Positions 1 through 64,000 of a stretch of 64,000 bases of DNA are shown here, piece after piece. Source of the stretch: Chloroflexota bacterium (GTDB taxonomy: Bacteria; Chloroflexota; Anaerolineae; Anaerolineales; Villigracilaceae); the NCBI GenBank assembly GCA_021414245.1, contig JAIOOU010000003.1, forward strand, positions 620,001 to 684,000, in the 5' to 3' direction. The translations under genes and the position numbers were made by a program. Each line of letters begins with the position of its first letter. Positions within the stretch are counted from its first letter, which is position 1. The notes under the pieces were generated by a model. It was given only the letters and a program-made list of their open reading frames with translations. It was not told where the DNA came from and did no database searches.

Positions 1-104
1 CGAATGCCGCTTTCCCTCAGGCATTCCTCCACTTGGGAGGTGATATTGACGAAGCCGCGGCGGGCGGGGATGTTGAACCAGAGTTCTTTTCGGTATGATT
101 TCAT
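1..104 (-). CDS. YjbQ-family protein (UPF0047), N-terminal fragment
   Basis: The frame from the ATG at 104 runs off the left edge of the window. The 34 visible residues start [20 protein letters not shown] and continue [14 protein letters not shown], which matches the N-terminus of the YjbQ/UPF0047 family, small trimeric proteins for which thiamine-phosphate-synthase-like activity has been reported. It lies 39 bases downstream of the ICMT-like gene on the same strand, so it is probably the last gene of that operon. The catalytic part is outside the window, so only family membership can be given. Confidence 0.75.
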
Positions 105-143
105 GGATGCCCTGATCGTGTGTGATGGACTGTATTTCAGGTG

Positions 144-722
144 TCAGCCTATTTTTGGAAGTACGGCGCCGGTTCTTTTTATGTATTCGCGGTATTCCTC
201 CCCAAAAGTATCCAGCATCATTTTTTCCTCCGCCTGAACGCGCAGGAAATAGAACAGCATCCAAACGGCTATGCTGAAAAAGCCCGCGATCCAGTTTTGC
301 AGGAGCAGGGATTGTGCGAATACCCACAGCCATTGCGAGGCATACATGGGATGCCGGATCACGCCATAGATGCCTGTTGTGATGAGCTTGTGTTCCGTGC
401 GGATTTCGAGCGTGGGAGACCAGTTCAGCCCCAGGTCTGCGTGGCCCCGCCAAAAGACTAAGATCGCCAACAGGATCAACGTTGTGCCCAGCCAGCCAGC
501 CCAGGCCGGCAGTGAATAATCTGCAAAATTCAGCCAGGATGTGGCCGAATAAATCAACGGTGCCAGAAAACCGGAAATGAACAGGAGTCCAAGCAGGATT
601 TTTTCCTGCAGGCTGACATGTTGTTCCGGCTTGGGCTGCTTTTTTCTTTGTTGATTGATCGGCGCGCGGATCGCAATTTCAGCCGCGATCGCGGCCCAAA
701 ACATAACAACAAAAATCCGCAT
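144..722 (-). CDS. Isoprenylcysteine carboxyl methyltransferase (ICMT/PEMT)-like membrane protein
   Basis: This 192-residue protein has several hydrophobic segments (about 1-20, 42-65, 72-92 and 130-160). It carries the GIYGVIRHPMY signature at 117-127 and a downstream acidic EE...EEYREY stretch, the SAM-binding and active-site elements of the ICMT/PEMT membrane methyltransferase family. Bacterial members methylate small isoprenoid or phospholipid-type acceptors, but the substrate cannot be read here. It starts 2 bases after the DUF4342 gene stops, so the two are translationally linked. Family assignment is firm, substrate unknown. Confidence 0.8.
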   Translation of the reverse strand: MRIFVVMFWAAIAAEIAIRAPINQQRKKQPKPEQHVSLQEKILLGLLFISGFLAPLIYSATSWLNFADYSLPAWAGWLGTTLILLAILVFWRGHADLGLNWSPTLEIRTEHKLITTGIYGVIRHPMYASQWLWVFAQSLLLQNWIAGFFSIAVWMLFYFLRVQAEEKMMLDTFGEEYREYIKRTGAVLPKIG

Positions 723-724
723 GC

Positions 725-973
725 CTACTCCTTCTTTTCCACGACAATGGTGGCTTCGGTCAATAACGCGGCGATGGCGCCGATCGCGGCCAGCTGCGGT
801 GCGATCAGTACGCCCATGACCCCAAAGGTCATGGGAATCTCCATCAGTACCTTCCCGTCTTTTTCCTTGATGATGATCCTGCGGATATTTCCTTCGTGGA
901 TCAGTTCCTTGATCTTGGCGAGCAGTTTCTCGCCTTCCACCTTGAATTCCTCGGTGCGAAAACCTTCCGGCAT
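725..973 (-). CDS. DUF4342 domain protein
   Basis: This small 82-residue protein matches DUF4342: a charged helical N-terminus, the core KELIHEGNIRRIIIKEKDG, the strand LMEIPMTFGVMGVL and a hydrophobic C-terminal helix that could be membrane-associated. Function is unknown. It sits 12 bases after the PPOX-type gene and 2 bases before the ICMT-like gene, within an operon that begins at about 2168. Bacterial DUF4342 domains are sometimes fused to UBA-like helices; that part is absent here. Confidence 0.8.
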   Translation of the reverse strand: MPEGFRTEEFKVEGEKLLAKIKELIHEGNIRRIIIKEKDGKVLMEIPMTFGVMGVLIAPQLAAIGAIAALLTEATIVVEKKE

Positions 974-985
974 TCTGCCTCCTTG

Positions 986-1558
986 TTACTCAAACAATTT
1001 TTCGTCCAGGGCGGCCCATTCGTCGCTTTGATCGGCACGCTCCGCCCAGTTTTCCTTGCCGCTCCATTCCTCGATCTTGATCGCGTAAATGGACGTGGCG
1101 CGCAGTTCCTTGTCCGTGATCTCCCGGTACTCTTTTCCCGCGGTCAGTTTCGGGAAGTATTTTCCGATCAGCCCATATAACAATCTACGCGCTTCGTCGG
1201 GATTGGTTACAACCCTTGCCGTGCCGAAGACGACCACGCTGCGAAATTGCAGGGAGAATTCAAGTGCCACATTCGACGGGAGCAGTTTTCCCAGCTCGCT
1301 CGCTTCCATGCTGACCTTTGGATTGGATTCAATGTTCGAGCGGACCCGCCCCGCGATATTGGAGTGGAAGATGATCTGGTGGTCCTGTTCGTCATACCAG
1401 AAGGTGGTCGGGTTGATGAAGGATTGCCCGTCAGCCGAAGTTGCAATATGTCCGATGTTGGCCGCTTTGAGAAATGACCGGATCCATTCGTCATCCTTTG
1501 TGAGGTGAGGTCTGCGCTGGTAGGCCGTGGGTGATTGATTTTCGTAATTACGCGGCAT
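986..1558 (-). CDS. PPOX-class flavin/F420-dependent oxidoreductase
   Basis: The 190-residue product has the split-barrel fold of the pyridoxamine-5-phosphate-oxidase family: GHIATSADGQSFINPTTFWYDE near residue 30 (N-terminal strands), the RVRSNIESNPKVSME flavin-phosphate region and a FGTARVV strand. Such enzymes bind FMN or F420 and reduce small substrates. I place the start at 1558 (MPRNYENQ), because the longer frame to 1711 overlaps the upstream gene deeply with no conserved residues. With this start it overlaps the upstream stop by 11 bases, typical of translational coupling. FMN versus F420 cannot be decided by eye. Confidence 0.75.
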   Translation of the reverse strand: MPRNYENQSPTAYQRRPHLTKDDEWIRSFLKAANIGHIATSADGQSFINPTTFWYDEQDHQIIFHSNIAGRVRSNIESNPKVSMEASELGKLLPSNVALEFSLQFRSVVVFGTARVVTNPDEARRLLYGLIGKYFPKLTAGKEYREITDKELRATSIYAIKIEEWSGKENWAERADQSDEWAALDEKLFE

Positions 1559-2168
1559 GATCGGTGTTTTCCGTTTTGTGGAGTAGAAAACGTTTGTAGA
1601 TGAAAAGTTGAAATAAGAAGCCCAGGATCGAACTGCTGATGGTATAGGCCAAATTGCACGGTGTGCAATTGTAGGCGAGTCCAACCTGCAGGAAGTAAAC
1701 CGCCGCTCCAAAGGTGAGTCCGCTCAGCAGAGCCACCTCGATCGTTTGCTGGAACGAAACACTGTTCACTTTGTAGAGGGGCGGCATGCTCCGGCTGCGC
1801 CAGAGGAAGGCCCTAGCGATATCCTTGTCTTTGCTGATCGCGTACTCCTTGATCTGATTAAGCGCCAGCATGGATTCGTACCAGGCTGTGCGCAAACGGG
1901 CCAGTTGGACCACCGTCAGGCTGCCCAGCAGGGTCAACACCAGAAACAAACCGGAAAAGAGGTAGCCTAATGTCGAGGAGCTTTTTCCGGTGTCGAAAAG
2001 CTGTGTGCTGAATAATGCTGCAACCAGGGAGCCGACGGCCACCAAATAAAATGAAGCGACGCGGGCGCGGTCCTCGTTGGCCTGGCTGGCGGAATTGGCG
2101 ATGTAATCATATTCCGAGACCAGGATGGAGGTGCTGAGTTCGGGAGAGTCAGGTTTTTTTGTAGGCAT
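1548..2168 (-). CDS. Four-helix membrane protein of unknown function
   Basis: I do not recognise this 206-residue protein. It has two pairs of transmembrane segments (about 42-60 and 68-90, then 143-163 and 173-192) separated by a basic, helical cytoplasmic loop with many Arg/Lys/Tyr. This layout resembles small stress-related proteins with an N-terminal YxxxxN...R helix, but no motif settles the family. The minus strand has TATAAT at 2180-2175, only 6 bases before the ATG, so the transcript may be leaderless and this gene probably opens the operon running left to YjbQ. Confidence 0.6.
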   Translation of the reverse strand: MPTKKPDSPELSTSILVSEYDYIANSASQANEDRARVASFYLVAVGSLVAALFSTQLFDTGKSSSTLGYLFSGLFLVLTLLGSLTVVQLARLRTAWYESMLALNQIKEYAISKDKDIARAFLWRSRSMPPLYKVNSVSFQQTIEVALLSGLTFGAAVYFLQVGLAYNCTPCNLAYTISSSILGFLFQLFIYKRFLLHKTENTDHAA

Positions 2169-2190
2169 TTCCCAATTATAACGCCCGAAA

Positions 2191-2227
2191 AAATAAACCC
2201 GGACGGGAAGCCCGTCCGGGTTTATTT
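2191..2227 (-). terminator. Intrinsic terminator after the first M29 aminopeptidase gene
   Basis: A 17-bp perfect stem (AAATAAACCCGGACGGG with its complement) and a 3-base loop begin just after the stop at 2232. Outer A/T pairs supply the U-run in either direction. It separates the aminopeptidase transcript from the operon that starts at 2168. Confidence 0.85.
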
Positions 2228-2231
2228 CGTT

Positions 2232-3470
2232 TTATAGTTCAAAAGCCCATTCACCCTTGCGCATGATGGGCTCGACTCCGCCGTCCTCCCGGATGCCCTC
2301 AATATCCAGTTCCGCGGATCCGATCATAAAATCGGTGTGGATCAGGCTCTTGTTGCCGCCGTGTGATTGGAATTCCTCATCGGTCATTTCCTCTCCGCCC
2401 TGCATGGTGTCACGATAGGCGCTTCCCAGCGCAATGTGACAGGAGGCATTTTCGTCGAAGAGCGTGTTGTAGAATAAATGTCCGCGCTGGCTGATGGGAG
2501 AGCTGTTTGGCACCAGGGCAACTTCCCCGAGACGGCAGGCATTTTCGTCGGTATCGATCAGCTTTTGCAGATCCTGCCCGCCTTTTTGCGCGGCAACCTT
2601 GACAGCCCGGCCGTTTTCAAAGGTCACGCTGAAATCCTCGACCATGGCGCCCATCAGGTTAAGCGGCCGTGTGGCCTTGACCGTCCCGTTGACCTTGTCC
2701 TTATGGGGCAGCGTGAACACTTCCTCGGTGGGAATATTTACCGTGCAGGTAATTCCGTTGGTGAAGGAGGCTTCCGCTCCCTGCCAGATGTGTTTTTCTG
2801 GAAGCCCAATGGTCAGATCGGTCCCTGGACCCTTGTATTTCAAGGAACTGAAATGCTTGGCGGAAAGATAATCCTTGTATTTCAGGAGTTTGTTGGTATG
2901 ATCGCGCCAGGCTTGGACCGGGTCCGGCAGGTCAATTCTGCAGGAATTAAAGATGGCTTCCCAAAGTTTGGATTGCGCCTCCGCGGTGGAGATGCCGGGA
3001 AACACCTTTCTTGCCCAGGCGGGGGAGGCGGTGGCCACCACGCACCAGTTGGCCGCATTTTCATACTTGCGCAGCGGTTCAAATTTCTTTGCGCGGGCTG
3101 TCCTTTCCTTTGCGATCAAATCCGGATTGATCCCTGCCAGCAGGTCGGGGTCTGTGGATAAAATGGCAAGCTCCGCATCCCCATTTTTGTAATGTTCCTC
3201 ATAGCGTGTGAAAAGCCAGTTGGGGGTTTCACCCAGTGTTTCAGGATCGGCGTGTTCAAAGCGGATGCGCGAGATCTTTTCATCCGACCAGAGCACATCC
3301 ACATAGGTGGCGCCTGCCTTGTAGGCGCTTTCAGCCACCTTGCGGATAAAGGGTGCATCCTCAATGATGCCGCGGATTGAAAGCTTTTGTCCCTTGCGCA
3401 GGTTCAAACCGACCCTGACAACCACATCCGCATATTTCGCGAGCATTTGGTCAAATTCCTGTTCGTTCAT
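2232..3470 (-). CDS. Aminopeptidase, peptidase family M29 (AmpS/PepS type)
   Basis: The 412-residue sequence is full length for M29 metallo-aminopeptidases, cytoplasmic dimeric enzymes that use two metal ions to remove N-terminal residues from peptides. Recognisable blocks are YADVVVRVGLNLRKGQ at the N-terminus, the central GTDLTIGLP, NIPTEEVFTLP (a metal-binding glutamate region), RLGEVALVP, FYNTLFDENASCHIALGSAY and HTDFMIGS near the C-terminus. It lies 69 bases downstream of a close paralogue, with its own terminator between them. Probable role: peptide scavenging. Confidence 0.93.
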   Translation of the reverse strand: MNEQEFDQMLAKYADVVVRVGLNLRKGQKLSIRGIIEDAPFIRKVAESAYKAGATYVDVLWSDEKISRIRFEHADPETLGETPNWLFTRYEEHYKNGDAELAILSTDPDLLAGINPDLIAKERTARAKKFEPLRKYENAANWCVVATASPAWARKVFPGISTAEAQSKLWEAIFNSCRIDLPDPVQAWRDHTNKLLKYKDYLSAKHFSSLKYKGPGTDLTIGLPEKHIWQGAEASFTNGITCTVNIPTEEVFTLPHKDKVNGTVKATRPLNLMGAMVEDFSVTFENGRAVKVAAQKGGQDLQKLIDTDENACRLGEVALVPNSSPISQRGHLFYNTLFDENASCHIALGSAYRDTMQGGEEMTDEEFQSHGGNKSLIHTDFMIGSAELDIEGIREDGGVEPIMRKGEWAFEL

Positions 3471-3496
3471 GGTCCCTCGTTTGTCAGAAAGGATAA

Positions 3497-3534
3497 AAAA
3501 CTCCTTCCAGAAAATGATATCTGAAAGGAGTTTT
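3497..3534 (-). terminator. Intrinsic terminator between the tandem M29 genes
   Basis: On the minus strand AAAACTCCTTTCAG pairs with CTGGAAGGAGTTTT (one G-U) around a 10-base loop, ending in T-rich DNA. It starts 6 bases after the stop of the upstream aminopeptidase gene. Confidence 0.8.
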
Positions 3535-3539
3535 ATGAT

Positions 3540-4802
3540 TTAAAGTTTGGTCGTCCACTCGCCCTGCCGCATGACGGGTTCCACACTGCCATTCTGGTGA
3601 ACGCCGTCAATGTCCATCTTTGGGGAGCCGATCATGAAATCCACATGGTTGAGGCTGACATTTCCGCCGGCGCCGATAAATTCCTCGTCGCTCAATTCCT
3701 CCCCGCCCGTCAGGGTGAAGCGGTAGGCGCGCCCGATGGCGATGTGACACGAGGCGTTCTCGTCGAAGAGCGTGTTATAGAAGAGATGTCCGCGCTGGGC
3801 AATGGGGGAGCTGGCCGGGACCAGGGCCACTTCGCCCAGGCGATGGGAGCCTTCGTCCGTGTCCACCAGTTTTTGCAGGGCGGCTTCGCCCTTCTTTGCC
3901 GAGACTTTTACAATGCGGCCATTTTCAAATGTGACCTGGAAATCCTCGATCAGGGTGCCGCCATAACTTAATGGGAAGGTTGAGGTCACCACTCCATCGG
4001 CCCGGTTTCGATCCGGCAGGGTGAAAACTTCCTCCGTGGGCATGTTGGCTGTGAACGCGACCCCATTTTGTGCCATCGATTGGGCGCTGATCCACAGATG
4101 CCCGGCAGGCAGACCCAGAGTAAAGTCGGTGCCCGGGGCCTTGTAATGAAGGGCGCTGAATTGTTTGGCCTGCATATATTTGGCGCGCTCGCGCAGATTT
4201 GCAATATGGGTCTTCCAGGCCGCGATCGGATCGGGCTGGTCAATGCGCGTGGTTTCAAAAATGGCTGTCCATAATTTTTCCTGGGCTTTTTCCGGGGAAA
4301 GTTTTGGAAATATTTTTTGAGCCCAGGCCTCACCGGCAGCCGCGACCACGCACCAGTTGATCGCGTTGGTGGTCACCTTCTCACTGACCCGGCTGGTGGC
4401 GTTTAAATGTCTGGTCTGCATCATGCCGACCACTTCGGGGTCGAGGCCGCCCAGCAGATCGGGGTTCGAACCGTTGATGGAGAGCAGGGCATCGCCGTTG
4501 TTGACCATGTTCATGATCGCATCAATGGTGTGCGTGGGATATTCGTCGAAGGAATCGCGCGGCGCATATTGTGCGCGCAGGCGCAGCATCTCCTCATCGC
4601 CCCACAGCACTTCCACATATTTTGCGCCGGCACCGTAGGCGGCTTTTGCCACTTCATGAACCAGCGGGGCAAATTGATAGGGCACGCCGCGCGTTGCCAT
4701 AAGATTGATGATCAGCCGTTGCCCGGCCCGGATGTTCAAGCCGACCTTGACGATCGCTTCTGCGTACTTTGCGAGCATTTCCTGATGGGTTTTATCAGCC
4801 AT
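3540..4802 (-). CDS. Aminopeptidase, peptidase family M29 (paralogue)
   Basis: The 420-residue M29 aminopeptidase shares nearly all conserved blocks with the gene just downstream (KYAEAIVKVGLNIRAGQ, GTDFTLGLP, NMPTEEVFTLP, HRLGEVALVPASSPIAQRGH, FYNTLFDENASCHIAIGRAY, NHVDFMIGS), consistent with tandem duplication. The N-terminal third differs more, including an insertion after IINLMATRGVPYQF, which may change which peptide side chains are accepted. Metal-binding residues look intact in both copies, so both are probably active. Confidence 0.93.
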   Translation of the reverse strand: MADKTHQEMLAKYAEAIVKVGLNIRAGQRLIINLMATRGVPYQFAPLVHEVAKAAYGAGAKYVEVLWGDEEMLRLRAQYAPRDSFDEYPTHTIDAIMNMVNNGDALLSINGSNPDLLGGLDPEVVGMMQTRHLNATSRVSEKVTTNAINWCVVAAAGEAWAQKIFPKLSPEKAQEKLWTAIFETTRIDQPDPIAAWKTHIANLRERAKYMQAKQFSALHYKAPGTDFTLGLPAGHLWISAQSMAQNGVAFTANMPTEEVFTLPDRNRADGVVTSTFPLSYGGTLIEDFQVTFENGRIVKVSAKKGEAALQKLVDTDEGSHRLGEVALVPASSPIAQRGHLFYNTLFDENASCHIAIGRAYRFTLTGGEELSDEEFIGAGGNVSLNHVDFMIGSPKMDIDGVHQNGSVEPVMRQGEWTTKL

Positions 4803-4943
4803 GATGCCTCTGTTCGTGCGGAATTTCCCAAGTATAGCACGGTCAATTAATTTTCGCCCCGGGTAATTTCATATTAATTTGACGGCTTGAATGGGGGCGG
4901 ATCACCATCGGACCCTCGGTCTGATTCAATTGCCTGACATTGG

Positions 4944-6128
4944 TTACGCCGGAAGGCGGGCCTGCGATTTGGCGAACCTGCCCAAAACAAAATAACTGCC
5001 TGAAAGGATCAGGCCGAGGAAAAAGCATCCGGCCCACAAGGTGTTTGCCCCGAAGGTCTGATAAACCCAGCTTCCCAAAATGGGACCGATGAAAAAAGAC
5101 AAGCCCCAGGCGGACCCGAAGATTCCCTGATACAAGCCGCGCAGCTCGACCGGTGCCAGGTCCGCGATGATGGAGGGCGCGACCGACGTGGCGGCGATCT
5201 CGCCGATAGTCCAGATGGCCACGCTGGCCGCGAACAGCCAGTAGGTATCTGCAAATGCGGTGAAACCAAACCCCAGCGCGGTGAAGATCACGGCAATGGT
5301 GATGGTCTCAAAGCGCGGCCATTTGACCGCGAGGTTGCTGATCGGGATGGTCAGCAGGACGATCAGGATCCCGTTGACGGCGATGGCCAGCCCGTATTTA
5401 TCCGGACCCAGGCCATGCGATTGCATGTCCAGCGGCAGCGTGATGTTGCCCTGCATGTAAATGATGCCGAAGAACAAAGTGATGAAGGAGAACCAGAGCA
5501 GGATCGGTGCGCGCTTCAACTGCTGCATCCGTTCGATGGGGGAGGTGTGCGCGGCGTGATGTGCGGCCTCCGCCGGGCGGGACTCGCGGAAACCGAAAAG
5601 CACCAGCAGGCCGAAGAGCAGGGTGGTTAATCCGTCGCCGAGGAAAAGGTACAGGTAGCTGTAGGCAGCGATCAGTCCGGCAAGAACCGGGGCAATCGCT
5701 GCGCCCAGGTTGATCGCCCAGTAAACATATCCATAGGCGCGCGGCCTGTCTTCGGCGGGGACAATGTCCGCAATGGCGGCGCTGACCGCGGGCCGGTGCA
5801 GATCCGTAAATACTCCGACCAGAAAGGTGCACACCGCGATGACCCAAATGTTTTGTGCAAAACCGAGCAGGATCACAAATACCGGAGTGACCAGAAAACT
5901 GATCGAAAGGACCGGTTTTCGGCCAAAACGATCCGTCAGTTCGCCTCCGACCAGCTGGGCCAGAAAAGACCCGGCCCCAAAAAGCGAAACGACCAGCCCG
6001 GCTTGGGAGACGGGAATGCTGCGTTGGTTGGTGAGATATAAAGTGAGGAAGGGCACCACGAATCCGCCGATGCGGTTGATGAGCGTCCCGAAAAATAACA
6101 ACCAGTATGCGCGTGGTAGATTGAACAT
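4944..6128 (-). CDS. Major facilitator superfamily transporter
   Basis: The 394-residue protein has about 12 predicted transmembrane segments. The MFS motif A follows helix 2 (GGELTDRFGRKPV, near residue 62), and a PAEDRPRAYGYVYWAINLGAAIAP block resembles helix 4/5 of drug and sugar efflux carriers. I start it at MFNLPRAYW (6128); the frame extends upstream antisense to the neighbouring gene, but that part is non-membrane shadow sequence. It is divergent from the GNAT-like gene, sharing a 66-bp promoter region. Substrate unknown. Confidence 0.88.
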   Translation of the reverse strand: MFNLPRAYWLLFFGTLINRIGGFVVPFLTLYLTNQRSIPVSQAGLVVSLFGAGSFLAQLVGGELTDRFGRKPVLSISFLVTPVFVILLGFAQNIWVIAVCTFLVGVFTDLHRPAVSAAIADIVPAEDRPRAYGYVYWAINLGAAIAPVLAGLIAAYSYLYLFLGDGLTTLLFGLLVLFGFRESRPAEAAHHAAHTSPIERMQQLKRAPILLWFSFITLFFGIIYMQGNITLPLDMQSHGLGPDKYGLAIAVNGILIVLLTIPISNLAVKWPRFETITIAVIFTALGFGFTAFADTYWLFAASVAIWTIGEIAATSVAPSIIADLAPVELRGLYQGIFGSAWGLSFFIGPILGSWVYQTFGANTLWAGCFFLGLILSGSYFVLGRFAKSQARLPA

Positions 6129-6194
6129 GCGCGTGACTATATCATAATATTTGGGTATATACTTTGGGTATACACCAGGAACAGGGAGACACAC
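6129..6194. promoter_or_regulatory. Divergent promoter with 13-bp tandem direct repeat
   Basis: Between the MFS and GNAT genes, TTTGGGTATATAC (6150-6162) is followed directly by TTTGGGTATACAC (6163-6175), two adjacent near-identical 13-mers. Each contains a TATA(T/C)A(C) that could serve as a -10 box for the plus-strand gene. The repeat could be an operator, but no regulator gene is adjacent. Confidence 0.4.
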
Positions 6195-7325
6195 ATGCTC
6201 AACATCGAAAGAATGGACACCGACAATAAAAAGCAGGTGAAGCGTTTTGTGGAATTGCCCTATCGGATCTATGCCGATTGCCCGCAATGGGTGCCGCCCT
6301 TGAACATCGATGCGTATAACCAATTGAATCGAAGGAAGCATCCCTTCCATGAACATTCGGATGTGGACTTTTTTCTGGCGGTGCGCGACGGCCGGGATGT
6401 GGGCCGGATCGCCGCGATCGAAAACAAACCCTTCAATCAATACCACCAGGAAAAGACGGCGGACTTTTACCTCTTCGAGTGTGAAAACGACTCCGAGGCT
6501 GCGACAGCATTGTTCAATACTGTCTTTGAGTGGGCGAAAGCCCGCGGACTCAACAAGATCGTCGGCCCGAAGGGCATGGGTCCGCTGGACGGGTACGGGA
6601 TCCTGACCTTCGGGCAGGAACACCGTCAAACAATGACGATGCTGACCTATAACCATGCCTATTATCAACAGCTGGTCGAATCGCAGGGCTTCGAAAAGGA
6701 AGTGGATTTTGTCTCGTGCTATCTGCCGGCGGACCAGTTCCGGATTCCCGAACGTGTGGAAAAGATCGCCGAACGCGTCATGCAGCGCGGACATCTCGAG
6801 GTCAAGAAATTTAAAAACAAGAAGGAATTGGTCTCCTGGGCGGACCGCATCGGGCTGGCCTATAACAATGCCTTTGTTCAAAACTGGGAATATTATCCGC
6901 TTTCGCAGCGCGAGATCGATTTCGTGGTCGAGAACATCATGACGGTCGCCGATCACCGGCTGATCAAGATCATCACGCACGACGAGGACGTGGTTGGCTT
7001 CCTGTTCGCCTTCCATGATGTCTCCGCGGCTTTGCAGCGGGCCAGAGGCAGGCTGTTTCCCTTCGGTCTGGTGGATCTCCTAATGGAGATGCGCCGCACC
7101 AACACGGTCTCGGTCAACGGCATGGGCATCCTGCCCGAATTTCAAGGCCATGGCGGAAATGCCCTGTTGTACTATGCGATGGGGAAGACCCTGCTGGACT
7201 TTCAGCAGTTTGTCCACGTGGAAATGACCCAGGTGGCGGAAACCACGGAGCAGATGCGCGCGGACCTGAAGAACCTGAACGGCGTTGAATACAAGAATAA
7301 TCGCGTGTATCGGAAGTTATTATGA
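6195..7325 (+). CDS. GNAT-superfamily-like acetyltransferase
   Basis: This is a 376-residue soluble protein. The C-terminal half has the GNAT arrangement: NTVSVNGMGILPEFQGHG (the acetyl-CoA pyrophosphate loop corresponds to PEFQGHGGNALLYYAMG) followed by VEMTQVAETTEQMRADLKNL and VEYKNNRVYRK. The N-terminal half (VELPYRIYADCPQWVPPL) is typical of a conserved two-domain hypothetical family often labelled GNAT. An AGGGAGA ribosome binding site precedes the ATG. Substrate unknown. Confidence 0.7.
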   Translation: MLNIERMDTDNKKQVKRFVELPYRIYADCPQWVPPLNIDAYNQLNRRKHPFHEHSDVDFFLAVRDGRDVGRIAAIENKPFNQYHQEKTADFYLFECENDSEAATALFNTVFEWAKARGLNKIVGPKGMGPLDGYGILTFGQEHRQTMTMLTYNHAYYQQLVESQGFEKEVDFVSCYLPADQFRIPERVEKIAERVMQRGHLEVKKFKNKKELVSWADRIGLAYNNAFVQNWEYYPLSQREIDFVVENIMTVADHRLIKIITHDEDVVGFLFAFHDVSAALQRARGRLFPFGLVDLLMEMRRTNTVSVNGMGILPEFQGHGGNALLYYAMGKTLLDFQQFVHVEMTQVAETTEQMRADLKNLNGVEYKNNRVYRKLL

Positions 7326-7391
7326 TGGATGTGTCTTCGATTTGCTTATCACTTGACTGTAAACTCACCTTTTTCCTTGATGAGAAGAATT

Positions 7392-8606
7392 ATGGATGAC
7401 TTATATTTAGTTTTAGGGATTGAGCCAGATGCTAACCCTGAGATGCTTCAGGAAAGGTTTAGATTCTTGGCTCAAGCTTATCATCCGGATAAATTTGCAA
7501 GTCCAAAACAAAAGTTGTTGGCAGAGGAAGAATTTAAGAAAATCAATAATGCATATCAGGTATTATCCAATCCAATAAAACGCGCTGACTATGATAAGCA
7601 GAGAAAATACTCTATCAATTACTCTAATAGAAATAGATCTGATACTTTAAAAAAAGCTGAAGAGGCAGCGCGTCAACGCGCCCAGGAAGAATTGAAGAGA
7701 AAAGCTGAAGAGGCGGCGCGTCAACGCGCCCGGGAAGAGTTGAAGAGAAAGGCTGAAGAGGCGGCGCGTCAACGCGCCCAGGAAGAGTTGAAGGGTAAAG
7801 CGGATCAAGCAGCGCATCAACGTGTTCGAGCAGTGAGTAAATCAAAAATCGTTGCGATTCATTCCTTTAAATCAGGAACTGGAAAATCTTTTACTACTGC
7901 GAATCTTGCGGCACAGGTCGCTCAGACTGGCAAGCGAGTTGGTGTTGTTGACGTTGATTTTCAATCTCCAGGTCTCGGTTCATATTTTGGCTTTGATGAG
8001 AAGAATTCCGGTAAGACAATGAATGATTACTTACAGGGTAAGGCTACTGTCGGCGAAATAGCTTTTCCAGTGGGCAATAATGGAGATGGTACGAAGGCCC
8101 TTTCCGGGAACATGTGGCTTTTTCCTGCCAGCAGTCGTGGAGTCAATATCCACCTAATGACAAATCAAGGAGTTGATTTTAATCGCCTAAATGCTGGTCT
8201 GCAAAATATAATTATTGAGTTTGAACTAGATTATCTTTTTATTGATACTCAATCAGGCTTAGGCGAAGACTCCCTTCTTGCAGTTGCTACATCAGATATC
8301 TTACTGATTATCTTCCGCCCAGATTCCCAGGATGTGCAACACGCTTTTGCAACACTGAGTCTTGCTCAAGCCCTTGAAGTGCCAAGTATTTTTCTGGTAG
8401 TCAACAAGGCATTGCCCAAGGATGACCCTTCCCAAATTAAAAAAGATATTGAAGCTGATTTTAATGCTCGTGTTGCAGGCGTGTTGCCGCTATTTCTTGA
8501 TATGGTGGACGACGCAAGGAGCTATTTGTTCTCTTTCCGGTATCCAGACCATGAATGGTCCAAGGGTCTCCGTGCAGTAGCAGAAATCATCTCAACTGCG
8601 TCGTAG
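7392..8606 (+). CDS. DnaJ-domain / coiled-coil / ParA-MinD-like ATPase fusion
   Basis: The 404-residue product has three parts. Residues 1-60 form a J-domain with the HPD motif (QAYHPDKFAS). Residues about 85-148 are charged 16-residue repeats predicted to be coiled coil. From about 150 a ParA/MinD/Mrp-type P-loop ATPase follows: deviant Walker A FKSGTGKSFTTANLAAQVAQ, Walker A' GVVDVDFQSPGL and the Walker B-like DYLFIDTQSGLGEDSL. The start at 7392 is preceded by GAGAAG at a suitable distance. The gene is visibly richer in AT than its neighbours, which suggests acquisition. J-domains stimulate Hsp70; ParA ATPases position cargo or DNA. No partner gene is adjacent and the function is unknown. 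Confidence 0.85.
   Translation: MDDLYLVLGIEPDANPEMLQERFRFLAQAYHPDKFASPKQKLLAEEEFKKINNAYQVLSNPIKRADYDKQRKYSINYSNRNRSDTLKKAEEAARQRAQEELKRKAEEAARQRAREELKRKAEEAARQRAQEELKGKADQAAHQRVRAVSKSKIVAIHSFKSGTGKSFTTANLAAQVAQTGKRVGVVDVDFQSPGLGSYFGFDEKNSGKTMNDYLQGKATVGEIAFPVGNNGDGTKALSGNMWLFPASSRGVNIHLMTNQGVDFNRLNAGLQNIIIEFELDYLFIDTQSGLGEDSLLAVATSDILLIIFRPDSQDVQHAFATLSLAQALEVPSIFLVVNKALPKDDPSQIKKDIEADFNARVAGVLPLFLDMVDDARSYLFSFRYPDHEWSKGLRAVAEIISTAS
7653..7832 (+). repeat. 48-bp coding tandem repeat (3 copies plus a degenerate fourth)
   Basis: Units begin at 7653, 7701 and 7749 and are nearly identical; a decayed fourth begins at 7797. Each encodes 16 residues of the type KAEEAARQRAQEELKR, giving the alternating charge expected of a rigid single helix or coiled coil between the J-domain and the ATPase. 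Near-identity at DNA level implies recent unit duplication, so copy number may vary between strains. Confidence 0.9.
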
Positions 8607-8691
8607 CGTATTCTAAAATTATTACCGCCAGTTTCTAAAAATATTTGTTGTGATTTTATATAAAATATGAGCGCATGATTGTATCCATATT

Positions 8692-10965
8692 TTATATTTT
8701 ATATTTCATGGCGGGGCTGGTTTTTGGGTCCAAACCGTCTTCAGGCTTGCTGAGCGGCAGGATCACATGGAACTGGCTGCCGGGGAAGTGGATCTCGTCA
8801 TATCCGGGGCTTTCCACATAGATCCGTCCGCCGTGGGCTTCGACAATGCCCTTGGCGAGCGCAAGGCCCAGGCCTGCTCCGCCGCCCTGGAAGCGGGTCT
8901 TGCTGGTTGAATGTTTTCCCAATTCGCCGGGTTGATAGAACTTGGTGAAAATGATCTCGCGAAAGTTCGGGTCCACGCCCACGCCGGTGTCGCTGACGAT
9001 GATCTCCACGCCGCCATGGGGCAGGTCGATGATGGCGGGGATATTGTGACCCGTGATGGTGATGGCGCCCCTGTCAGGGGTGTATTTTGCGGCGTTCCGG
9101 ATCAGGTGATTGAAGAGCTTCTTCAACAGGTTTGAGTCCGCGCGGACCTGGGGCAGGGCGGGCAGGTCGATCGAGAGGGATTGCTTCCTTTCCCCAATGG
9201 CGCTGGCTTGCTCGGCGCAGATCTCCCGGATCAATGGTCCCATGTCAACGGGTTGAAGATGCGGTTTCAGGGTGCGGGCGTCGATCTGGGCGATGTCGAA
9301 CATCGAATCCATGATCTCGTGCAGGCGCAGGGTCCCATCGTGAATGCCCTTCATCATGGTCTGCAGGTCTGCGTTAAGACTGGCGTCCTCCAGCAGCATT
9401 TCCGAATAGCCCTTGATCACGGTCAGCGGAGTGCGCAGTTCGTGCGAGGCGATGCTGATGAAGTCGGATTTGGCTTGGTCGATCCGTTCGAGGTCGAGGT
9501 TGTTCTTTTCGAGGGCGCGGCGCGCAAGGCGCAGCTCGTTATTTAATCGCATCAGGTCGTCCACCAGGCGGGCGTTTTCCAGGGCTACGGCGGTTTGACT
9601 CGCGTGCGAGTTCAGGATGGCCAGGTCCTCGCGGGTGTAGCGGTTTCCGCTAATTTTCGGGCCAAAGGCCAGCAGGCCGATCCATTGTTTTTTTGCAAAG
9701 ATGGGAATGTAGACTTCGGCACGCAGCCGGCTGAACCAGTCCTTCTCAACGGGCGGGGAATTCCGAAAGGCGGGCAGCAGGTCCAGGTCATATTGAAGAA
9801 GCGGGCGCTGTTCGCGGGTCAGATGGGAGGCCACGGCCCCCTTCTCGTCCAATTCAACAGCGATCTGCTGTCGCTCCTCCGGGCTGGCAGCGGACCGCAG
9901 CCGGTAGGTCTTGCGGCCGTTCGCATCGCGGTCCGAATCGACCAGGAATAAAAAGCCGCGTTCGATCTGCATGGTCTCCAGAATGATGTTCACCGCAATG
10001 CCGGCCAGTCGGTCGATGTCGAGAATATTGCTGATGCTTTCGCTGTATTGATGGATGGTCAGACTGGCGTCATACTGGTCCCCGCGCATCCAGGTGTTCA
10101 CGATGCCCGTGATCAGGCTGAACAGGGGCGTGAACAGCAGCGATAGGATCAGTGCGATGAACGCGCCGGCCAGGACCGGGTTGAAGTTGTTTCGGTCGCT
10201 GGAAAGGGCTTCCAGTAATCGAAATCCCGCTGCGTAAAGGAATACGATCAGGATCGAAATTAAACCATACACGGTGCCGCGTCGCGCGATCTGCTTCAGG
10301 TCCGGGACGTGATGCGTGCCCACCACATACGCCATCAGGATCGCGACCCCCAACCGCATCGGCTGACCCAGCATGCTGGTGCCGGAGAATAATATTGCAT
10401 CGTTCACGAAGAGCAGCAGGATGGCCGGCCACCAGTAATTCAAACGGTTGCGGAAAAGCGGCTGATTCGTCTCGCGGCTGGCGTGCGCAATCGTCAGGAT
10501 CAGGCCGATCGAGATCATCAACCAGCCCAACACCGCCCAGGCCGCTCCCAGCCGCTCTTCAAGCAGGGTCAGATTGCCGTTGCTCCAGATCACTTCGGGA
10601 AAGTTAAAGGCATTCGTCAGCAGCAGGGCAAGGCCAAACATCCAGAACCCCCATAAAGCCAGCCATGCCCGCCGGCTTTCGCGTTTTAAAAACGTTTGCA
10701 GGGCCAGCATGAAAATGGCGGCCAGATTGAAGGCGATATAGATCTGTATTTCCGGAAAGGCGAGGTGGTTTCCCGGCGCAGAGTCCCCTTTGTGCCAGAT
10801 CGCTTCGGCAACATTGATCACCATGGCCAGCAGCGAAAAACCCGCCACCAGCCATGAAGAAATTTCCTGGCCTTCCCCGCGCCGCTGCACGGCGAAGAAA
10901 ATCACGGGCAGATACAGCGCGCCCAGCAGCAGTAAAAAGATGAATTGTGTCAGCGTTGTATTCAT
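8692..10965 (-). CDS. Membrane sensor histidine kinase with GAF domain
   Basis: The 757-residue protein begins with 8-9 transmembrane segments (residues 1-310), then a GAF domain (about 325-490: IERGFLFLVDSDRD... to RLVDDL), a HisKA domain with phospho-accepting His near 508 (SIASHELRTPLTVIKGYSEML) and a HATPase_c domain (NHLIRNAAKYTPD, VSDTGVGVDP, GAGLGLALAKGIVEAHGG). It therefore combines an uncharacterised membrane sensor with a cytoplasmic GAF. I start it at MNTTLTQF (10965); the longer frame invades the divergent gene. No response regulator is next to it, so it is an orphan kinase. Confidence 0.9.
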   Translation of the reverse strand: MNTTLTQFIFLLLLGALYLPVIFFAVQRRGEGQEISSWLVAGFSLLAMVINVAEAIWHKGDSAPGNHLAFPEIQIYIAFNLAAIFMLALQTFLKRESRRAWLALWGFWMFGLALLLTNAFNFPEVIWSNGNLTLLEERLGAAWAVLGWLMISIGLILTIAHASRETNQPLFRNRLNYWWPAILLLFVNDAILFSGTSMLGQPMRLGVAILMAYVVGTHHVPDLKQIARRGTVYGLISILIVFLYAAGFRLLEALSSDRNNFNPVLAGAFIALILSLLFTPLFSLITGIVNTWMRGDQYDASLTIHQYSESISNILDIDRLAGIAVNIILETMQIERGFLFLVDSDRDANGRKTYRLRSAASPEERQQIAVELDEKGAVASHLTREQRPLLQYDLDLLPAFRNSPPVEKDWFSRLRAEVYIPIFAKKQWIGLLAFGPKISGNRYTREDLAILNSHASQTAVALENARLVDDLMRLNNELRLARRALEKNNLDLERIDQAKSDFISIASHELRTPLTVIKGYSEMLLEDASLNADLQTMMKGIHDGTLRLHEIMDSMFDIAQIDARTLKPHLQPVDMGPLIREICAEQASAIGERKQSLSIDLPALPQVRADSNLLKKLFNHLIRNAAKYTPDRGAITITGHNIPAIIDLPHGGVEIIVSDTGVGVDPNFREIIFTKFYQPGELGKHSTSKTRFQGGGAGLGLALAKGIVEAHGGRIYVESPGYDEIHFPGSQFHVILPLSKPEDGLDPKTSPAMKYKI

Positions 10966-11020
10966 GGTTGTCGGAGGGATTTTACTCGAAAAAATTTCCA
11001 AATCGGTTATCATATGCGTT

Positions 11021-13996
11021 ATGCTCACATCCCGAACATCCCGTCTTAAGTACAATTTTTCCGTGGACTTCTTCCGCCCGGACGGGCATGTGGTCTTTCC
11101 AGACCTTGCCTCCGCCCGGGCTTTTGCCGCCCAAATGTCGGCGCTTCGCACGGACCCCGTGCCTGCCAGTGACCTATATGCACTGTCCCTGCTGGACGAA
11201 GCCTACCATGTGCTTCTCCGGCATTTTTTTGGCGGGTACGCGGGCGGTATGGGACGGGCTGTCGGGGTTTTGCAGTCCAAACTGGGCGAAAAATACAACC
11301 TGACCTTGACTAGATTCACGGAGGAGTTTCCGCCCACCGCGGTTTTCCTGGGCGAGGTCACGCCCAATCAATATCTTTCCCAAGACGGGCTGGATGACCT
11401 TCAACGGAACCGGCACACCGCGGCTGCGGAAGAAATTCTTTTGGTCAATACCTTCAATCAAAACCCCGCCATTTTTGGTTATCAGGAACTTTTTGATGAA
11501 TCCGGGATGACCGGTTTGGCCTATGGCGAATTTTTGCAGACATTGTTTAACTACTTCTCGGGTCAACTCGGATCGGATGGGGGAGCCTCCAAAACCGGCG
11601 AGGCCCTGCGGGATGTTCTGACCGCGCCCATCAAAGCCTCACCGGATTCACTCGAGGGCCAGCTTCGTTTCATTGTTGAGAAATGGGGCTTCCTGTTGGG
11701 GGCATCCTTCTCGATCCGCCTGCTGCGCAGTTTGGATTATTTGCGCGAAGAGGTAATTCGACAGCATCCTGTTTCCTTTGCGGACCAAAAAGCCGAAACC
11801 TACGTCCCAACTTTTGCGGGCAGCGAGTATGCGGAGTATGAGCGCTTCAGCCCGGATAAGGATTGGATGCCCCGCCTGGTGCTGCTTGCCAAAAATACCT
11901 ATGTCTGGCTCGGTCAGCTCTCCCGGAAATATCAACGCGACATCGTCACGCTCGATCAGATCCCGGATGAGGAACTTGATTTGCTTGCTTCCCGTGGATT
12001 TACCGGGCTGTGGCTGATCGGTCTGTGGGAACGCAGCCGGGCCTCCCAGCGTATCAAGCAGCGCATGGGCCAGCAGGATGCGGTGGCCTCCGCTTATTCC
12101 TTGCATTCCTATGATATCGCCCTGGACCTGGGTGGCTGGGAAGCGCTGAACAATCTCCGCACCCGCGCCTGGACCAGGGGCATCCGTCTCTCCGCGGACA
12201 TGGTCCCCAATCACATGGGCATCGATTCAAACTGGGTCACCGAACACCCGGATTGGTTCTTGTCCTCCCCGACTTCACCATATCCATCCTATTCGTTCAA
12301 ATCCGAAAACCTTTCCGATGACCTGCGGGTCGGCATCTATCTTGAAGATCATTATTACGACCGGACCGATGCTTCGGTCGTCTTTCAACGGCGCGATCTG
12401 CAAACCGGCGACCTGCGATACATCTATCATGGAAATGACGGCACGTCCTTCCCGTGGAACGACACGGCCCAGCTGGATTACACCAACCCCGCTGTCCGTG
12501 AGGCTGTCATTCAGGTCATCCTGCATGTGGCGCGCAATTTCCCTGTCATTCGTTTTGATGCAGCCATGACGCTTGCCAAGAAACATATTCAACGTCTATG
12601 GTTCCCCGAACCGGGTGCAGGCGGGGCCATCCCTTCGCGTGCGCAATACGGCATGACCCGCGCCGAATTTGATGAAAAGGTCCCGGAGGAATTCTGGCGT
12701 GAGGTCGTCGACAGGGTCGCAGCGGAAGTTCCCGATACGTTGTTGCTTGCCGAAGCCTTCTGGCTGATGGAGGGATATTTTGTGCGTACGCTCGGCATGC
12801 ATCGCGTCTACAACTCCGCGTTCATGCACATGCTGCGGGATGAGGATAATGCCAAATACCGGCTCGCGATCAAGAACACCCTTGAGTTCGATCCGCAGAT
12901 TCTCAAACGCTATGTCAACTTTATGAACAATCCGGATGAAAAGACGGCCGTTGAGCAATTCGGCAGCGGCGACAAATATTTTGGCATCTGCACGGTCCTG
13001 GCCACCTTGCCCGGTCTTCCCATGTTCGGTCACGGACAGGTGGAAGGATATGCTGAAAAATATGGGATGGAATTCCGGCGCGCAAAATGGGAGGAGTTAC
13101 CCAACGAGGATTTGATCCGCGGCCATGAATGGCGCATTTTCCCGATCCTTCACCGCCGCCACCTGTTCGCAGACGTTGAGCATTTTCTGCTCTATGACTT
13201 TTATTCGCCAAAAGGCGGTGTGGACGAGCAGGTCTTTGCCTACTCCAATCGTTTCAATGAGGAGCGCGGCCTGGTGGTTTATCACAATAAATTTACGGAT
13301 ACGCGCGGATGGATCAAAACTTCCGCGGCCTATATTGACAAGGCGTCCGGAAACACCTTGCGTAAAAATATCGCCGAAGGTCTCGATCTGCCGCAGACCG
13401 GATATGCCATCTTCAAGGATTATGTCAGCCATCTGGAATACATCCGCTCCTGCAGCGAAATCCGGGAAAAAGGCATGTACTTTGAATTGGGTGCCTATCA
13501 ATGCCATGCCTTGATGGATTGGCGTTTTGTGGAAGGGAATGGCTGGAAGGCTGTTTGTGACAGGTTGAACGGTGCCGGTGTCCCGTCCATGCAGGCCAGG
13601 TGGATGGAGCTGGTTCATCCGGCTGAGGATGCCAAAAGCGGGGAGCAGGCTCCGGTCAGGAAACGCACCGCCCGCAAAGCTGTTGCAAAGACTGTGAAGA
13701 AGGCGGTCACTCCTGCAAAACCTGTCAAGGCGAAGCAGGCTGCACAGAAGAAAGTTTCTACGAAAAAGGTCCCATCCAAAAAAGTTGTTAAACCTGTCAC
13801 GAAAAAGACAGTGCCTGTCAAAGGGAAGCCGGCCCGGAAAGTCGTTCCTGCTGTGAAGACTGCGGTCGCGAAGAAACCGCGGGCATCCAAAAAGGATGCC
13901 GGTACAAAAGCACTGTCAACTCGGAAGCCGGTGGCGAAAAAAGGTCCATCGAAGAAGGTTAAAACCGTTCAAAACAGGAAAAAAGAAAGCGCTTAA
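11021..13996 (+). CDS. GH13 alpha-amylase-family enzyme with Lys/Ala-rich C-terminal tail
   Basis: The product has 991 residues. GH13 conserved regions are visible: region I DMVPNHMG (about 392-399), region II VIRFDAAM (nucleophile Asp near 511), region III LLLAEAFW (acid/base Glu near 576) and a region IV-like FMNNPDEKT (about 634-642), where the usual His of NHD is Pro. It has a long N-terminal part and ends, from about 870, in roughly 120 residues of Lys/Ala/Pro/Val repeats (KKAV, AKPVKAK, TKKVPSKK) resembling histone H1 tails. GH13 enzymes cleave or transfer alpha-glucan bonds; specificity is open. The ATG at 11021 is preceded only by the short divergent promoter region. Confidence 0.82.
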   Translation: MLTSRTSRLKYNFSVDFFRPDGHVVFPDLASARAFAAQMSALRTDPVPASDLYALSLLDEAYHVLLRHFFGGYAGGMGRAVGVLQSKLGEKYNLTLTRFTEEFPPTAVFLGEVTPNQYLSQDGLDDLQRNRHTAAAEEILLVNTFNQNPAIFGYQELFDESGMTGLAYGEFLQTLFNYFSGQLGSDGGASKTGEALRDVLTAPIKASPDSLEGQLRFIVEKWGFLLGASFSIRLLRSLDYLREEVIRQHPVSFADQKAETYVPTFAGSEYAEYERFSPDKDWMPRLVLLAKNTYVWLGQLSRKYQRDIVTLDQIPDEELDLLASRGFTGLWLIGLWERSRASQRIKQRMGQQDAVASAYSLHSYDIALDLGGWEALNNLRTRAWTRGIRLSADMVPNHMGIDSNWVTEHPDWFLSSPTSPYPSYSFKSENLSDDLRVGIYLEDHYYDRTDASVVFQRRDLQTGDLRYIYHGNDGTSFPWNDTAQLDYTNPAVREAVIQVILHVARNFPVIRFDAAMTLAKKHIQRLWFPEPGAGGAIPSRAQYGMTRAEFDEKVPEEFWREVVDRVAAEVPDTLLLAEAFWLMEGYFVRTLGMHRVYNSAFMHMLRDEDNAKYRLAIKNTLEFDPQILKRYVNFMNNPDEKTAVEQFGSGDKYFGICTVLATLPGLPMFGHGQVEGYAEKYGMEFRRAKWEELPNEDLIRGHEWRIFPILHRRHLFADVEHFLLYDFYSPKGGVDEQVFAYSNRFNEERGLVVYHNKFTDTRGWIKTSAAYIDKASGNTLRKNIAEGLDLPQTGYAIFKDYVSHLEYIRSCSEIREKGMYFELGAYQCHALMDWRFVEGNGWKAVCDRLNGAGVPSMQARWMELVHPAEDAKSGEQAPVRKRTARKAVAKTVKKAVTPAKPVKAKQAAQKKVSTKKVPSKKVVKPVTKKTVPVKGKPARKVVPAVKTAVAKKPRASKKDAGTKALSTRKPVAKKGPSKKVKTVQNRKKESA

Positions 13997-14067
13997 TGGC
14001 CCGGATGCGTATAGGCCTTCTGACCCTACAATTGACATACGATTCACTGACGATATGACGTTTGTTA

Positions 14068-14096
14068 TTGACTTGCCCCTTGAATAGTACTATACT
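14068..14096 (+). promoter_or_regulatory. Sigma-70-type promoter upstream of the SWIM-protein gene
   Basis: TTGACT (14068-14073) and TATACT (14091-14096) are separated by exactly 17 bases. It is one of the best housekeeping-type promoters in the window and points at the small SWIM gene through a 115-base leader. Confidence 0.75.
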
Positions 14097-14111
14097 CGTT
14101 TTATCGAGGTA

Positions 14112-14150
14112 ATGCCCATATGCGCTTATTTTATGGCAAGTCTCAGATAA
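14112..14150 (+). other. Possible 12-codon leader ORF
   Basis: ATG at 14112 to TAA at 14148-14150 would encode MPICAYFMASLR. It lies between the promoter at 14068 and the terminator-like palindrome at 14161. A GAGG precedes it but only 2 bases from the ATG, so translation is uncertain. Confidence 0.25.
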
Positions 14151-14160
14151 GTTGATTGAA

Positions 14161-14189
14161 TACACGCGGATATCCGCGTGTATTTTTTT
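14161..14189 (+). terminator. Terminator-like palindrome inside the SWIM-gene leader
   Basis: A perfect 22-bp palindrome (TACACGCGG-ATAT-CCGCGTGTA) is followed by seven T, the form of an intrinsic terminator. It lies downstream of the promoter at 14068 and upstream of the SWIM start, so it could attenuate that gene. Alternatively it ends GH13 read-through. Confidence 0.65.
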
Positions 14190-14217
14190 ATATTTCCCAA
14201 TAAAGGAGATTAATACA

Positions 14218-14460
14218 ATGGATTCCGGAATGATCGGCAAAATCGAAAAGGCAAAAAGATACGCTGAAGACAGGCACCATTTCCAATTTAACAGGTTTGA
14301 CCTGAGTTTCCATGGGGACAATAATGAACATCGTGTTTCCTATGGAAATGGCGAATTCAGTTGTGATTGCGAGTTTTTTATCACCCATAAACGCTGCAGC
14401 CATACCATGGCACTTGAAATTCTCCTGAAGGACATGATTGTCGAACCCGTGAAAGCCTGA
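14218..14460 (+). CDS. Small SWIM zinc-finger protein
   Basis: This 80-residue protein has the SWIM signature in its C-terminal half: FSCDCEFFITHKRCSHTMAL, that is CxC-x8-CxH, a zinc-binding fold found in SWI2/SNF2 ATPases, MuDR transposases and small stand-alone bacterial proteins, proposed to bind DNA or protein. The upstream AAAGGAG spaced 8 bases from ATG 14218 decides the start. A strong promoter, a terminator-like leader hairpin and a strong downstream terminator make it a monocistronic unit. Function unknown. Confidence 0.85.
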   Translation: MDSGMIGKIEKAKRYAEDRHHFQFNRFDLSFHGDNNEHRVSYGNGEFSCDCEFFITHKRCSHTMALEILLKDMIVEPVKA

Positions 14461-14475
14461 TCATCGATGATTTTG

Positions 14476-14510
14476 AAGCAGCCCTCCACCACCTGGAGGG
14501 CTGCTTTCTT
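14476..14510 (+). terminator. Intrinsic terminator after the SWIM gene
   Basis: AAGCAGCCCTCCA pairs with TGGAGGGCTGCTT around a short loop (13 bp), followed by TCTTT. It begins 15 bases after the stop. Confidence 0.85.
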
Positions 14511-14594
14511 TAAATCCCCGGTGAAAATCATGCCATGTGCAGCAAACCCGGCGTTCTCATTAAATCTTAAAGATTATGGTGTACAATTTTCCCC

Positions 14595-15677
14595 ATGAAA
14601 TCACACTTTTCCAGGCGAGACTTCTTAAAACTTGGCGGTTTGACCTTAAGCGGGATGGCGTTTTCCCCCTTCCTGCCGGGGTTGACCAGTTTTGACGACA
14701 GTTTTGTGGTCAGGATTGCCACGGCCGAAATGCCGGTTCGCAAGGAGCCCACGGATGACAGCCGCATCGAATTGACCCGCTATCGCGATGAATTGGTCCA
14801 TGTATATGAAGAGGTCACTGCCGAGGAGCCGAAATATAATCCGGTCTGGTATCGCACCTGGGGTGGATATATGCATCGCGGACGTTTGCATCGTGTCAAA
14901 ACCCTTTACCAGATCCCATTAAGCAATATCCCCGAAGGAAAAAAATATCTGACCGAAGTCTCGGTCCCTTTCACCACCCCTTATCGATACTCAAAGACCT
15001 ACGGCTGGCAGGCACTCGGCCCCCCCCTTTATTACAGCTCGGTTCATTGGGTGGTGGCGATCGATGAAGGCCCCAAAATGGCGGATTATGCCGGTCCCTG
15101 GTACCGCATCTTTGACGAATTGGATTCCAACGTGGATTTTTATGTTCCTGCGATCCATTTGCGAATTTTACCGCCCGAGGACATGCTGGCTGTCACACCG
15201 GATGTCCCTTATGAGCAGAAGTTGATCGAGGTGAACCTTTCCACCCAGACCCTCACGGCTTATGAATATGGGAACGTGGTCCTGCAGACCAATATTTCAT
15301 CCGGCATTCCGGGGGACCCTTCCGGCGGGACAGGAATTCCCACCACCACTCCGACCGGTAAATTCTCGATTCTGGACAAGGTCCCAGCAAAGCACATGGG
15401 TTACAGCTATTTTGGGGAGACCTCAACGGGCAATGTCCTGGCCGACGTGGACAATTACGTGCTGCCGGGTGTTCCCTGGTCGCAGTTCTTCACCCCCCAG
15501 GGACATGCCTTTCACGGAACCTACTGGCATGAAAATTTCGGGACGCCGATGAGTCACGGCTGTATTAATATGCGCAACAGCGAAGCCAACTGGCTGTTCC
15601 GCTGGGTCAGGCCTTTTCATTCGCCGGAATCGGTTTCCAACCGCGGACTTGGCACCATGGTGGAGATCCATTATTAA
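14595..15677 (+). CDS. Tat-exported L,D-transpeptidase (YkuD domain)
   Basis: The 360-residue protein starts with a twin-arginine signal (FSRRDFLKLGG, then a hydrophobic stretch to about residue 35). The C-terminal YkuD domain begins near 205 (KLIEVNLSTQTLTAYEYGNV) and contains the catalytic block HGTYWHENFGTPMSHGCINM (about 304-323), with catalytic Cys near 320. L,D-transpeptidases make 3-3 peptidoglycan cross-links or attach proteins to the wall. The middle region (residues 60-200) resembles the second copy at 33352, so the two are paralogues. Tat export implies folding, or cofactor loading, before secretion. Confidence 0.92.
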   Translation: MKSHFSRRDFLKLGGLTLSGMAFSPFLPGLTSFDDSFVVRIATAEMPVRKEPTDDSRIELTRYRDELVHVYEEVTAEEPKYNPVWYRTWGGYMHRGRLHRVKTLYQIPLSNIPEGKKYLTEVSVPFTTPYRYSKTYGWQALGPPLYYSSVHWVVAIDEGPKMADYAGPWYRIFDELDSNVDFYVPAIHLRILPPEDMLAVTPDVPYEQKLIEVNLSTQTLTAYEYGNVVLQTNISSGIPGDPSGGTGIPTTTPTGKFSILDKVPAKHMGYSYFGETSTGNVLADVDNYVLPGVPWSQFFTPQGHAFHGTYWHENFGTPMSHGCINMRNSEANWLFRWVRPFHSPESVSNRGLGTMVEIHY

Positions 15678-15736
15678 TTGGCCGTGGACTTTCCCATTAA
15701 GTAAACTTATTTCATGTCAAGGAATTGACTCCATCC

Positions 15737-16993
15737 ATGCCGATACTTAACTGGAAGGGCAAGCATCTCGCGGACCCTCGGCCTGTTTCTCTGACCCAGG
15801 ACTCGATTCTCTACCCGATGGGGAAGGGCTATCCCAGGTCAAAGCCGGAAGGGCGTGTCATTCTCGGGGAAAACCTTTCGATCATGGCGGCGCTGCTGCC
15901 GGAGTATGAGGGTCGAATCGACCTGATCTATGCGGATCCCCCCTTCTTTACCAACCGAAAGTTTCCCGCGCGCATTGGTCGTGGAGAAGATTCCAGGAAA
16001 CCGTCAAAATGGAAATTGGTCGCAGGATATCAGGATTCCTGGCCTGACCTGGATTCCTACCTGCAGTTCCTGTACGAACGCCTGTCCTTGATGCATCGCC
16101 TGCTTTCACCAAATGGGACTCTGTACCTCCATTTGGACTGGCATGCAGACGCCTATGCCCGTCTGATCCTGGACGAGATTTTTGGCGAGAAAGGCGTTTT
16201 CATTAATGAGATCATCTGGACCTATCACGGTCCATCTCCGATAAAGAGCGCATTTAACCGGAAGCATGACACGATCCTGTCCTATGCCAAGAGCGGTGAT
16301 TACACATTTAATGCAAACGCGGTTCGTGAACCGTATAGCCAAAATACGATCACAACCTTCAATTCATCAAAAAAAGCCGGCTTTGGCAAGGTTCCGGACC
16401 TCGAAAGGGGCAAGGTGCCGGAGGATTGGTGGTATTTTCCGGTTGTCGCACGTTTGCATAACGAACGAACGGGGTATCCAACGCAAAAGCCGGAGGCTCT
16501 TCTCGAACGAATTGTCCTCGCATCATCCAATCAGGGGGATCTTGTCGCGGACTTTTTTTGCGGTTCCGGTACAACCTCTCTTGTGGCTGCAAAACATGGA
16601 CGCAGGTTTATCACAACGGATGCGGAGGTTCGTGCCGTTCATACGGCGCGGAACAGACTGGCGGAGACGAAGGCCGTCTTCTCAATTGAACGGGATGCGT
16701 CCCTGAAGGGTCTGTTTTCCCCGGACGGGAAAAAGATCAAAGTTCATGTTGCTTCGGGTTCTGTCAGGTTGGAAACAACTCTGGATGTGGATTTCTGGGA
16801 GGTTGACCCTGACTGGGATGGAAAACTCTTCAGAAGTGCCGCCCAGGCCCAGCGTCACGTGCGAAGCGGGGAACTGCCAATGGAAATAAAAATCGGAAGC
16901 CCACGTCGAGTGTGCATCCGATTGGTGACGGTACAGGGAAAACAGATCCAGTTAGATATCCAGGCGGTAGCCCACACCGCGGATCGTTTTTAG
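15737..16993 (+). CDS. Site-specific DNA methyltransferase (beta-class N6/N4), solitary
   Basis: The 418-residue protein has motif IV first (DLIYADPPFF, about 66-75), a central variable target-recognition region with SAFNRKHDTILSYAK, then motif X/I (PTQKPEALLERIV ... VADFFCGSGTTSLVAA, about 270-285). This order defines beta-class amino-methyltransferases; DPPF favours adenine-N6. About 80 residues follow (VDFWEVDPDWDGKLFRS ... VCIRLVTVQGKQ), an extra beta-rich domain seen in some restriction-type methylases. No endonuclease gene is adjacent. The ATG at 15737 is preferred to an in-frame TTG at 15725. The 3' end overlaps the convergent response-regulator gene by 42 bases. Confidence 0.88.
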   Translation: MPILNWKGKHLADPRPVSLTQDSILYPMGKGYPRSKPEGRVILGENLSIMAALLPEYEGRIDLIYADPPFFTNRKFPARIGRGEDSRKPSKWKLVAGYQDSWPDLDSYLQFLYERLSLMHRLLSPNGTLYLHLDWHADAYARLILDEIFGEKGVFINEIIWTYHGPSPIKSAFNRKHDTILSYAKSGDYTFNANAVREPYSQNTITTFNSSKKAGFGKVPDLERGKVPEDWWYFPVVARLHNERTGYPTQKPEALLERIVLASSNQGDLVADFFCGSGTTSLVAAKHGRRFITTDAEVRAVHTARNRLAETKAVFSIERDASLKGLFSPDGKKIKVHVASGSVRLETTLDVDFWEVDPDWDGKLFRSAAQAQRHVRSGELPMEIKIGSPRRVCIRLVTVQGKQIQLDIQAVAHTADRF

Positions 16994-17608
16994 GAATTTT
17001 GGATTGTCCGGGTCCAGCTCAATGGCGCGACGCAGCCAGGAAATGTGCACGTCCAGGGTTCGGGTATCGCCGGTGTAATTGGTCTCCCAGGCTTTCTTGA
17101 AGAGGGGTTCGCGTTCCACCACTTCACCGTGTTTATCCATCAGCAAATGCAGCAAGGTCACCAGGCGCGGGGTGAGTTTTGTGCTCCTGCCGAGACAGCG
17201 CACGCGCCGTTTTTCAAGATCCAGACGAATGGGCCCGACATGTAAAACATTTTTTCCGTCGCCGGGCAGCAGGGGTTTGATGCGGTTGACGAGTTTTTGA
17301 ACCGTAAAAGGCAGGGCCAGCACCGCATCAGCGGCATCCTTGTTGACTTCATTATCATCTTCCAGGATCAGGATGATCGGGAGTTTGGCATCCTTCTCCC
17401 GAATGGCCTGACAAATGCGCAGGCCTGTGCTGCGCAGGGAGGCTGCGTTAATCACCACCAGGCTGGGACTGACTTCCTTAAGGCGCGCAACGGCCTTGCT
17501 GCCATTTGGGGCAGTTTGGACATCAAATCCCTTCTTTTGCAGGTCGGCAGCAAACGAAGGGATTTCGGAATGATGGACTTCAATGACCAGGAGTGTGGTG
17601 GTCTTCAT
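16952..17608 (-). CDS. OmpR/PhoB-type regulator with degenerate receiver domain
   Basis: The 218-residue protein has an N-terminal CheY-like fold (1-115) and a C-terminal winged-helix domain (about 120-218: LDLEKRRVRC, LTPRLVTLLHLLMDKHGEVVEREPLFKKAW, RTLDVHISWLRRAIE, IRGVGYRL) typical of OmpR/PhoB DNA-binding domains. The receiver lacks every key residue: the acidic pocket is IEVHH, the phospho-acceptor position is Asn54 (LVVINAAS) and the conserved Lys of the KPF motif is Leu (VLALPF). It therefore probably works without phosphorylation. ATG at 17608; the longer frame has no support. Confidence 0.88.
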   Translation of the reverse strand: MKTTTLLVIEVHHSEIPSFAADLQKKGFDVQTAPNGSKAVARLKEVSPSLVVINAASLRSTGLRICQAIREKDAKLPIILILEDDNEVNKDAADAVLALPFTVQKLVNRIKPLLPGDGKNVLHVGPIRLDLEKRRVRCLGRSTKLTPRLVTLLHLLMDKHGEVVEREPLFKKAWETNYTGDTRTLDVHISWLRRAIELDPDNPKFLKTIRGVGYRLDI

Positions 17609-17681
17609 AATGGTTGATGAAAAATACCTTTTGGTTGGGTAAAGGCTCCTTAACACCTGCGGAATTTGCTTCCTGTATTTG

Positions 17682-17753
17682 TTAAGGTTTCACCATTATA
17701 CACCAATTCTTAACGAACGTTTTCAATCAAAGGTACTATTTCATTAAGGTTTT
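17682..17753 (-). promoter_or_regulatory. Promoter region of the regulator gene with TTAAGGTTT repeats
   Basis: TTAAGGTTT occurs at 17682-17690 and again at 17744-17752, with TTAACG at 17710 between. A minus-strand TATAAT at 17700-17695 would be the -10 box for the regulator gene, placing one repeat at the transcription start. The repeats could be autoregulatory binding sites; no -35 box fits at 17 bp. Confidence 0.35.
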
Positions 17754-17799
17754 GGAAATCGCGGATCGTTCCCGAGTGGAAACAGGTTCCAAATTCGCC

Positions 17800-17829
17800 T
17801 TGACTTTTTAATGTTTATCGTGGTAATAT
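17800..17829 (+). promoter_or_regulatory. Promoter of the initiator tRNA gene
   Basis: TTGACT (17800-17805) and TAATAT (17824-17829) are 18 bases apart, ending 14 bases before the mature tRNA 5' end. Confidence 0.7.
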
Positions 17830-17843
17830 CTTCGTCCATTCGA

Positions 17844-17915
17844 TGCGGGGTGGAGCAGTGGCAGCTCGTCGGGCTCATAACCCGAAGGTCACAGGTTCAA
17901 GTCCTGTCCCCGCTA
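17844..17915 (+). tRNA. Initiator tRNA-fMet (CAT)
   Basis: The cloverleaf folds fully: acceptor 17844-17850/17908-17914, D arm GAGC/GCTC, anticodon arm TCGGG-CTCATAA-CCCGA and T arm ACAGG-TTCAAGT-CCTGT. Three consecutive G:C pairs close the anticodon stem and position 1:72 is unpaired, which marks the initiator. The mismatch here is U1:U72 rather than the common C1:A72. The CCA end is not encoded. Confidence 0.95.
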
Positions 17916-17918
17916 CTA

Positions 17919-17952
17919 AAAAAGAGAGACCGGTTTGGTCTCTCTTTTGTTT
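17919..17952 (+). terminator. Terminator after tRNA-fMet (bidirectional)
   Basis: AAAAGAGAGACC pairs with GGTCTCTCTTTT around a short GGTTT loop, followed by GTTTTAA. It lies between the tRNA and the end of the convergent gene at 17965 and could serve both. Confidence 0.85.
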
Positions 17953-17964
17953 TAATTTATACTG

Positions 17965-18747
17965 CTACCAGACACAATCCGGGGCTGTGTTGATGCCGGC
18001 TGTTTTTCCAACCCGCTTGTACATGGTTACATTGGTAAATGGTTCACCAAGAATGCCGTCGTGTATGGCCCACGATCGTTTGCGGATGGCGTTGGCGGCT
18101 TCCGGCTGGCGAAAGGGATTCGATCCATTCAGCTGGGACATCAGATCGCCGCCGGCTTGAAAGCCTTGATGAATGCTATCCATCAATCGTTTTCCCACCT
18201 GGTAGGAGAAACCGTAACGTTCGAAGATGACCGCGTTGTGATAATACAGGGGCTCGACAAAATAGATGTCATGACCGAGGGAGGTGACGAACGCTTCGAA
18301 CGCTTCAATGGCGTGACCCAATAGTCTCAGTCCGCGTCGCACCTGACCGGGAGCCAGCCCCGCCGAAAGGGCATTCGTTTCCGCGGTAATATTGCGTTGC
18401 AGGGTCCCGAATTTGGTGGGGGTGCCGTCTGGCATCTTATCGACATCGTGGCGGGGGGAATCCGGGTCATTTAAAATATACAGCAGGATGTGGATCTGCC
18501 CGTTCATGGTGTCAGTGATATGGGCATACATGATGGGATCTGGAAAATCCACCTGGTGATACAGACGCATTTCAACGTCAGTGGAACCCGTTGCAAATCG
18601 GAACTGCAGCAGGTTGTAGCCTGCTGCTGATGTCAGCGGCGGCATATGATATTTTTCCAGCAGGGAGGCGGGGATATAACGTGAATAGATCGCACGTTTT
18701 TCGGATTCAGAAAGCAGGTTAATTCCACCGATGGTCGAGGGAGGCAT
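17965..18747 (-). CDS. Conserved hypothetical protein downstream of smpB
   Basis: This 260-residue soluble protein is not one I can name. It has no signal peptide or membrane segment. Visible features are an N-terminal SRYIPASLLEKYHMPPL, a central strand-rich stretch with DVEMRLYHQVDFPDPIMYAHITDT, and a C-terminal part (FERYGFSYQVGKRLMDSIHQGF, NPFRQPEAANAIRKRSWAIHDGI) faintly like an acetyltransferase end. It starts 14 bases after the smpB stop, so the two are probably cotranscribed. Confidence 0.6.
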   Translation of the reverse strand: MPPSTIGGINLLSESEKRAIYSRYIPASLLEKYHMPPLTSAAGYNLLQFRFATGSTDVEMRLYHQVDFPDPIMYAHITDTMNGQIHILLYILNDPDSPRHDVDKMPDGTPTKFGTLQRNITAETNALSAGLAPGQVRRGLRLLGHAIEAFEAFVTSLGHDIYFVEPLYYHNAVIFERYGFSYQVGKRLMDSIHQGFQAGGDLMSQLNGSNPFRQPEAANAIRKRSWAIHDGILGEPFTNVTMYKRVGKTAGINTAPDCVW

Positions 18748-18761
18748 CTTGTTTCCTTTAT

Positions 18762-19223
18762 CTATCTCACCCGGGTCGCGCGTTCGTTGCTGCGGGCCTC
18801 ATCGCGCTTGGCGATGGTGGCGCGTTTATCGTAGGCCTTTTTGCCCTTTGCCAGGGCAATCTCGATCTTGGCCCGCCCATTCTTTAGGTAAACCCGGGTT
18901 GGAACCACCGTGTTGCCCTTGATGCGAATGTTATTCCACAGTTCGCGGATCTGCTTCTTGTGCAGGAGCAGGCGGCGTTTTCGCCGGGGCTCGTGATTGA
19001 AATGGGTGCCGGCCTGTTCATAAGGGGCGATGTGCGCCTCCAGGAGCCAGGCTTCCTCTTCATTGGGAATATCCACATAGGATTCCTGGATGCTGATCTG
19101 TCCGGCGCGAATCGACTTGATCTCCGATCCCTGCAGAACCATTCCTGCTTCGAATTTGTCCATCAGAAAGTATTCAAAGCCGGCTTTGCGGTTGGTGGCG
19201 ATTACTTTAATGTCATCTGTCAC
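18762..19223 (-). CDS. smpB: SsrA-binding protein SmpB
   Basis: The 153-residue protein is the length of SmpB, which binds tmRNA and delivers it to stalled ribosomes (trans-translation). Diagnostic blocks are ATNRKAGFEYFLMDKFEAGMVLQGSEIKSIR, the HFNHEPRRKRRLLLHKKQI RNA-binding region, VPTRVYLKNGRAKIEIALAKGKKAYDKR and the basic tail that inserts in the decoding centre. It lies 35 bases downstream of an MFS gene on the same strand. The tmRNA gene is not in this window. Confidence 0.97.
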   Translation of the reverse strand: MTDDIKVIATNRKAGFEYFLMDKFEAGMVLQGSEIKSIRAGQISIQESYVDIPNEEEAWLLEAHIAPYEQAGTHFNHEPRRKRRLLLHKKQIRELWNNIRIKGNTVVPTRVYLKNGRAKIEIALAKGKKAYDKRATIAKRDEARSNERATRVR

Positions 19224-19258
19224 AAGTTGATTTTAGCATACCTGTTGGGTTTTGAACC

Positions 19259-20512
19259 CTATCCCCACTTCAGGATGGCAATCCCGGCCAGAATGCGCAG
19301 GATGCCGAAAATGATCAAGGCATTGACCAGTCCGATCACATCCGCAATGGCGGGACCAGCCAGGGAGCTGCCCAGGATGGCGATGTTAAGCATGATGCTG
19401 TACCAGGCGAGATGGGAGGGACGGTCATCGGGCGGGATGTTTTCGAGCATGTAATTGATGTAGGCCCCGTTGACCATGGCAAAGAGGAACCCGCCGAGAA
19501 AGGAGAGTACATAGAATTGCCAGACGTTATGCGCAGCCGCAAGCATGAAGGGGTAAAGCGACATGCCCGCCACGCCCCAGCCTGTGACTTTCCTGTTTCC
19601 ATAGCGGTGGGCCGTCCGCCTGAATTGAGTGGAGCCGATCAGCACAGTCAAATAATACAAGGCCGTTCCGATGCCGAGGTTGTTGTCGTTCAGGTTTAAA
19701 ACACGCACATTGTAGAGCGGATAGATCGGGGCCGATAAATAATGCGACAGGTGGAAAAAGAATAAAGCCAGGAGAACGTTTCGAAAAGGAGTGCTCCAAA
19801 TGTCCAGCCGCAGTGCGGATTTTTTGCCGGGAGGAGAGTCTACCTGGTTTTCGGGAGCAGCTGTCGGCGGGGATGGAAGCGCTAGGATTTCCTCCTGCAA
19901 GGGTTTGACGTGATAGATGTGATAACTGCTCATCGCCGCGCCAAAGGCTCCGATCGCAAAGATGACCTGGTATCCGGGTTCGAAGGGCATGGCCTTCAAG
20001 ATGGCGCCAGCGATCAGAGAGGTCAGCATATAGGTGATCGCAAAGGTGATGTTGCGTGTGCCGGCCACCTGCGCCCGGAATCGGTCGGGGACTGCTTCCG
20101 CAAAGAGGGCATTGAAACCAACGCCCAGCGGGGTAAGCGGAATGGCCATCAGGAAGGCCAGAATGATCAAAGCCCAGATCTGACCCTGGGCATCGAAAAG
20201 CCAGGGCAGGGGAATCCAGAAAAAATAGCCGATTCGAAAGACAACCGAAGACCAGAAAACCGCCCGGCCGGTGTGGCGGCTTTCGATCCAGCGCCCGGCT
20301 GGAATGGCTAGGAACAGGTTGACGACAGCAGCCATGGCAGCCAGCAGGCCGATCTGCAGGCCTGTGGCTCCCAGGCGCGTGGCGTATACGTTGAGAAAGT
20401 TGACCGCCGTGCCGCTCAACACCCCGAACCAGGCGATATCGAAATACAGGTGAGAAAAATTGGAGCGGTATTGCTCGGGGACGTCTGCATGACGGAATAG
20501 ATTGAAACACAT
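19259..20512 (-). CDS. Major facilitator superfamily transporter
   Basis: The 417-residue protein has 11-12 transmembrane segments, beginning at FDIAWFGVLSGTAVNFLNVYATRLGATGLQIGLLAA. An MFS motif A-like loop (AGRWIESRHTGRAVFW, about 72-87) follows helix 2 and a long cytoplasmic loop (about 190-220, PSPPTAAPENQVDSPPGKK) splits the two halves. It heads the minus-strand cluster with smpB. Substrate unknown; the family is related to set-type efflux carriers. Confidence 0.82.
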   Translation of the reverse strand: MCFNLFRHADVPEQYRSNFSHLYFDIAWFGVLSGTAVNFLNVYATRLGATGLQIGLLAAMAAVVNLFLAIPAGRWIESRHTGRAVFWSSVVFRIGYFFWIPLPWLFDAQGQIWALIILAFLMAIPLTPLGVGFNALFAEAVPDRFRAQVAGTRNITFAITYMLTSLIAGAILKAMPFEPGYQVIFAIGAFGAAMSSYHIYHVKPLQEEILALPSPPTAAPENQVDSPPGKKSALRLDIWSTPFRNVLLALFFFHLSHYLSAPIYPLYNVRVLNLNDNNLGIGTALYYLTVLIGSTQFRRTAHRYGNRKVTGWGVAGMSLYPFMLAAAHNVWQFYVLSFLGGFLFAMVNGAYINYMLENIPPDDRPSHLAWYSIMLNIAILGSSLAGPAIADVIGLVNALIIFGILRILAGIAILKWG

Positions 20513-20650
20513 AGAAGATGATTATATCTATGATTTAATGCTTTGGATTTGTACTTGAATCCTGCAGATCGGCTGTTTTTTAGCTGTATTTTGGCGCCTG
20601 CCCCTGGACTGATCCCCAGGCTGTTCCATCCAGCACAGATGGGCAGGATC

Positions 20651-21106
20651 TTAGCCTGTCAGAACGCGGTCAATGGTTTCGTGTATCGGTTCTGGCCCGG
20701 CTTCACCGAAGATTTCAAAATCTGTAATAATTTCGGCTGTAGCCCGGACCGTGGCAGCCACCGAGCAATATTTCTCTTCGGATAAATGAATGGCTTGCGC
20801 CACGGCTTTTTCTGTCAGGTTCTTCCCGCCGATTTTGTAGTGTAGATATATTTTCCGAAATGTCCAGGGCGGATCTTGATCCTGCTCACCGCTTGAACTG
20901 ATCTCGAGGCATGTCAGGTCCATGCGTTTCTTGTTCAGGATTTCGACCACATCCACTGCCGAGCAGGATGCCACGGCCAGCAGTAATAAGTCGGATGGTT
21001 TGATTCCGACTCCTTCGTCGGGGGTTGAGAGGACAACCGAGTGACGGGTCGAATCGATGCCGATAAATTGTTTTCCTTGAATCCATTTTACTGTTGCTGT
21101 ACTCAT
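20651..21106 (-). CDS. OsmC/Ohr-family peroxidase-like protein
   Basis: The 151-residue protein matches OsmC/YhfA: KWIQGKQFIGIDSTRHSVVLSTP at the N-terminus, the first redox Cys in LLLLAVASCSAVDVVEIL (residue about 49) and a YCSVAATVRATAEI segment with the second Cys near 116. These proteins reduce organic hydroperoxides with a Cys pair. It is divergent from a CxxC-type AhpD-like gene. No TGTAAC promoter was found in its upstream region, unlike the other redox genes nearby. Confidence 0.88.
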   Translation of the reverse strand: MSTATVKWIQGKQFIGIDSTRHSVVLSTPDEGVGIKPSDLLLLAVASCSAVDVVEILNKKRMDLTCLEISSSGEQDQDPPWTFRKIYLHYKIGGKNLTEKAVAQAIHLSEEKYCSVAATVRATAEIITDFEIFGEAGPEPIHETIDRVLTG

Positions 21107-21261
21107 ACGGCTCCTTGGTGTCTTTGATATTAAATCAGTGGATTTTGTTGATCAGGTCGTACCTTTTATTGCGATCAAAACCATGACGATCGCTGCGGCC
21201 TCAAAGTCATTTTCGCAAATCAAGGAGTAGGTATACAATTCCTGACATTGGAGAAAAAAAC

Positions 21262-21807
21262 ATGGACGCTTTCATTCAGCCGCCACAAAAAATTTCAATC
21301 GTGCTCCGATTTGGCATCTGGATTTCGGAGAAGATAACGGGGCGCAGGCTGCTCCCGGCCCGGATTCTGGCCTGGTATCCAAAAGCAGCAGTCGGATCCG
21401 GCATTCTCGAATCCCTTGTGGCCCATCATGATGGAGGCTTGAATGAACGCATGCTTAAATTGGTGCGCATCACGGCTTCATTTTCGGCAGCTTGTGCATT
21501 TTGCATCGATATGAATTCCCACGAACACGAGGCGTTGGATATCGGTGCCGAGGAAATTTCAGCTCTGCGTGGGCAACTGGAACTCGGACGTGTAGCCACG
21601 TTTTCCGCCCGGGAAAGGCTTGCCATACGGTATGCACAATTGATTTCGCAGACTCCGCTTATGTTCGACCCAGATTTCATCGAACAGATCAAAGCCAATT
21701 TCGATGAACGCGAGATGGTCATCCTCGCTTCCACAGCCGCCCAGGTTAATTACTGGGCGCGCCTCATCCAGGCTCTGGGGATTCCGCCTGCGGGATTTTC
21801 TGATTAA
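21262..21807 (+). CDS. Carboxymuconolactone decarboxylase / AhpD-like protein
   Basis: The 181-residue helical protein has the AhpD-type active site: KLVRITASFSAACAFCIDMNSHEHEAL, with CAFC (CxxC) and the following His. Family members are alkylhydroperoxidases or disulfide reductases. The helical core RERLAIRYAQLISQTPLMFDPDFIEQIK is typical. A GGAGAA site precedes the ATG. Its position between an OsmC gene and a thioredoxin operon supports a redox role. Confidence 0.88.
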   Translation: MDAFIQPPQKISIVLRFGIWISEKITGRRLLPARILAWYPKAAVGSGILESLVAHHDGGLNERMLKLVRITASFSAACAFCIDMNSHEHEALDIGAEEISALRGQLELGRVATFSARERLAIRYAQLISQTPLMFDPDFIEQIKANFDEREMVILASTAAQVNYWARLIQALGIPPAGFSD

Positions 21808-21810
21808 TGC

Positions 21811-22329
21811 TTAAGCCTGGCGGATCAACTTTTTAAATTGACTTGTCAAAGCCCGCCAGATGGGGCAGCGGTCATAAACGGCGCTAAAGATTAGAATGCC
21901 GCCCAGGGCGGTTGGTAGCCAGCTTGATTGGTTCGCCCACCCAAGGGCTGCAATGGCAATGCCAGCTCCCACGCGGAGAAAACGGGCGCTGGTCGAAGGC
22001 TCTAATCGGCCAGGCATGTCTCCGACAGCCACACTCTCAAATAAATTTCGCAACTCGCCGGCGGGTCTTGCCCCCACCTGGCGCAATGCCTCTTTTCCGC
22101 CACGGTAAACGATCAGGGTTGGGATACCCGACACCCCAAGTCTGTGCATCAACTCCCGATTTTCATCGGCGTTGATCTGCCACAGGTCCACGCGACCGGA
22201 AAATTCCAGCGCAAGTTCCTCCAGGATGGGTTTTACCCTTTTACACGGTCCGCACCAGGGTGCCCACATATCCACAATGATCGGTCGGGGATTGTCTTTG
22301 AGTCTTTTTAAAAACGCTTGAGAGTCCAT
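21811..22329 (-). CDS. Thioredoxin fused to a DUF2892-like membrane domain
   Basis: Residues 1-105 are a thioredoxin with WCGPC (Cys26, Cys29) and the cis-Pro loop SGIPTL. Residues about 118-165 form a hydrophobic hairpin (LRVGAGIAIAALGWANQSS ... GGILIFSAVYDRCPIWRAL) with the DxCPxxxA pattern of DUF2892 (YgaP-type) membrane modules. The fusion would tether thioredoxin to the membrane. It lies 54 bases after a stand-alone DUF2892 gene on the same strand, with a weak hairpin between. It ends 3 bases from the convergent AhpD-like gene. Confidence 0.87.
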   Translation of the reverse strand: MDSQAFLKRLKDNPRPIIVDMWAPWCGPCKRVKPILEELALEFSGRVDLWQINADENRELMHRLGVSGIPTLIVYRGGKEALRQVGARPAGELRNLFESVAVGDMPGRLEPSTSARFLRVGAGIAIAALGWANQSSWLPTALGGILIFSAVYDRCPIWRALTSQFKKLIRQA

Positions 22330-22338
22330 AATATAAAC

Positions 22339-22364
22339 AGGGCACGATCGTTCAACCGTGCCCT
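22339..22364 (-). terminator. Weak hairpin between DUF2892 and thioredoxin genes
   Basis: AGGGCACG (22339-22346) pairs with CGTGCCCT (22357-22364) around a 10-base loop. On the minus strand it is followed by GTTTATAT, a poor U-run, so it may only reduce read-through into the thioredoxin gene. Confidence 0.4.
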
Positions 22365-22383
22365 TGCTCCTTGCGAAAATGAT

Positions 22384-22584
22384 CTAACGCTTGAGGGTGC
22401 TGAACTTGAACAGTGCGTAAAGCGGGCAGAAACCTGCAGCGCTTGTCAGCAACAGGACCACGCCAAGTATGTTGGCGACAATGGCGGTGGTGCCGCCCAG
22501 TACGCCGCCCAGACCAAGAAAAAGCAGCGCGATACCGGCAACAGCGCGGATGATCCGGTCAGTGGTTGATTCGTTCGATTTCAT
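22384..22584 (-). CDS. DUF2892 (YgaP-like) small membrane protein
   Basis: The 66-residue protein begins DRIIRAVAGIALLFLGL and ends TSAAGFCPLYALFKFST, the DUF2892 two-helix module (xCPlYxlfg) found in the membrane part of rhodanese YgaP. It is preceded on its strand by one of the four shared TGTAAC-type promoters (22657-22632) and followed by the thioredoxin-DUF2892 fusion. Confidence 0.87.
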   Translation of the reverse strand: MKSNESTTDRIIRAVAGIALLFLGLGGVLGGTTAIVANILGVVLLLTSAAGFCPLYALFKFSTLKR

Positions 22585-22895
22585 TTGAGCCTCCTATGGC
22601 ACATGAAAAATAAAAGATTATCACTTATTTTGATGACGATGTCCCGAAAAAGTTACATCGCAGATTGGATAATTTGGATTTGATTCCGCGATTTCCCGTT
22701 CCTCCCGGATATTTAAAGTGAACTTTGTCCGGATAAACAGATTCGGCTACAGGCCGCATTTTTTGCTGTGCCTCCGCCATGGGCTGGCTGATCCGGCCCA
22801 GCCCACCCTTCTTTACCAAATCATTACAGAACTTTTTAATCACGCTTACAAAGAAAAACTACTCTTGAGGCATCAAATTGCCTGGAGGTTTTTTT
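22585..22895. other. Intergenic region between divergent redox operons
   Basis: These 311 bases hold no convincing gene. They contain the minus-strand ECF-type promoter (22632-22657) for the DUF2892/thioredoxin operon and the untranslated leader of the plus-strand ferredoxin-like gene, which has a good GGAGG site at 22884-22888. A 72-codon minus-strand frame here lacks protein-like composition and covers the promoter. Confidence 0.6.
22632..22657 (-). promoter_or_regulatory. ECF-type promoter, DUF2892/thioredoxin operon
   Basis: On the minus strand TGTAACTTT begins at 22657 and TCATC ends at 22632, with 15 bases between the TGTAAC and TCATC boxes. Three other redox promoters in this window have the same geometry and the identical TGTAACTTT. 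The -10-like box ends 47 bases before the DUF2892 start. Confidence 0.6.
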
Positions 22896-23750
22896 ATGTT
22901 CACTGTATTTGGAAAAAGGATACGATTGTTTCGTCCACGAAGCATTTGGGTGCGCAGAGTCGTTCAATGGGTTTTCTTTTTGTTGATCGCCTTCATCTCG
23001 GTCAACCACACGCTTGCAGAAAGCGGCGCTGGAATACCCGTCCTGTCCAGTGCGTCATTGCATGCGGTCTGTCCATTTGGGGGCGTGGAGACCCTCTATA
23101 CATTTGCGGCCGACGGCTTGCTTGTCAGGAAAATCCATGACTCTTCCCTGGTCCTGGCCGGCATCGTCCTCCTTCTGTCTATTTTGTTTGGTCCGGTATT
23201 TTGCGGATGGGTTTGCCCGCTTGGGACCGTTCAGGAATGGGCCGGGAAGTTAGGAAAAAGATTATTCAAGCGGCGTTACAACCACTTTGTCCCCGCGCGT
23301 ATCGACCCGGTTCTGCGCTATGTCCGCTATGGTGTTTTGGTTTGGGTTCTGTATATCACGGCCATGAGCGGCACTCTCATCTTTGAATCCTACGACCCGT
23401 ATTTTGCCCTCTTCAACTTCTGGAGCACGGAGGTGGCCTGGAGTGCCCTGGCTATTCTTGGTGCCACGCTTTTGCTCTCGGTCTTTGTTGAACGGCCCTG
23501 GTGCAAGTATGCCTGTCCCTATGGCGCCTTCCTGGGCATTACCAATTTGTTTCGCGTTTTCTCCATCAAGCGTGCAGAGTCCACCTGTAAAGCGGATGGG
23601 GCCTGTTCGATCATGTGCCCGATGAATATTCCAGTGGATGCTGTCAAGGTTGTCCGAGATCATCAATGTATCTCCTGTCTGGAGTGTACTTCTGAGGCGA
23701 TCTGCCCGGTTGCTAAAACCGTTGTGTTCAGTACGGGAGGTGTGAAATGA
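22896..23750 (+). CDS. NapH/CcoG-type membrane polyferredoxin (4Fe-4S binding)
   Basis: The 284-residue membrane protein starts at ATG 22896, set by GGAGG; an in-frame TTG at 22878 is weaker. It has about five transmembrane helices. NapH-like cysteine motifs are FCGWVCPLGTVQEW and WCKYACPYGAFLG at helix ends, followed by a C-terminal soluble part with two 4Fe-4S-type clusters (CKADGACSIMCPMN and CISCLECTSEAICPVAK). Such proteins pass electrons from quinol to periplasmic partners. It overlaps the next gene by 4 bases (ATGA), so that partner is probably cotranslated. Confidence 0.9.
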   Translation: MFTVFGKRIRLFRPRSIWVRRVVQWVFFLLIAFISVNHTLAESGAGIPVLSSASLHAVCPFGGVETLYTFAADGLLVRKIHDSSLVLAGIVLLLSILFGPVFCGWVCPLGTVQEWAGKLGKRLFKRRYNHFVPARIDPVLRYVRYGVLVWVLYITAMSGTLIFESYDPYFALFNFWSTEVAWSALAILGATLLLSVFVERPWCKYACPYGAFLGITNLFRVFSIKRAESTCKADGACSIMCPMNIPVDAVKVVRDHQCISCLECTSEAICPVAKTVVFSTGGVK

Positions 23751-24499
23751 CGCTGACTTCGAAACCTCTGGCACTGATCGTGCTGGTGATGCTGTTGGGC
23801 GGAATTGCCTTCTCGTCCAGTATGGGTTGGTGGACAACCGAATCCAGCAAACAACCTGCCACCTTTGAGGAAGGTGAATTTGCAGGGCAGGCAAATCCTG
23901 CTGATATTCGCGGCTCTTACACTTTTGGAGATATTGCCGGTTCATTTGCTGTCACTCCTGAAGTATTGGCGCAAGCATTTGGCGTCACAGGGGAGGATTC
24001 CTCCGCATTTGCGATCAAGGAATTGGAAGCGATTTATCTTGAGAGCGGATATGAAATTGGCACAGCCTCTGTTCGGTTATTTGTCGCCTATTACACAGGC
24101 TTGCCATTTGAAACAGCGGATCAGGATATTTACCTGCCGCGGTCCGCGACGGATATTTTGCTTTCGCTCGGAGATCTCACGCCAGAACAGATCGGGTACC
24201 TTGAAAAATACACGATTCCCACAGGCATAACAGCCGCCACTTTGGAACCTGCGGTCGGCTTATCCCCCTTGCCGGTTGACTCGTCTGCGCCCGCCAGCAC
24301 AGAATACAGTGTCAAGGGAAAAACCACCTTTGGGGAACTGCTCTCCTGGGGTGTGTCTTTGGAAATCATCGAAGGCATCATCGGCGCTCCTATGCCAGAC
24401 CCGGCGATGACCGTGAAGGATTTCGCATCTGCGGGCGGCCTGGATTTTGAAACACTCCGGCCCGCCCTGCAAATGGAGGTTGACAAGGTCAAACCCTAG
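23747..24499 (+). CDS. Exported protein with two related motifs, partner of the polyferredoxin
   Basis: This 250-residue protein has an N-terminal signal anchor (LALIVLVMLLGGIAFSSS). It contains two related motifs: IRGSYTFGDIAGSFAVTPEV near 53 and VKGKTTFGELLSWGVSLEII near 188, each followed by an FGV- or IGA-like turn and an acidic helix. I do not recognise a named domain; such modules recur beside 4Fe-4S membrane proteins in Chloroflexota, from memory. The ATGA overlap with the polyferredoxin gene implies a joint complex outside the membrane. No Cys or haem motif is present, so it is more likely structural or binding than electron-carrying. Confidence 0.6.
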   Translation: MTLTSKPLALIVLVMLLGGIAFSSSMGWWTTESSKQPATFEEGEFAGQANPADIRGSYTFGDIAGSFAVTPEVLAQAFGVTGEDSSAFAIKELEAIYLESGYEIGTASVRLFVAYYTGLPFETADQDIYLPRSATDILLSLGDLTPEQIGYLEKYTIPTGITAATLEPAVGLSPLPVDSSAPASTEYSVKGKTTFGELLSWGVSLEIIEGIIGAPMPDPAMTVKDFASAGGLDFETLRPALQMEVDKVKP

Positions 24500-24595
24500 G
24501 TCACGGTATGTGGGTTCTGTATGCATTCCGGTCAATTTGCCGGTTGGGGACAAGGCATTGCCTTCGTTTTAATCGGGAAGTTGCGCGCTAAATTT

Positions 24596-24621
24596 TGTAA
24601 CTTTTCTCTTCATTCTGCATC
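24596..24621 (+). promoter_or_regulatory. ECF-type promoter, rhodanese gene
   Basis: TGTAACTTT starts at 24596 and GCATC occupies 24617-24621, with 15 bases between TGTAAC and GCATC. GCATCCAA extends the match to the promoter at 26716. The box ends 39 bases before the rhodanese ATG. Confidence 0.65.
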
Positions 24622-24660
24622 CAACCCACTGGCATAAATCTGTTATTGGAGAGAAAATTA

Positions 24661-25014
24661 ATGAATCTACTGTCGTCTTTATTTGGCGCACCTTTGCAGT
24701 CGCTGACCGCCTCGGAGTTGGGCGAAAAACTCAAATCAGGTCAACCAATGCTCGTGTTGGATGTGCGCCAGCCCGAGGAATATGGGGATGGGCATATTGC
24801 CGGGTCAAAACTGATTCCCTTGGGCGAGTTGAGTAAACGCATGAATGAGTTGCCCAAGAATAGGGAGATCATATGTGTCTGCGCCTCGGGAAGCCGCAGT
24901 CAATCTGCAACACGACTTCTGGTCGGCCAGGGTTTTGATGCATCTAACATGGATGGCGGTATGTTCATGTGGCAACGCGCCAAATTGCCTGTCAAGAAGG
25001 GCGTTGACGCCTAG
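24661..25014 (+). CDS. Rhodanese-domain protein (single domain)
   Basis: The 117-residue cytoplasmic protein has the rhodanese fold: LVLDVRQPEEYGDGHIAGSKLIPLGEL and the active-site loop ICVCASGSRSQSA with a catalytic Cys that carries persulfide sulfur. GGAGAG before ATG 24661 sets the start; the upstream in-frame TTG is not needed. Preceded by an ECF-type promoter and followed by a strong hairpin. Likely role: sulfane sulfur transfer or thiol repair in the redox regulon. Confidence 0.9.
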   Translation: MNLLSSLFGAPLQSLTASELGEKLKSGQPMLVLDVRQPEEYGDGHIAGSKLIPLGELSKRMNELPKNREIICVCASGSRSQSATRLLVGQGFDASNMDGGMFMWQRAKLPVKKGVDA

Positions 25015-25041
25015 CACTTACTTTAGCCTGTGTAAAGAAAT

Positions 25042-25077
25042 AGCAAGCCTCCGCGAACTTGTTCGCGGAGGCTTGCT
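25042..25077 (+). terminator. Strong hairpin after the rhodanese gene
   Basis: AGCAAGCCTCCGCGAA pairs perfectly over 16 bp with TTCGCGGAGGCTTGCT around a CTTG loop. There is no T-run after it (TGACTA follows), so it may be an RNA-stabilising or factor-dependent 3' end. Confidence 0.6.
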
Positions 25078-25164
25078 TGACTAAAGACAACGAAAAACCT
25101 GACATCTGGGCCATTCTTCTTCGGGGAATGAGTGTGCATCCATTTGTGGCGGAAAAATCAACAG

Positions 25165-25205
25165 CCTGTTCTGCACGAATTCGTCCATCGGAACAGGTTT
25201 TTTTC
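25165..25205 (+). terminator. Second hairpin with T-run before the OsmC promoter
   Basis: CCTGTTC (25165-25171) pairs with GAACAGG (25191-25197), enclosing the self-complementary ACGAATTCGT, and is followed by seven T and TCTTTA. This is a plausible intrinsic terminator isolating the OsmC promoter from upstream transcripts. Confidence 0.6.
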
Positions 25206-25262
25206 TTTATTGAAAGCAAGGATTTGCTTTCGCCACTATGGTCTGTGGTTTCAATTATGGCC

Positions 25263-25288
25263 TGTAACTTTTTTGGAATTAGCGCATC
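25263..25288 (+). promoter_or_regulatory. ECF-type promoter, OsmC / sigma / anti-sigma unit
   Basis: TGTAACTTT starts at 25263 and GCATC lies at 25284-25288, with the same 15-base spacing as the other redox promoters. It ends 35 bases before the OsmC ATG. Because the ECF sigma gene begins 77 bases after the OsmC stop without a terminator, read-through would make the sigma autoregulated. Confidence 0.65.
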
Positions 25289-25323
25289 AAATATTTATCT
25301 AAATAACTCAGGAGCATAAAAAC

Positions 25324-25725
25324 ATGGAAATGATTATTGACTTCCCGGGCGGTTCTCGCGTGGATGCCCATTTTGGAGGGCACACAGTTGCCACCGATCA
25401 GCCTCCGGTTGCGAGCGCGCCAACCCCTTTTGCGGTATTTCTCGCCTCGATTGGCACTTGTGCAGGGATTTATGTCCTTGGGTTTTGCCAGCAAAGGAAC
25501 CTCCCGACGGATGGGATTCGGATCGTCCAGCGAACGCACAGCAGCCCCGTGAGTCACATGGTCGAGAAAATTGATCTGGAAATCCAGGTCCCGGCGGAAT
25601 TTCCTGAAAAATACCGCGCATCGTTGATTCATTCCGCGGAATTGTGCGCGGTCAAGAAGCACCTGGAAAACCCGCCGAAATTTGATGTCACCACCAAGGT
25701 CTACGAAGCCACCACCGCAATATAG
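25324..25725 (+). CDS. OsmC-family protein
   Basis: The 133-residue protein is OsmC/YhfA-like: an N-terminal strand MIIDFPGGSRVDAHFGG, a PFAVFLASIGTCAGIYVLGFC helix bearing the first redox Cys (about 47) and SAELCAVKKHLENPPKF with the second (about 106). The spacing fits peroxidatic and resolving Cys of OsmC. It precedes the ECF sigma gene and carries the island's TGTAAC promoter. Compared with the copy at 20651 it is shorter at the N-terminus. Confidence 0.88.
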   Translation: MEMIIDFPGGSRVDAHFGGHTVATDQPPVASAPTPFAVFLASIGTCAGIYVLGFCQQRNLPTDGIRIVQRTHSSPVSHMVEKIDLEIQVPAEFPEKYRASLIHSAELCAVKKHLENPPKFDVTTKVYEATTAI

Positions 25726-25802
25726 AACGGCTTGACCATTTTGTTTGAATGTTTCCAGCAGGTGTATACTGGTTCCAATTACTGGATCGCTGGAAACACA
25801 TC

Positions 25803-26417
25803 ATGACAACCGAAAACACAATGCCGGATATTTCCATTGAAGCTCTGCGCCAGGGAGATCGGTCAGAATTTGCCAGACTGGTGGATGCCTATTCCGCCCC
25901 CATCTACCACTTGGGGCTGCGTATGCTTGGGAACGAACAGGATGCTGAGGACGTATTGCAGAATACGTTTATCAATGCCCTGACCCATCTGCACGGTTTT
26001 GAAGGACGCTCCAGCATTTTGACCTGGCTGTATCGCATTGCGGCCAATGAAGCCCTGATGACCTTGCGACGCGGGCGGCCTGAAGTTAATATTGACGATC
26101 CCGTTGATTCCGGCGATGACGGCGAAGCGTTGCCCCCAACCCAATTTGTGGATTGGAGCGCGCTGCCGGAGGATGAACTGCTCTCTGCAGAGGGTAAACA
26201 GGCGCTTGACGCCGCCATTCAAAGTCTGCCGGAAAATTTACGGATGGTCTTCCTGCTGCGCGACATTCAGGAGTTGTCGATAAGGGATGTGGCGTCTGCA
26301 CTTGACCTGACCGAAGCGAATGTAAAGGTGCGTCTCCTCAGGGCGCGTTTATTGTTGCGTGAACGATTGTCTTTTTATTATGGTGAACGGATGAGGAAGG
26401 AGAAGACGAATGGCTGA
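25803..26417 (+). CDS. ECF-type RNA polymerase sigma factor
   Basis: The 204-residue protein has sigma region 2 (residues about 20-90: YHLGLRMLGNEQDAEDVLQN, EGRSSILTWLYRIAANEALM) and region 4 (about 140-195: SLPENLRMVFLLRDIQELSI, VASALDLTEANVKVRLLRAR) and no region 1.1 or 3, as in ECF sigma factors. I start it at 25803 (MTTENTMP). It overlaps the anti-sigma gene by 8 bases. It is the obvious candidate to read the four TGTAACTTT promoters around it. Its own direct promoter may be TTGTTT-18-TATACT at 25741-25770. Confidence 0.92.
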   Translation: MTTENTMPDISIEALRQGDRSEFARLVDAYSAPIYHLGLRMLGNEQDAEDVLQNTFINALTHLHGFEGRSSILTWLYRIAANEALMTLRRGRPEVNIDDPVDSGDDGEALPPTQFVDWSALPEDELLSAEGKQALDAAIQSLPENLRMVFLLRDIQELSIRDVASALDLTEANVKVRLLRARLLLRERLSFYYGERMRKEKTNG

Positions 26418-26679
26418 AACTACTTTTACCAGTTGCGAAGGGCTGCTGGGATCCCTCTCTGATTATATCGATGGCGAATTGGGGGCGGAGTTGTGCCGGC
26501 AGATCGAAAAACATGTTGCGGAATGTGAGAACTGCCGCATCGTGGTTGATACGACCCGCAAGACGATTGACCTCGTCCACGTTTCAAACGCCTCCGAAAC
26601 TGGCCTGCCGGAGGATGTGCGCGATCGGCTCTTCAAGAGACTTAATCTCGATGACTATTTGAAGCCATCCGCAAAATAA
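26410..26679 (+). CDS. Zinc-binding anti-sigma factor (ZAS/zf-HC2)
   Basis: The 89-residue protein has the ZAS signature: Cys9 in TSCEGLLGSLSDYIDGEL and His35-x3-Cys39-x2-Cys42 in KHVAECENC. In RsrA and ChrR such residues bind zinc and release the sigma when thiols are oxidised. There is no membrane segment, so it is a cytoplasmic, probably redox-sensing switch. It is translationally coupled to the sigma gene by an 8-base overlap. The short C-terminus (LFKRLNLDDYLKPSAK) leaves little besides the sigma-binding fold. Confidence 0.9.
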   Translation: MAETTFTSCEGLLGSLSDYIDGELGAELCRQIEKHVAECENCRIVVDTTRKTIDLVHVSNASETGLPEDVRDRLFKRLNLDDYLKPSAK

Positions 26680-26715
26680 AATATAAAACGAGAAAGAGGG
26701 GGATTGCCTGCGGTT

Positions 26716-26741
26716 TGTAACTTTCCTTGTCTGTTTGCATC
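26716..26741 (+). promoter_or_regulatory. ECF-type promoter, protein disulfide oxidoreductase operon
   Basis: TGTAACTTT starts at 26716 and GCATC lies at 26737-26741, with 15 bases between TGTAAC and GCATC. GCATCCAA matches the rhodanese promoter. The box ends 66 bases before the ATG at 26808. Confidence 0.65.
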
Positions 26742-26807
26742 CAAATTAAATAAACAACACCCCCTGTCAATGTGTAAAAACGGGGAAATTCTTTTTGGAG
26801 CAAACAA

Positions 26808-27473
26808 ATGGAAAAACTTCTCAACGAACAAGTTGCAAGCCAGATCAGCCAGACATTCGCGCAAATGAAGGAACCGGTGCAGATCCTGTTTTTTGGGTCC
26901 CGGGATAACTGTGAGTACTGTGCCGATACGCGCCAGCTTCTTGAGGAAGTCGCCGCGATGGATGACAAACTGGGTTTGAGTATCTACGACCTTCAGGATA
27001 ATGCAGACATCGCGCAGAAATTCAATGTTGTCAGAACACCCGCAATTGTGATCGCCGCCAGGGATGATGCCCAGGTCACCGATTTGGGGATTCAATATTC
27101 AGGCATTCCGGCAGGACACGAATTTGGAACTTTGATTAATGATATTTTGCTCGTATCCGGCCGTGACTCTGGCCTGAGCGCAGAAGCACGCGAGTTCTTA
27201 AAGAATCTCGACAAGCCGTTGCACCTGCAGGTGTTTGTCACACCCAGCTGTCCGCACTGTCCCCGGGCCGTCTTATTGGCTCACCAAATGGCAATGGAAA
27301 ACCCGGCCATGATTCGTGCAGAGGGCGTTGAAGCGACGGAATTTCCTGAATTGGCAGACCAATTCAACGTTAGGGGGGTTCCGCAGACGGTCATCAATGC
27401 CGGCAGTGGAACCGTCGTGGGGGCGGTGCCCGAGAAGAATCTGCTGGCTGAGATTATGCAGGCGGTTAACTAG
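26808..27473 (+). CDS. Protein disulfide oxidoreductase (two thioredoxin folds)
   Basis: The 221-residue protein consists of two thioredoxin-like folds in tandem, as in PDO/glutaredoxin-like proteins of thermophiles and some bacteria. The first has CEYC (Cys35, Cys38), the second CPHC (Cys148, Cys151) with the cis-Pro loop VRGVPQTV. These proteins shuffle disulfides and accept electrons from thioredoxin reductase. It stands first in an operon behind a TGTAAC promoter and is followed 29 bases later by a TlpA-like gene. Confidence 0.92.
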   Translation: MEKLLNEQVASQISQTFAQMKEPVQILFFGSRDNCEYCADTRQLLEEVAAMDDKLGLSIYDLQDNADIAQKFNVVRTPAIVIAARDDAQVTDLGIQYSGIPAGHEFGTLINDILLVSGRDSGLSAEAREFLKNLDKPLHLQVFVTPSCPHCPRAVLLAHQMAMENPAMIRAEGVEATEFPELADQFNVRGVPQTVINAGSGTVVGAVPEKNLLAEIMQAVN

Positions 27474-27502
27474 ATCGTTGACAAGGATTGCGAAGGTTTC
27501 CA

Positions 27503-28090
27503 ATGCCAAAAAGATATCATCGCCGTAGAAAGACGAGATCCAAACTGGGTCTCGTCTATATCGTGGGTGCCGGTTTCATGGTGCTGGGTCTGGCGGCCTT
27601 CTTTATGTTGCGGGACACAGCCAGCGCCACCGAACCCCAGCCAGCTTCCCGGTCCGTCACTCCAGTGGAGGTGAATTATCCCGCCCCAGGGCTTTCCCTC
27701 CAAAACGTGAATGGACAGATCGAATCCCTGGCCGATTATCGTGACAAAATTGTCCTGGTTAATAACTGGGCCACCTGGTGCCCGCCCTGCAAGGCCGAGA
27801 TCCCGACTCTTGAAGCTTATTATCAAATACATGCCGTGGAGGGTTTTGTGATTATTGGGATTGAAGCCGGCGGGCGTCAAAACGATGTTCTGCAATTTTC
27901 CCAGGAGCATGGCATTACTTATCCGGTCTGGTTTGATCTGGAGAGTGCCGCCATTAACGCGTTTCACAATGGGAGCCTGCCAAGCTCCTATGTGATCGAC
28001 CGTGCTGGTATTGTACGACTTGCCTGGGTCGGGGAAATAAATCACGAGATGCTGGAAAAATATGTAACTCCGTTACTGCGTGAAGATTAA
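27503..28090 (+). CDS. Membrane-anchored TlpA/ResA-type thioredoxin
   Basis: The 195-residue protein has an N-terminal basic cytoplasmic stretch (PKRYHRRRKTRSK), one membrane helix (about 15-36) and an extracytoplasmic redoxin domain with WCPPC (Cys93, Cys96) after NNWAT. The fold continues to a GSLPSSYVIDRAG cis-Pro loop. ResA/TlpA proteins reduce disulfides outside the membrane, for instance for cytochrome c maturation; a CcdA-type electron supplier lies at 34525. Start 27503 is preferred to an upstream TTG. It follows the disulfide oxidoreductase gene. Confidence 0.9.
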   Translation: MPKRYHRRRKTRSKLGLVYIVGAGFMVLGLAAFFMLRDTASATEPQPASRSVTPVEVNYPAPGLSLQNVNGQIESLADYRDKIVLVNNWATWCPPCKAEIPTLEAYYQIHAVEGFVIIGIEAGGRQNDVLQFSQEHGITYPVWFDLESAAINAFHNGSLPSSYVIDRAGIVRLAWVGEINHEMLEKYVTPLLRED

Positions 28091-28101
28091 CTAAACCTGA
28101 T

Positions 28102-28140
28102 CCCCCAAAAAGGCGCGGGGTTGAGGCGCTCTTTTGGGGT
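28102..28140 (+). terminator. Probable terminator of the disulfide oxidoreductase operon
   Basis: CCCCAAAA...GCGC pairs with GCGC..CTTTTGGGG over about 12-14 bp around a G-rich loop, followed by TTAACTCTTT. It lies 12 bases after the stop at 28090. The rest of the gap to 28315 shows no further clear signal. Confidence 0.55.
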
Positions 28141-28314
28141 TAACTCTTTCCACGCAAAAGTTGACGGCTGTACCGCGGAGCCTGGCGGGCAACCTTGGGC
28201 GGAAAAATTGCAGTGATGCTGACTGGCAGGTTTGTTGAATAACATGCATTAAGCTGTCTGGATGTGATCCTGGCTTTTATTGCAGATTTTCGACTTTGCA
28301 TTTACGATTGAAAA

Positions 28315-29457
28315 ATGTACAACCTGCGCAAACTCTTCCTGCTCGACCCGTCCGTCACCTTTCTAAATCACGGCTCCTTTGGCGCCACGCCCGGGGCGGT
28401 CTTTGACGAATATCAACGTTGGCAGAGGGAACTCGAGCGGCAGCCTGTGGAATTTTTAGGCCGGCGTTTTACAGGTTTGATGGCTGAGTCCCGTGCGGTG
28501 CTTGGAAAATACCTTGGCACACATGCAGACAATTTAACCTATACCCAAAATGTGACCGTTTCCTTGAATGTGGTTGCCCGCTCCCTTGAGATTGGCGCGG
28601 GGGATGAAGTCCTCACCAGTGACCACGAATACGGCGCCATGGACCGGACATGGCGGTTTCTTTCCAGAGAACGCGGTTTTACCTACGTTAATCGGTCCGT
28701 TTCTTTGGAATCCAGGCAGGCTTTTATTGACTCCTTTTGGTCGGCCGTCACGCCGCACACGCGCGTGATTTTTCTCAGTCACATCACCTCGCCGACTGCC
28801 GTTATCTTTCCGGTCGAGGAGATTATCCGGCGTGCGCGCATGGCAGGCATCATCACGATCATCGACGGTGCACATGTCCCGGGTCAACTTCCGCTGCATC
28901 TCGATTCCCTTGGGGCGGATTTTTATGGCGGAAATCTGCACAAGTGGTTGTGTGCCCCCAAAGGTGCGGGCTTCCTGTACGCGCGGCCTGAAATGCAGGA
29001 TTTGCTCAAGCCTCTGGTGGTTTCATGGGGATATGAATCCGAGACACCGAGTGGATCGCCTTTTGTAGACCAGCAGGAATGGCTTGGCACACGGGATATC
29101 TCCGCCTTTTTGGCAGTTCCGGCCGCGATCGAATTTCAAGCCAGGCATAAATGGGATGAAGTGCGGGCCGCCTGCCATCAATTGGCAGAAGACGCTCAAA
29201 ACCGCATCTGTGACTTAACCGGACTTGCCCCGCTTCACTCCCAAACCGAAAATTGGTTCGCCCAACTGACCGCCGCGCCTCTTCCGGCGGATACCGATAT
29301 CGCGGTTCTCAAATCCCGTTTGTATGACGAGCATCGCATCGAGATCCCTGTTCTGGCCTGGAAGGATAAAAAATTGATCCGGGTTTCCATTCAGGGTTAT
29401 AACTCCCAAAAAGATGTCGACCATCTTTTATCCGCCCTCGCTAAATTATTGCAGTAG
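28315..29457 (+). CDS. PLP-dependent aminotransferase class V (isopenicillin-N epimerase-like)
   Basis: The 380-residue protein begins FLNHGSFGATPGAVFDEYQRW and has the class-V core: ITSPTAVIFPVEEIIRRAR, IIDGAHVPGQLPL (the PLP-ring Asp and His) and FYGGNLHKWLCAPKGAGFLY, with the Schiff-base lysine in LHKW (residue about 215). Relatives include isopenicillin-N epimerase, kynureninase-like and cysteine desulfurase-like enzymes. The exact substrate cannot be called from motifs. It stands alone between the redox operon and the lipoprotein genes. Confidence 0.88.
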   Translation: MYNLRKLFLLDPSVTFLNHGSFGATPGAVFDEYQRWQRELERQPVEFLGRRFTGLMAESRAVLGKYLGTHADNLTYTQNVTVSLNVVARSLEIGAGDEVLTSDHEYGAMDRTWRFLSRERGFTYVNRSVSLESRQAFIDSFWSAVTPHTRVIFLSHITSPTAVIFPVEEIIRRARMAGIITIIDGAHVPGQLPLHLDSLGADFYGGNLHKWLCAPKGAGFLYARPEMQDLLKPLVVSWGYESETPSGSPFVDQQEWLGTRDISAFLAVPAAIEFQARHKWDEVRAACHQLAEDAQNRICDLTGLAPLHSQTENWFAQLTAAPLPADTDIAVLKSRLYDEHRIEIPVLAWKDKKLIRVSIQGYNSQKDVDHLLSALAKLLQ

Positions 29458-29548
29458 CACTCTAAAAGATATACAGCCGGACCCCAAACGTAGGATTTCC
29501 GTCCGCTTTGCACTTCCAAAACTGTGTTAGATTTAAAGCGGAGGATGA

Positions 29549-30364
29549 ATGCAAAAATATTTCTATAAATTAATCACGGGGACCCTGATTGTCTTAATGC
29601 TTTCTTCCTGTGGCGGCGCTGCCCCCACGGAAGATGCCGGTGCGGTCATGACTGCGGCTGTAAGTACCATGGTGGCTTCGTTCTTTGGAACGCAGACCGC
29701 ATTGGTGACGCCGGTCCCATTCACACCCACGCAAACCTATACTCCATTTGCGACAAACACACCCTTTCCCACGGTGACTTCACTCATGTCTCCCACGTAC
29801 GCACTGTATGTGGTTCCCTATGGATCGCTGACCCCCGGAACAGCGACGCCCACCGGCACGCGCACCACCGCTACGGCCAACCCGGGTTCCCTGGCTGTGG
29901 GCTGTAACAACCTGTTCTTTATCCGCGATGTGACCATCCCCGTCGGAACGGTCATGCAAAGGAACCAGGATTTTACAAAGACCTGGAAGGTCCAAAACAA
30001 CGGTACCTGCGACTGGCTTTACCAGTACATTCTTGTACCCTTGAGCGGCGACCGCATGAGCGGCGACGGCACAAAACTTCAAAAGCTGGTGAAGGTGAAT
30101 AACTGGACGGAATTGTCTGTCAGTCTGACTGCCCCAAACAAGCCGGGAACCTACACAGGCTATTGGCGTCTATCCAACGGACAAGGCACCTTTGGCGCGA
30201 CCTTGATGGTTTCGATCGTAGTGTCGGATCCCGCCACATCCACATCGGTTCCCCCGGCGACCAACACCCAGTCTCCGCAATTGACCAGTACATCGACGAG
30301 TGCGCTCCTGCCCACCGATACTCCTTTGGATACTCTCACACCTGAGCCGACTTCAACGCCCTAG
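29549..30364 (+). CDS. Lipoprotein with NBR1-type Ig-like domain
   Basis: The 271-residue protein has a lipoprotein signal with lipobox LSSC (Cys near 21). Thr/Pro-rich linkers follow (TPTQTYTPF and similar), then an NBR1-like Ig domain (about 115-225: NLFFIRDVTIPVGTVMQRN, TKTWKVQNNGTCDW, GYWRLSNGQGTFG), and finally a second Thr/Pro tail. In Anaerolineae such domains occur on surface lipoproteins of unknown ligand. It is followed 27 bases later by a CAP/LysM protein on the same strand. Confidence 0.85.
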   Translation: MQKYFYKLITGTLIVLMLSSCGGAAPTEDAGAVMTAAVSTMVASFFGTQTALVTPVPFTPTQTYTPFATNTPFPTVTSLMSPTYALYVVPYGSLTPGTATPTGTRTTATANPGSLAVGCNNLFFIRDVTIPVGTVMQRNQDFTKTWKVQNNGTCDWLYQYILVPLSGDRMSGDGTKLQKLVKVNNWTELSVSLTAPNKPGTYTGYWRLSNGQGTFGATLMVSIVVSDPATSTSVPPATNTQSPQLTSTSTSALLPTDTPLDTLTPEPTSTP

Positions 30365-30391
30365 TTGAATTTTTGGTAATCGGATTGTCCC

Positions 30392-31432
30392 ATGCGAAGA
30401 CCTGCTCCTTTACTCCCCCTCATCGCGCTTCTTTTTCTGACCTTTGGCCTGTTCCCGTCAAAGCAGGTGTTTGCCAGCCCTGCGCCCCAGGCGGCGATCA
30501 CCTCGCCCAGTCAGCTCATTGATGCGGTCAATAACCTGCGCCTGGCCTATGGATTGCGTCCGCTTTCGGTCCATCCGATTCTGATGTCTTCGGCTCAATC
30601 CCAGGCGGATTACATGGCCGCCACGAGTCAGGTCACACATGTAAGGCCGGGAGGAATCACTTTCACCCAGCAGCTGCTTGCTTTGGGATTCCCACTTTCC
30701 GGTGACCTGTCGCTGGGCGGGTTTCGGGCAGAGAACATCCTCATGAATTCCGATCCGCTTGTCTGGGATGGTGTTCCCGTCTACTGGCAGGACCCGGACC
30801 ATATGAACACCATGCTTTCCCAAAATTTTACCCACATTGGAGCCGGCATCTCCCAGGGAGCGGATGGTTATTATTATGCGGTGGATTGCGCCGCGGTGAC
30901 CAGCTCCGGCCAAATGCAGGGCAGTGCCTCTTCCATCCTGACCAGCGTGCCCGGTTCGGATGGGTCAAGTGCAAATTCGCTTGGGGTCAGCCAGTTCATG
31001 GTCCCCGTTTCGTTGAGCACCGCCCGCCCAGATGGCGATGTGCGCCATAAGGTTCAATACGGTCAAACTCTGTGGAGCATTGCAATTGAATACGGCACGA
31101 CCATAAAAAGCATTCAAGCCTTGAACAATCTGGGGGAGGACTTAACTGTATATCAGGGTCAGGAATTATTGGTGCTTAAAGGCGCCACGCAACCCGCGCC
31201 CGCAACGGTTACCGCTCTTCCATCACTTACCGCCACTTCCACTGGCATTCCCACAGCCATCACCCCTGCGATTATTTTCCCGACCGATCTGGTGGCATCG
31301 CCCACTCCAACCATGGAAATTCAAAGCAGACCGGTGAGTGCAGCCTCATCGCAAATGCTGGTGGGAATCCTGATCGTGGCCGCCCTGGTGGGCGGGGGTG
31401 TGGCAGTCTGGTTGATACGCGATCCGAATTAA
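30392..31432 (+). CDS. Exported CAP-domain protein with LysM and C-terminal membrane anchor
   Basis: This 346-residue protein has a signal peptide (LLPLIALLFLTFGLFPS). A CAP/SCP domain (about 40-175: LIDAVNNLRLAYGLRPL, FRAENILM, NHIGAGISQGADGYYYAVDCA-like core) is followed by a LysM domain (about 214-262: HKVQYGQTLWSIAIEYGTTI) that binds glycan, a Thr/Pro linker and a membrane helix near 315-335. It is probably wall-associated. CAP domains in bacteria have unclear, sometimes protease- or lipid-related, roles. Confidence 0.9.
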   Translation: MRRPAPLLPLIALLFLTFGLFPSKQVFASPAPQAAITSPSQLIDAVNNLRLAYGLRPLSVHPILMSSAQSQADYMAATSQVTHVRPGGITFTQQLLALGFPLSGDLSLGGFRAENILMNSDPLVWDGVPVYWQDPDHMNTMLSQNFTHIGAGISQGADGYYYAVDCAAVTSSGQMQGSASSILTSVPGSDGSSANSLGVSQFMVPVSLSTARPDGDVRHKVQYGQTLWSIAIEYGTTIKSIQALNNLGEDLTVYQGQELLVLKGATQPAPATVTALPSLTATSTGIPTAITPAIIFPTDLVASPTPTMEIQSRPVSAASSQMLVGILIVAALVGGGVAVWLIRDPN

Positions 31433-31526
31433 GTTCGATGTCCTGCAAGTCACAGGATGCCACCGATTTTCGACGGGTATAATCTTTATCATTCACACTG
31501 TCTAACTTCAGAAGGAATTTGATCAA

Positions 31527-32408
31527 ATGGATATTACACTGGCCTTGGGGGGTGGCGGGGCAAAAGGCAACGCGCATATTGGCGTACTTCGACGCCTTGA
31601 AGAGGAAGGGTACCGGGTTCGCTCGATTGCAGGTACCAGCATGGGTGGGTTGGTGGCTGTTCTATATGCCGCCGGATATACACCTGTTGACCTCCTGGAA
31701 AAATTTACTTCGGTCGATCAGGGCCGTTTATACACGCGGGACGCCGATGATGGTCCCTCCCTGCTGGGCCTCTCCGGGGCGCGCAAGTGGCTGGATGAAA
31801 TGGTGGGAGAGAAGACCTTTGATGATCTGCTTATTCCCTGCGCAGTGACTGCCGTCGATGCAAAAACCGGGTCGGAGGTTATCCTCTCTGCCGGCAAACT
31901 CAAGGATGCGATCCTTTCCACCATTGCCCTGCCGGGTATTTTCCCCACCTTTCGTCTCAATGATTGGGAATTGATGGACGGCGGTGTTTTGAATCCCGTC
32001 CCCGTTTCCGTGGCACGCGCCCTGTCGCCTGACCTGCCGGTTGTGGCTGTGGTATTAAACGATCCGATGGATAAACCGATTCGTCCCTATACCATTCCCG
32101 TTCCCAGTATTTTTCCGCGCCCCATTGCCGATCGAATCGCGCGCATGACCCTGGCGCAATCCCTCGATATTTTTCTGCGTGCGGTGGATGTCAGCAGCCG
32201 GGCGGTCGCGCATTTCCGCCTGGAGTTGGATCGCCCGGATGTCATCATTCGTCCGAATGTCCATGACATTGAATTGCTGGATAAAGTTGTCGTGGCGGAT
32301 GTCGCCGAATTGGGCGCCCAGGCCGTTGACGAGGTGCTGCCCGAACTGAAACGCGCCGTCTCCTGGGCCCGACGCATGGGTAAAAAGTGGTTTGGAGTTG
32401 GACAGTGA
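31527..32408 (+). CDS. Patatin-like phospholipase
   Basis: The 293-residue protein has the complete patatin active site: oxyanion loop GGGGAKGNAHIGVLRRLEEEG, nucleophile Ser in GTSMGG (residue about 41) and catalytic Asp in MDGGVLNPVP (about 152). These enzymes cleave acyl esters of phospholipids. A minus-10-like TATAAT at 31478 suggests its own promoter. It overlaps the next small gene by 4 bases. Confidence 0.93.
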   Translation: MDITLALGGGGAKGNAHIGVLRRLEEEGYRVRSIAGTSMGGLVAVLYAAGYTPVDLLEKFTSVDQGRLYTRDADDGPSLLGLSGARKWLDEMVGEKTFDDLLIPCAVTAVDAKTGSEVILSAGKLKDAILSTIALPGIFPTFRLNDWELMDGGVLNPVPVSVARALSPDLPVVAVVLNDPMDKPIRPYTIPVPSIFPRPIADRIARMTLAQSLDIFLRAVDVSSRAVAHFRLELDRPDVIIRPNVHDIELLDKVVVADVAELGAQAVDEVLPELKRAVSWARRMGKKWFGVGQ

Positions 32409-32632
32409 GCCGCGATCTGCGCAGTTATATGAAGGATACCAACCTGCGTCTTGTGGCTGGCGCACTTATCTTGTTGTTCGTGGTGGGAGATGGCTTGATT
32501 TGGATCATCTATGGTCCAGGCGCTGCGGTCATGGGATTGCTGTGTATGCTGGGCGCCTTTGTTCCGATCGGGTTGATCCTCCTTCTTTTAAATTTATCGG
32601 ACTGGATTTTGAAACGTGCAGGCCGTGACTAA
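32405..32632 (+). CDS. Small two-helix membrane protein
   Basis: The 75-residue product starts at GTG 32405, overlapping the patatin stop as GTGA; an ATG 24 bases inside is an alternative. It has two hydrophobic segments (about 18-36 and 43-65) separated by a short turn and a basic C-terminus. No family is recognised. Its coupling to the patatin gene and to the following esterase suggests a membrane partner for lipid hydrolases. Confidence 0.6.
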   Translation: MSRDLRSYMKDTNLRLVAGALILLFVVGDGLIWIIYGPGAAVMGLLCMLGAFVPIGLILLLLNLSDWILKRAGRD

Positions 32633-33275
32633 TACTGATTTGATCGAGTTCAATCACTGGACTCTGCGCATAAGGCCGGCAGCCGCTTCCCCCGCACGAC
32701 TGCTGGTTTTGCTGCACGGCTGGACGGGCGATGAGAATTCCATGTGGGTCTTTACGCGCGCACTTCCCGAACATTATTGGATGATGGCCCCGCGTGCACC
32801 ACACAGGGCGCACCCGGGGGGATATTCCTGGCGCGTTCGAAATGTCCTGGCTCAGGATCGGCCCAGCTTCGAAATGCTTCGGCCGGCGGCTCAGGCGCTG
32901 ATTCGCCTGGTTGACGAATACGCAGCTTCGGTCGAGGTGGATGCGCGGCAATTCGATTTGATGGGATTCAGCCAGGGGGCGGCAATGGTTAATGTGGTTG
33001 GGATGCTCTATCCGGACCGTGTTCGCAAAATGGGTGTGCTGGCCGGTTTCGCGCCGCAAGGTCTGGAAACGTTGGCGGTGAAAAGACCGCTGGTGGGGAA
33101 AAATATTTTCGTGGCACACGGGACCCAGGACCAAATGGTTCCGATAGAGCAGGCGCGGGCCTCCATTTCCCTGTTGGAGCAGGCCGGCGCGCAGATAACC
33201 TATTGTGAGGACGAAGTGGGACACAAGCTGAGCGCCAATTGCCTGCGCGCACTTGAATCCTATTTGAAAGATTAA
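32616..33275 (+). CDS. Phospholipase/carboxylesterase (alpha/beta hydrolase)
   Basis: The 219-residue alpha/beta hydrolase has LLVLLHGWTGDEN (oxyanion HG), nucleophile Ser in GFSQGA (about 119), Asp in VAHGTQDQMVP (about 168) and catalytic His in EDEVGHKLS (about 200), as in the YpfH/carboxylesterase 2 family. It starts at a GTG (32616, or possibly 32625), overlapping the preceding membrane-protein gene by 8-17 bases. Together with the patatin it suggests a lipid or ester turnover unit. Confidence 0.87.
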   Translation: MQAVTNTDLIEFNHWTLRIRPAAASPARLLVLLHGWTGDENSMWVFTRALPEHYWMMAPRAPHRAHPGGYSWRVRNVLAQDRPSFEMLRPAAQALIRLVDEYAASVEVDARQFDLMGFSQGAAMVNVVGMLYPDRVRKMGVLAGFAPQGLETLAVKRPLVGKNIFVAHGTQDQMVPIEQARASISLLEQAGAQITYCEDEVGHKLSANCLRALESYLKD

Positions 33276-33293
33276 TCCTCTCTCACAAGGCTG

Positions 33294-33322
33294 TTGACGC
33301 TCCTTTTATTTGCAGGTATCCT
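33294..33322 (+). promoter_or_regulatory. Promoter of the second L,D-transpeptidase gene
   Basis: TTGACG (33294-33299) and TATCCT (33317-33322) are 17 bases apart, 29 bases before the ATG at 33352. Confidence 0.5.
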
Positions 33323-33351
33323 TGCCGGAACATTTCTTATAAAGGTGAAGT

Positions 33352-34476
33352 ATGAATCGAAATTTTTCGCGACGTGATTTTCTCAAGGTGGCTGGAGTCG
33401 GCCTGGGCGCCATGGCGTTTAGACCTTTTGAATTCGAGCGCTTGTATATCCCCAAACGGCTGCCGCAATTTCCAAATAGTGAGATCATCGGACGTCTGCT
33501 GGGCAAGACCGATATTCACAACCGTCCTTCAAATGATCCTTTGCAGGCCACGGTAACAGGCACCTTGTACGATGACAATCTGATCGAATGGGGGCGCGAG
33601 GTGGTTGGCAATGCTGTCGGTTTGACCAATCAGAAATATTTGGAGACCCCTCAGGGGTACGTGTGGTCTTCGCGGGTTCAGCCCACCCGAAACCTGCCAA
33701 ACACACCCTTGACCGAAATGCCCGCCGGCCAGCCTGGTTTCTGGGCCGAGGTCACGGTTCCCTATATTGATATGGCCCTCGAAGGGGCGCCTTATTCCCC
33801 CTGGATTCAAAGCCTGATTCAATATAATTACCCCCCGCGCGTATATTATGGTCAGGTGATCTGGATTGATCAAATTCGTCAGAATAACGGATTTGTGGAG
33901 TATCGCTGGAATGAGGGCTCCGGACATGGCTATGGGTTCGGCGATATTTTTTGGATGGATGGGGCAGGCTTGAAGGTCCTGACGGAAGAGGAGACTTCGG
34001 CCATCAGCCCGGATGTTGACCCTGCTGACAAAAAGGTGGTTGCCAACCTAACCTATCAGACCCTTTCCTGTTTCGAAGGAACCAATGAAGTTTTCTTCTG
34101 CCGAATTTCCAGCGGCGCCATTTTTGACTATCAGGGCAATCCAACCGATGCTTACGCAACCCCGGTTGGCGATCTGAATACGAACTGGAAGATCGTTTCA
34201 TTGAACATGAGCGGCGGTGGTTCCACATCGGGTTACTCGACTCCCGCAGTTCCCTGGTGCACGGTCATCTCGGGCGAGGGGGTTGCCATCCATGGCGCCT
34301 TCTGGCACAACGATTTTGGCGAAAGACGTTCACATGGCTGCATCAATGTCAGGCCGGAGGATGCGAAGTGGATCTTCCGCTGGACCACGCCTTATATTTC
34401 ACTGGCTCAAAGCGAAGCACGCATGACCTGGCCGGATCACGGCACGGTCGTGACTGTAACGGAATTAAAGATCTAG
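33352..34476 (+). CDS. Tat-exported L,D-transpeptidase (second copy)
   Basis: The 374-residue protein has a Tat signal FSRRDFLKVAG, then a region similar to the copy at 14595 (residues 50-220), and a YkuD domain from about 225 (KKVVANLTYQTLSCFEGTNEV) with catalytic block IHGAFWHNDFGERRSHGCIN (about 310-329), Cys near 328. Its PTDAYATPVGDL loop corresponds to TPTGKF in the first copy. It probably acts on peptidoglycan outside the cell. It stands alone, with its own promoter and next to ccdA. Confidence 0.92.
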   Translation: MNRNFSRRDFLKVAGVGLGAMAFRPFEFERLYIPKRLPQFPNSEIIGRLLGKTDIHNRPSNDPLQATVTGTLYDDNLIEWGREVVGNAVGLTNQKYLETPQGYVWSSRVQPTRNLPNTPLTEMPAGQPGFWAEVTVPYIDMALEGAPYSPWIQSLIQYNYPPRVYYGQVIWIDQIRQNNGFVEYRWNEGSGHGYGFGDIFWMDGAGLKVLTEEETSAISPDVDPADKKVVANLTYQTLSCFEGTNEVFFCRISSGAIFDYQGNPTDAYATPVGDLNTNWKIVSLNMSGGGSTSGYSTPAVPWCTVISGEGVAIHGAFWHNDFGERRSHGCINVRPEDAKWIFRWTTPYISLAQSEARMTWPDHGTVVTVTELKI

Positions 34477-34524
34477 AACCATAAGCTAATTTTGGCAGGA
34501 AGTTTCTGCTGTTCGAGGTGATGA

Positions 34525-35259
34525 ATGGAATTTTCGCAAATAACCGTAGGTCTGGCCCTGTTGGCAGGGTTGGCATCTTTTCTTTCGCCGTGCGTATTCT
34601 CCCTGGTCCCGGCATATGTCGGTTATCTGGGCGGACGGGCGGCGGGTACAGCCGGCGGGAGTGATGGGCGTTCCAGTCGCTGGGTCACCTTCAGTCACGG
34701 CCTGGCCTTTGTGCTTGGCTTCAGCATCGTATTCGTTTTGCTGGGTGTCCTGGCGGCGGTTGCTGGCAGCCTGCTCTTCGACCTGCGCTACTGGCTGGCA
34801 AAGATCGGCGGCATCGTGGTGATCATCTTTGGTCTGCACATGATCGGCGTCATCCGCATTCCCTTTCTCTCCTATGACACGCGTGTGCAGCAGGCCCCGG
34901 ACCCGAAGTGGGGATATCTTTCATCGGTCATGATGGGTGTATTCTTCTCGGCAGGCTGGTCTCCCTGTGTTGGGCCTGTGCTGGGCGCCATTCTTACCCT
35001 GGCCATTAATGGCGGGTCGATCTCAAATGGCGCCTTGTTGCTCTCGGCCTATTCTGCCGGCCTGGCAGTCCCCTTTTTGTTGGCTGCGCTTGGGATCGGT
35101 TGGGTGACCAATATTTTGAAAAAATACGGCAAGGTCATGCATTATGCGGAAATTGCCATGGGAGTGATCCTGGTCATTGTTGGGATCATGCTTTTCTCCG
35201 GGATCTTTGAACTGATTGCCCAGCGGGCCCAGTTCTTCTGGTTCGATTTTGGATTGTAG
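34525..35259 (+). CDS. ccdA: Cytochrome c biogenesis / thiol-reducing protein CcdA
   Basis: The 244-residue protein has six transmembrane helices. Redox cysteines lie in FLSPCVFSLVPAYVGYLGG (helix 1) and SAGWSPCVGPVLGAILTLA (helix 4), the CcdA/DsbD-gamma pattern. It passes electrons from cytoplasmic thioredoxin to extracytoplasmic thioredoxins such as the TlpA-like protein encoded at 27503. ATG at 34525; no terminator separates it from the preceding transpeptidase gene (48-base gap). Confidence 0.92.
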   Translation: MEFSQITVGLALLAGLASFLSPCVFSLVPAYVGYLGGRAAGTAGGSDGRSSRWVTFSHGLAFVLGFSIVFVLLGVLAAVAGSLLFDLRYWLAKIGGIVVIIFGLHMIGVIRIPFLSYDTRVQQAPDPKWGYLSSVMMGVFFSAGWSPCVGPVLGAILTLAINGGSISNGALLLSAYSAGLAVPFLLAALGIGWVTNILKKYGKVMHYAEIAMGVILVIVGIMLFSGIFELIAQRAQFFWFDFGL

Positions 35260-35337
35260 ATATAATCGGCTTCAGAGTTGCATTTGGACGGCGGTGCCAT
35301 GGACACTGCCGTCCCCATTCATTAACAGGACCCACTT

Positions 35338-36348
35338 ATGCTTAATGTAACACTCTATGTGCGCAAGGATAACCCTGCCTGCGATGAAGTAAAAACCGGC
35401 CTGGCTGAACTGCGGTCCCAATATCCGCACCGGCTGATTGAATTGGATGTCGACTCGGATGCCATTCTTCTTGAAAGATATGGGGCCGGAGTCCCCGTGG
35501 TGGAGGTGGGACCTTATACTTTGAAGGCTCCGATCACGCGCCAGAAACTACAGATGACGATCGGGGCGGCGTTCGACCGGAAAACCCAGTTGGAAAAACT
35601 GGACGATCCTGAATACAAAATGCGCATAAAGAAAGGAAAGAATGTGAATACTGGAGACCGGATTTCATTCTGGATCGCGAAACGATACCTGCTTTTACTG
35701 AACTTGTTCATGTTGTTGTATGTCGGTCTGCCTTTCCTGGCCCCGACCTTGATGAAGATGGGCGCGGAAGTCCCCGCCCGCGCCATTTACCGGATCTACA
35801 GTCCGCTGTGCCATCAATTTGGTTTTCGTTCCTTTTTTCTTTATGGTGAGCAGGCTTTTTATCCAACACAGGAAGCAGGCATGAGCGGCCTGAAGACCTT
35901 CGAGCAAGCCACCGGAATTCTCAACGTTGATGATCCGTATAGCTACACACGGTTTGAAGCCCGCAAATATGTCGGGGATGCAACCGTGGGATATAAAGTG
36001 GCCTTGTGTGAGAGGGATGTCGCGATTTATTTCGCCATCCTGATCTTTGGAATTGTTTACGGATTGACCGGCCGCCGGATCAAACCCCTGCACTGGATGT
36101 TGTGGTTGTTGATCGGCATCGGCCCGATCGGACTGGACGGATTTTCCCAGCTTTTCAGTCAGTTCAATTGGCCCTGGCTGGCTGGCCTGATCCCTTATCG
36201 CGAAAGTACGCCATACCTGCGCGTCCTGACGGGCGCCCTCTTCGGTCTGGCGACGGCCTGGTTTGCATACCCGAACATCGAAGAATCCATGAACGAAACC
36301 CGCCAATATTACATCAAGAAATTTGCCGTTCATCAGGCTTCCGAGTAA
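35338..36348 (+). CDS. Glutaredoxin-like domain fused to DUF2085 membrane protein
   Basis: Residues 1-80 form a glutaredoxin-like fold (VTLYVRKDNPACDEVKTGL, the cis-Pro VPVVEVGPYTLKAP) with one Cys (Cys14) instead of a CxxC pair. Residues about 105-325 carry four to five membrane helices with DUF2085 hallmarks: YSPLCHQFGFRSFFLYGEQ, LCERDVAIYFAI and GIGPIGLDGFSQLF. DUF2085 function is unknown; its conserved Cys, His and Asp suggest metal binding. The gene overlaps pgeF by one base. Confidence 0.85.
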   Translation: MLNVTLYVRKDNPACDEVKTGLAELRSQYPHRLIELDVDSDAILLERYGAGVPVVEVGPYTLKAPITRQKLQMTIGAAFDRKTQLEKLDDPEYKMRIKKGKNVNTGDRISFWIAKRYLLLLNLFMLLYVGLPFLAPTLMKMGAEVPARAIYRIYSPLCHQFGFRSFFLYGEQAFYPTQEAGMSGLKTFEQATGILNVDDPYSYTRFEARKYVGDATVGYKVALCERDVAIYFAILIFGIVYGLTGRRIKPLHWMLWLLIGIGPIGLDGFSQLFSQFNWPWLAGLIPYRESTPYLRVLTGALFGLATAWFAYPNIEESMNETRQYYIKKFAVHQASE

Positions 36349-37130
36349 TGCCTTTCCACGAACAAAACGGTCTTCGTTATTTTCGGTTTGATATTTTTCC
36401 GGCCGGAGTCAAGCAGGCTGTTTTTACGCGGCGCGGCGGGCTAAGCCCGCAGCCGTGGGCTTCCTTGAATTTGGGCGGATCGGTTGGGGATGCGCCTGAG
36501 CATGTGGCGCAAAACAGGGTGCATGTGTTCAAAACCATGGATCGGGATCCCGCTTCAATTCATGACGTCTGGCTGGTCCACGGTACGGATATTGTCCACG
36601 CCGAAGCACCCCGCCTCCTGAGCGAGCCGGCTCCCAAAGCGGATATCCTCTTCACGGATAATCCGGATGTGACCTTGTTCATGAGATTCGGAGATTGTGT
36701 CCCCCTGCTGTTCCATGATCCGGTTCAAAAGGCAATCGGGATTGCCCATGCAGGTTGGATGGGCACGGTCAAGGGTGTTGCAGAAGTTGCCGTGGAGGGG
36801 ATGATGACCCGTTACGGAAGCAAGCCTGAACATATCCAGGCTGCGATCGGCCCTTCAATCGGTGTGGACCATTACGAGGTGGGAGAAGAAGTCGTTTTCC
36901 AGGTTCAGGAAAAGTTTGGAAAAGATGCGGAGCGCGTCATCCAAAAAAGAGATGGCAGCACATATCTGGACCTGTGGACTGCAAATCTGATCCAGTTAAA
37001 TCGAGCCGGCGTCACCCAGGTGGAAGTGCCGGAGATATGCACCGCCTGTCATTTGGAGGACTGGTTTTCCCATCGGGCGGAAAAAGGCAAAACGGGCCGA
37101 TTCGGCGCTTTGATGGCGCTGCAGCCCTAG
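36348..37130 (+). CDS. pgeF: Peptidoglycan editing factor / laccase-domain protein (YfiH)
   Basis: The 260-residue protein is DUF152/YfiH: FTRRGGLSPQPWASLNLG, VHGTDI, FMRFGDCVPLLFHDPVQ, IGIAHAGWMGTVKGV, AIGPSIGVDHYEVGEEV and CTACHLEDWFSHRAEKGKTGRFG. The conserved Cys and His residues (GDC, HAGW) form the metal site. Family members edit misincorporated amino acids in peptidoglycan precursors or have purine nucleoside phosphorylase/laccase activity. Start 36348 overlaps the previous stop as TAATG; a longer upstream frame is antisense-like and not conserved. Adjacent yggS is the usual partner. Confidence 0.92.
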   Translation: MPFHEQNGLRYFRFDIFPAGVKQAVFTRRGGLSPQPWASLNLGGSVGDAPEHVAQNRVHVFKTMDRDPASIHDVWLVHGTDIVHAEAPRLLSEPAPKADILFTDNPDVTLFMRFGDCVPLLFHDPVQKAIGIAHAGWMGTVKGVAEVAVEGMMTRYGSKPEHIQAAIGPSIGVDHYEVGEEVVFQVQEKFGKDAERVIQKRDGSTYLDLWTANLIQLNRAGVTQVEVPEICTACHLEDWFSHRAEKGKTGRFGALMALQP

Positions 37131-37160
37131 GTCCGGAAGGATGCGGGGTAAAATTGAATC

Positions 37161-37898
37161 ATGAGTGATCCGGTTTCAGCCATCCGTGAAAGATACGAAC
37201 AAGTCCTCAACAAGATCCGGCTTGCGGCTTTGAGTGCAGGCCGTGCTCCTGAGTCTGTCCGGCTGGTGGTGGTCACCAAGGCCCAGCCGGTTGAAGTGGC
37301 GGAGGCGGTCATTCGGGCGGGTGCGCTCATTCTGGGGGAGAACTACCCTGAAGAGGGTGTTATGAAACTTCAATCTCTGCGCGAGTTTAACGGGGTAGAA
37401 TGGCACATGATCGGGCATGTCCAAAGCCGAAAGGCGCAGCTTGTAGCCGCGAACTTTAACTTTTTGCATTCACTTGACAGCCTGAAACTGGCGGGAAAAC
37501 TTGACCGGTTTTGCGCTGAGGCCGGCCGTACTCTGCCAACATTATTGGAATTCAATGTGGGCGGGGAGGCCAGTAAATCCGGCTGGCCGGCCTGGGATGA
37601 AGCCAACTGGTCCGCGTTGCGTGGTGAACTGTCCGAGGTGATGGCTCTTTCTCATCTGAAGGTGCGGGGCCTGATGACCATGCCGCCGATCGGTGAGAAC
37701 GCTGAACTCTCGCGGCCGTACTTTCAAAAAATAAAGCGCCTTCAGGCTTATCTATCCCTTCAATTTCCGGATATGGATTTTTCGGAGCTCTCCATGGGAA
37801 CCAGCGGTGATTATGAAGTGGCTGTGCAGGAAGGCGCAACACTGGTCCGGGTTGGCACAGCCATTGTAGGTGCTCGTCAATATAAAACGGAGGATTGA
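37161..37898 (+). CDS. yggS: YggS-family PLP homeostasis protein
   Basis: The 245-residue protein is a TIM-barrel PLP carrier: LVVVTKAQPVEVAEA (PLP lysine in VTK, about 38), LGENYPEEG, WHMIGHVQSRKAQL, NVGGEASKSGW, MTMPPIG and LSMGTSGDYEVAVQEGATLVRVGTAIVG. YggS/PLPBP balances free PLP. The common LGENxxQE is here LGENYPEEG. Last bases overlap yggT as ATGA. Order pgeF-yggS-yggT-yggU recurs in many bacteria. Confidence 0.94.
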   Translation: MSDPVSAIRERYEQVLNKIRLAALSAGRAPESVRLVVVTKAQPVEVAEAVIRAGALILGENYPEEGVMKLQSLREFNGVEWHMIGHVQSRKAQLVAANFNFLHSLDSLKLAGKLDRFCAEAGRTLPTLLEFNVGGEASKSGWPAWDEANWSALRGELSEVMALSHLKVRGLMTMPPIGENAELSRPYFQKIKRLQAYLSLQFPDMDFSELSMGTSGDYEVAVQEGATLVRVGTAIVGARQYKTED

Positions 37899-38164
37899 TG
37901 AATTTTGGGCTTTTGATCACATTAATAAGAATCGTTGCGGAGATATTTGTCTGGATCGTGATTGCTTCCTCCCTGCTTTCGTTTTTCCTTTCACCCTACC
38001 ATCCCGTGCGTGAAGCCCTGGATCGAATCGTGAATCCCTTCCTTGAACCGATCCGGCGCGTTCTACCGGCTGCCGGAGGGCTTGATTTCAGTCCGTTGAT
38101 ATTGATCGTTGCGGTTGAATTCATATCCCGCGCCCTGATCGCCATCTTCATTGCTTTGAGTTGA
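37895..38164 (+). CDS. yggT: YggT-family membrane protein
   Basis: The 89-residue membrane protein matches YggT: an N-terminal helix (LITLIRIVAEIFVWIVIASSLLSFF), NPFLEPIRRVLPAAGGLDFSPLILIVAVEFI and a second helix. Linked to division, septum assembly or osmotic adaptation in other bacteria. It overlaps yggS by 4 bases and precedes the DUF167 gene by 8. Confidence 0.93.
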   Translation: MMNFGLLITLIRIVAEIFVWIVIASSLLSFFLSPYHPVREALDRIVNPFLEPIRRVLPAAGGLDFSPLILIVAVEFISRALIAIFIALS

Positions 38165-38172
38165 GGTGAACC

Positions 38173-38481
38173 ATGTCCAGAAAATTCGTACTTCATGATG
38201 GAAAACGGGGGTCGGCGCTGGCGGTACGGGTCACTCCCCGTGCAAGTCGAAATGAGATCGTCGGTTTATTGAACGATGGAACCATCAAGGTGCATCTTGC
38301 AGCGGATCCTTCGGACAGCGAAGCGAATGCCATCCTGGTCGATTTCCTGGCCGAAGTTCTGGGAGTCCCCAAATCACGGGTGGAGATTGTTGCGGGTGAA
38401 ACCGGCCGCGACAAATTGATCTCGGTTCTGGATATGGACGGAGAGACTGCCCATCAGCGGGTTCTTGCTCACATGGATTGA
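38173..38481 (+). CDS. yggU: DUF167 (YggU) family protein
   Basis: The 102-residue protein is DUF167: LAVRVTPRASRNEIVG, VHLAADPSDSEANAILVDFLAEVLGVPKSRVEIVAGETGRDKLI. The common version has APPVDGKAN where this one has DPSDSEAN. Function unknown; it is a compact alpha/beta fold. It ends the pgeF-yggS-yggT unit and is followed by a strong terminator. Confidence 0.93.
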   Translation: MSRKFVLHDGKRGSALAVRVTPRASRNEIVGLLNDGTIKVHLAADPSDSEANAILVDFLAEVLGVPKSRVEIVAGETGRDKLISVLDMDGETAHQRVLAHMD

Positions 38482-38500
38482 ATTGGCGTAAATAAAAAAT

Positions 38501-38541
38501 ATACAAAAGAGGATGAAGGAAGTCTTCATCCTCTTTTGTAT
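38501..38541. terminator. Bidirectional terminator between yggU and the SLT gene
   Basis: ATACAAAAGAGGATGAAG pairs over 18 bp with CTTCATCCTCTTTTGTAT around a 5-base loop, with A-rich and T-rich flanks on opposite sides. It serves the plus-strand yggU operon and the minus-strand transglycosylase gene. Confidence 0.9.
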
Positions 38542-38555
38542 ATTGGTTTGTGTTC

Positions 38556-40976
38556 CTATTGTTCCCCGGATCCGTATAGACGTCTGTAGACCACACTGAT
38601 CTCGTAAATATTGCGAATGTAGTTGCGTGTTTCCTCGAAGCGCACACTTTCCAGAAACAGGTCGGGATCATCCCCGGAAAGCTGCTTCCAATCCAGGGCG
38701 TTCCCTGGACCTCCATTGTAGGCTGCCAGGGCTGCATACAAATCCCCACTTAACAAGCTCAGGTTTTTTGCGATGTAATGCGTGCCAAATGCCACGCTGA
38801 CATCAGGGCGGTACAGATCGTCATCATTGTAATTGGGTGGCCAGGCCAGTTGGGAGTTGATCTGCTCACCGGTCGCCGGGATGATCTGCATTAATCCCCG
38901 CGCGCCGGCGCTGGATTTGACGAATCCCTCGAAAAGACTCTCCTGCCGGATCACACTGAATACAAACAGGGGGTCCAGCTTGTTGGTGTTTGCATCCTCA
39001 ATGACCAGATCGGAATAATACAATCCGTAACGTATATGACTGAAATATATCGGAGCCATCATGGATTCGGTATGTTCATCCAGTCCGGCAATGGTGAGAG
39101 TCTGGCGTGCGGCGAAGATGGCAACCCGATATAAGCCCAGGTCCACCAGGTAATTGGTCAGGCGATAACTCCCCACGGCGTCCTGATTAAGTTCCAATTC
39201 GGCACGCAGGCTTTCAAACTCAAAACGGGCATCTTCCAAAAGGCCAAGGTGCCAGAGCTCTGTTCCGCGGATCACCCGTTCATCTGAGACCAGGGCCCCG
39301 AGGCCGCTCAGGTCTGTATCTGCAGGCAGGTTAAAGGTCAGACGGACCCAGGCATCCGCATCCCTGCGTTCTGCATCCAGATTTTGAACGAGATTCAGGG
39401 AGATGGGCGGTGCAAATGGCGGCCGGTCTGAGAGCAGATCGCGGGCCCGTTCACTATAATAGCCGCCGGGATCAAGGTCCTGCCCGACCCGCCATGCGGT
39501 TTGAGTGGCTTCAGTATTTCCAAGTTTTTGCTGCGCTTTGCCTATCCACAAATATGCCCTGGCCTTGTCTTCCACAGCCGAAGACAGGGCCAGGCTGCTG
39601 TTAAAGAGGTTCAGCGCTGAAGAGGCATCGCCCTGGCGATAGTGGATGATCCCGCTCAGGAAGGTGGCGGTTGCAGACTCTTCCGTCCCGGGATATTCAT
39701 TGGCCACACGGGCCCAAACCGCCAATGCCTTGTCATATTGACCGTCCCGTTCGTAGATGCGTGCGGCGCTCATCAAATATTCCGGAGCCACGCCGCTTGC
39801 CGGAGCTGCGGCAGCATAATCCATCAGTGTTTGAGCAGCTGTGGAATACTGATCCAGGTTGTACCATTCGATGAAAGCCTTTTCACCCCATGCGTCACCC
39901 CAGCGGGGGTGGAGGGGGTAGGTCGTGATGAATGTGGAATAATCCTTCAAGGCGTCTTCATAGAACCCCATGTCGCGCCGGGCCAGCGCCCGATAATAAT
40001 AGGCCGTTCCATCGTTCCCCGGCGTGGCAGCAAGATAACGGTCAAGAGCCGCAATGGCAACATCGTACTGCCCGGCAAAATAATCCACGAGGCCGCGATC
40101 CAGTTCACTGACCGTCCCGCCTGCGTCCAACAGGGCAATCAGGCTCAAATAGGAATAATAGGAGAGCGGATAATTCTCAACAGCCAGACGGAATTTCCCC
40201 AAGGCCTCCTCATTGCGCCCCAGTGATTGAAGAATCAGCCCGGTTTCGTAAGCAGCCTGGGCCTTGATGTAATCATTGGGGGCACGTGCCGTGATTCCGT
40301 CGTAGAGGGCGATGGCGGTGTCGGAGTTTCCCAGTTCGGTCTGCGTGGAGGCGACTTTCAGGTCAATATAAATGTCATTGGAAATGGAGGGAGCCTGAAT
40401 GGCGGCGGTATAGGCTGGAAGCGCGTCGGTGTAATTTTTCGCTTCAAAGAGGGCGTCGCCGCGCAATTCCTGGGTGTAGGCATCCAATATCCCGGGGCGC
40501 AGGGTGAGATAGGTCTGCCATGAATCTGCGGCCGCCTGGAAATTATTCAAGCGATAATTTGCCAGTCCCTGAATGAAATACGCCTGCCCCAGAAAAGCGG
40601 ATTGTGGATATTCCGTGATCAGGGTTTGTAATGAGTTCAGCGCGTCCTGATATCTTTCCTTTGCGAAATGGACGCGTGCCTCGCCCCATTTTGCGGCGGC
40701 GCGGATTTGGGCGTCGGGGGAATCCTGAAATGCAATCTGATAGTGGACCAGGGCCGTATCGTAATCGCCGTTAAAAAAGGCATGGTCACCGGCATCCACA
40801 CGTGCGACTGGCAGAGGAGTGGGGGTGATCGTCGGGGTAAGAGTAGCTTCGGGAGTAGGGGTGATGCTGGGAGTCACGGTCCAACCCGGGGGCAGGGTGG
40901 GGAGATTCGGAAGGATGGAACATGCTGTTATCGCAACAGCAAGCCAAAGACCGGCAAGGAGGCGTCTGAGTTTCAT
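38556..40976 (-). CDS. Lytic transglycosylase lipoprotein with TPR array (Slt70-like)
   Basis: The 806-residue protein starts at 40976 (MKLRRLLAGLW) with lipobox ITAC (Cys about 18). A Thr/Pro linker follows, then a long helical array of TPR-like repeats from about 60 to 620 (for example FFNGDYDTALVHYQIAFQDSP, YRALARRDMGFYEDALKDYS, GIIHYRQGDASSALNLF). The SLT domain occupies about 655-800: FVFSVIRQESLFEGFVKSSAGARGLMQI (catalytic Glu in RQES), then FGTHYIAKNL and AAYNGGPGNALDW. It cleaves peptidoglycan between MurNAc and GlcNAc. The longer upstream frame has no lipoprotein signal and is rejected. Confidence 0.93.
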   Translation of the reverse strand: MKLRRLLAGLWLAVAITACSILPNLPTLPPGWTVTPSITPTPEATLTPTITPTPLPVARVDAGDHAFFNGDYDTALVHYQIAFQDSPDAQIRAAAKWGEARVHFAKERYQDALNSLQTLITEYPQSAFLGQAYFIQGLANYRLNNFQAAADSWQTYLTLRPGILDAYTQELRGDALFEAKNYTDALPAYTAAIQAPSISNDIYIDLKVASTQTELGNSDTAIALYDGITARAPNDYIKAQAAYETGLILQSLGRNEEALGKFRLAVENYPLSYYSYLSLIALLDAGGTVSELDRGLVDYFAGQYDVAIAALDRYLAATPGNDGTAYYYRALARRDMGFYEDALKDYSTFITTYPLHPRWGDAWGEKAFIEWYNLDQYSTAAQTLMDYAAAAPASGVAPEYLMSAARIYERDGQYDKALAVWARVANEYPGTEESATATFLSGIIHYRQGDASSALNLFNSSLALSSAVEDKARAYLWIGKAQQKLGNTEATQTAWRVGQDLDPGGYYSERARDLLSDRPPFAPPISLNLVQNLDAERRDADAWVRLTFNLPADTDLSGLGALVSDERVIRGTELWHLGLLEDARFEFESLRAELELNQDAVGSYRLTNYLVDLGLYRVAIFAARQTLTIAGLDEHTESMMAPIYFSHIRYGLYYSDLVIEDANTNKLDPLFVFSVIRQESLFEGFVKSSAGARGLMQIIPATGEQINSQLAWPPNYNDDDLYRPDVSVAFGTHYIAKNLSLLSGDLYAALAAYNGGPGNALDWKQLSGDDPDLFLESVRFEETRNYIRNIYEISVVYRRLYGSGEQ

Positions 40977-41104
40977 CCCGTTTTTATACTGGTAAAAGAC
41001 AGGCGCGTCAAGCAGGGGTAAATCCGGATTCAATGTGATATATTTCAAAGCATGCCAGGCGGGGAACCGTCTGAATATATTCAGGATCAAAAGAGGAAAA
41101 GAAA

Positions 41105-42250
41105 GTGAACATACAGCACAAAATTCATCATGTCGGTCGGTTGATTTTGGTCGTCTTCATGTTGTTGACAGTTGCAGGGTGCGCCGCAACGCCGGAACCA
41201 TCCGCAGCGCAGGTTACGTCCAGCGGGTTCGTCTGCCCCGAGCCCAATCCCCTGGTGCAGTTCGAAAGCAAGGAGATCAATATTTTCACCTGGACGGAAT
41301 ATGTGCCCGCTGACATCATCGATTGTTTCGGCCTGGTGTATGGCGTGAAGGTCAATGTGGATTATTTTTCATCCAATGAAGAGTTGTATACCAAAATGTC
41401 GTTTGGCGGTGACGTGAATCCGTACGACATCGTTCACCCCAGTGATTACATGATCGACGTCCTGGTCCGCGAGGGAATCCTGGCCAAACTTGATCAAACA
41501 AAGTTGTCGAACATCAAGAACCTGGATGCGGCCCTGGTGCAGGCCTATGGAAATACCGTGGATTATGTTGTGCCCTATCAAATGGGCACGCAGGCCATTG
41601 TCTACAACAGCGATACAGTTGTCAGTCCGCCGACTTCCTGGGCGGACCTGTGGGATCCTCAATATCAGGGACGCATTGTAGCCGTGGATGACAGCCGGGT
41701 GATCATCGGCATGGCATTACTAACCCTTGGCTATGATGTCAATTCAACAGACCCTGTCCAGCTGGCGGAGGCCAAGCAAAAGTTGATCGAATTGATGCCC
41801 AATATTCGCGTGTTTGATAGTGACAGTCCAAAGACTCCGCTTTTGGCCGGTGATGTTGATCTGGGCATCGTCTGGAATGGAGAGGCATTTCTGGCAAAAC
41901 AGGAAAACCCGGCCTTTGAATATGTGTTTCCAAAGGAAGGCTCGATTATTTTTTATGACGGTATGGGGATTCCCGTTAACGCGCCCCATCCGGATATCAG
42001 TTATGCCTGGTTCAATTATTTACTGCAGGGGGATGTATTCTGGTTAACCATGGTGGATTATCCATACACCAATCCAAATGCCTCCGCGCTATCCTATGCA
42101 AAGGAATTTCATCCAGATGTGTATGAAGCCTACATGTCATCTCCGATCACCAATACGCCGGCTGATATTTTCCTCAGCGGTCACAAGGTCGAGGATCTTG
42201 GAAGTGCGCTTTCCCTTTACGACCAGATCTGGACAGAGATCAAGGAATAG
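41105..42250 (+). CDS. PotD-like polyamine-type substrate-binding lipoprotein
   Basis: The 381-residue protein starts at GTG 41105, with AGAGGAAAAG ahead, and has a lipoprotein signal ending VAGC (Cys about 24). It matches spermidine/putrescine-binding PotD/PotF: INIFTWTEYVPADIIDCF, YDIVHPSDYMIDVLVREGIL, VPYQMGTQAIVYN, SWADLWDPQYQGRI and DLGIVWNGEAFLA. No PotA, PotB or PotC genes adjoin, so the permease is elsewhere or absent. Only 8 bases separate it from the class II aldolase gene. Polyamine synthesis produces methylthioadenosine, which would link it to the salvage genes behind it. Confidence 0.9.
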   Translation: MNIQHKIHHVGRLILVVFMLLTVAGCAATPEPSAAQVTSSGFVCPEPNPLVQFESKEINIFTWTEYVPADIIDCFGLVYGVKVNVDYFSSNEELYTKMSFGGDVNPYDIVHPSDYMIDVLVREGILAKLDQTKLSNIKNLDAALVQAYGNTVDYVVPYQMGTQAIVYNSDTVVSPPTSWADLWDPQYQGRIVAVDDSRVIIGMALLTLGYDVNSTDPVQLAEAKQKLIELMPNIRVFDSDSPKTPLLAGDVDLGIVWNGEAFLAKQENPAFEYVFPKEGSIIFYDGMGIPVNAPHPDISYAWFNYLLQGDVFWLTMVDYPYTNPNASALSYAKEFHPDVYEAYMSSPITNTPADIFLSGHKVEDLGSALSLYDQIWTEIKE

Positions 42251-42258
42251 CGAAATTC

Positions 42259-42927
42259 ATGTTGAATTTTCCCTCCTCGGCCGGTGAGACCGATCTTCGC
42301 ATGGCTGTCATGGAATGCGGGCGTATTTGTTATGAACGCCGCCTGATGACCTCGAACGATGGGAATGTTTCCGTGCGAATGGATGACGGTCTGATTCTCA
42401 TCACTCCCTCCGGTCTTTCCAAGGGGCGTCTGACCAGCGAGGACCTGCTGGTGGTGGACATCGAAGGGAACGTCATCTCGGCAAAGGACGGTCGGCGGCC
42501 ATCCTCCGAAACACCCATGCATCTTGAAGTGTACAAGCAACGCGAAGATGTTCGCGCCGTTGTGCACGCCCATCCCATTTTTGCAACCACGCTCACCGTC
42601 TCCGGACTGGATTTTCCAGTGGATGTGCTTCCTGAGGTATTGCTTACCTTGGGAGATGTTCCGGTCACTGCCTATGCCACCCCATCCTCGCACGAAGACG
42701 CAGAGGTCATTCGCCCTTTTGTGAAGGAACATAACGCGCTTCTGCTTTGTCAGCATGGCAGCCTGACTTATGGGAAAAACCTGGACGAGGCACTGATCCA
42801 CCTGGAACGGATCGAACATGTTTCGGAGATCTTCTGGCGCGCAAAGATGCTGGGTACGGTGAGGCGGGTCCCTTCGGAAGCGCAGACCCAACTGGTCAAT
42901 TTAAGAGAAAAATATTTCAAGGGTTAA
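42259..42927 (+). CDS. Class II aldolase/adducin-family protein, probable methylthioribulose-1-P aldolase
   Basis: The 222-residue protein is in the FucA/AraD/MtnB superfamily: NDGNVSVR and ITPSGLSK (phosphate binding), RRPSSETPMHLEVYK (the Glu acts as acid/base in FucA), VHAHPIFATTL (zinc His pair) and LLCQHGSLTYGKNL (third zinc His). The SSE form is typical of aldolases, whereas MtnB dehydratases usually have SAET. It is 4 bases before mtnA. In the DHAP shunt, a related aldolase (Ald2) splits methylthioribulose-1-P made by MtnA. MtnB activity remains possible. Confidence 0.82.
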   Translation: MLNFPSSAGETDLRMAVMECGRICYERRLMTSNDGNVSVRMDDGLILITPSGLSKGRLTSEDLLVVDIEGNVISAKDGRRPSSETPMHLEVYKQREDVRAVVHAHPIFATTLTVSGLDFPVDVLPEVLLTLGDVPVTAYATPSSHEDAEVIRPFVKEHNALLLCQHGSLTYGKNLDEALIHLERIEHVSEIFWRAKMLGTVRRVPSEAQTQLVNLREKYFKG

Positions 42928-42931
42928 AGTC

Positions 42932-43975
42932 ATGCGGACAGTATTTTGGGAAAATCAGGAATTAAAAATGATCGACCAGCGCATTTTACCCATGCGCTTT
43001 GAAGTGGTCTCCTATCGCGGACATCAGGAGGTGGCCAGGGCCATCACGGATATGGTGGTGCGCGGAGCGCCTGCCATTGGCGCCGCCGCCGCTTTTGGGC
43101 TTGCCCTGGCCGGATATGAATCCGCTTCCACCTCAACCGAAGGCCTGCTTGCCGATCTGCGGGCAGCTGCGGCCGTTTTGAAGGCTTCCCGTCCCACGGC
43201 GGTAAATCTTGCCTGGGCTGTGGATCGGTTGATGGGAACCGCTGTTTCTGTCAAGGGAAATCCGGAGGAGATCCGCAGGGAAATTTTGGCCGGGGCCCAA
43301 AAACTTGCCGATGAAGATGTCGAGATCAACAAACGCATGGCGGAGCATGGCGCTGCTTTGATCGACGATGGTGACACGATCATTCATCACTGTAATACCG
43401 GTGCGCTTGCTACGGTCGATTGGGGGACCGCCCTGGGGGTGATTCGCACGGCTCATGAACAGGGCAAGCGCATCCATGTGCTGGTGGACGAGACCCGGCC
43501 GCGTTTGCAGGGTGCGCGACTGACCGCCTGGGAGTTGGAACAATATGGCATTCCGTACGAGATCATCAGCGACAACATGTCCGGATATTTCCTCAAAACC
43601 GGCAAGGCTCAAAAGGTCTTTTTTGGCGCGGACCGCGTGGCCGCCAATGGGGACGTGGCCAACAAGATCGGCACCTATATGCTTTCACTGGCGGCTTATG
43701 ATAACAAGGTCCCGGCCTATGCAGTGGTTCCCACTTCCACGATTGATCTATCTCTTGCGCATGGGGATTTGATCCCGATCGAGGAACGAAATACTGATGA
43801 GGTATTGGGAATACAATTTCATGGCGAACCCGTCGCGCCGAAAAATGCGAAGGCGCGCAACCCGGCCTTCGATGTCACGCCGAATCGGTTATTGAGTGGC
43901 ATCGTCACCGAAAACGGAGTCGTCCATCCGCCCTTTGATGTGAATCTGCCCCGGGTGGTCAGGCGCGACTCCTGA
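42932..43975 (+). CDS. mtnA: Methylthioribose-1-phosphate isomerase MtnA
   Basis: The 347-residue protein is full length: VRGAPAIGAAAAFGLALAG, RPTAVNLAWAVDRLM, IHHCNTGALATVDWGTALGVIR (catalytic Cys in HHCNTG), VLVDETRPRLQGARLTAWEL, FFGADRVAANGDVANKIGTY and NPAFDVTPNRLLSGIVTENG are MtnA blocks. It converts methylthioribose-1-P to methylthioribulose-1-P in methionine salvage. It is in the PotD-aldolase-mtnA operon (gap 4 bases). MtnP or MtnN, which make its substrate, are not in the window. A terminator follows. Confidence 0.96.
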   Translation: MRTVFWENQELKMIDQRILPMRFEVVSYRGHQEVARAITDMVVRGAPAIGAAAAFGLALAGYESASTSTEGLLADLRAAAAVLKASRPTAVNLAWAVDRLMGTAVSVKGNPEEIRREILAGAQKLADEDVEINKRMAEHGAALIDDGDTIIHHCNTGALATVDWGTALGVIRTAHEQGKRIHVLVDETRPRLQGARLTAWELEQYGIPYEIISDNMSGYFLKTGKAQKVFFGADRVAANGDVANKIGTYMLSLAAYDNKVPAYAVVPTSTIDLSLAHGDLIPIEERNTDEVLGIQFHGEPVAPKNAKARNPAFDVTPNRLLSGIVTENGVVHPPFDVNLPRVVRRDS

Positions 43976-44047
43976 AAAAATTGACGGTTGAATAACTTTA
44001 CATTCCAAAAGCCCCATGATAAACTTTTGGCCGTTCGATCATTCATG

Positions 44048-44072
44048 GCGCACTCCTGCGAGTGCGCTTTTT
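44048..44072 (+). terminator. Intrinsic terminator between mtnA and the PfkB kinase gene
   Basis: GCGCACTC-CTGC-GAGTGCGC is an 8-bp stem followed by TTTTTCC. A weaker hairpin CCAAAAG/CTTTTGG precedes it at 44005-44030. The 144-base gap therefore separates the mtnA unit from the kinase unit. Confidence 0.75.
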
Positions 44073-44119
44073 CCTGCGAAAAGACTGTGTTGGACTATCG
44101 CAGAATAGTGTGAGGAAAT

Positions 44120-45076
44120 ATGGATATTTTGCTGACCGGCTCCGTTGCCTATGATTATTTGATGACCTTTCCCGGGATATTTACGGAACATATCCTGCCC
44201 GAGCGTTTGTCATCCATCAGTCTGTCCTTCCTGGTGGACTCCATGTCCAAACAGCGCGGAGGAATTGCGCCGAACATTGCCTACACCATGGCCTTGCTTG
44301 GCATCAAGCCCCGCGTGATGGCCACTGTGGGTGAAGATTTTGGGGATTATCGCGCCTGGCTCGATTCAAAAGGTGTGGATACTTCGTTGATGAAGGTGGT
44401 CCCCGGTGTGTTCACCGCCTCCTTCTTCGCGACGACGGACCAAACCTCTGCACAGATCGCCTCCTTCTATCCCGGTGCGATGGGTCATTCCGCCACCCAG
44501 TCGCTAAAGGAATTGGACAAAAAGCCGGATCTGGTCATTGTTTCGCCGAGCGCGCCGGATGCCATGATGAAATTTCCCGCGGAGTGCCGTGAGCTTGGGA
44601 TTAAATACCTGTACGACCCAAGTCAACAGGTGCTGCGACTGGAAGGTTCGGAGCTGGCCCGCGACATGGAAGGCGCATACTTCCTGTTCTGTAATGATTA
44701 CGAGTTCGGCCTGATCTCCAAGAAGACCGGCTGGAGCCTGGATCAGATCCTGGAGCACGTGCAGGTTCTGGTGATCACGCGCGGTAAGGATGGAGCCGAC
44801 CTGTATATGGGCGGCGAATCGGTCCATATCCCGACTGTTCCCGAGGATGAGATCGTTGACCCGACCGGTGTGGGGGATGCCTTCCGCGGCGGATTCCTGG
44901 CCGGCTATTCCCACGGTTTTGACTGGAAGTTGTGCGGCGAGATCGGGTCTCTGGCTGCGGTCTACTGCCTTGAACAGCGCGGCACGCAAAGCCATGCCTA
45001 TTCCCGTCAGGATTTCGTAAAGCGTTTCCGCAGACACTTTGACGACAATGGCAAATTGGACGTATTAGTGAAGTAA
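44120..45076 (+). CDS. PfkB-family sugar/nucleoside kinase, probable adenosine kinase
   Basis: The 318-residue ribokinase-fold protein has RGGIAPNIAYTMALLG (substrate lid region), a DYRAWLDSKGVDTSLMK sugar-kinase pattern and the PfkB signature DPTGVGDAFRGGFLAGY, with the catalytic Asp (about 254) and anion hole. Bacterial homologues next to ahcY are usually adenosine kinases, which would remove the adenosine made by AhcY and pull that reversible reaction forward. A strong GAGGAAA site precedes the ATG. Other sugars cannot be excluded from sequence alone. Confidence 0.82.
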   Translation: MDILLTGSVAYDYLMTFPGIFTEHILPERLSSISLSFLVDSMSKQRGGIAPNIAYTMALLGIKPRVMATVGEDFGDYRAWLDSKGVDTSLMKVVPGVFTASFFATTDQTSAQIASFYPGAMGHSATQSLKELDKKPDLVIVSPSAPDAMMKFPAECRELGIKYLYDPSQQVLRLEGSELARDMEGAYFLFCNDYEFGLISKKTGWSLDQILEHVQVLVITRGKDGADLYMGGESVHIPTVPEDEIVDPTGVGDAFRGGFLAGYSHGFDWKLCGEIGSLAAVYCLEQRGTQSHAYSRQDFVKRFRRHFDDNGKLDVLVK

Positions 45077-45083
45077 AATAACC

Positions 45084-45156
45084 AAATCGATTGTAATACG
45101 GGCTCCGGTCCGTCAAACATGGTTTGCAGACGGATGTTTGCATTCCGATTTACAAC
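45084..45156 (+). promoter_or_regulatory. Switch-like structured leader of ahcY
   Basis: In the 92-base gap before ahcY, CAAACAT (45114-45120) can pair either with GTTTG just downstream (45122-45126) or with ATGTTTG (45134-45140). CCGTC/GACGG (45110-45114/45129-45133) extends the first form. AAATCG (45084) with CGATTT (45146), and TTGTAA (45091) with TTACAA (45150), compete as outer stems. Alternative pairings near the AAAGGAG site suggest a riboregulator. It does not show the known SAH-riboswitch core. Confidence 0.35.
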
Positions 45157-45159
45157 TAA

Positions 45160-46500
<1,341 letters not shown>

Positions 46501-46530
46501 TCCATTTTTTTGTTTGACCTCGATGGTTAC

Positions 46531-46570
46531 AAAAATACCTCGCGACAAAATCGCGAGGTATTTTTGTTTA
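46531..46570. terminator. Bidirectional terminator after ahcY
   Basis: AAAAATACCTCGCGA pairs over 15 bp with TCGCGAGGTATTTTT around CAAAA, followed by GTTTA. It separates plus-strand ahcY from the minus-strand SH3-type lipoprotein gene. Confidence 0.9.
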
Positions 46571-46589
46571 ATCTTGAAGAAAATTCGTC

Positions 46590-47381
46590 CTAGGGACAGG
46601 TCACAGTCTTGTCTTTGAACGCAGATTTGCCGGCGCCGTTGAAGGCTTCCACACCGTAGGTCACACTGGGAGGCGGGTCGCCAATCAACCAGATCGCGGG
46701 CAGGCTGGTGGTATCCGAGTAGCCGGTCTCGTTGGCCCCGAGTGTGGCCAGCAGGCCCCCGTCTCGATAGACCCTGTATCCGCTTTCATTTGTGGCCACA
46801 TCCACCCAGGTAAGTTGAATATGGACTTCGTTGTGAATGAATGGATTGTTGACCATGTTGCAGGTGATATGAACCTTGAATGTCTGCGGGGCGGCAGGCA
46901 GGGAGGGTGTGGGTGTAGGTGGAATTGGCCATTCTGCAAGAATGGCGGTGTTGCCGGTCACGGTTGCGTAATTGCCCCATAACCAGCATGTGCCTGAACT
47001 GCCCGGGGTGTTAATAATCCAGTAATTTGTGGCCGTGCTTTTCCCGACCACCTCGGCGGTTTGCCCGATTAACAATGCGCCGATCAGGTCATATTCCGTG
47101 CCTGGACCGGTCCGGCAGTTGGTGTTCTGGCTGACACTCACCATGGGGACAGAGGGGGTGGGTGTGAGGGTGTTCGTGGGTGTGAATTCCGGTGTGGCAG
47201 TGAAACCGGACTCCGGTGTGGATGTGGGGGCATTTCCCTGCCCGTTTTGTACAAGCAAGGCCTGGGCGGTAATGGTCGCGACCAGGTCTTCGGGGGAGGC
47301 CTGCGCGCTGGGCATATTGCAGGCAAGCATGGCCAGGATCAGAACAAGTGCGGCATAGATTGGTTTCTTTTTCGTCAACAT
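46590..47381 (-). CDS. Lipoprotein with SH3b domain and C-terminal Ig/FN3-like domain
   Basis: The 263-residue protein has a lipobox MLAC (Cys about 21) and a Thr/Pro linker. A bacterial SH3 domain follows (about 82-140: NTNCRTGPGTEYDLIGALLIGQTAEVVGKST ... WLWGNYATV), a second Pro linker and a C-terminal FN3/Ig-like region (YRVYRDGGLLATLGANETGYSD). It is probably surface-exposed and cell-wall binding. A family typical of Anaerolineae envelopes. Confidence 0.88.
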   Translation of the reverse strand: MLTKKKPIYAALVLILAMLACNMPSAQASPEDLVATITAQALLVQNGQGNAPTSTPESGFTATPEFTPTNTLTPTPSVPMVSVSQNTNCRTGPGTEYDLIGALLIGQTAEVVGKSTATNYWIINTPGSSGTCWLWGNYATVTGNTAILAEWPIPPTPTPSLPAAPQTFKVHITCNMVNNPFIHNEVHIQLTWVDVATNESGYRVYRDGGLLATLGANETGYSDTTSLPAIWLIGDPPPSVTYGVEAFNGAGKSAFKDKTVTCP

Positions 47382-47485
47382 AGCATTCTCCTTGAAATGT
47401 CACTTTGATCAATTATTGCATAATGTCGTCAAGGGTACAAGAAATACAGCCAGCCTATTGGTACTGGTTGCATCAGGTGCGGGGG

Positions 47486-48337
47486 CTATGGGCCGATTGC
47501 CGTACTGGAAGAACACAACAATTTCCATTCCTCGATGGACAGGGTTTCTGCGCGGCGCATAAAATCGATTTCCGCGGAAGCCAGCATGCTCTCAGCTGCG
47601 GAGGCCGGGATATGCAAGCCGGCTGACAGGGAATTGCGCAAGGTCTTTCGTTTTTGACCAAAGCCAGCCCTGGTGAGTTTGAAGAAGGTTTTCAGCATCC
47701 CGGCCGGGACCAGCGGCTCATCGTAGATATCGATCCGCAAAATGGCCGAGTCCACTTTGGGGGCGGGATGGAAGGCGCTGGCAGGGATGGTGGCCGCAAT
47801 GCCGGGTCTTCCATATACCTGCACACTTAAAGCCAGCAGACTTAAGTCGCCGGGTTTGGCGCAGATGCGTTCGGCAACCTCCTTCTGGATCGTGAGCACC
47901 ACCCGGCGCGGTTTGGGCGAACTCTCCAGCAGGTGACGAATGATCGCAGAGGTGATGTTGTATGGAATGTTCGCGGCGACGATGTATTCAGGTTGATCAA
48001 TTAATTCGGAGACGGCCAGTTTGAGGATGTCGCCCTGCACCAGGCGCACATTCTGATAAGGCGTGAGGACTGCCTTGAGAGGAGCGAGCAGGTCCGGGTC
48101 CAGTTCGACCGCTGTGACCTGCCGGGCGGCGAGTGCCAGATAGCGGGTTAAACTCCCGAGGCCGGGACCGATCTCCAGGATACAGTCTTCCTTTTGGATT
48201 TCCGCCGCAAGGACGATCTTTTCCAGAACAGAAGCGTCCTGCAAAAAGTTTTGCCCGAGGGCTTTGTCGGCGCGCAGGTGAAATCTTTTCAGTACGGCAG
48301 CGGCATCCAGGGCCGGAACCGAGGCGAAATTCATCAT
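47486..48337 (-). CDS. rsmA: 16S rRNA dimethyladenosine transferase RsmA (KsgA)
   Basis: The 283-residue protein has LGQNFLQDASVLEKI, motif I ILEIGPGLGSLTRYL, VELDPDLLAPL and the NIPYNITSAIIRHLLE motif IV. It dimethylates A1518 and A1519 (E. coli numbering) of 16S rRNA during small-subunit maturation. The ATG at 48337 overlaps the upstream LCP gene stop as ATGA, and an earlier in-frame TTG is unnecessary. Coupling to a wall LCP gene rather than to the common pdxA or ispE is unusual. Confidence 0.96.
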   Translation of the reverse strand: MMNFASVPALDAAAVLKRFHLRADKALGQNFLQDASVLEKIVLAAEIQKEDCILEIGPGLGSLTRYLALAARQVTAVELDPDLLAPLKAVLTPYQNVRLVQGDILKLAVSELIDQPEYIVAANIPYNITSAIIRHLLESSPKPRRVVLTIQKEVAERICAKPGDLSLLALSVQVYGRPGIAATIPASAFHPAPKVDSAILRIDIYDEPLVPAGMLKTFFKLTRAGFGQKRKTLRNSLSAGLHIPASAAESMLASAEIDFMRRAETLSIEEWKLLCSSSTAIGP

Positions 48338-49464
48338 TCGCAAACCACCTCGCCGTCCGCTTCAGGCGCGACCGGGACTGTGATGCGCGGCTCGGGCCAG
48401 GTTCCGGCCTGGAAGCGTGCCACATAATCACTGAGGATCGTAAAATCGACATCCCAGATAAAAACCTTTTTGGCAAAAACAGGGTCGAAGACGCGGGTCT
48501 GGGAAAACAATTCCTGCGGGAAAGAGGTAAAGGCGATGTTCGCTGCGGGCAGTCTGGTGCCGAGACAGGCCAGCTGGCGGATCTGCTCCGGGGTGAAATC
48601 GGTGATGATGTTGTCCTTGAAGGAGTCGATCAGCGCGGGAATCTTGGTGACCACTTGCGGGGAGGTTAATTTTTTCCGAAGCGCGCAAAACACAATATTC
48701 TGATTATCTGCACGTGCGAAGGTTCCTTCAACCCGGTTTCGGGCCACTTTAAGTGCCTCTGTTCCATCGAGATGGTGCTGGCCGACAGGCAGGCCGGTGC
48801 TGTTGGCGGCATCCTTGTCGGTGATATTAATGTCGATGCCGTCGACGGCGTCCACCACATGGACAAAGGTGCGCATGTTGATCGCAACATAATGGTCGAC
48901 TTGAACGCCAAAATTCCGGTTGAGAGTCAGACTGAGCAGGCCCGGCCCTCCGCTCGGGTCATCCCAATATTTAAATCCAGGCTGTCCATACAGGTAGGCT
49001 TGATTTAATTTTTCATGATCCTGACCGTCAAGATTATCAGCGATCTCGGGAATTTCCACCCAAAGGTCGCGTGGAAATTCCAGTACTGAAACTTTTGGGG
49101 TGACGAAATCCACCCGCACCAATCGGATCGCATCTCCAAGACCATACAAATAACTGTCGGCACGTGTATCCGCGCCGATCATGACGATGTTCATGATGGC
49201 GGGTCCGCTGCAAATGGGGGCCGAGGGGGTTCCGGTTGGAAATGAGATGGTGGGCACCAGGGTCACCTGTCCGAGGGAGGAGGGTGCTCCCGGAGACGGT
49301 GTCCATGTGGGCGGGAGGGCGAGTGGTGTGAAGGGCAGAGCCGGCCCCAATGGCTGGGAGGCAAAGACCCGGTAGGTCTGAAGCGCGTAATATCCGATCC
49401 CGCCCAGCAGCACGAAGATGGTGAATAAAAGAAAGGCAAGGATGGCTTTTTGGGTTTGGGTCAT
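48334..49464 (-). CDS. LytR-CpsA-Psr (LCP) family protein
   Basis: The 376-residue protein has one N-terminal membrane helix (about 7-30), a Pro-rich stretch and an LCP domain from about 85: MNIVMIGADTRADSYLYGLGDAIRLVRVDF, VSVLEFPRDLWVEIPE, VDGIDINITDKDAA and ALKVARNRVEGTFARADNQ. LCP enzymes attach secondary wall glycopolymers to peptidoglycan in monoderm bacteria. The conserved Arg and Asp residues of the pyrophosphate site appear present. It is 27 bases downstream of the G5/3D gene. Confidence 0.92.
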   Translation of the reverse strand: MTQTQKAILAFLLFTIFVLLGGIGYYALQTYRVFASQPLGPALPFTPLALPPTWTPSPGAPSSLGQVTLVPTISFPTGTPSAPICSGPAIMNIVMIGADTRADSYLYGLGDAIRLVRVDFVTPKVSVLEFPRDLWVEIPEIADNLDGQDHEKLNQAYLYGQPGFKYWDDPSGGPGLLSLTLNRNFGVQVDHYVAINMRTFVHVVDAVDGIDINITDKDAANSTGLPVGQHHLDGTEALKVARNRVEGTFARADNQNIVFCALRKKLTSPQVVTKIPALIDSFKDNIITDFTPEQIRQLACLGTRLPAANIAFTSFPQELFSQTRVFDPVFAKKVFIWDVDFTILSDYVARFQAGTWPEPRITVPVAPEADGEVVCE

Positions 49465-49491
49465 ATTGGGTTTGATGTTCCTCTGGCTGGA

Positions 49492-50715
49492 TTATTTCAA
49501 AAAATAAGGGATCTCTGCCGGAACGGGCGCGAGAAAGTATACGGTCACCCAGCCGGTCATGTTCCTCATTTCGCCTTCATTGAAACCAAGGTCGATCCAG
49601 CGTGTGCGCGGCACGCCGAGTGCGCTTTCGATGATCGGTCCGCCGCCTGTATCGCCGATGGTGGCCAGGCCATAGCCGGGGATGTAGACTTGCATGCCCG
49701 CCAGATAACTGTAGATGGAATAATCCACAGCCACGATGCCCTGTCCGGCACGGGCTCCACTGGCGGTGCCGTACGAACATCCGCCCGTACCCGAAGCGCA
49801 GGGTGAATACACGGTTGCATACATATCCACAGCCAGCCAGTAATCATAGGGGACACCGTTGACCGGCAATGGAGCGAGCACCACCTGGGTCCCGCCCTTT
49901 ACAATGCGTGCCTGAGGCGCACGGATCACCGTTTTGTCTTCTGCGGTCCGGCTGACCTCTCTTCCGTCTTCGTAACGGATGCGGGTCCGCACCATTGCGA
50001 GACCGTTTAAGCCAGGCTGCAGGGTCTCCTCCTGACCGATCGGCACATCAGCCGATTCGATGCGCTGGACTTCAAAAGGAATCGGCTCAAGAGCGACGCT
50101 GATCGATTCGCTGACCCGCACGATGCGGATCTGACCATCGGGTGGCGGCGCTTCATTCTCAAGCGGGGAGCTGGTATCCAGACCCATGAGCGGAAGCCCG
50201 GCCTCTGCCAGTGCTTCGCCGACCGTCCCGGCGGCGGAACGAATGCTAATGGTTTTTTCGCCCATGTAGATCAGCAAGTCACGTGCCTGCGTGTAGGAAA
50301 CGGTCAGCGGACCCGTGATGGGTGTTTCGGCGGGCGGGTCGATGCGGTCATTTTTGGAAAGGATAAGCCCGGCTTCCTTTAGTGCCTCTCCAACATCTAA
50401 AGCCGAGGTTGCTAGAACCTGCTGCCCCTGTGACCCGTTGAGGGTCATTGCCACGGAGCGTCGCAGTTGGATTTGAAGATGATCAGCTTGCGGAAGCGGT
50501 TGATCAAAGGAGGTTTCCAGCCCGTTGACCAGGATGCGGTCCTGTGGCTGGGGGATGACTCCATTTTGAGCAAGCAGGATCAACGGCATTCGTTCGCTGC
50601 TGTTTACCTTTAAAATTTTATCCCCGTCGATCAGAGTAATGTCTGCCGGCGGATTTGACTGACAGGCCATTAATACAAACGGGATGACTAATGCCAGTCG
50701 GTGAAGTTTTTTCAT
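49492..50715 (-). CDS. Lipoprotein with DUF348 repeats, G5 and 3D domains (Rpf/YabE-like)
   Basis: The 407-residue protein has a lipobox LMAC (Cys about 18). Two DUF348-like ubiquitin-fold segments (about 35-90 and 95-150) are followed by a third, a G5 domain (about 215-285: PFEVQRIESADVPIGQEETLQPG) and a C-terminal 3D-type double-psi barrel (about 295-400: DMYATVYSPCASGTGGCSYG, GLATIGDTGGGPII, RWIDLGF). The three Asp of the 3D motif are seen in DMYAT, GDTGG and WIDLGF. YabE/Rpf2-like architecture without an Rpf lysozyme domain suggests a peptidoglycan-cleaving or lytic-transglycosylase-like role. Confidence 0.9.
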   Translation of the reverse strand: MKKLHRLALVIPFVLMACQSNPPADITLIDGDKILKVNSSERMPLILLAQNGVIPQPQDRILVNGLETSFDQPLPQADHLQIQLRRSVAMTLNGSQGQQVLATSALDVGEALKEAGLILSKNDRIDPPAETPITGPLTVSYTQARDLLIYMGEKTISIRSAAGTVGEALAEAGLPLMGLDTSSPLENEAPPPDGQIRIVRVSESISVALEPIPFEVQRIESADVPIGQEETLQPGLNGLAMVRTRIRYEDGREVSRTAEDKTVIRAPQARIVKGGTQVVLAPLPVNGVPYDYWLAVDMYATVYSPCASGTGGCSYGTASGARAGQGIVAVDYSIYSYLAGMQVYIPGYGLATIGDTGGGPIIESALGVPRTRWIDLGFNEGEMRNMTGWVTVYFLAPVPAEIPYFLK

Positions 50716-50783
50716 GCTGGGTATTATAAACTAAGCATGTTTTTCTGTTTCAGGTCCGGCAGATATCCCGGAATCATGTTCCC

Positions 50784-52418
50784 CTATTTGACGATCTTTC
50801 CATCCTTAACCTGCCATAGGTGTGAAGCGAATTGCTCGATGAAATAACGGTCATGGACCACCGCCAGAATGGTCCCTTTGAAATTGGCAAGCGCCTCCTC
50901 GAAGCGCGCCCGGGATGGGATATCGAGATGGTTGATGGGTTCGTCCAGCAACAGGAAGGTGCAGCCTTGTGCAACCAACAAGCCCAATTGCAGCCGGGCA
51001 CGTTCGCCATAGGAAAGCTCGCGGGTCGGCCGCAGCGGATCATCGTCTTCGAATAGAAAATAATGCAGGAAATTTCGCGCTTCGGTTTCGTTGAATGGCG
51101 CGACGCTTTGGATGGTCTGCAGGGCACTCAAGCCCGGGTTGAGCAGTTCCTGTTCCTGGGTCATGTAGCCGAGCTTGACGGTCTGGCCCAGTTTCAAAGA
51201 ACCTGCCAGAGGCTGGAGTTTGCCGGCGATGGTCCGAATCAAGGTGGTTTTGCCGGTTCCGTTGGGACCGGACAGCACGATGCGCTGCCCGGCGCGGATG
51301 TTGAGGTTGAGGTCCGACAGCAGGGGATTGTCCATTGAATAACCAATCGATAACTTTTCCGCAATGACCACATCCCTGGATTGGTGTGCCGGCGCGCCGA
51401 AATCCAGTTTCATCTGCCAGGAGGAGCGCGGCTTCTCGATGCGTTCTGCGGTCAACAGTTTTTCGATGCGGGCCTCGATGTGTTTGGCGCGCCCGGCCAC
51501 ATTTTTGGTGGCGCGGTTGCCGAAAAAACCCTTGGCGAATTTATCCCCGCCATCGGCCTTGCCGCCCTTTTTCATTTTGGTAAGCCCACGGATGTGTGCG
51601 GCGGCGGATTTGAGCTGGGCGATCTCATCCTGCTGGTCCTGATAGGATTGGACCAATTTCTCACGTTCGGTCATTTTTTGTTCGAGGTAGTCCGCGTAGT
51701 TTCCCGGGTAAGACCGGATCCCGTGAGTGGTTGGGTCCAACTCAAGAATGGAAGTGACCGTATTATCAAGAAAGGCGCGGTCGTGCGAGACGATCAAGAC
51801 GGCCCCCTGGAAATGGTTCAGCCAGTCTTCGAGCCATTCCAGCATTTCAATGTCAAGATGATTGGTGGGTTCGTCGAGCAGGAGCAGCTGCGGTTCATCC
51901 AACAGGACACTTGCCAGCATGAGGCGGGTTTTCTGCCCGCCGCTTAAATGTGCAACAGGTGTATCAAGTGGCAGATCGTTTAATCCTAGAGGAATCAGGA
52001 TCGAAGAAAGCGGCATGTGAAATGCAGCCAGGCGGGCCAAAGCCGAATCGTAATTAGCCTGCAGGGATACATTGTTCGGGTCCGTGGATAAGGCTGAGGC
52101 AAGGGAGGCAACTTCGGCTTCAAGGTCTGCCTCGGGAACGGCACCCAGGCTGAGGGTCGAATGAAGCGTCTGTCCTTCGCCAAAGACCAGACCCTGGGCA
52201 AGATATCCCACCCGCAAGTTTGGGCGTGTCGAAGAGACATTCCCCCGCTGCGCGTCCGGATTTTCCAACCCTGCCAGGATGCGCAAGAGGGTGGTCTTGC
52301 CCGAGCCGTTCGGGCCGATCAGACCGATGCGATCGCCGGCGCTGATGTTGAAATTGATATTTTGGAGGATCGGCTGAATGCCGTAACTTTTGTGAAGGTT
52401 GTGAATGCTAAGCATCAT
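50784..52418 (-). CDS. ABC-F family ATPase
   Basis: The 544-residue protein has two ABC domains on one chain and no membrane part: Walker A GPNGSGKTTLLRIL (about 37) and GPNGTGKTTLIRT (about 364), signatures LSGGQKTRL and LSYGERARL, Walker B LLLLDEPTNHLD and FLLLDEPINHLD. A charged inter-domain linker of about 70 residues (MKKGGKADGGDKF ... RIEKLLTAERIEKPRS) contains the region that contacts P-site tRNA. ABC-F proteins act on the ribosome in quality control or antibiotic protection. Its leader carries an upstream ORF and terminator, which favours an antibiotic-responsive member. Confidence 0.93.
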   Translation of the reverse strand: MMLSIHNLHKSYGIQPILQNINFNISAGDRIGLIGPNGSGKTTLLRILAGLENPDAQRGNVSSTRPNLRVGYLAQGLVFGEGQTLHSTLSLGAVPEADLEAEVASLASALSTDPNNVSLQANYDSALARLAAFHMPLSSILIPLGLNDLPLDTPVAHLSGGQKTRLMLASVLLDEPQLLLLDEPTNHLDIEMLEWLEDWLNHFQGAVLIVSHDRAFLDNTVTSILELDPTTHGIRSYPGNYADYLEQKMTEREKLVQSYQDQQDEIAQLKSAAAHIRGLTKMKKGGKADGGDKFAKGFFGNRATKNVAGRAKHIEARIEKLLTAERIEKPRSSWQMKLDFGAPAHQSRDVVIAEKLSIGYSMDNPLLSDLNLNIRAGQRIVLSGPNGTGKTTLIRTIAGKLQPLAGSLKLGQTVKLGYMTQEQELLNPGLSALQTIQSVAPFNETEARNFLHYFLFEDDDPLRPTRELSYGERARLQLGLLVAQGCTFLLLDEPINHLDIPSRARFEEALANFKGTILAVVHDRYFIEQFASHLWQVKDGKIVK

Positions 52419-52433
52419 GAACTCCTGCGACTT

Positions 52434-52460
52434 AAAAAGAAAACCGAGGGCAGGCCTCGG
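52434..52460 (-). terminator. Attenuator terminator in the ABC-F leader
   Basis: On the minus strand CCGAGG-CCTGC-CCTCGG (52460-52444) is followed by TTTTCTTTTT (52443-52434). This intrinsic terminator lies between the leader ORF and the ABC-F start at 52418, so it must be overridden for expression. Confidence 0.8.
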
Positions 52461-52500
52461 CTGGAAATCTTGATGGAATCAAAACAGCGGGTGTTGCCCT
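52447..52500 (-). promoter_or_regulatory. Antiterminator competing with the ABC-F terminator
   Basis: Minus-strand AGGGCA (52500-52495) is complementary to TGCCCT (52452-52447), which forms the loop and 3' arm of the terminator. Between them GCTG/CAGC and TTGAT/ATCAA give two inner stems, making a coherent alternative fold that excludes the terminator. Confidence 0.6.
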
Positions 52501-52516
52501 AATAATACGTGGTCTT

Positions 52517-52534
52517 CTAGTTGCTGTCCGTCAT
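52517..52534 (-). CDS. Leader peptide (upstream ORF) of the ABC-F gene, MTDSN
   Basis: ATG ACG GAC AGC AAC TAG on the minus strand encodes five residues. It is preceded by AAAGGAG (52549-52543) at the ideal 8-base spacing, a better ribosome binding site than many genes here. It lies 17-83 bases upstream of the mutually exclusive hairpins. Such short ORFs sense ribosome-targeting drugs by stalling upstream of ABC-F resistance genes in Firmicutes. Translation is inferred, not shown. Confidence 0.6.
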   Translation of the reverse strand: MTDSN

Positions 52535-52562
52535 TCGCTGCGCTCCTTTGATTAGCGCGAAA

Positions 52563-52591
52563 ATTATATCACCGGTTTTCGATCTGGTCGA
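52563..52591 (-). promoter_or_regulatory. Promoter of the ABC-F leader transcript
   Basis: On the minus strand TATAAT lies at 52568-52563, 28 bases before the leader ORF. A TCGACC at 52591-52586 (4 of 6 matches to TTGACA) is 17 bases upstream. Confidence 0.5.
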
Positions 52592-52737
52592 TTTTGGCAT
52601 CCAGAACGCCATTGTTGTCAGCTTATTTCAAAAGCTTTTAAACCCGTAATGTCCGAAGTGTAACCCATTTGTTGGGTTGTTTCCTTGCACCAAAATTCAC
52701 CCATGTCTTGCCTGTATAGTCATACTCCAGTACCCAA

Positions 52738-52850
52738 CCGCGTGCGTCATCGTCCCTGGCGCACGCGGCAACGAGCGTGGTGGATTGGCCTATGTGCAGA
52801 AAAAGCTCGAATCCCAAGGATTATACGAACGCTGACCCCGCAGGGACGAT
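52738..52850 (+). ncRNA. Candidate structured RNA with pseudoknot upstream of rpsP
   Basis: CCGCGTGCG (52738-52746) and CGCACGCGG (52760-52768) form a perfect 9-bp hairpin. Its loop contains ATCGTCCCTG (52749-52758), which is perfectly complementary over 10 bp to CAGGGACGAT (52841-52850). Between lie AGCGT/ACGCT (52774-52778/52829-52833) and AATCC/GGATT (52810-52814/52818-52822). All four helices can coexist as an H-type pseudoknot. No known riboswitch class was recognised. Confidence 0.4.
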
Positions 52851-52967
52851 TCCCCGCTTTCTCTGGTAAAATATGGCCCTGCGATTTCAGCCCGCAAACC
52901 GTGCTTTCCTTGCACACCCCTCTCGTGCCTGTCTGAGACGCAAAACATTCTAAAGGAGTAAGTCAAC

Positions 52968-53312
52968 ATGGTTCGAATTCGTTTACGTCGTATTGGTCTC
53001 AAAGGCCAACCCACGTACCGCATCATCGCTGCGGACAAGGAAGCCCCCCGCGATGGCCGCTTTTTGGAAATTTTGGGCGTATACAACCCGCGCACCAATC
53101 CCGCCACCATTCATATTAAGGAAGACCGCGTTTTCCATTGGATGAAGAACGGCGCCCTCCCGACCGAGTCTGTCGCCCAGATCTTCAAGTCCTCCGGCAC
53201 CCAGGCCCGTTTCGACCGCTTCAAGAAGGGCGAGGCTGTTGAAGCCCTTGTCGCTGAAGCCGCTGCAGATGAAGCCAAACGCGCTGCACCCAACAAGACC
53301 CGCAAGGATTAA
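52968..53312 (+). CDS. rpsP: 30S ribosomal protein S16
   Basis: The 114-residue protein starts MVRIRLRRIGLKGQPTYRII and has GRFLEILGVYNPRTNPATIHI and a WMKNGALPTESVAQIFKSSG region, all S16 hallmarks, with an Ala/Lys-rich C-terminal extension. The AAAGGAG site precedes the ATG. It opens the rpsP-khpA-rimM unit. It binds 16S rRNA early in 30S assembly. Confidence 0.98.
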   Translation: MVRIRLRRIGLKGQPTYRIIAADKEAPRDGRFLEILGVYNPRTNPATIHIKEDRVFHWMKNGALPTESVAQIFKSSGTQARFDRFKKGEAVEALVAEAAADEAKRAAPNKTRKD

Positions 53313-53317
53313 CTTTA

Positions 53318-53382
53318 GGTCATTGCAAAGGCCGGCGGTCAAGTAGCGTTCTTTGCGCATCGAGACCCCGCCTTCCCAATGA
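53318..53382. repeat. GTCATTG...CAATGAC dispersed-repeat-like element
   Basis: Between rpsP and khpA, GTCATTG (53318-53324) and CAATGAC (53376-53382) bracket a GC-rich stretch. Elements at 54180 and 63320 have related ends. They resemble the GTCATT(G/C) dispersed repeats common in Chloroflexota intergenic DNA. The element separates two genes of a normally tight operon. Confidence 0.35.
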
Positions 53383-53397
53383 CGCTGGCAGGCAAAC

Positions 53398-53631
53398 ATG
53401 AAAGAACTGATCGAATTCATCGCCAAATCCCTCGTCGATCACCCCGAACAGGTTGAGGTGCGTGAGAGCGGGGGCGGCTCCCGGGTCCGCGTTGAACTCA
53501 GCGTCACCAAGGAAGACATGGGACGTGTGATCGGCAAGAGCGGCAAGGTGGCCAACGCCATCCGCGCGCTCCTGCGGGTGGCCGCCGAGCGTGAAGGCAA
53601 GCAGGCCACGCTGGATGTAATGGAACCCTGA
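53398..53631 (+). CDS. khpA: KH-domain RNA-binding protein KhpA
   Basis: The 77-residue protein is a single type-II KH domain: MKELIEFIAKSLVDHPEQVEV and the GxxG loop in VIGKSGKVANAIRALL. KhpA (YlqC) binds RNA, usually with KhpB, and affects cell division and elongation in other bacteria. It sits between rpsP and rimM as in many genomes and overlaps rimM by one base. Confidence 0.96.
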   Translation: MKELIEFIAKSLVDHPEQVEVRESGGGSRVRVELSVTKEDMGRVIGKSGKVANAIRALLRVAAEREGKQATLDVMEP

Positions 53632-54173
53632 TGCCCTCCAAACAAAGCATTCCCTCAGGCTCGCCGGAAGGCGAGTCTGTCTATTTGGTCATCGGATACC
53701 TGCGTCGTTCGCACGGCGTGCGCGGCGAGATCATCATGGATGTGCACACCGATTTTCCCGACCGCATTAAACCCGGACGCAAGGTGCTGATCGGCGAGAA
53801 GCATCAGCCGCTCACGCTGGATACCGTCCGTGAGCACGGGAATGGCCTGCTGGTCAGCCTGCGCGGCGTGGACACCCCCGAAGATGCCGCCAAATACCGC
53901 AATCAATGGGTCTATGTTAAAGCCTCCGAAGTCCCGCCGCTTCCAGAAGGCAAACATTATCAATACGAATTGATCGACCTGGATGTCGTCGACGAGAACG
54001 GCGGTCCGCTTGGCAAACTGGTGGAGATTTTGGAAACCGGCGCCAACGACGTCTATGTCGTTCGGGATGACTCCGGAAAAGAGATTCTCCTGCCCGCCAT
54101 TCCCTCGGTCATTCTGGACCTGGATATGGGTCGGCGCATCCTGAAAGTTCATCTGCTCGACGGATTGATTTAA
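53631..54173 (+). CDS. rimM: 16S rRNA processing protein RimM
   Basis: The 180-residue protein has VIGYLRRSHGVRGEIIMDVHTDFPDR (N-terminal beta-barrel), VSLRGVDTPEDAAKYRNQWVYV and the PRC-barrel ELIDLDVVDENGGPLGKLVEILETGANDVYVV, ending with IPSVILDLDMGRRILKVHLLDGL. It assists S19 binding in 30S assembly. Order rpsP-khpA-rimM is normal, but the usual trmD and rplS do not follow; a terminator and dprA come next. Confidence 0.97.
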   Translation: MPSKQSIPSGSPEGESVYLVIGYLRRSHGVRGEIIMDVHTDFPDRIKPGRKVLIGEKHQPLTLDTVREHGNGLLVSLRGVDTPEDAAKYRNQWVYVKASEVPPLPEGKHYQYELIDLDVVDENGGPLGKLVEILETGANDVYVVRDDSGKEILLPAIPSVILDLDMGRRILKVHLLDGLI

Positions 54174-54179
54174 TTTCAT

Positions 54180-54212
54180 GTCACTCTGAGGAGCGCAGCT
54201 CCGAGGAATCTC
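54180..54212 (+). repeat. Dispersed-repeat remnant (TCACTCTGAGGAGCGCAGC type)
   Basis: The segment starting TCACTCTGAGGAGCGCAGCT and ending CCGAGGAATCTC resembles the dispersed repeat of form GTCATTCTGAG...CGAAGAATCTC scattered through Anaerolineae and other genomes (from memory). It stands directly after rimM. Related ends occur at 53318 and 63320. Confidence 0.45.
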
Positions 54213-54220
54213 TTATTTAC

Positions 54221-54264
54221 AATAGAGCATGACGCCGCCCGGATGGGCGGCGTCATGCTCTATT
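54221..54264 (+). terminator. Terminator-like 20-bp stem after rimM
   Basis: AATAGAGCATGACGCCGCCC pairs perfectly over 20 bp with its complement around a GGAT loop. It ends in AACTG rather than a T-run, yet its A/T base can supply weak U pairing. It probably ends the rpsP-khpA-rimM transcript. Confidence 0.7.
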
Positions 54265-54341
54265 AACTGTAGTTGGAAAAAAGACTTTATAATGCCGTAT
54301 TCGATGCAACCTCGATTGGTGTTCCTATAAGGCAGTTCGAC

Positions 54342-55454
54342 ATGGATGAAAAAAAATACTGGGTTGGCTTTAATCTCATCAAAGGCATCGGCGCGGTGCG
54401 CCTGCAGGGGCTGATTGCCTACTTCGGTGACCTCGGATCCGCCTGGAGCGCCGACCCTGCTCGGCTGGCGGAAGCAGGCCTGGGCGGGAAAGTGATCGAG
54501 CGCGTACTTGCCGCGCGTCAAAAAATGGACCTGGATCAGGTCTGGGCTAAAATTGAAGCGCAGGGCATCAAGATCCTGACCTGGCAGGATGAAGCCTATC
54601 CCTCCCGACTGAAAGAGATTGACCAACCGCCTCCGGTGATGTATATTCGCGGCGATTATCTCCCGGATGATCTCTTTGCGGTGGCGATCGTCGGCACGCG
54701 CCGCGTCACGCCGTATGGCCGTCAGATCACCGAGGAGCTGGCTTCCTTCCTGGCCTCGAACGGTATTACCGTGGTCAGCGGTCTCGCCCGCGGGGTGGAT
54801 GCGGTCGCGCATCAAACCGCCTTGAAAGCCGGCGGCCGGTCGATTGCCATTTTGGGCAGCGGCGTCGACAAGATCTATCCGCCCGAACATCAAAAGATGG
54901 CCGAACAAATGATGGAACGCGGCGCGGTCATGAGCGATTATGCGCCCGGCACCCCGCCGGACGCCTCCAATTTTCCCCCGCGCAACCGCATCATTTCTGG
55001 TTTATCATTGGCGGTCGTTGTGGTCGAAGCCGGCGAGACCAGCGGCGCGCTCATCACGGCTGAGTTTGCAGCCGAGCAAGGTCGTGAAATTTTTGCGGTG
55101 CCGGGGAGTATACTTGCGCCGCAAAGCAAGGGCACCAACAAACTGATCCAGAAGGGTGCCCAGCCCTTGTTGACGGTCAACGATCTGATGCAGGCCCTGG
55201 ATTTTTCGCGCATTGGCGAACACAAGGCCGCGCGCAAGGTCATCCCCACGGATGAAACCGAAGCGCGATTAATGGATGTGCTGGGCGATGAACCCCTGCA
55301 TGTGGACGAGATCCGCAATCAGGCCGATTTGCCGATTGAGAAGGTTTCTGCTACACTCGCGCTGATGGAATTGAAAGGCATGGTCCGCCAGGTGGGTGGC
55401 ATGAATTATGTCGCGGTACGCGAAGAGCAGGCGGAGTACAAAGCGAAGGAATGA
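54342..55454 (+). CDS. dprA: DNA-processing protein DprA
   Basis: The 370-residue protein starts at MDEKKYW (54342); the frame continues upstream without conserved residues. A helix-hairpin-helix-like N-terminus (FNLIKGIGAVRLQGLIAYF) precedes the extended Rossmann fold (about 110-290: VAIVGTRRVTPYGRQITEEL, VSGLARGVDAVAHQTAL, AILGSGVDKIYPPEH, FPPRNRIISGLS, ETSGALITAEFA), and a C-terminal winged helix (about 300-360). DprA loads RecA on incoming single-stranded DNA during transformation, so the host may be competent. Confidence 0.95.
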   Translation: MDEKKYWVGFNLIKGIGAVRLQGLIAYFGDLGSAWSADPARLAEAGLGGKVIERVLAARQKMDLDQVWAKIEAQGIKILTWQDEAYPSRLKEIDQPPPVMYIRGDYLPDDLFAVAIVGTRRVTPYGRQITEELASFLASNGITVVSGLARGVDAVAHQTALKAGGRSIAILGSGVDKIYPPEHQKMAEQMMERGAVMSDYAPGTPPDASNFPPRNRIISGLSLAVVVVEAGETSGALITAEFAAEQGREIFAVPGSILAPQSKGTNKLIQKGAQPLLTVNDLMQALDFSRIGEHKAARKVIPTDETEARLMDVLGDEPLHVDEIRNQADLPIEKVSATLALMELKGMVRQVGGMNYVAVREEQAEYKAKE

Positions 55455-55468
55455 CAGGTTAATTGAAA

Positions 55469-56563
55469 ATGTCCGAACATACCTATGCAGTCATCATGGC
55501 GGGCGGGGGCGGCACCCGCCTCTGGCCGGTTTCCCGCAAGGAAAAGCCCAAACAGCTGCTGCCCTTGCTTGGGCAGGAGACCTTGTTCCAAAGCACGGTT
55601 CAGCGCCTTGAGAACTTGTTTCCGCCGGAACACATTCTGGTGGTGACGGTCGAAGAGCAGGCCCGTGAAATGCGCCTGCAGGCTCCCGAGATCCCCGAAG
55701 AGAATTATATTATCGAGCCGGCTCCACGCGGCACGGCCTCCGTGGTGGGTCTGGCGGCGGCTGTGCTTCACAAACGCGATGCAACCGCCGAGATGGCCGT
55801 ATTGCCTTCGGACCATTTCATCCGCAACCGCGATCTCTTCCATTACCTGCTCAAGGCCGCCTTTGAGGTGGCCGCGGACGGATATCTGGTCACCCTGGGA
55901 ATCACACCCAGCCAGCCTTCGACCGCCTATGGCTACATTCAACAGGGTGCGGCCTTGAACGGTCATTATAAATATCCGACCTACAAGGTGCGGCGCTTTA
56001 TCGAAAAGCCCGACGAACAGGCTGCCCAGCTATTGCTGCGCACCGGCGATCATTCCTGGAATAGCGGCATGTTCATCTGGCGCGCGGATGCGATCTTGAA
56101 GGAGATCGACCGGCAAATGCCGGATCTCAGCCGCTCCCTCAAAAAGATCTCCTCCAGTTGGGGAACGGACCGGCAGGAGGTCGTGTTAAAGGAACAATGG
56201 CAGGACCTCAAGACGGAAACCGTGGATTACGGTATCATGGAAAACGCCGAGCGGGTTGCCGTCCTGCCTGCCGGCGGGTTGGGTTGGAGTGATGTCGGCA
56301 TGTGGTCCTCGTTATTCGAAGTGCTCCTGCCAGATATGAATGGTAATATTGCCACCAACAGCAGCCTGCACCTGGCCCATGAAACGCACAACACCCTGGT
56401 CTACGGGGGCGGCGGGGAACGGCTGGTGGTCACGATCGGCGTGGACGATATGGTCATCGTCGATACGGGTGACGTCCTGATGGTCTGCAAGTCGGATCAA
56501 TCGCAGAAGGTCAAGGAAGTCGTCGAACACTTAAGGAAGCACAGACAGGAAAAATTTCTCTAG
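55469..56563 (+). CDS. Mannose-1-phosphate guanylyltransferase (GDP-mannose pyrophosphorylase)
   Basis: The 364-residue protein has the nucleotidyltransferase signature AVIMAGGGGTRLWPVSRKEKPKQLL, then ENYIIEPAPRGTASVVGLAA, LPSDHFI (metal-binding Asp), YGYIQQG, VRRFIEKPDEQAAQ, WNSGMFIWRAD, VDYGIME and GWSDVGMWSSL. This matches the ManC/RfbM group that makes GDP-mannose for surface glycans. It lacks the phosphomannose isomerase domain of bifunctional ManC. It starts 14 bases after the dprA stop, so the two may be cotranscribed. Confidence 0.93.
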   Translation: MSEHTYAVIMAGGGGTRLWPVSRKEKPKQLLPLLGQETLFQSTVQRLENLFPPEHILVVTVEEQAREMRLQAPEIPEENYIIEPAPRGTASVVGLAAAVLHKRDATAEMAVLPSDHFIRNRDLFHYLLKAAFEVAADGYLVTLGITPSQPSTAYGYIQQGAALNGHYKYPTYKVRRFIEKPDEQAAQLLLRTGDHSWNSGMFIWRADAILKEIDRQMPDLSRSLKKISSSWGTDRQEVVLKEQWQDLKTETVDYGIMENAERVAVLPAGGLGWSDVGMWSSLFEVLLPDMNGNIATNSSLHLAHETHNTLVYGGGGERLVVTIGVDDMVIVDTGDVLMVCKSDQSQKVKEVVEHLRKHRQEKFL

Positions 56564-56622
56564 ATGGGATCGTTCTTTTCTGACGAAGACATTAAAAATA
56601 TGGATAAAGGTTGGTTATAAGC

Positions 56623-58932
56623 ATGGAAGCTTATTGCATGAAATGCAAGACAAAACGGGAGATGCAGGATCCGGTCGCGGGCTTTAACGCCAAGGGATCG
56701 CCTGTCACCACGGCAATTTGTCCGGTCTGCGGCACAAAGTTGTACCGCATGGGCAGGACGGATGCCCACGCGGACATGATCGCGCCCCCAAAGCCGGAAA
56801 AGGTGGTGGTCCGCGAAGGCAAACTGGTGATCGTGGAATCCCCGGCCAAGGCCAAGACCGTCGGCCGCTTTTTGGGGAAGGGCTATACCGTCCGTGCCTC
56901 GGTCGGCCATGTGCGCGACCTGCTCAAATCGCAACTCTCAGTGGATGTCGAGAACAATTTCGAGCCCAAATATCGTGTGCCGAATGAAAAGAAGGATGTC
57001 GTCAAGGAGATCAAGAAGCTGGCGTCCACAGCCGAGGAGATCTTCCTTGCCACCGATCCCGACCGCGAAGGCGAGTCGATTTCCTGGCATTTAATGGAGG
57101 CCGCCCAGATCGCCCCCGAGCGCACCAAACGCGTGGTCTTTCATGAGATCACTGCGCCGGCAGTGGCTGAGGCCTTTTCCCACCCTCGTGAGATCAACAT
57201 GGACCTGGTCAATGCCCAGCAGGCCCGCCGCGTGCTCGACCGCCTGGTCGGCTACAGCATCAGTCCCATTCTGTGGGAGAAGGTGCGCGGGCGTCTGTCG
57301 GCGGGCCGTGTGCAATCGGTGGCGCTCAGGCTGATCGTTGAGCGTGAACGCGAGATCGATGAGTTCAAAGCCGTCGAGTATTGGTCGATTCACGGCGAGT
57401 TCAAACATGAGACTCACAAGTCGGCATTTTTGGCAAAGTTGGCCCGCATCGATGACAAGGAACCGGAGCTTTCCAACGAAGAGCTGGTCAAGCCCATCCT
57501 GATCGACATGGAAACCGCATCCTATGCGGTCACCAGGGTTAAGCGCGGCGAACGCAGGCGCAAGCCCTCGGCGCCGTTTACCACCTCCACGTTGCAGCAG
57601 GAGGCCTCACGCAAGCTCGGCTTTACCGCCAAACGTACCATGGGTCTGGCCCAGGGTCTGTACGAAGGCCAGGATGTAGGAGAGGGCGGTACGACCGGTT
57701 TGATCACGTACATGCGTACGGATTCGATGAACGTATCCACGATTGCGCAAAATGAAGCCCGCGAATATGTCTCCGGGAAATACGGCAACGATTACCTGCC
57801 TTCGGAAGCGCCCATCTACAAGACGAAATCCGCGAATGCCCAGGAAGCGCATGAGGCCATTCGTCCCACTTCCGCCATGCGCGACCCGGAGAAGGTCAAG
57901 GAATACCTTGACCCCGCCATGTTCAAGCTCTACCGCCTGATCTGGCAGCGCTTTGTCGCTTCTCAAATGGAGCAGGCTGTCTTTGACACGTTGCAGGTCG
58001 AGGTGACCGGCAAAACGAAGGCGCATGAATATCTTCTGCGTGCCTCCGGTTCGGCGGTCAAGTTTCCCGGCTTTTTGGTGGTGTACGAAGAAGCCAGAAA
58101 TGAAGATGTAAAGACCGAAGAAGAGGAAGAAAACGTCAAGATTCCCGTGGGCATCATGGAAGGCCAACAGCAGGATCTGGTCCGTTTGATCCCCGAACAG
58201 CACTTCACCCAGCCGCCTCCGCGTTTTTCAGAAGCCTCGCTCGTGCAGGCTCTGGAAGAGAATGGTATTGGCCGACCTTCCACGTATGCCCCGACCATAT
58301 CCACCATTCAGCAGCGTGGGTATGTCGAGCGTGTCGACAAACGCCTGATCCCGACCGATACCGGTCTGCAGGTCAACGACCTGATGGTGGAGTACTTCCC
58401 GGAAGTTGTTGATTTTAATTTCACGGCCCACATGGAACAGGATCTTGACCAGGTTGCCTCCGGCGAAATGCTCTGGACAGATGCCATCCAGGAATTCTAT
58501 ACCCCCTTCTCGGAGAAGGTGCAAAAGGCCCAAGCCGAGATGCCGGTCACCAAGAGCGGACCGGAACCTATCGGCCGTGCCTGCCCGACCTGCGGAAAGG
58601 AACTCGTCATCCGTTATGGCCGTTTTGGGAAATTCATTTCCTGCAGCGGCTTCCCAGACTGCCGTTATACCGAGCCCTGGCTGCTCAAGATCGGTGTTTC
58701 CTGCCCGACTGATGGCGGGGACCTCGTCGAAAGAAAAACTCGCAAGGGACGCACCTTTTTCGGCTGTGTAAATTATCCAAACTGCGACTTCACCTCCTGG
58801 AAGAGACCGCTGGCACGCCCCTGTCCCAAGTGCAACGGCATGCTTGTGGTGGCGAATAAACGCGAGGCGCAATGTCTTAATTGTTCCGAATCCTTCCTCC
58901 TGGAAGAGATCGTTCCTGAAACCATAGAATAG
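56623..58932 (+). CDS. topA: DNA topoisomerase I with N-terminal DUF5679 domain
   Basis: The 769-residue protein has a DUF5679-like treble-clef head (1-50: YCMKCKTKREMQ ... ICPVCGTKLYRMG) ahead of the TOPRIM domain (KLVIVESPAKAKTVGRFLGKGY, DPDREGESISWHL). The catalytic Tyr lies in GLITYMRTDSMNVS (near 367). The C-terminus carries three Cys4-type zinc ribbons (ACPTCGKELVIRYGRFGKF..., SCPTDGG..., PCPKCNGML...). It relaxes negative supercoils. The ATG at 56623 follows AAAGG, while the longer frame starts from a non-ATG. Fusion to DUF5679 is unusual for topoisomerase I. Confidence 0.96.
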   Translation: MEAYCMKCKTKREMQDPVAGFNAKGSPVTTAICPVCGTKLYRMGRTDAHADMIAPPKPEKVVVREGKLVIVESPAKAKTVGRFLGKGYTVRASVGHVRDLLKSQLSVDVENNFEPKYRVPNEKKDVVKEIKKLASTAEEIFLATDPDREGESISWHLMEAAQIAPERTKRVVFHEITAPAVAEAFSHPREINMDLVNAQQARRVLDRLVGYSISPILWEKVRGRLSAGRVQSVALRLIVEREREIDEFKAVEYWSIHGEFKHETHKSAFLAKLARIDDKEPELSNEELVKPILIDMETASYAVTRVKRGERRRKPSAPFTTSTLQQEASRKLGFTAKRTMGLAQGLYEGQDVGEGGTTGLITYMRTDSMNVSTIAQNEAREYVSGKYGNDYLPSEAPIYKTKSANAQEAHEAIRPTSAMRDPEKVKEYLDPAMFKLYRLIWQRFVASQMEQAVFDTLQVEVTGKTKAHEYLLRASGSAVKFPGFLVVYEEARNEDVKTEEEEENVKIPVGIMEGQQQDLVRLIPEQHFTQPPPRFSEASLVQALEENGIGRPSTYAPTISTIQQRGYVERVDKRLIPTDTGLQVNDLMVEYFPEVVDFNFTAHMEQDLDQVASGEMLWTDAIQEFYTPFSEKVQKAQAEMPVTKSGPEPIGRACPTCGKELVIRYGRFGKFISCSGFPDCRYTEPWLLKIGVSCPTDGGDLVERKTRKGRTFFGCVNYPNCDFTSWKRPLARPCPKCNGMLVVANKREAQCLNCSESFLLEEIVPETIE

Positions 58933-58945
58933 AAAGAGAGAATAT

Positions 58946-59122
58946 ATGCACTTTTCACCCCTTCTGTACCTGGATCCCGGCTCCGGCAGTTTCATCATCC
59001 AGATCCTGATCGCCGTCCTGCTTGGCCTGGGAGTTGCCTTGCGCGCTTCCTGGGGCAAGATCAGGACCTATTTTGGTGCCAAGCCAAAAACAGAGGATGA
59101 CGACGATTCTGAAAATGTCTAA
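58946..59122 (+). CDS. 58-residue membrane microprotein, YLDPGSGS type
   Basis: This gene is short: ATG 58946 (after GAAAGAGAG) to TAA 59120-59122. The product starts MHFSPLLYLDPGSGSFII, has one membrane helix (about 16-36), a short basic turn (RASWGKIRTYFG) and an acidic tail (KTEDDDDSENV). Proteins with YLDPGSGS and one helix often precede class I methyltransferase genes. It overlaps the methyltransferase gene by 8 bases, so the two are translationally coupled. Confidence 0.75.
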   Translation: MHFSPLLYLDPGSGSFIIQILIAVLLGLGVALRASWGKIRTYFGAKPKTEDDDDSENV

Positions 59123-60491
59123 ACCCGAACAACTTTCCGCTTCCTTTCGGGACCCGAGCGGGTTCCTGTTTTCAAGAGATGGAATCCTATACCGACAGAT
59201 CAACCGCGCGTACTCGAAGGATTACGCGCGGTTGATGGATTCGGGACTTTATGAAAGGCTGGTCAAGGCCGGCCTGCTGATCCCGCATGTGGAGGTGGAT
59301 CAGGCCCCGGCTGCGCAGGATGCGGCTTTCAAGGTCATTCAGCCGGAATGTGTGCCATTCATTTCCTATCCCTATGAGTGGTCCTTCAGTCAACTGCAGG
59401 ACGCGGCTCTGGCGACTCTGTCCATTCAAAAGCGTGCCCTCAAACTGGACATGTCGTTGAAGGATGCAAGCGCCTACAACATCCAGTTTGTGCGCGGCAG
59501 AGCGGCCCTGATCGACACCCTTTCCTTTGAGATTTACAAGGAAGGTCAACCCTGGGTGGCCTATAAGCAATTCTGCCAGCACTTTCTGGCGCCTTTGTCT
59601 TTGATGAGTTACCGGGATGTGCGGCTGAGCCAGCTGCTGCGGGTATACATTGACGGCGTGCCTCTTGATCTTGCCAGCAGCCTGCTTCCGGCGCGGACCA
59701 GATTTAACTTTGGCCTGCTCACGCATATCCATATCCATGCCGATGCCCAGAAACGCTATTCAGACAGGGAGATCAAAGCCGGTTCCGGTGGCATGAACAG
59801 ACATGCCATGATCGGCCTGATCGAAAGCCTTGAAAGCACGATCAAAAAGCTTGCCTGGAAACCCGCCGGCACCGAATGGGGCGATTATTACCAGAATACC
59901 AATTACAGCGACTCCGCTTTCGAACACAAGAAACAACTTGTAAAGGATTGGGTTGGCGATACGAAGTCCAGTCGGGTCTGGGACCTGGGGGGAAATACCG
60001 GTGTGTTCAGCCGGGAAGTCGCTTCCACGGGGGCTTACACTGTTTCTTTTGATATTGACCCTGCGGCGGTCGAACAGAATTACCGAATGGTGAAAACCAA
60101 CAAGGAACAAAACCTGCTGCCCCTGATTCTGGATTTGACCAATCCCAGCCCCGCCTTGGGTTGGAACAATACGGAAAGAAATTCCTTCGCAGAACGCGGC
60201 CCGGTGGACATGTCCCTTGCCCTGGCGGTCATTCACCATCTGGCGATCTCCAATAATGTCCCGTTGACCCAGATCGCTGATTTCTTCGCCTCCTGTGCCC
60301 GCTGGCTGGTGATCGAGTTCGTTCCGAAGTCTGATTCTCAAGTGCGGCGTTTGCTGGCCTCCCGTGAGGATATTTTTCCGGAATATACCCACGAGGGCTT
60401 TGAGAAGGCCTTTTCAACCCGTTTCCATATCCGCAAGACCGAGGCGGTTCAGGACTCCGAACGCGCCCTCTACCTGATGGAATTGCGCTGA
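59115..60491 (+). CDS. Class I SAM-dependent methyltransferase (NoeA-like)
   Basis: The 458-residue protein starts at ATG 59115 (MSKPEQLSASFRDPSGFLF). The N-terminal half (about 1-260) includes FRDPSGFLFSRDGILYRQIN and an AYNIQFVRGRAALIDTLSFE segment. The methyltransferase fold covers about 285-440: motif I VWDLGGNTGVFSREVA, motif II DIDPAAVEQNY, VDMSLALAVIHHLAIS, and DFFASCARWLVIEFVPKSD. This architecture resembles NoeA/NodS-like enzymes. Substrate is unknown. It is coupled to the 58-residue membrane protein. Confidence 0.85.
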   Translation: MSKPEQLSASFRDPSGFLFSRDGILYRQINRAYSKDYARLMDSGLYERLVKAGLLIPHVEVDQAPAAQDAAFKVIQPECVPFISYPYEWSFSQLQDAALATLSIQKRALKLDMSLKDASAYNIQFVRGRAALIDTLSFEIYKEGQPWVAYKQFCQHFLAPLSLMSYRDVRLSQLLRVYIDGVPLDLASSLLPARTRFNFGLLTHIHIHADAQKRYSDREIKAGSGGMNRHAMIGLIESLESTIKKLAWKPAGTEWGDYYQNTNYSDSAFEHKKQLVKDWVGDTKSSRVWDLGGNTGVFSREVASTGAYTVSFDIDPAAVEQNYRMVKTNKEQNLLPLILDLTNPSPALGWNNTERNSFAERGPVDMSLALAVIHHLAISNNVPLTQIADFFASCARWLVIEFVPKSDSQVRRLLASREDIFPEYTHEGFEKAFSTRFHIRKTEAVQDSERALYLMELR

Positions 60492-60561
60492 TCATTCCGG
60501 GATATGGCTTGAAAATTTGGATGTATAATCAGAAAAATGGAATTATTCAAAGGAGTCTAGT

Positions 60562-61554
60562 ATGCAGTTTATCGTTGCCTTGCTGAAGAAACTGCCCTTC
60601 CTTCCAATCCTTTTGTTTATTGGGGGCGTGGCCATCGGATTATTATTTGGGTGGGTGATCTCTCCTGTGAAATTCGTGGATGCAACCCCTGCTTATTTGC
60701 GCGCGGATATTCAGGAAGACTACCTGCGCATGGCAATTGACTCTTTCCGCCTCAACCAGGACCCGAATCTGGCTGTCCAACGCTGGCAGAGTCTCGGCAC
60801 CGGTGCGCAACAGGCTTTTGCCAACATTCAAGCCAACCCGAAGACTGCCGAGCCTGCGGTCGTCAAACAATATGGGGAATTGATCACCAAGGTCCTTTCA
60901 TCCCAGCCTTCCGCGACGGTTGATACAACAACCTCCTCGACCACCAAGAACTCCATTATCATCGGTGCCATTATTCTTGTTCTGGGTGTTGTAGGTGCGG
61001 GCGGTTTTTACATGTACAGGTTATTGGGCAAACGCGGCAGCGGTGAGGTCACTCCGACCATGCAGGCTGTCGAGATCAGCCGAAATGCGGAAAAGACGAA
61101 TTTTGAGCAGCTGGGGCTGGCGCCTCCCATTACCCAGACCATGACGACCTATGTGTTGGGGGACGACCTGTACGATGAATCGTTCAGCATCGATACCCAG
61201 GCCGGTGAGTTTATGGGCGAATATGGCGTGGGTGTTTCCGAAGCGATCGGCGTGGGAGACCCAAAGAAAGTAACCGCCCTGGAGATCTGGCTTTTCGATA
61301 AGAACGACATCAAAACGGCGACCAAGGTCCTGATGTCGCAGCATGCATTCAACGACCCGGGCATCCGTGCCCGCCTGGAGCCGAAGGGCGAATTGGTGGT
61401 TGTTTCGCCGCAATCCCAGGTTTTGCTTGAAACGGCCACACTGCAGCTCCTGGCCACAGTGGTTGATCTTGAGTATGGGCGCGGTCCGCTGCCCGCGGAT
61501 AGCTATTTTGAAAGGATCACCCTGGAATTGGCCATTTGGCCGCGACAGGGTTAA
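60562..61554 (+). CDS. Two-helix membrane protein of unknown function
   Basis: I do not recognise this 330-residue protein. It has an N-terminal membrane helix (about 9-35: FLPILLFIGGVAIGLLFGWVI), an extracytoplasmic helical segment (about 45-115), a Ser/Thr linker, a second helix (about 133-156: IIIGAIILVLGVVGAGGFYMYRL) and a cytoplasmic C-terminal domain with YVLGDDLYDESFSID and EYGVGVSEAIGVGDPKKVTALEIWLFDK, apparently beta-rich. It ends in a strong terminator. It may be specific to Anaerolineae. Confidence 0.65.
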   Translation: MQFIVALLKKLPFLPILLFIGGVAIGLLFGWVISPVKFVDATPAYLRADIQEDYLRMAIDSFRLNQDPNLAVQRWQSLGTGAQQAFANIQANPKTAEPAVVKQYGELITKVLSSQPSATVDTTTSSTTKNSIIIGAIILVLGVVGAGGFYMYRLLGKRGSGEVTPTMQAVEISRNAEKTNFEQLGLAPPITQTMTTYVLGDDLYDESFSIDTQAGEFMGEYGVGVSEAIGVGDPKKVTALEIWLFDKNDIKTATKVLMSQHAFNDPGIRARLEPKGELVVVSPQSQVLLETATLQLLATVVDLEYGRGPLPADSYFERITLELAIWPRQG

Positions 61555-61556
61555 AC

Positions 61557-61590
61557 AAAAAGACCCGACCGGTTTGGTCGGGTCTTTTTG
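61557..61590. terminator. Bidirectional terminator between membrane-protein gene and greA
   Basis: AAAAAGACCCGACC pairs over 14 bp with GGTCGGGTCTTTTT around a 5-base loop, with A-run and T-run at the two ends. It serves both convergent genes. Confidence 0.9.
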
Positions 61591-61598
61591 TTTAATTT

Positions 61599-62063
61599 CT
61601 ACTCTATTTTCAGGATCTTGAATTTGATTTTTCCGCCGGGGGTTTCGGCTTCTGCAACATCTCCGACCTTCTTATCCATGATCGCGCGGCCAATCGGGGA
61701 TTCGTGGGAGATCTTGCCGTTGCGGGGGTCTGCCTCAGTCGCACCAACAATGTGGTAGGTTTCAGGATCGGAACCGGCTTCCTGAATCGTGATGGTCGCT
61801 CCGATCGAAACCTGTCCTTTGCTGAGATTCTTTTCGATGATGACCGAGCTGCGCAGGATGGATTCCAGCTCTTGGATGCGCCCTTCGAGGAAACCCTGAT
61901 CCTCCTTGGCCTTGTGGTAATCCGCATTTTCAGAAAGATCGCCCATTTGAATTGCGGACCGCAGTCGTTTGGAGAGTTCCTCGCGCCGGGGTCCCTTCAG
62001 ATCCTCGAGTTCAGCTTTTAGTCTGGCTTCCCCTTCCGGTGTCAGGTAGTTGGTTTGACTCAT
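61599..62063 (-). CDS. greA: Transcription elongation factor GreA
   Basis: The 154-residue protein begins YLTPEGEARLKAELEDLKGPRR and has the N-terminal coiled coil with LSENADYHKAKEDQGFLEGRI (the acidic tip that cleaves backtracked RNA) and the C-terminal FKBP-like domain with ESPIGRAIMDKKVGDVAE. It rescues backtracked polymerase. It ends beside a bidirectional terminator and lies 85 bases downstream of dgt on the same strand. Confidence 0.98.
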   Translation of the reverse strand: MSQTNYLTPEGEARLKAELEDLKGPRREELSKRLRSAIQMGDLSENADYHKAKEDQGFLEGRIQELESILRSSVIIEKNLSKGQVSIGATITIQEAGSDPETYHIVGATEADPRNGKISHESPIGRAIMDKKVGDVAEAETPGGKIKFKILKIE

Positions 62064-62148
62064 GAGTAAAATTCCTTTCTGGTTTGATTAAAGTTGAGGG
62101 AAATAAAAAATCGTGATTGATTTTCGTCCCCCTCAATTGAAATGCTGG

Positions 62149-63300
62149 TTAGGGCTTTTCAGAGGGATTAAACAGCTTTTGATGTTCCTCGATGGCGTAG
62201 CGGTCTGTCATTCCCGCAATGTAATCACAGATCGTGCGTTCGAGTCCGCGGGTTTCGATGAAAAATTTAACATGGTCGGGCAGGATGGCCGGCTCGGAAC
62301 GGTAGCCATTAAACAGGTCCGAAATGATCCGCTCCGCCTTAACCTGCATCCTGACCACCCGGTAATGTCGATAAAGCTTGCTATAGAGCAGGTCCTTGAT
62401 CTCACGGTTCCTGCGCTGCATCTCTTCACTGTACCCGATGATGTTATGCTTGAGCTTCTGGATGTCCAGTGCGGTTTTGACCTTGCTTTCCTTGATGCGC
62501 CCGTCGGTCGCCTGCAGCATGTCGGTGACCATTAATCCAACCAAATGGCGGATCATTCTGTGGCGTTCCATGTCGCTAAGTGTGGCGCCACGCCAATTGT
62601 AGGTTTCACGCAGGATTTCCCACAAGGCCACCCCGTCCAACAGTTGGGGTGTGATCATGCCCGAACGCAGGCCGTCGTCAAGATCGTGGGTGGTGTAGGC
62701 AAGCTCATCTGCCACATTGGCGATTTGGGTCTCGAGATTTCCCCTCAATTCGGGGGAATAATCGCGGGCATCGGAGATGTCATATTCCGATTCGTGTTTC
62801 ACCATGCCCTCACGGACCTCCCAGACCAGGTTCAGCCCGGGGAATTCCGGATATCTTTGCTCCAGCTCGGTGACGATGCGCAGGGACTGCTTGTTGTGGT
62901 CGAACCCGCCGTAGTCCTTCATCAGCCTTGCCAGTGCGATTTCACCGGAGTGACCAAAGGGGGAATGGCCCAGGTCGTGTGCCAGACAGATGGTTTCAAC
63001 GAGGTCTTCATTGCCTCCCAGGGCCCGCGCCAGCGTTCGACCGATTTGGGCCACTTCCAGAGTGTGCGTCAGGCGGGTCCGAAAATAATCGCCTTCGAAG
63101 TTGATGAATACCTGGGTCTTGTATTCCAGTCTGCGGAAGGCTGTGGTGTGCAGGATTCGGTCGCGGTCGCGCTGAAAGGAGGTGCGATAATCAGGTTCGC
63201 TATCCAGGTATGCACGTCCCTTTGAGTCCCTGCTGCGCATCCCATAGGAAGCAAGGCTTTTGTCTTCGATTTCTTCGAGTTGTTGACGGGTAAAGAACAT
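62149..63300 (-). CDS. dgt: Deoxyguanosinetriphosphate triphosphohydrolase (Dgt-like HD protein)
   Basis: The 383-residue HD-domain protein has RTSFQRDRDRILHTTAFRRLEYKTQVF, the metal-binding H...HD pair in RLTHTLEVAQIGRTLARAL and CLAHDLGHSPFGHSGE, and QIANVADELAYTTHDLDDG with the final Asp. Such dNTP triphosphohydrolases split dGTP (or other dNTPs) to deoxynucleoside and triphosphate. The length matches the short Dgt type. It precedes greA. Confidence 0.94.
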   Translation of the reverse strand: MFFTRQQLEEIEDKSLASYGMRSRDSKGRAYLDSEPDYRTSFQRDRDRILHTTAFRRLEYKTQVFINFEGDYFRTRLTHTLEVAQIGRTLARALGGNEDLVETICLAHDLGHSPFGHSGEIALARLMKDYGGFDHNKQSLRIVTELEQRYPEFPGLNLVWEVREGMVKHESEYDISDARDYSPELRGNLETQIANVADELAYTTHDLDDGLRSGMITPQLLDGVALWEILRETYNWRGATLSDMERHRMIRHLVGLMVTDMLQATDGRIKESKVKTALDIQKLKHNIIGYSEEMQRRNREIKDLLYSKLYRHYRVVRMQVKAERIISDLFNGYRSEPAILPDHVKFFIETRGLERTICDYIAGMTDRYAIEEHQKLFNPSEKP

Positions 63301-63319
63301 GGTTGGCCTTTAGACGGAG

Positions 63320-63366
63320 ATGTCATTGCGCCCCAGGAAGTATTCTCAGGTTCTACGCAATGACAT
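63320..63366. repeat. GTCATTG...CAATGAC dispersed-repeat-like inverted element
   Basis: ATGTCATTGCG (63320-63330) pairs perfectly over 11 bp with CGCAATGACAT (63356-63366). It lies between dgt and the tRNA-Leu gene. Its ends match those of the element at 53318. Confidence 0.4.
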
Positions 63367-63372
63367 ATTGTG

Positions 63373-63456
63373 TGGGGCGAGAGGGGGTCGAACCCTCACA
63401 GTATCACTACCGACGGATTTTAAGTCCGTTGCGTCTGCCGATTCCGCCATCGCCCC
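63373..63456 (-). tRNA. tRNA-Leu (anticodon UAA)
   Basis: The 84-base minus-strand cloverleaf starts GGGGCGATGGCGGAATCGGC, has anticodon loop CTTAAAA, a long variable arm (GGTAGTGATACTGTG) typical of leucine class II tRNA and ends TCGCCCC-A. CCA is not encoded. Confidence 0.95.
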
Positions 63457-63476
63457 GGTGGAGAGTGCAATTTTAC

Positions 63477-63514
63477 TATAAAAAAATAAATCGCCCAAGT
63501 TACGGGCGATTTAT
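63477..63514 (-). terminator. Terminator of tRNA-Asp transcript
   Basis: On the minus strand AAATCGCCC pairs with GGGCGATTT over 9 bp around GTAACTT, followed by ATTTTTTTAT. It lies 3 bases beyond the tRNA-Asp end and upstream of tRNA-Leu, so the two tRNAs are separately terminated. Confidence 0.8.
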
Positions 63515-63516
63515 TC

Positions 63517-63593
63517 TGGCGGTCCCGACGGGATTCGAACCCGCGATCTCGGCCTTGACAGGGCCGCATGTTAGGCCGCTACACCACGGGACC
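63517..63593 (-). tRNA. tRNA-Asp (anticodon GUC)
   Basis: The minus-strand cloverleaf starts GGTCCCGTGGTGTAGCGGCC, has anticodon loop CTGTCAA, T arm GCGGG-TTCGAAT-CCCGT and acceptor CGGGACC with discriminator G. CCA is encoded (63519-63517), unlike the other two tRNAs in the window. Confidence 0.96.
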
Positions 63594-63775
63594 AATTAGC
63601 TAAGCGGGCAGTAGTTTACCATGAGGATATAGTGATGTCAATACAAATAGAGGGCGAATCGGTTTTACAGGACCGCTTTAATCGCCTTTGGAAAATTATT
63701 TCCCTCGACGATTGGGTTATTCCACCGATCCGGGGCGCCAGACTTGCTGTTTTGCAAGCTACAAATCGCCGAACT

Positions 63776-63804
63776 TGACACATTGAATGCCATGTTCTAA
63801 AATA
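63776..63804 (+). promoter_or_regulatory. Sigma-70-type promoter of the roadblock/LC7 gene
   Basis: TTGACA (63776-63781) and TAAAAT (63799-63804) are separated by exactly 17 bases and lie 66 bases before the start codon. Confidence 0.75.
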
Positions 63805-63870
63805 GGTTCACTATTTATGCAATTGATGCTTTGAAGTCGCAGGGCGTTATTTTCCCTTAGGAGGGCTGGT

Positions 63871-64000
63871 TTGACTAAAAATCGTACGCAACAGATGGTG
63901 GACCGCCTGCGTGAACTGCAGGCATCCTCTCCTGATATTGAGGCATCCGCCGTGGTGAGTGTGGACGGTCTCAGCATTGCCTCCGCCTTGCCGCAGGGTG
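63871..64000 (+). CDS. Roadblock/LC7-domain protein, N-terminal fragment
   Basis: A TTG start at 63871 follows AGGAGGG at 63859-63865. The 43 visible residues include QQMVDRLRELQASSPDIEAS and AVVSVDGLSIASALPQG, the first helix and strand of the roadblock/LC7 fold found next to small GTPases such as MglA. The gene continues beyond the right edge, so partners are not seen. Confidence 0.8.
   Translation, partial: MTKNRTQQMVDRLRELQASSPDIEASAVVSVDGLSIASALPQG

Follow-up and report, generated by a model that had tools for sequence, protein, structure and literature searches.

Four predicted promoters of identical geometry are very probably read by the ECF sigma factor encoded among them (25803-26417), which would be released upon oxidation of its zinc-motif anti-sigma factor and would act back on its own locus either through a brake or through a positive loop. 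This explanation, the best overall, is supported at the sequence level by a two-box motif, by the linkage of this motif to the sigma gene across genomes, by its placement in front of thiol and disulfide genes and by the cysteine pattern of the anti-sigma factor. The features are listed in Table 1; the window, i.e., the whole stretch of 64,000 nucleotides that was analyzed, derives from a Chloroflexota bacterium of the family Villigracilaceae.

Table 1. Predicted promoter sites, genes and further elements in the window (distances of sites run from CATC to the start codon).
Feature	Position	Strand	Remarks
Thioredoxin with YgaP-like TM segment	21811..22329	-	possibly part of site 1 transcript
YgaP-like transmembrane protein, 66 aa	22384..22584	-	PF11127
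ECF promoter site 1, TGTAACTTT...GTCATC (predicted)	22632..22657	-	47 nt 5' of YgaP-like gene
ECF promoter site 2 (predicted)	24596..24621	+	39 nt 5' of rhodanese ATG (24661)
Single-domain rhodanese	24661..25014	+	PF00581
16-bp hairpin, rhodanese/osmC intergenic	25042..25077	.	terminator-like score on minus strand only
ECF promoter site 3 (predicted)	25263..25288	+	35 nt 5' of osmC
OsmC-family protein	25324..25725	+	PF02566
TGTATACT, candidate housekeeping -10 box (TATACT) of sigma gene	25763..25770	+	by eye
ECF sigma factor, 204 aa	25803..26417	+	Sigma70_r2 + Sigma70_r4_2
Small zinc-motif anti-sigma factor, 89 aa	26410..26679	+	C9, C29, H35, C39, C42 conserved
ECF promoter site 4 (predicted)	26716..26741	+	66 nt 5' of disulfide oxidoreductase gene
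Protein disulfide oxidoreductase	26808..27473	+	TIGR02187, 267.9 bits, cut-off 185
TlpA/ResA-like thioredoxin-fold protein	27503..28090	+	directly downstream of disulfide oxidoreductase gene

Exactly four matches to TGTAACTTT-N12-KCATC are present in the window compared to none in 100 dinucleotide shuffles, and TGTAAC is separated from (G/T)CATC by exactly 15 bases at each of them. The four sites of the original prediction, their distance of 35-66 bases to the following genes and the lack of further TGTAACTTT copies in the window, now searched on both strands, were thereby confirmed. In the 3.87 Mb source genome, TGTAAC-N15-KCATC occurs at these four places only (reversed pattern: 1), all within 4.1 kb, and the exact form does not display the random scatter that had been named as speaking against a regulon. 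Such clustering is what local duplication of one sequence would leave behind; the spacers of the four sites are unrelated and other genomes carry the site at scattered places by the same kinds of genes, and this origin, whose probability is negligible, was rejected. When up to two mismatches are allowed, the TGTAACTTT pattern yields 41 matches genome-wide versus 33 reversed, so that the weaker matches in this genome are at chance level. Five places were inspected, namely the three with one mismatch and two out of the 34 with two mismatches: four of the five, including two with one mismatch, fall within long open frames, and the remaining one-mismatch place (L151) is ambiguous, no suitably placed gene start having been found there. 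A looser pattern gave 11 matches in the source genome versus 1 reversed, and the seven beyond the four sites, L151 among them, are weaker variants.

The genes behind the sites largely agree with the redox functions first proposed. The assignment holds for the YgaP-like gene (PF11127, which we take to be the former DUF2892), the rhodanese, the OsmC-sigma-antisigma group and the disulfide oxidoreductase/TlpA pair; that of the thioredoxin is less sure, since its gene is separated from the YgaP-like gene by a terminator-like hairpin (22339-22364, minus strand), which weakens the case for a shared site 1 transcript. YgaP-like genes with a site are also found in loci L126, L127 and L138. The hairpin scan found no terminator-like hairpin between osmC and the sigma gene, and the site 3 transcript may continue by read-through into the sigma and anti-sigma genes. 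Judging from gene spacing, the TlpA/ResA-like gene possibly belongs to the site 4 operon. The TATACT sequence was present in all 14 osmC-sigma loci inspected by eye.

The ECF sigma factor with an HxxxCxxC zinc anti-sigma factor, expected amid the sites, was recovered by domain searches. The sigma factor consists of regions 2 and 4 only, both above the Pfam cut-off, and has 204 aa, in keeping with the ECF class (group 4) and its typical size of about 200 aa; its partner, encoded by a gene overlapping the sigma gene end, matches zf-HC2 with 39.8 bits (cut-off 22.2), as in ZAS anti-sigma factors. ORF parses of 85 sigma loci of the family and 20 loci outside it were searched for the complete C-C-H-C-C pattern, which was found 3' of sigma in 84 of the 85; the exception, L139, has its sigma gene cut at a contig end. 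All five C/H positions are invariant in 24 aligned sequences; an earlier anti-sigma parse took HxxxCxxC ORFs only, with just the two other cysteines free to vary. A Shine-Dalgarno sequence precedes the anti-sigma gene in 82 of 84 loci, a count made without a control and with several candidate starts allowed. The AlphaFold model of the anti-sigma factor is weak (pLDDT 67.6), and zinc motifs of such factors can be structural, as in RsiW (PMC7406223, excerpt). The sigma tree comprises 74 of the 85 loci; for the 11 that were dropped, the estimated reading frame started 5' of a stop codon.

The search of genome and relatives that the original prediction had suggested unveiled a motif that tracks the sigma gene and precedes thiol and disulfide genes. 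In 152 family genomes, the window's own pattern yields 108 matches (its own four counted) versus 4 reversed, which is a non-circular test. The family consensus reads TG(C/T)AAC(T/C)TTT and (C/T)ATCNAA at a spacing of 15 or 16, with a weakly conserved spacer, and the refined pattern gives 252 matches (table sum) versus 7 reversed. A profile scan of 85 sigma loci returned 165 sites versus 4 reversed, with at least one site in every locus, a count that is partly circular because the profile was trained on 58 best-match sites from the same loci. The refined motif occurs in 80 of 88 genomes with the sigma gene, the strict pattern missing the other eight, versus 11 of 57 without a detected one (Fisher p 4.7e-19; seven family genomes, G010, G012, G019, G021, G022, G023 and G024, are omitted from this count, two of which together hold 3 refined-pattern matches). 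Among the 88 sigma-positive genomes, the loci of all but G062, G072 and G090 were fetched; the sigma match of G090 is partial and lies at the end of a contig. The 11 motif-bearing genomes without a detected sigma, five of them below 90% complete, would suit a reading of the sites as operators for another regulator. This is very improbable in view of the tight linkage of the sites to this sigma gene and of two separately conserved boxes, 15-16 nt apart around a weakly conserved spacer, in which no dyad symmetry was seen by eye. Two boxes at such a spacing are the usual layout of ECF promoters. The relatives support the sites as promoters of the local ECF sigma. Among 20 sigma loci outside the family, a site at the sigma start was found in three and the stretches fetched for 11 contained no profile site, which suggests that the motif is different, weaker or elsewhere there.

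By gene, the 165 locus sites distribute over sigma (67), disulfide oxidoreductase (49), OsmC (22, plus 2 nearer the other OsmC), thioredoxin-TM (6), YgaP-like (4), rhodanese (3) and anti-sigma (1), with 11 lacking an assigned gene. Forty scattered sites precede OsmC (11), rhodanese (9), thioredoxin reductase (4), DUF302 (3), disulfide oxidoreductase (2), YgaP-like (2) and thioredoxin-TM (1) genes, or no assigned gene (8); the thioredoxin reductase and DUF302 labels were confirmed with Pfam for one each and by eye for the others. For its gene label, each site was assigned the longest or the best-matching of the ORFs whose start lies at most about 260-300 nt away, a search range that leaves some site-to-gene gaps long, and three of ten other sites that were read could be tied to no gene. 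The proposal of a local regulon holds for the source genome, whose four sites all belong to one neighborhood; in further genera of the family, sites also stand at dispersed positions before genes of these kinds. Rhodanese and YgaP-like proteins are linked to sulfur transfer. The frequency of rhodanese among the targets and the recurrence of YgaP-like genes could therefore indicate a response to reactive sulfur species (sulfide, polysulfide) or zinc in place of disulfide stress, which is somewhat unlikely given that disulfide oxidoreductase, OsmC, thioredoxin and thioredoxin reductase make up most other assigned targets and that the anti-sigma factor has an RsrA-like cysteine order. As a separate observation, TGTAACTTTTCAC..CTGTAAGCATC is found in family genomes that lack the sigma gene and, in the one case that was read, lies 5' of thioredoxin reductase (G139).

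A site lies at the sigma start itself in 68 of 85 loci, with an ATG 1-7 nt 3' of CATC (2-4 nt in 66 of the 68; frame was checked for 58 sites). With a promoter reaching into the sigma start codon, the sigma-driven RNA should encode the anti-sigma factor only, i.e., a brake. In the window's clade there is no site at the sigma start and one before osmC-sigma instead. That the nested promoter produces anti-sigma without sigma, and that the window's clade has swapped this brake for an osmC-sigma promoter, so that a negative loop became a positive one, has about an even chance of being right and rests on a predicted transcription start. The tight ATG spacing might also be favored by leaderless transcription, in which the site would drive a sigma mRNA beginning at the ATG and hence ordinary positive autoregulation. 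This is unlikely on three grounds. The S. meliloti promoter TGTCACA-N16-CGTC lies 9 nt 5' of its mapped start (PMC3616915, excerpt), a geometry that would place the start inside the sigma ORF. A Shine-Dalgarno core, which serves a longer transcript only, is found in the spacer of 36 of 68 sigma-start sites (4.4 in shuffles) versus 4 of 97 other sites, and is absent in recognized form from the remaining 32. Lastly, a TATAnT or TAGAnT box is located 10-49 nt upstream of the site in 55 of 67 cases versus 10.8 in shuffles. An extended -10 (TGnTATAnT) was found upstream of none of the 68 sites, and the sigma-70 two-box score upstream of sigma genes shows little difference (8.09 versus 7.77).

In SigR/RsrA of Streptomyces, which belongs to ECF12, an ECF sigma factor is likewise paired with a small anti-sigma factor carrying a zinc motif, and oxidation of the latter produces a disulfide and frees the sigma factor. 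The profile of the window's anti-sigma family can be aligned with RsrA along almost its entire length, RsrA being the best PDB match (E 6.8e-5, with RsiW close at 1.5e-4), whereas the single sequence reaches E 1.3 only. As in RsrA, an N-terminal cysteine is present besides HxxxCxxC: C9, invariant in the 24 sequences, aligns with an RsrA cysteine that is presumably C11, and C42 aligns with a second one. Thioredoxin-type targets are shared as well, trxB being a SigR target (PMC4921905, excerpt). On the other hand, the promoter TGYAACYTTT...YATCNAA differs from the SigR promoter GGGAAT-16 nt-(C/G)GTTG (PMC3489674, excerpt) and the anti-sigma factor scores 39.2 bits against TIGR03988, below the cut-off of 62.5. 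The window sigma is closer to SigW (E 9.7e-30) than to the SigH chain 5zx2 (E 3.1e-13), which we take to be of mycobacterial origin. Judged by sequence, the system resembles SigR/RsrA but departs from it in two tests of membership, promoter and TIGR03988 score; of the parallel drawn originally, the sensor cysteine order stands and the family membership does not. The RpoE9-type promoter of S. meliloti, an ECF41 promoter, has a similar box geometry; ECF41 sigmas are described as carrying a fused regulatory domain, unlike the two-region sigma of the window. The circuit logic proposed here is that of SigH/RshA of Corynebacterium glutamicum, in which sigH and rshA are transcribed together from housekeeping promoters and rshA by itself from a SigH-dependent promoter within sigH; the rshA starts lie 62 and 66 nt upstream of rshA (PMC3489674, excerpt), whereas the promoter of the relatives studied here runs into the start codon of sigma itself.

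In the proposed mechanism, the anti-sigma factor would hold the sigma factor via its zinc-bound Cys/His cluster as long as the cytoplasm is reducing. Oxidation of its cysteines, as their conservation suggests, would free the sigma factor, and RNA polymerase carrying it would read the four window sites and activate the genes for OsmC, rhodanese, the YgaP-like protein, the disulfide oxidoreductase and the thioredoxin-like proteins. In most of the relatives examined, the sigma-start promoter would then yield extra anti-sigma but no sigma, with an upstream TATACT-type promoter supplying basal sigma; in the window's clade, the site before osmC-sigma-antisigma could make a positive loop.

No stress sigma regulon described for Anaerolineales or other Chloroflexota was found among the literature matches listed. 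Genes of these kinds follow the same sites in many uncultured relatives, and the system offers a testable regulon made up of a sensor, a list of targets and a promoter code for which any genome can be searched. The promoter running into the sigma start codon would represent a naturally occurring, compact design for a sigma circuit that limits itself, and a natural experiment may be available in the window's clade, where the loop seems to have changed sign.

The four predicted ECF promoters of the window, TGTAACTTT-N12-KCATC, were all recovered (coordinates in the table), compared with none in 100 shuffles. A search of the window confirmed the original prediction, made by eye, that TGTAACTTT occurs nowhere else in it, and the proposed placement 35-66 nt upstream of redox genes holds for the YgaP-like, rhodanese, OsmC and disulfide oxidoreductase genes. 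The genome-wide search proposed at the same time confined the exact form, TGTAAC-N15-KCATC, to these four sites in the whole 3.87 Mb genome (4 matches; reversed pattern, 1). A looser pattern gave 11 matches versus 1 reversed, the 7 beyond the four being variants such as TGAAAC and TGGCAC.

Coordinates of promoter sites and genes in the window
Feature	Position	Strand	Remark
Second OsmC gene and CMD-family gene	20651-21807		just beyond the cluster; both without a site
Site 1	22632-22657	-	
NapH-like 4Fe-4S protein and 250-aa protein genes	22878-24499		between sites 1 and 2; neither with a site of its own; 250-aa protein without Pfam match
Site 2	24596	+	
Site 3	25263	+	precedes osmC
ECF sigma factor gene	25803-26417	+	204 aa
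Anti-sigma gene	26410-26679	+	89 aa; zf-HC2 domain
Site 4	26716	+	
Disulfide oxidoreductase gene	26808-27473		

Scanning 152 genomes of the window's family for the pattern of its own sites, TGTAACTTT-N13-CATC, gave a match list of 108 occurrences in 67 genomes (reversed, 4). Sigma orthologues, which a large score gap separates from paralogues with the exception of one partial match, are present in 27 of the 57 genomes of the genus. A profile trained on 58 sites at sigma starts, and then retrained on its own finds, was applied to 85 sigma loci (84 fetched orthologue loci and the window); it yielded 165 sites versus 4 in reversed sequence, with at least one site per locus, a count that is partly circular because the training used the same loci. 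The family consensus is T-G-(C/T)-A-A-C-(T/C)-T-T-T, 12-13 nt, (C/T)-A-T-C-N-A-A. Among 145 family genomes examined for both motif and sigma, the two co-occurred as anticipated: the consensus pattern was found in 80 of 88 genomes with the sigma and in 11 of 57 without it, 5 of these 11 being less than 90% complete. This tie across genomes is the strongest evidence, drawn from sequence comparison, that the local sigma would read the motif.

No membrane segment was seen by eye in the anti-sigma. All 24 sequences of one alignment, and all 11 of another reaching more distant relatives, share its residues C9, C29, H35, C39 and C42, and an ORF with this pattern follows the sigma gene in 84 of 85 loci of the family and, outside the family, in 18 of 20. 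The suggested parallel to SigR/RsrA held in part. Among solved structures the anti-sigma profile matched RsrA best (E 6.8e-5), followed by RsiW (1.5e-4), with C9 and C42 aligned on cysteines of RsrA and H35 on a histidine; the other two cysteine positions are A and S in the solved RsrA construct, which we take to be engineered. The RsrA switch is C11-C44. The single anti-sigma sequence reached only E 1.3 against RsrA, and the score on TIGR03988 (RsrA) lies below the cut-off for membership. The anti-sigma may work in the manner of RsrA, as these alignments suggest, though it is not filed as a member.

In 68 of the 85 loci the motif runs into the start codon of the sigma gene itself (sigma-start site). 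The gap between CATC and ATG is 2-4 nt in 66 of them and 1 and 7 nt in the remaining two, and the ATG was in frame in the 58 checked. In S. meliloti, a similarly built promoter precedes its mapped start by 9 nt (PMC3616915); with this spacing, sigma-driven RNA should start within the sigma ORF, without its start codon. A Shine-Dalgarno core occupies the inter-box spacer in 36 of 68 sigma-start sites, versus 4.4 in shuffles and 4/97 at the same place in other sites, so that sigma translation in these loci presumably uses a longer RNA. In 55 of 67 cases a TATAnT/TAGAnT box, often TATACT, precedes the sigma-start site by 10-49 nt (10.8 in shuffles); an extended -10 was found upstream of none of the 68. 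For the anti-sigma, 82 of 84 loci have a Shine-Dalgarno core ahead of a possible start, a count without control. Within the 160 nt that precede the sigma-start site, a GACATTNGTCC-like block, perhaps the operator of a second regulator, recurs in 28 of 67 loci (L083, L091 and L105, for example) versus 0.25 in shuffles; RTGGCAAA occurs in the same region in 25 of 67, counted without control.

The simplest model would involve two promoters: the housekeeping polymerase would produce the RNA for sigma and anti-sigma, and released sigma would drive only the anti-sigma, as a brake, from the sigma-start site. Experimental precedent is found in C. glutamicum sigH/rshA, where PrshA sits inside sigH (PMC3489674), mirroring the brake logic proposed here. 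Polymerase held at the sigma-start site might additionally block the upstream promoter; a direct repressor role has been suggested for a Streptomyces sigma-E (PMC10771440).

The window belongs to 14 loci with the order site-osmC-sigma-antisigma and no sigma-start site, all 14 with a readable TATACT box ahead of sigma. In a midpoint-rooted tree of 74 sigmas, they form a set of 15 (support 100/99) with locus L125, which has no site upstream or at the sigma start; this set is nested in a larger one (100/99), the rest of which consists of 18 sigma-start-site loci and one more without. A search of the window's osmC-sigma gap revealed no terminator-like hairpin, so transcription from site 3 could extend into the sigma gene, a putative positive loop. 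An inverted repeat apparent by eye in the same gap of locus L128 implies that read-through may vary among species.

Class-wide, 199 genomes were searched, with the sigma at E 1e-40 or better in 66 and a motif match in 49. Among 20 sigma loci from other families, 3 have the sigma-start site, and in 11 the profile site is absent from the fetched stretch. No description of the regulon was among the matches listed in the literature searched, which is not proof of absence. High-scoring sites were observed near two more distant sigma relatives of only 39-44% identity (L221, L217), so the motif may extend outside the class. Separately, TGTAACTTTTCAC..CTGTAAGCATC-like sequences recur in L154 (genome G139) and in window-pattern matches of G100, G106, G107, G115, G137 and G150; in the sigma-less G139 the sequence lies 143 nt ahead of a thioredoxin reductase-looking gene.

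The expectation that the relatives' motif matches precede thiol genes was borne out at sigma loci and scattered sites alike. The 165 sites were labelled sigma (67), disulfide oxidoreductase (49), OsmC (22), another OsmC nearer (2), thioredoxin-TM (6), YgaP-like (4), rhodanese (3) and anti-sigma (1), and 11 received no gene label from the simple caller. In 41 of 64 pattern matches to the disulfide oxidoreductase in sigma loci (e.g. L125, L130, L132), the second CxxC has an in-frame TGA, probably selenocysteine, in place of its first cysteine; the window's gene has TGT at that codon, though its own genome has a SelB match above the cut-off. Forty scattered sites, outside sigma loci and not previously fetched, were taken in the order of the refined-pattern listing. 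They precede OsmC (11), rhodanese (9), thioredoxin reductase (4), DUF302 (3), disulfide oxidoreductase (2), YgaP-like (2) and thioredoxin-TM (1) genes, with 8 unassigned; Pfam confirmed one thioredoxin reductase and one DUF302 protein, the other labels of these two kinds being by eye. Ten more from three genomes, labelled by eye, precede a disulfide oxidoreductase, two OsmC, a thioredoxin-TM and a rhodanese gene, plus one thioredoxin (Pfam), with 3 unassigned; at one of the ten a groES-looking gene lies 286 nt away (by eye). Local duplication as the source of the sites is contradicted by the same gene kinds carrying the same site where unlinked, which points to a regulon with a role in thiol and disulfide chemistry.
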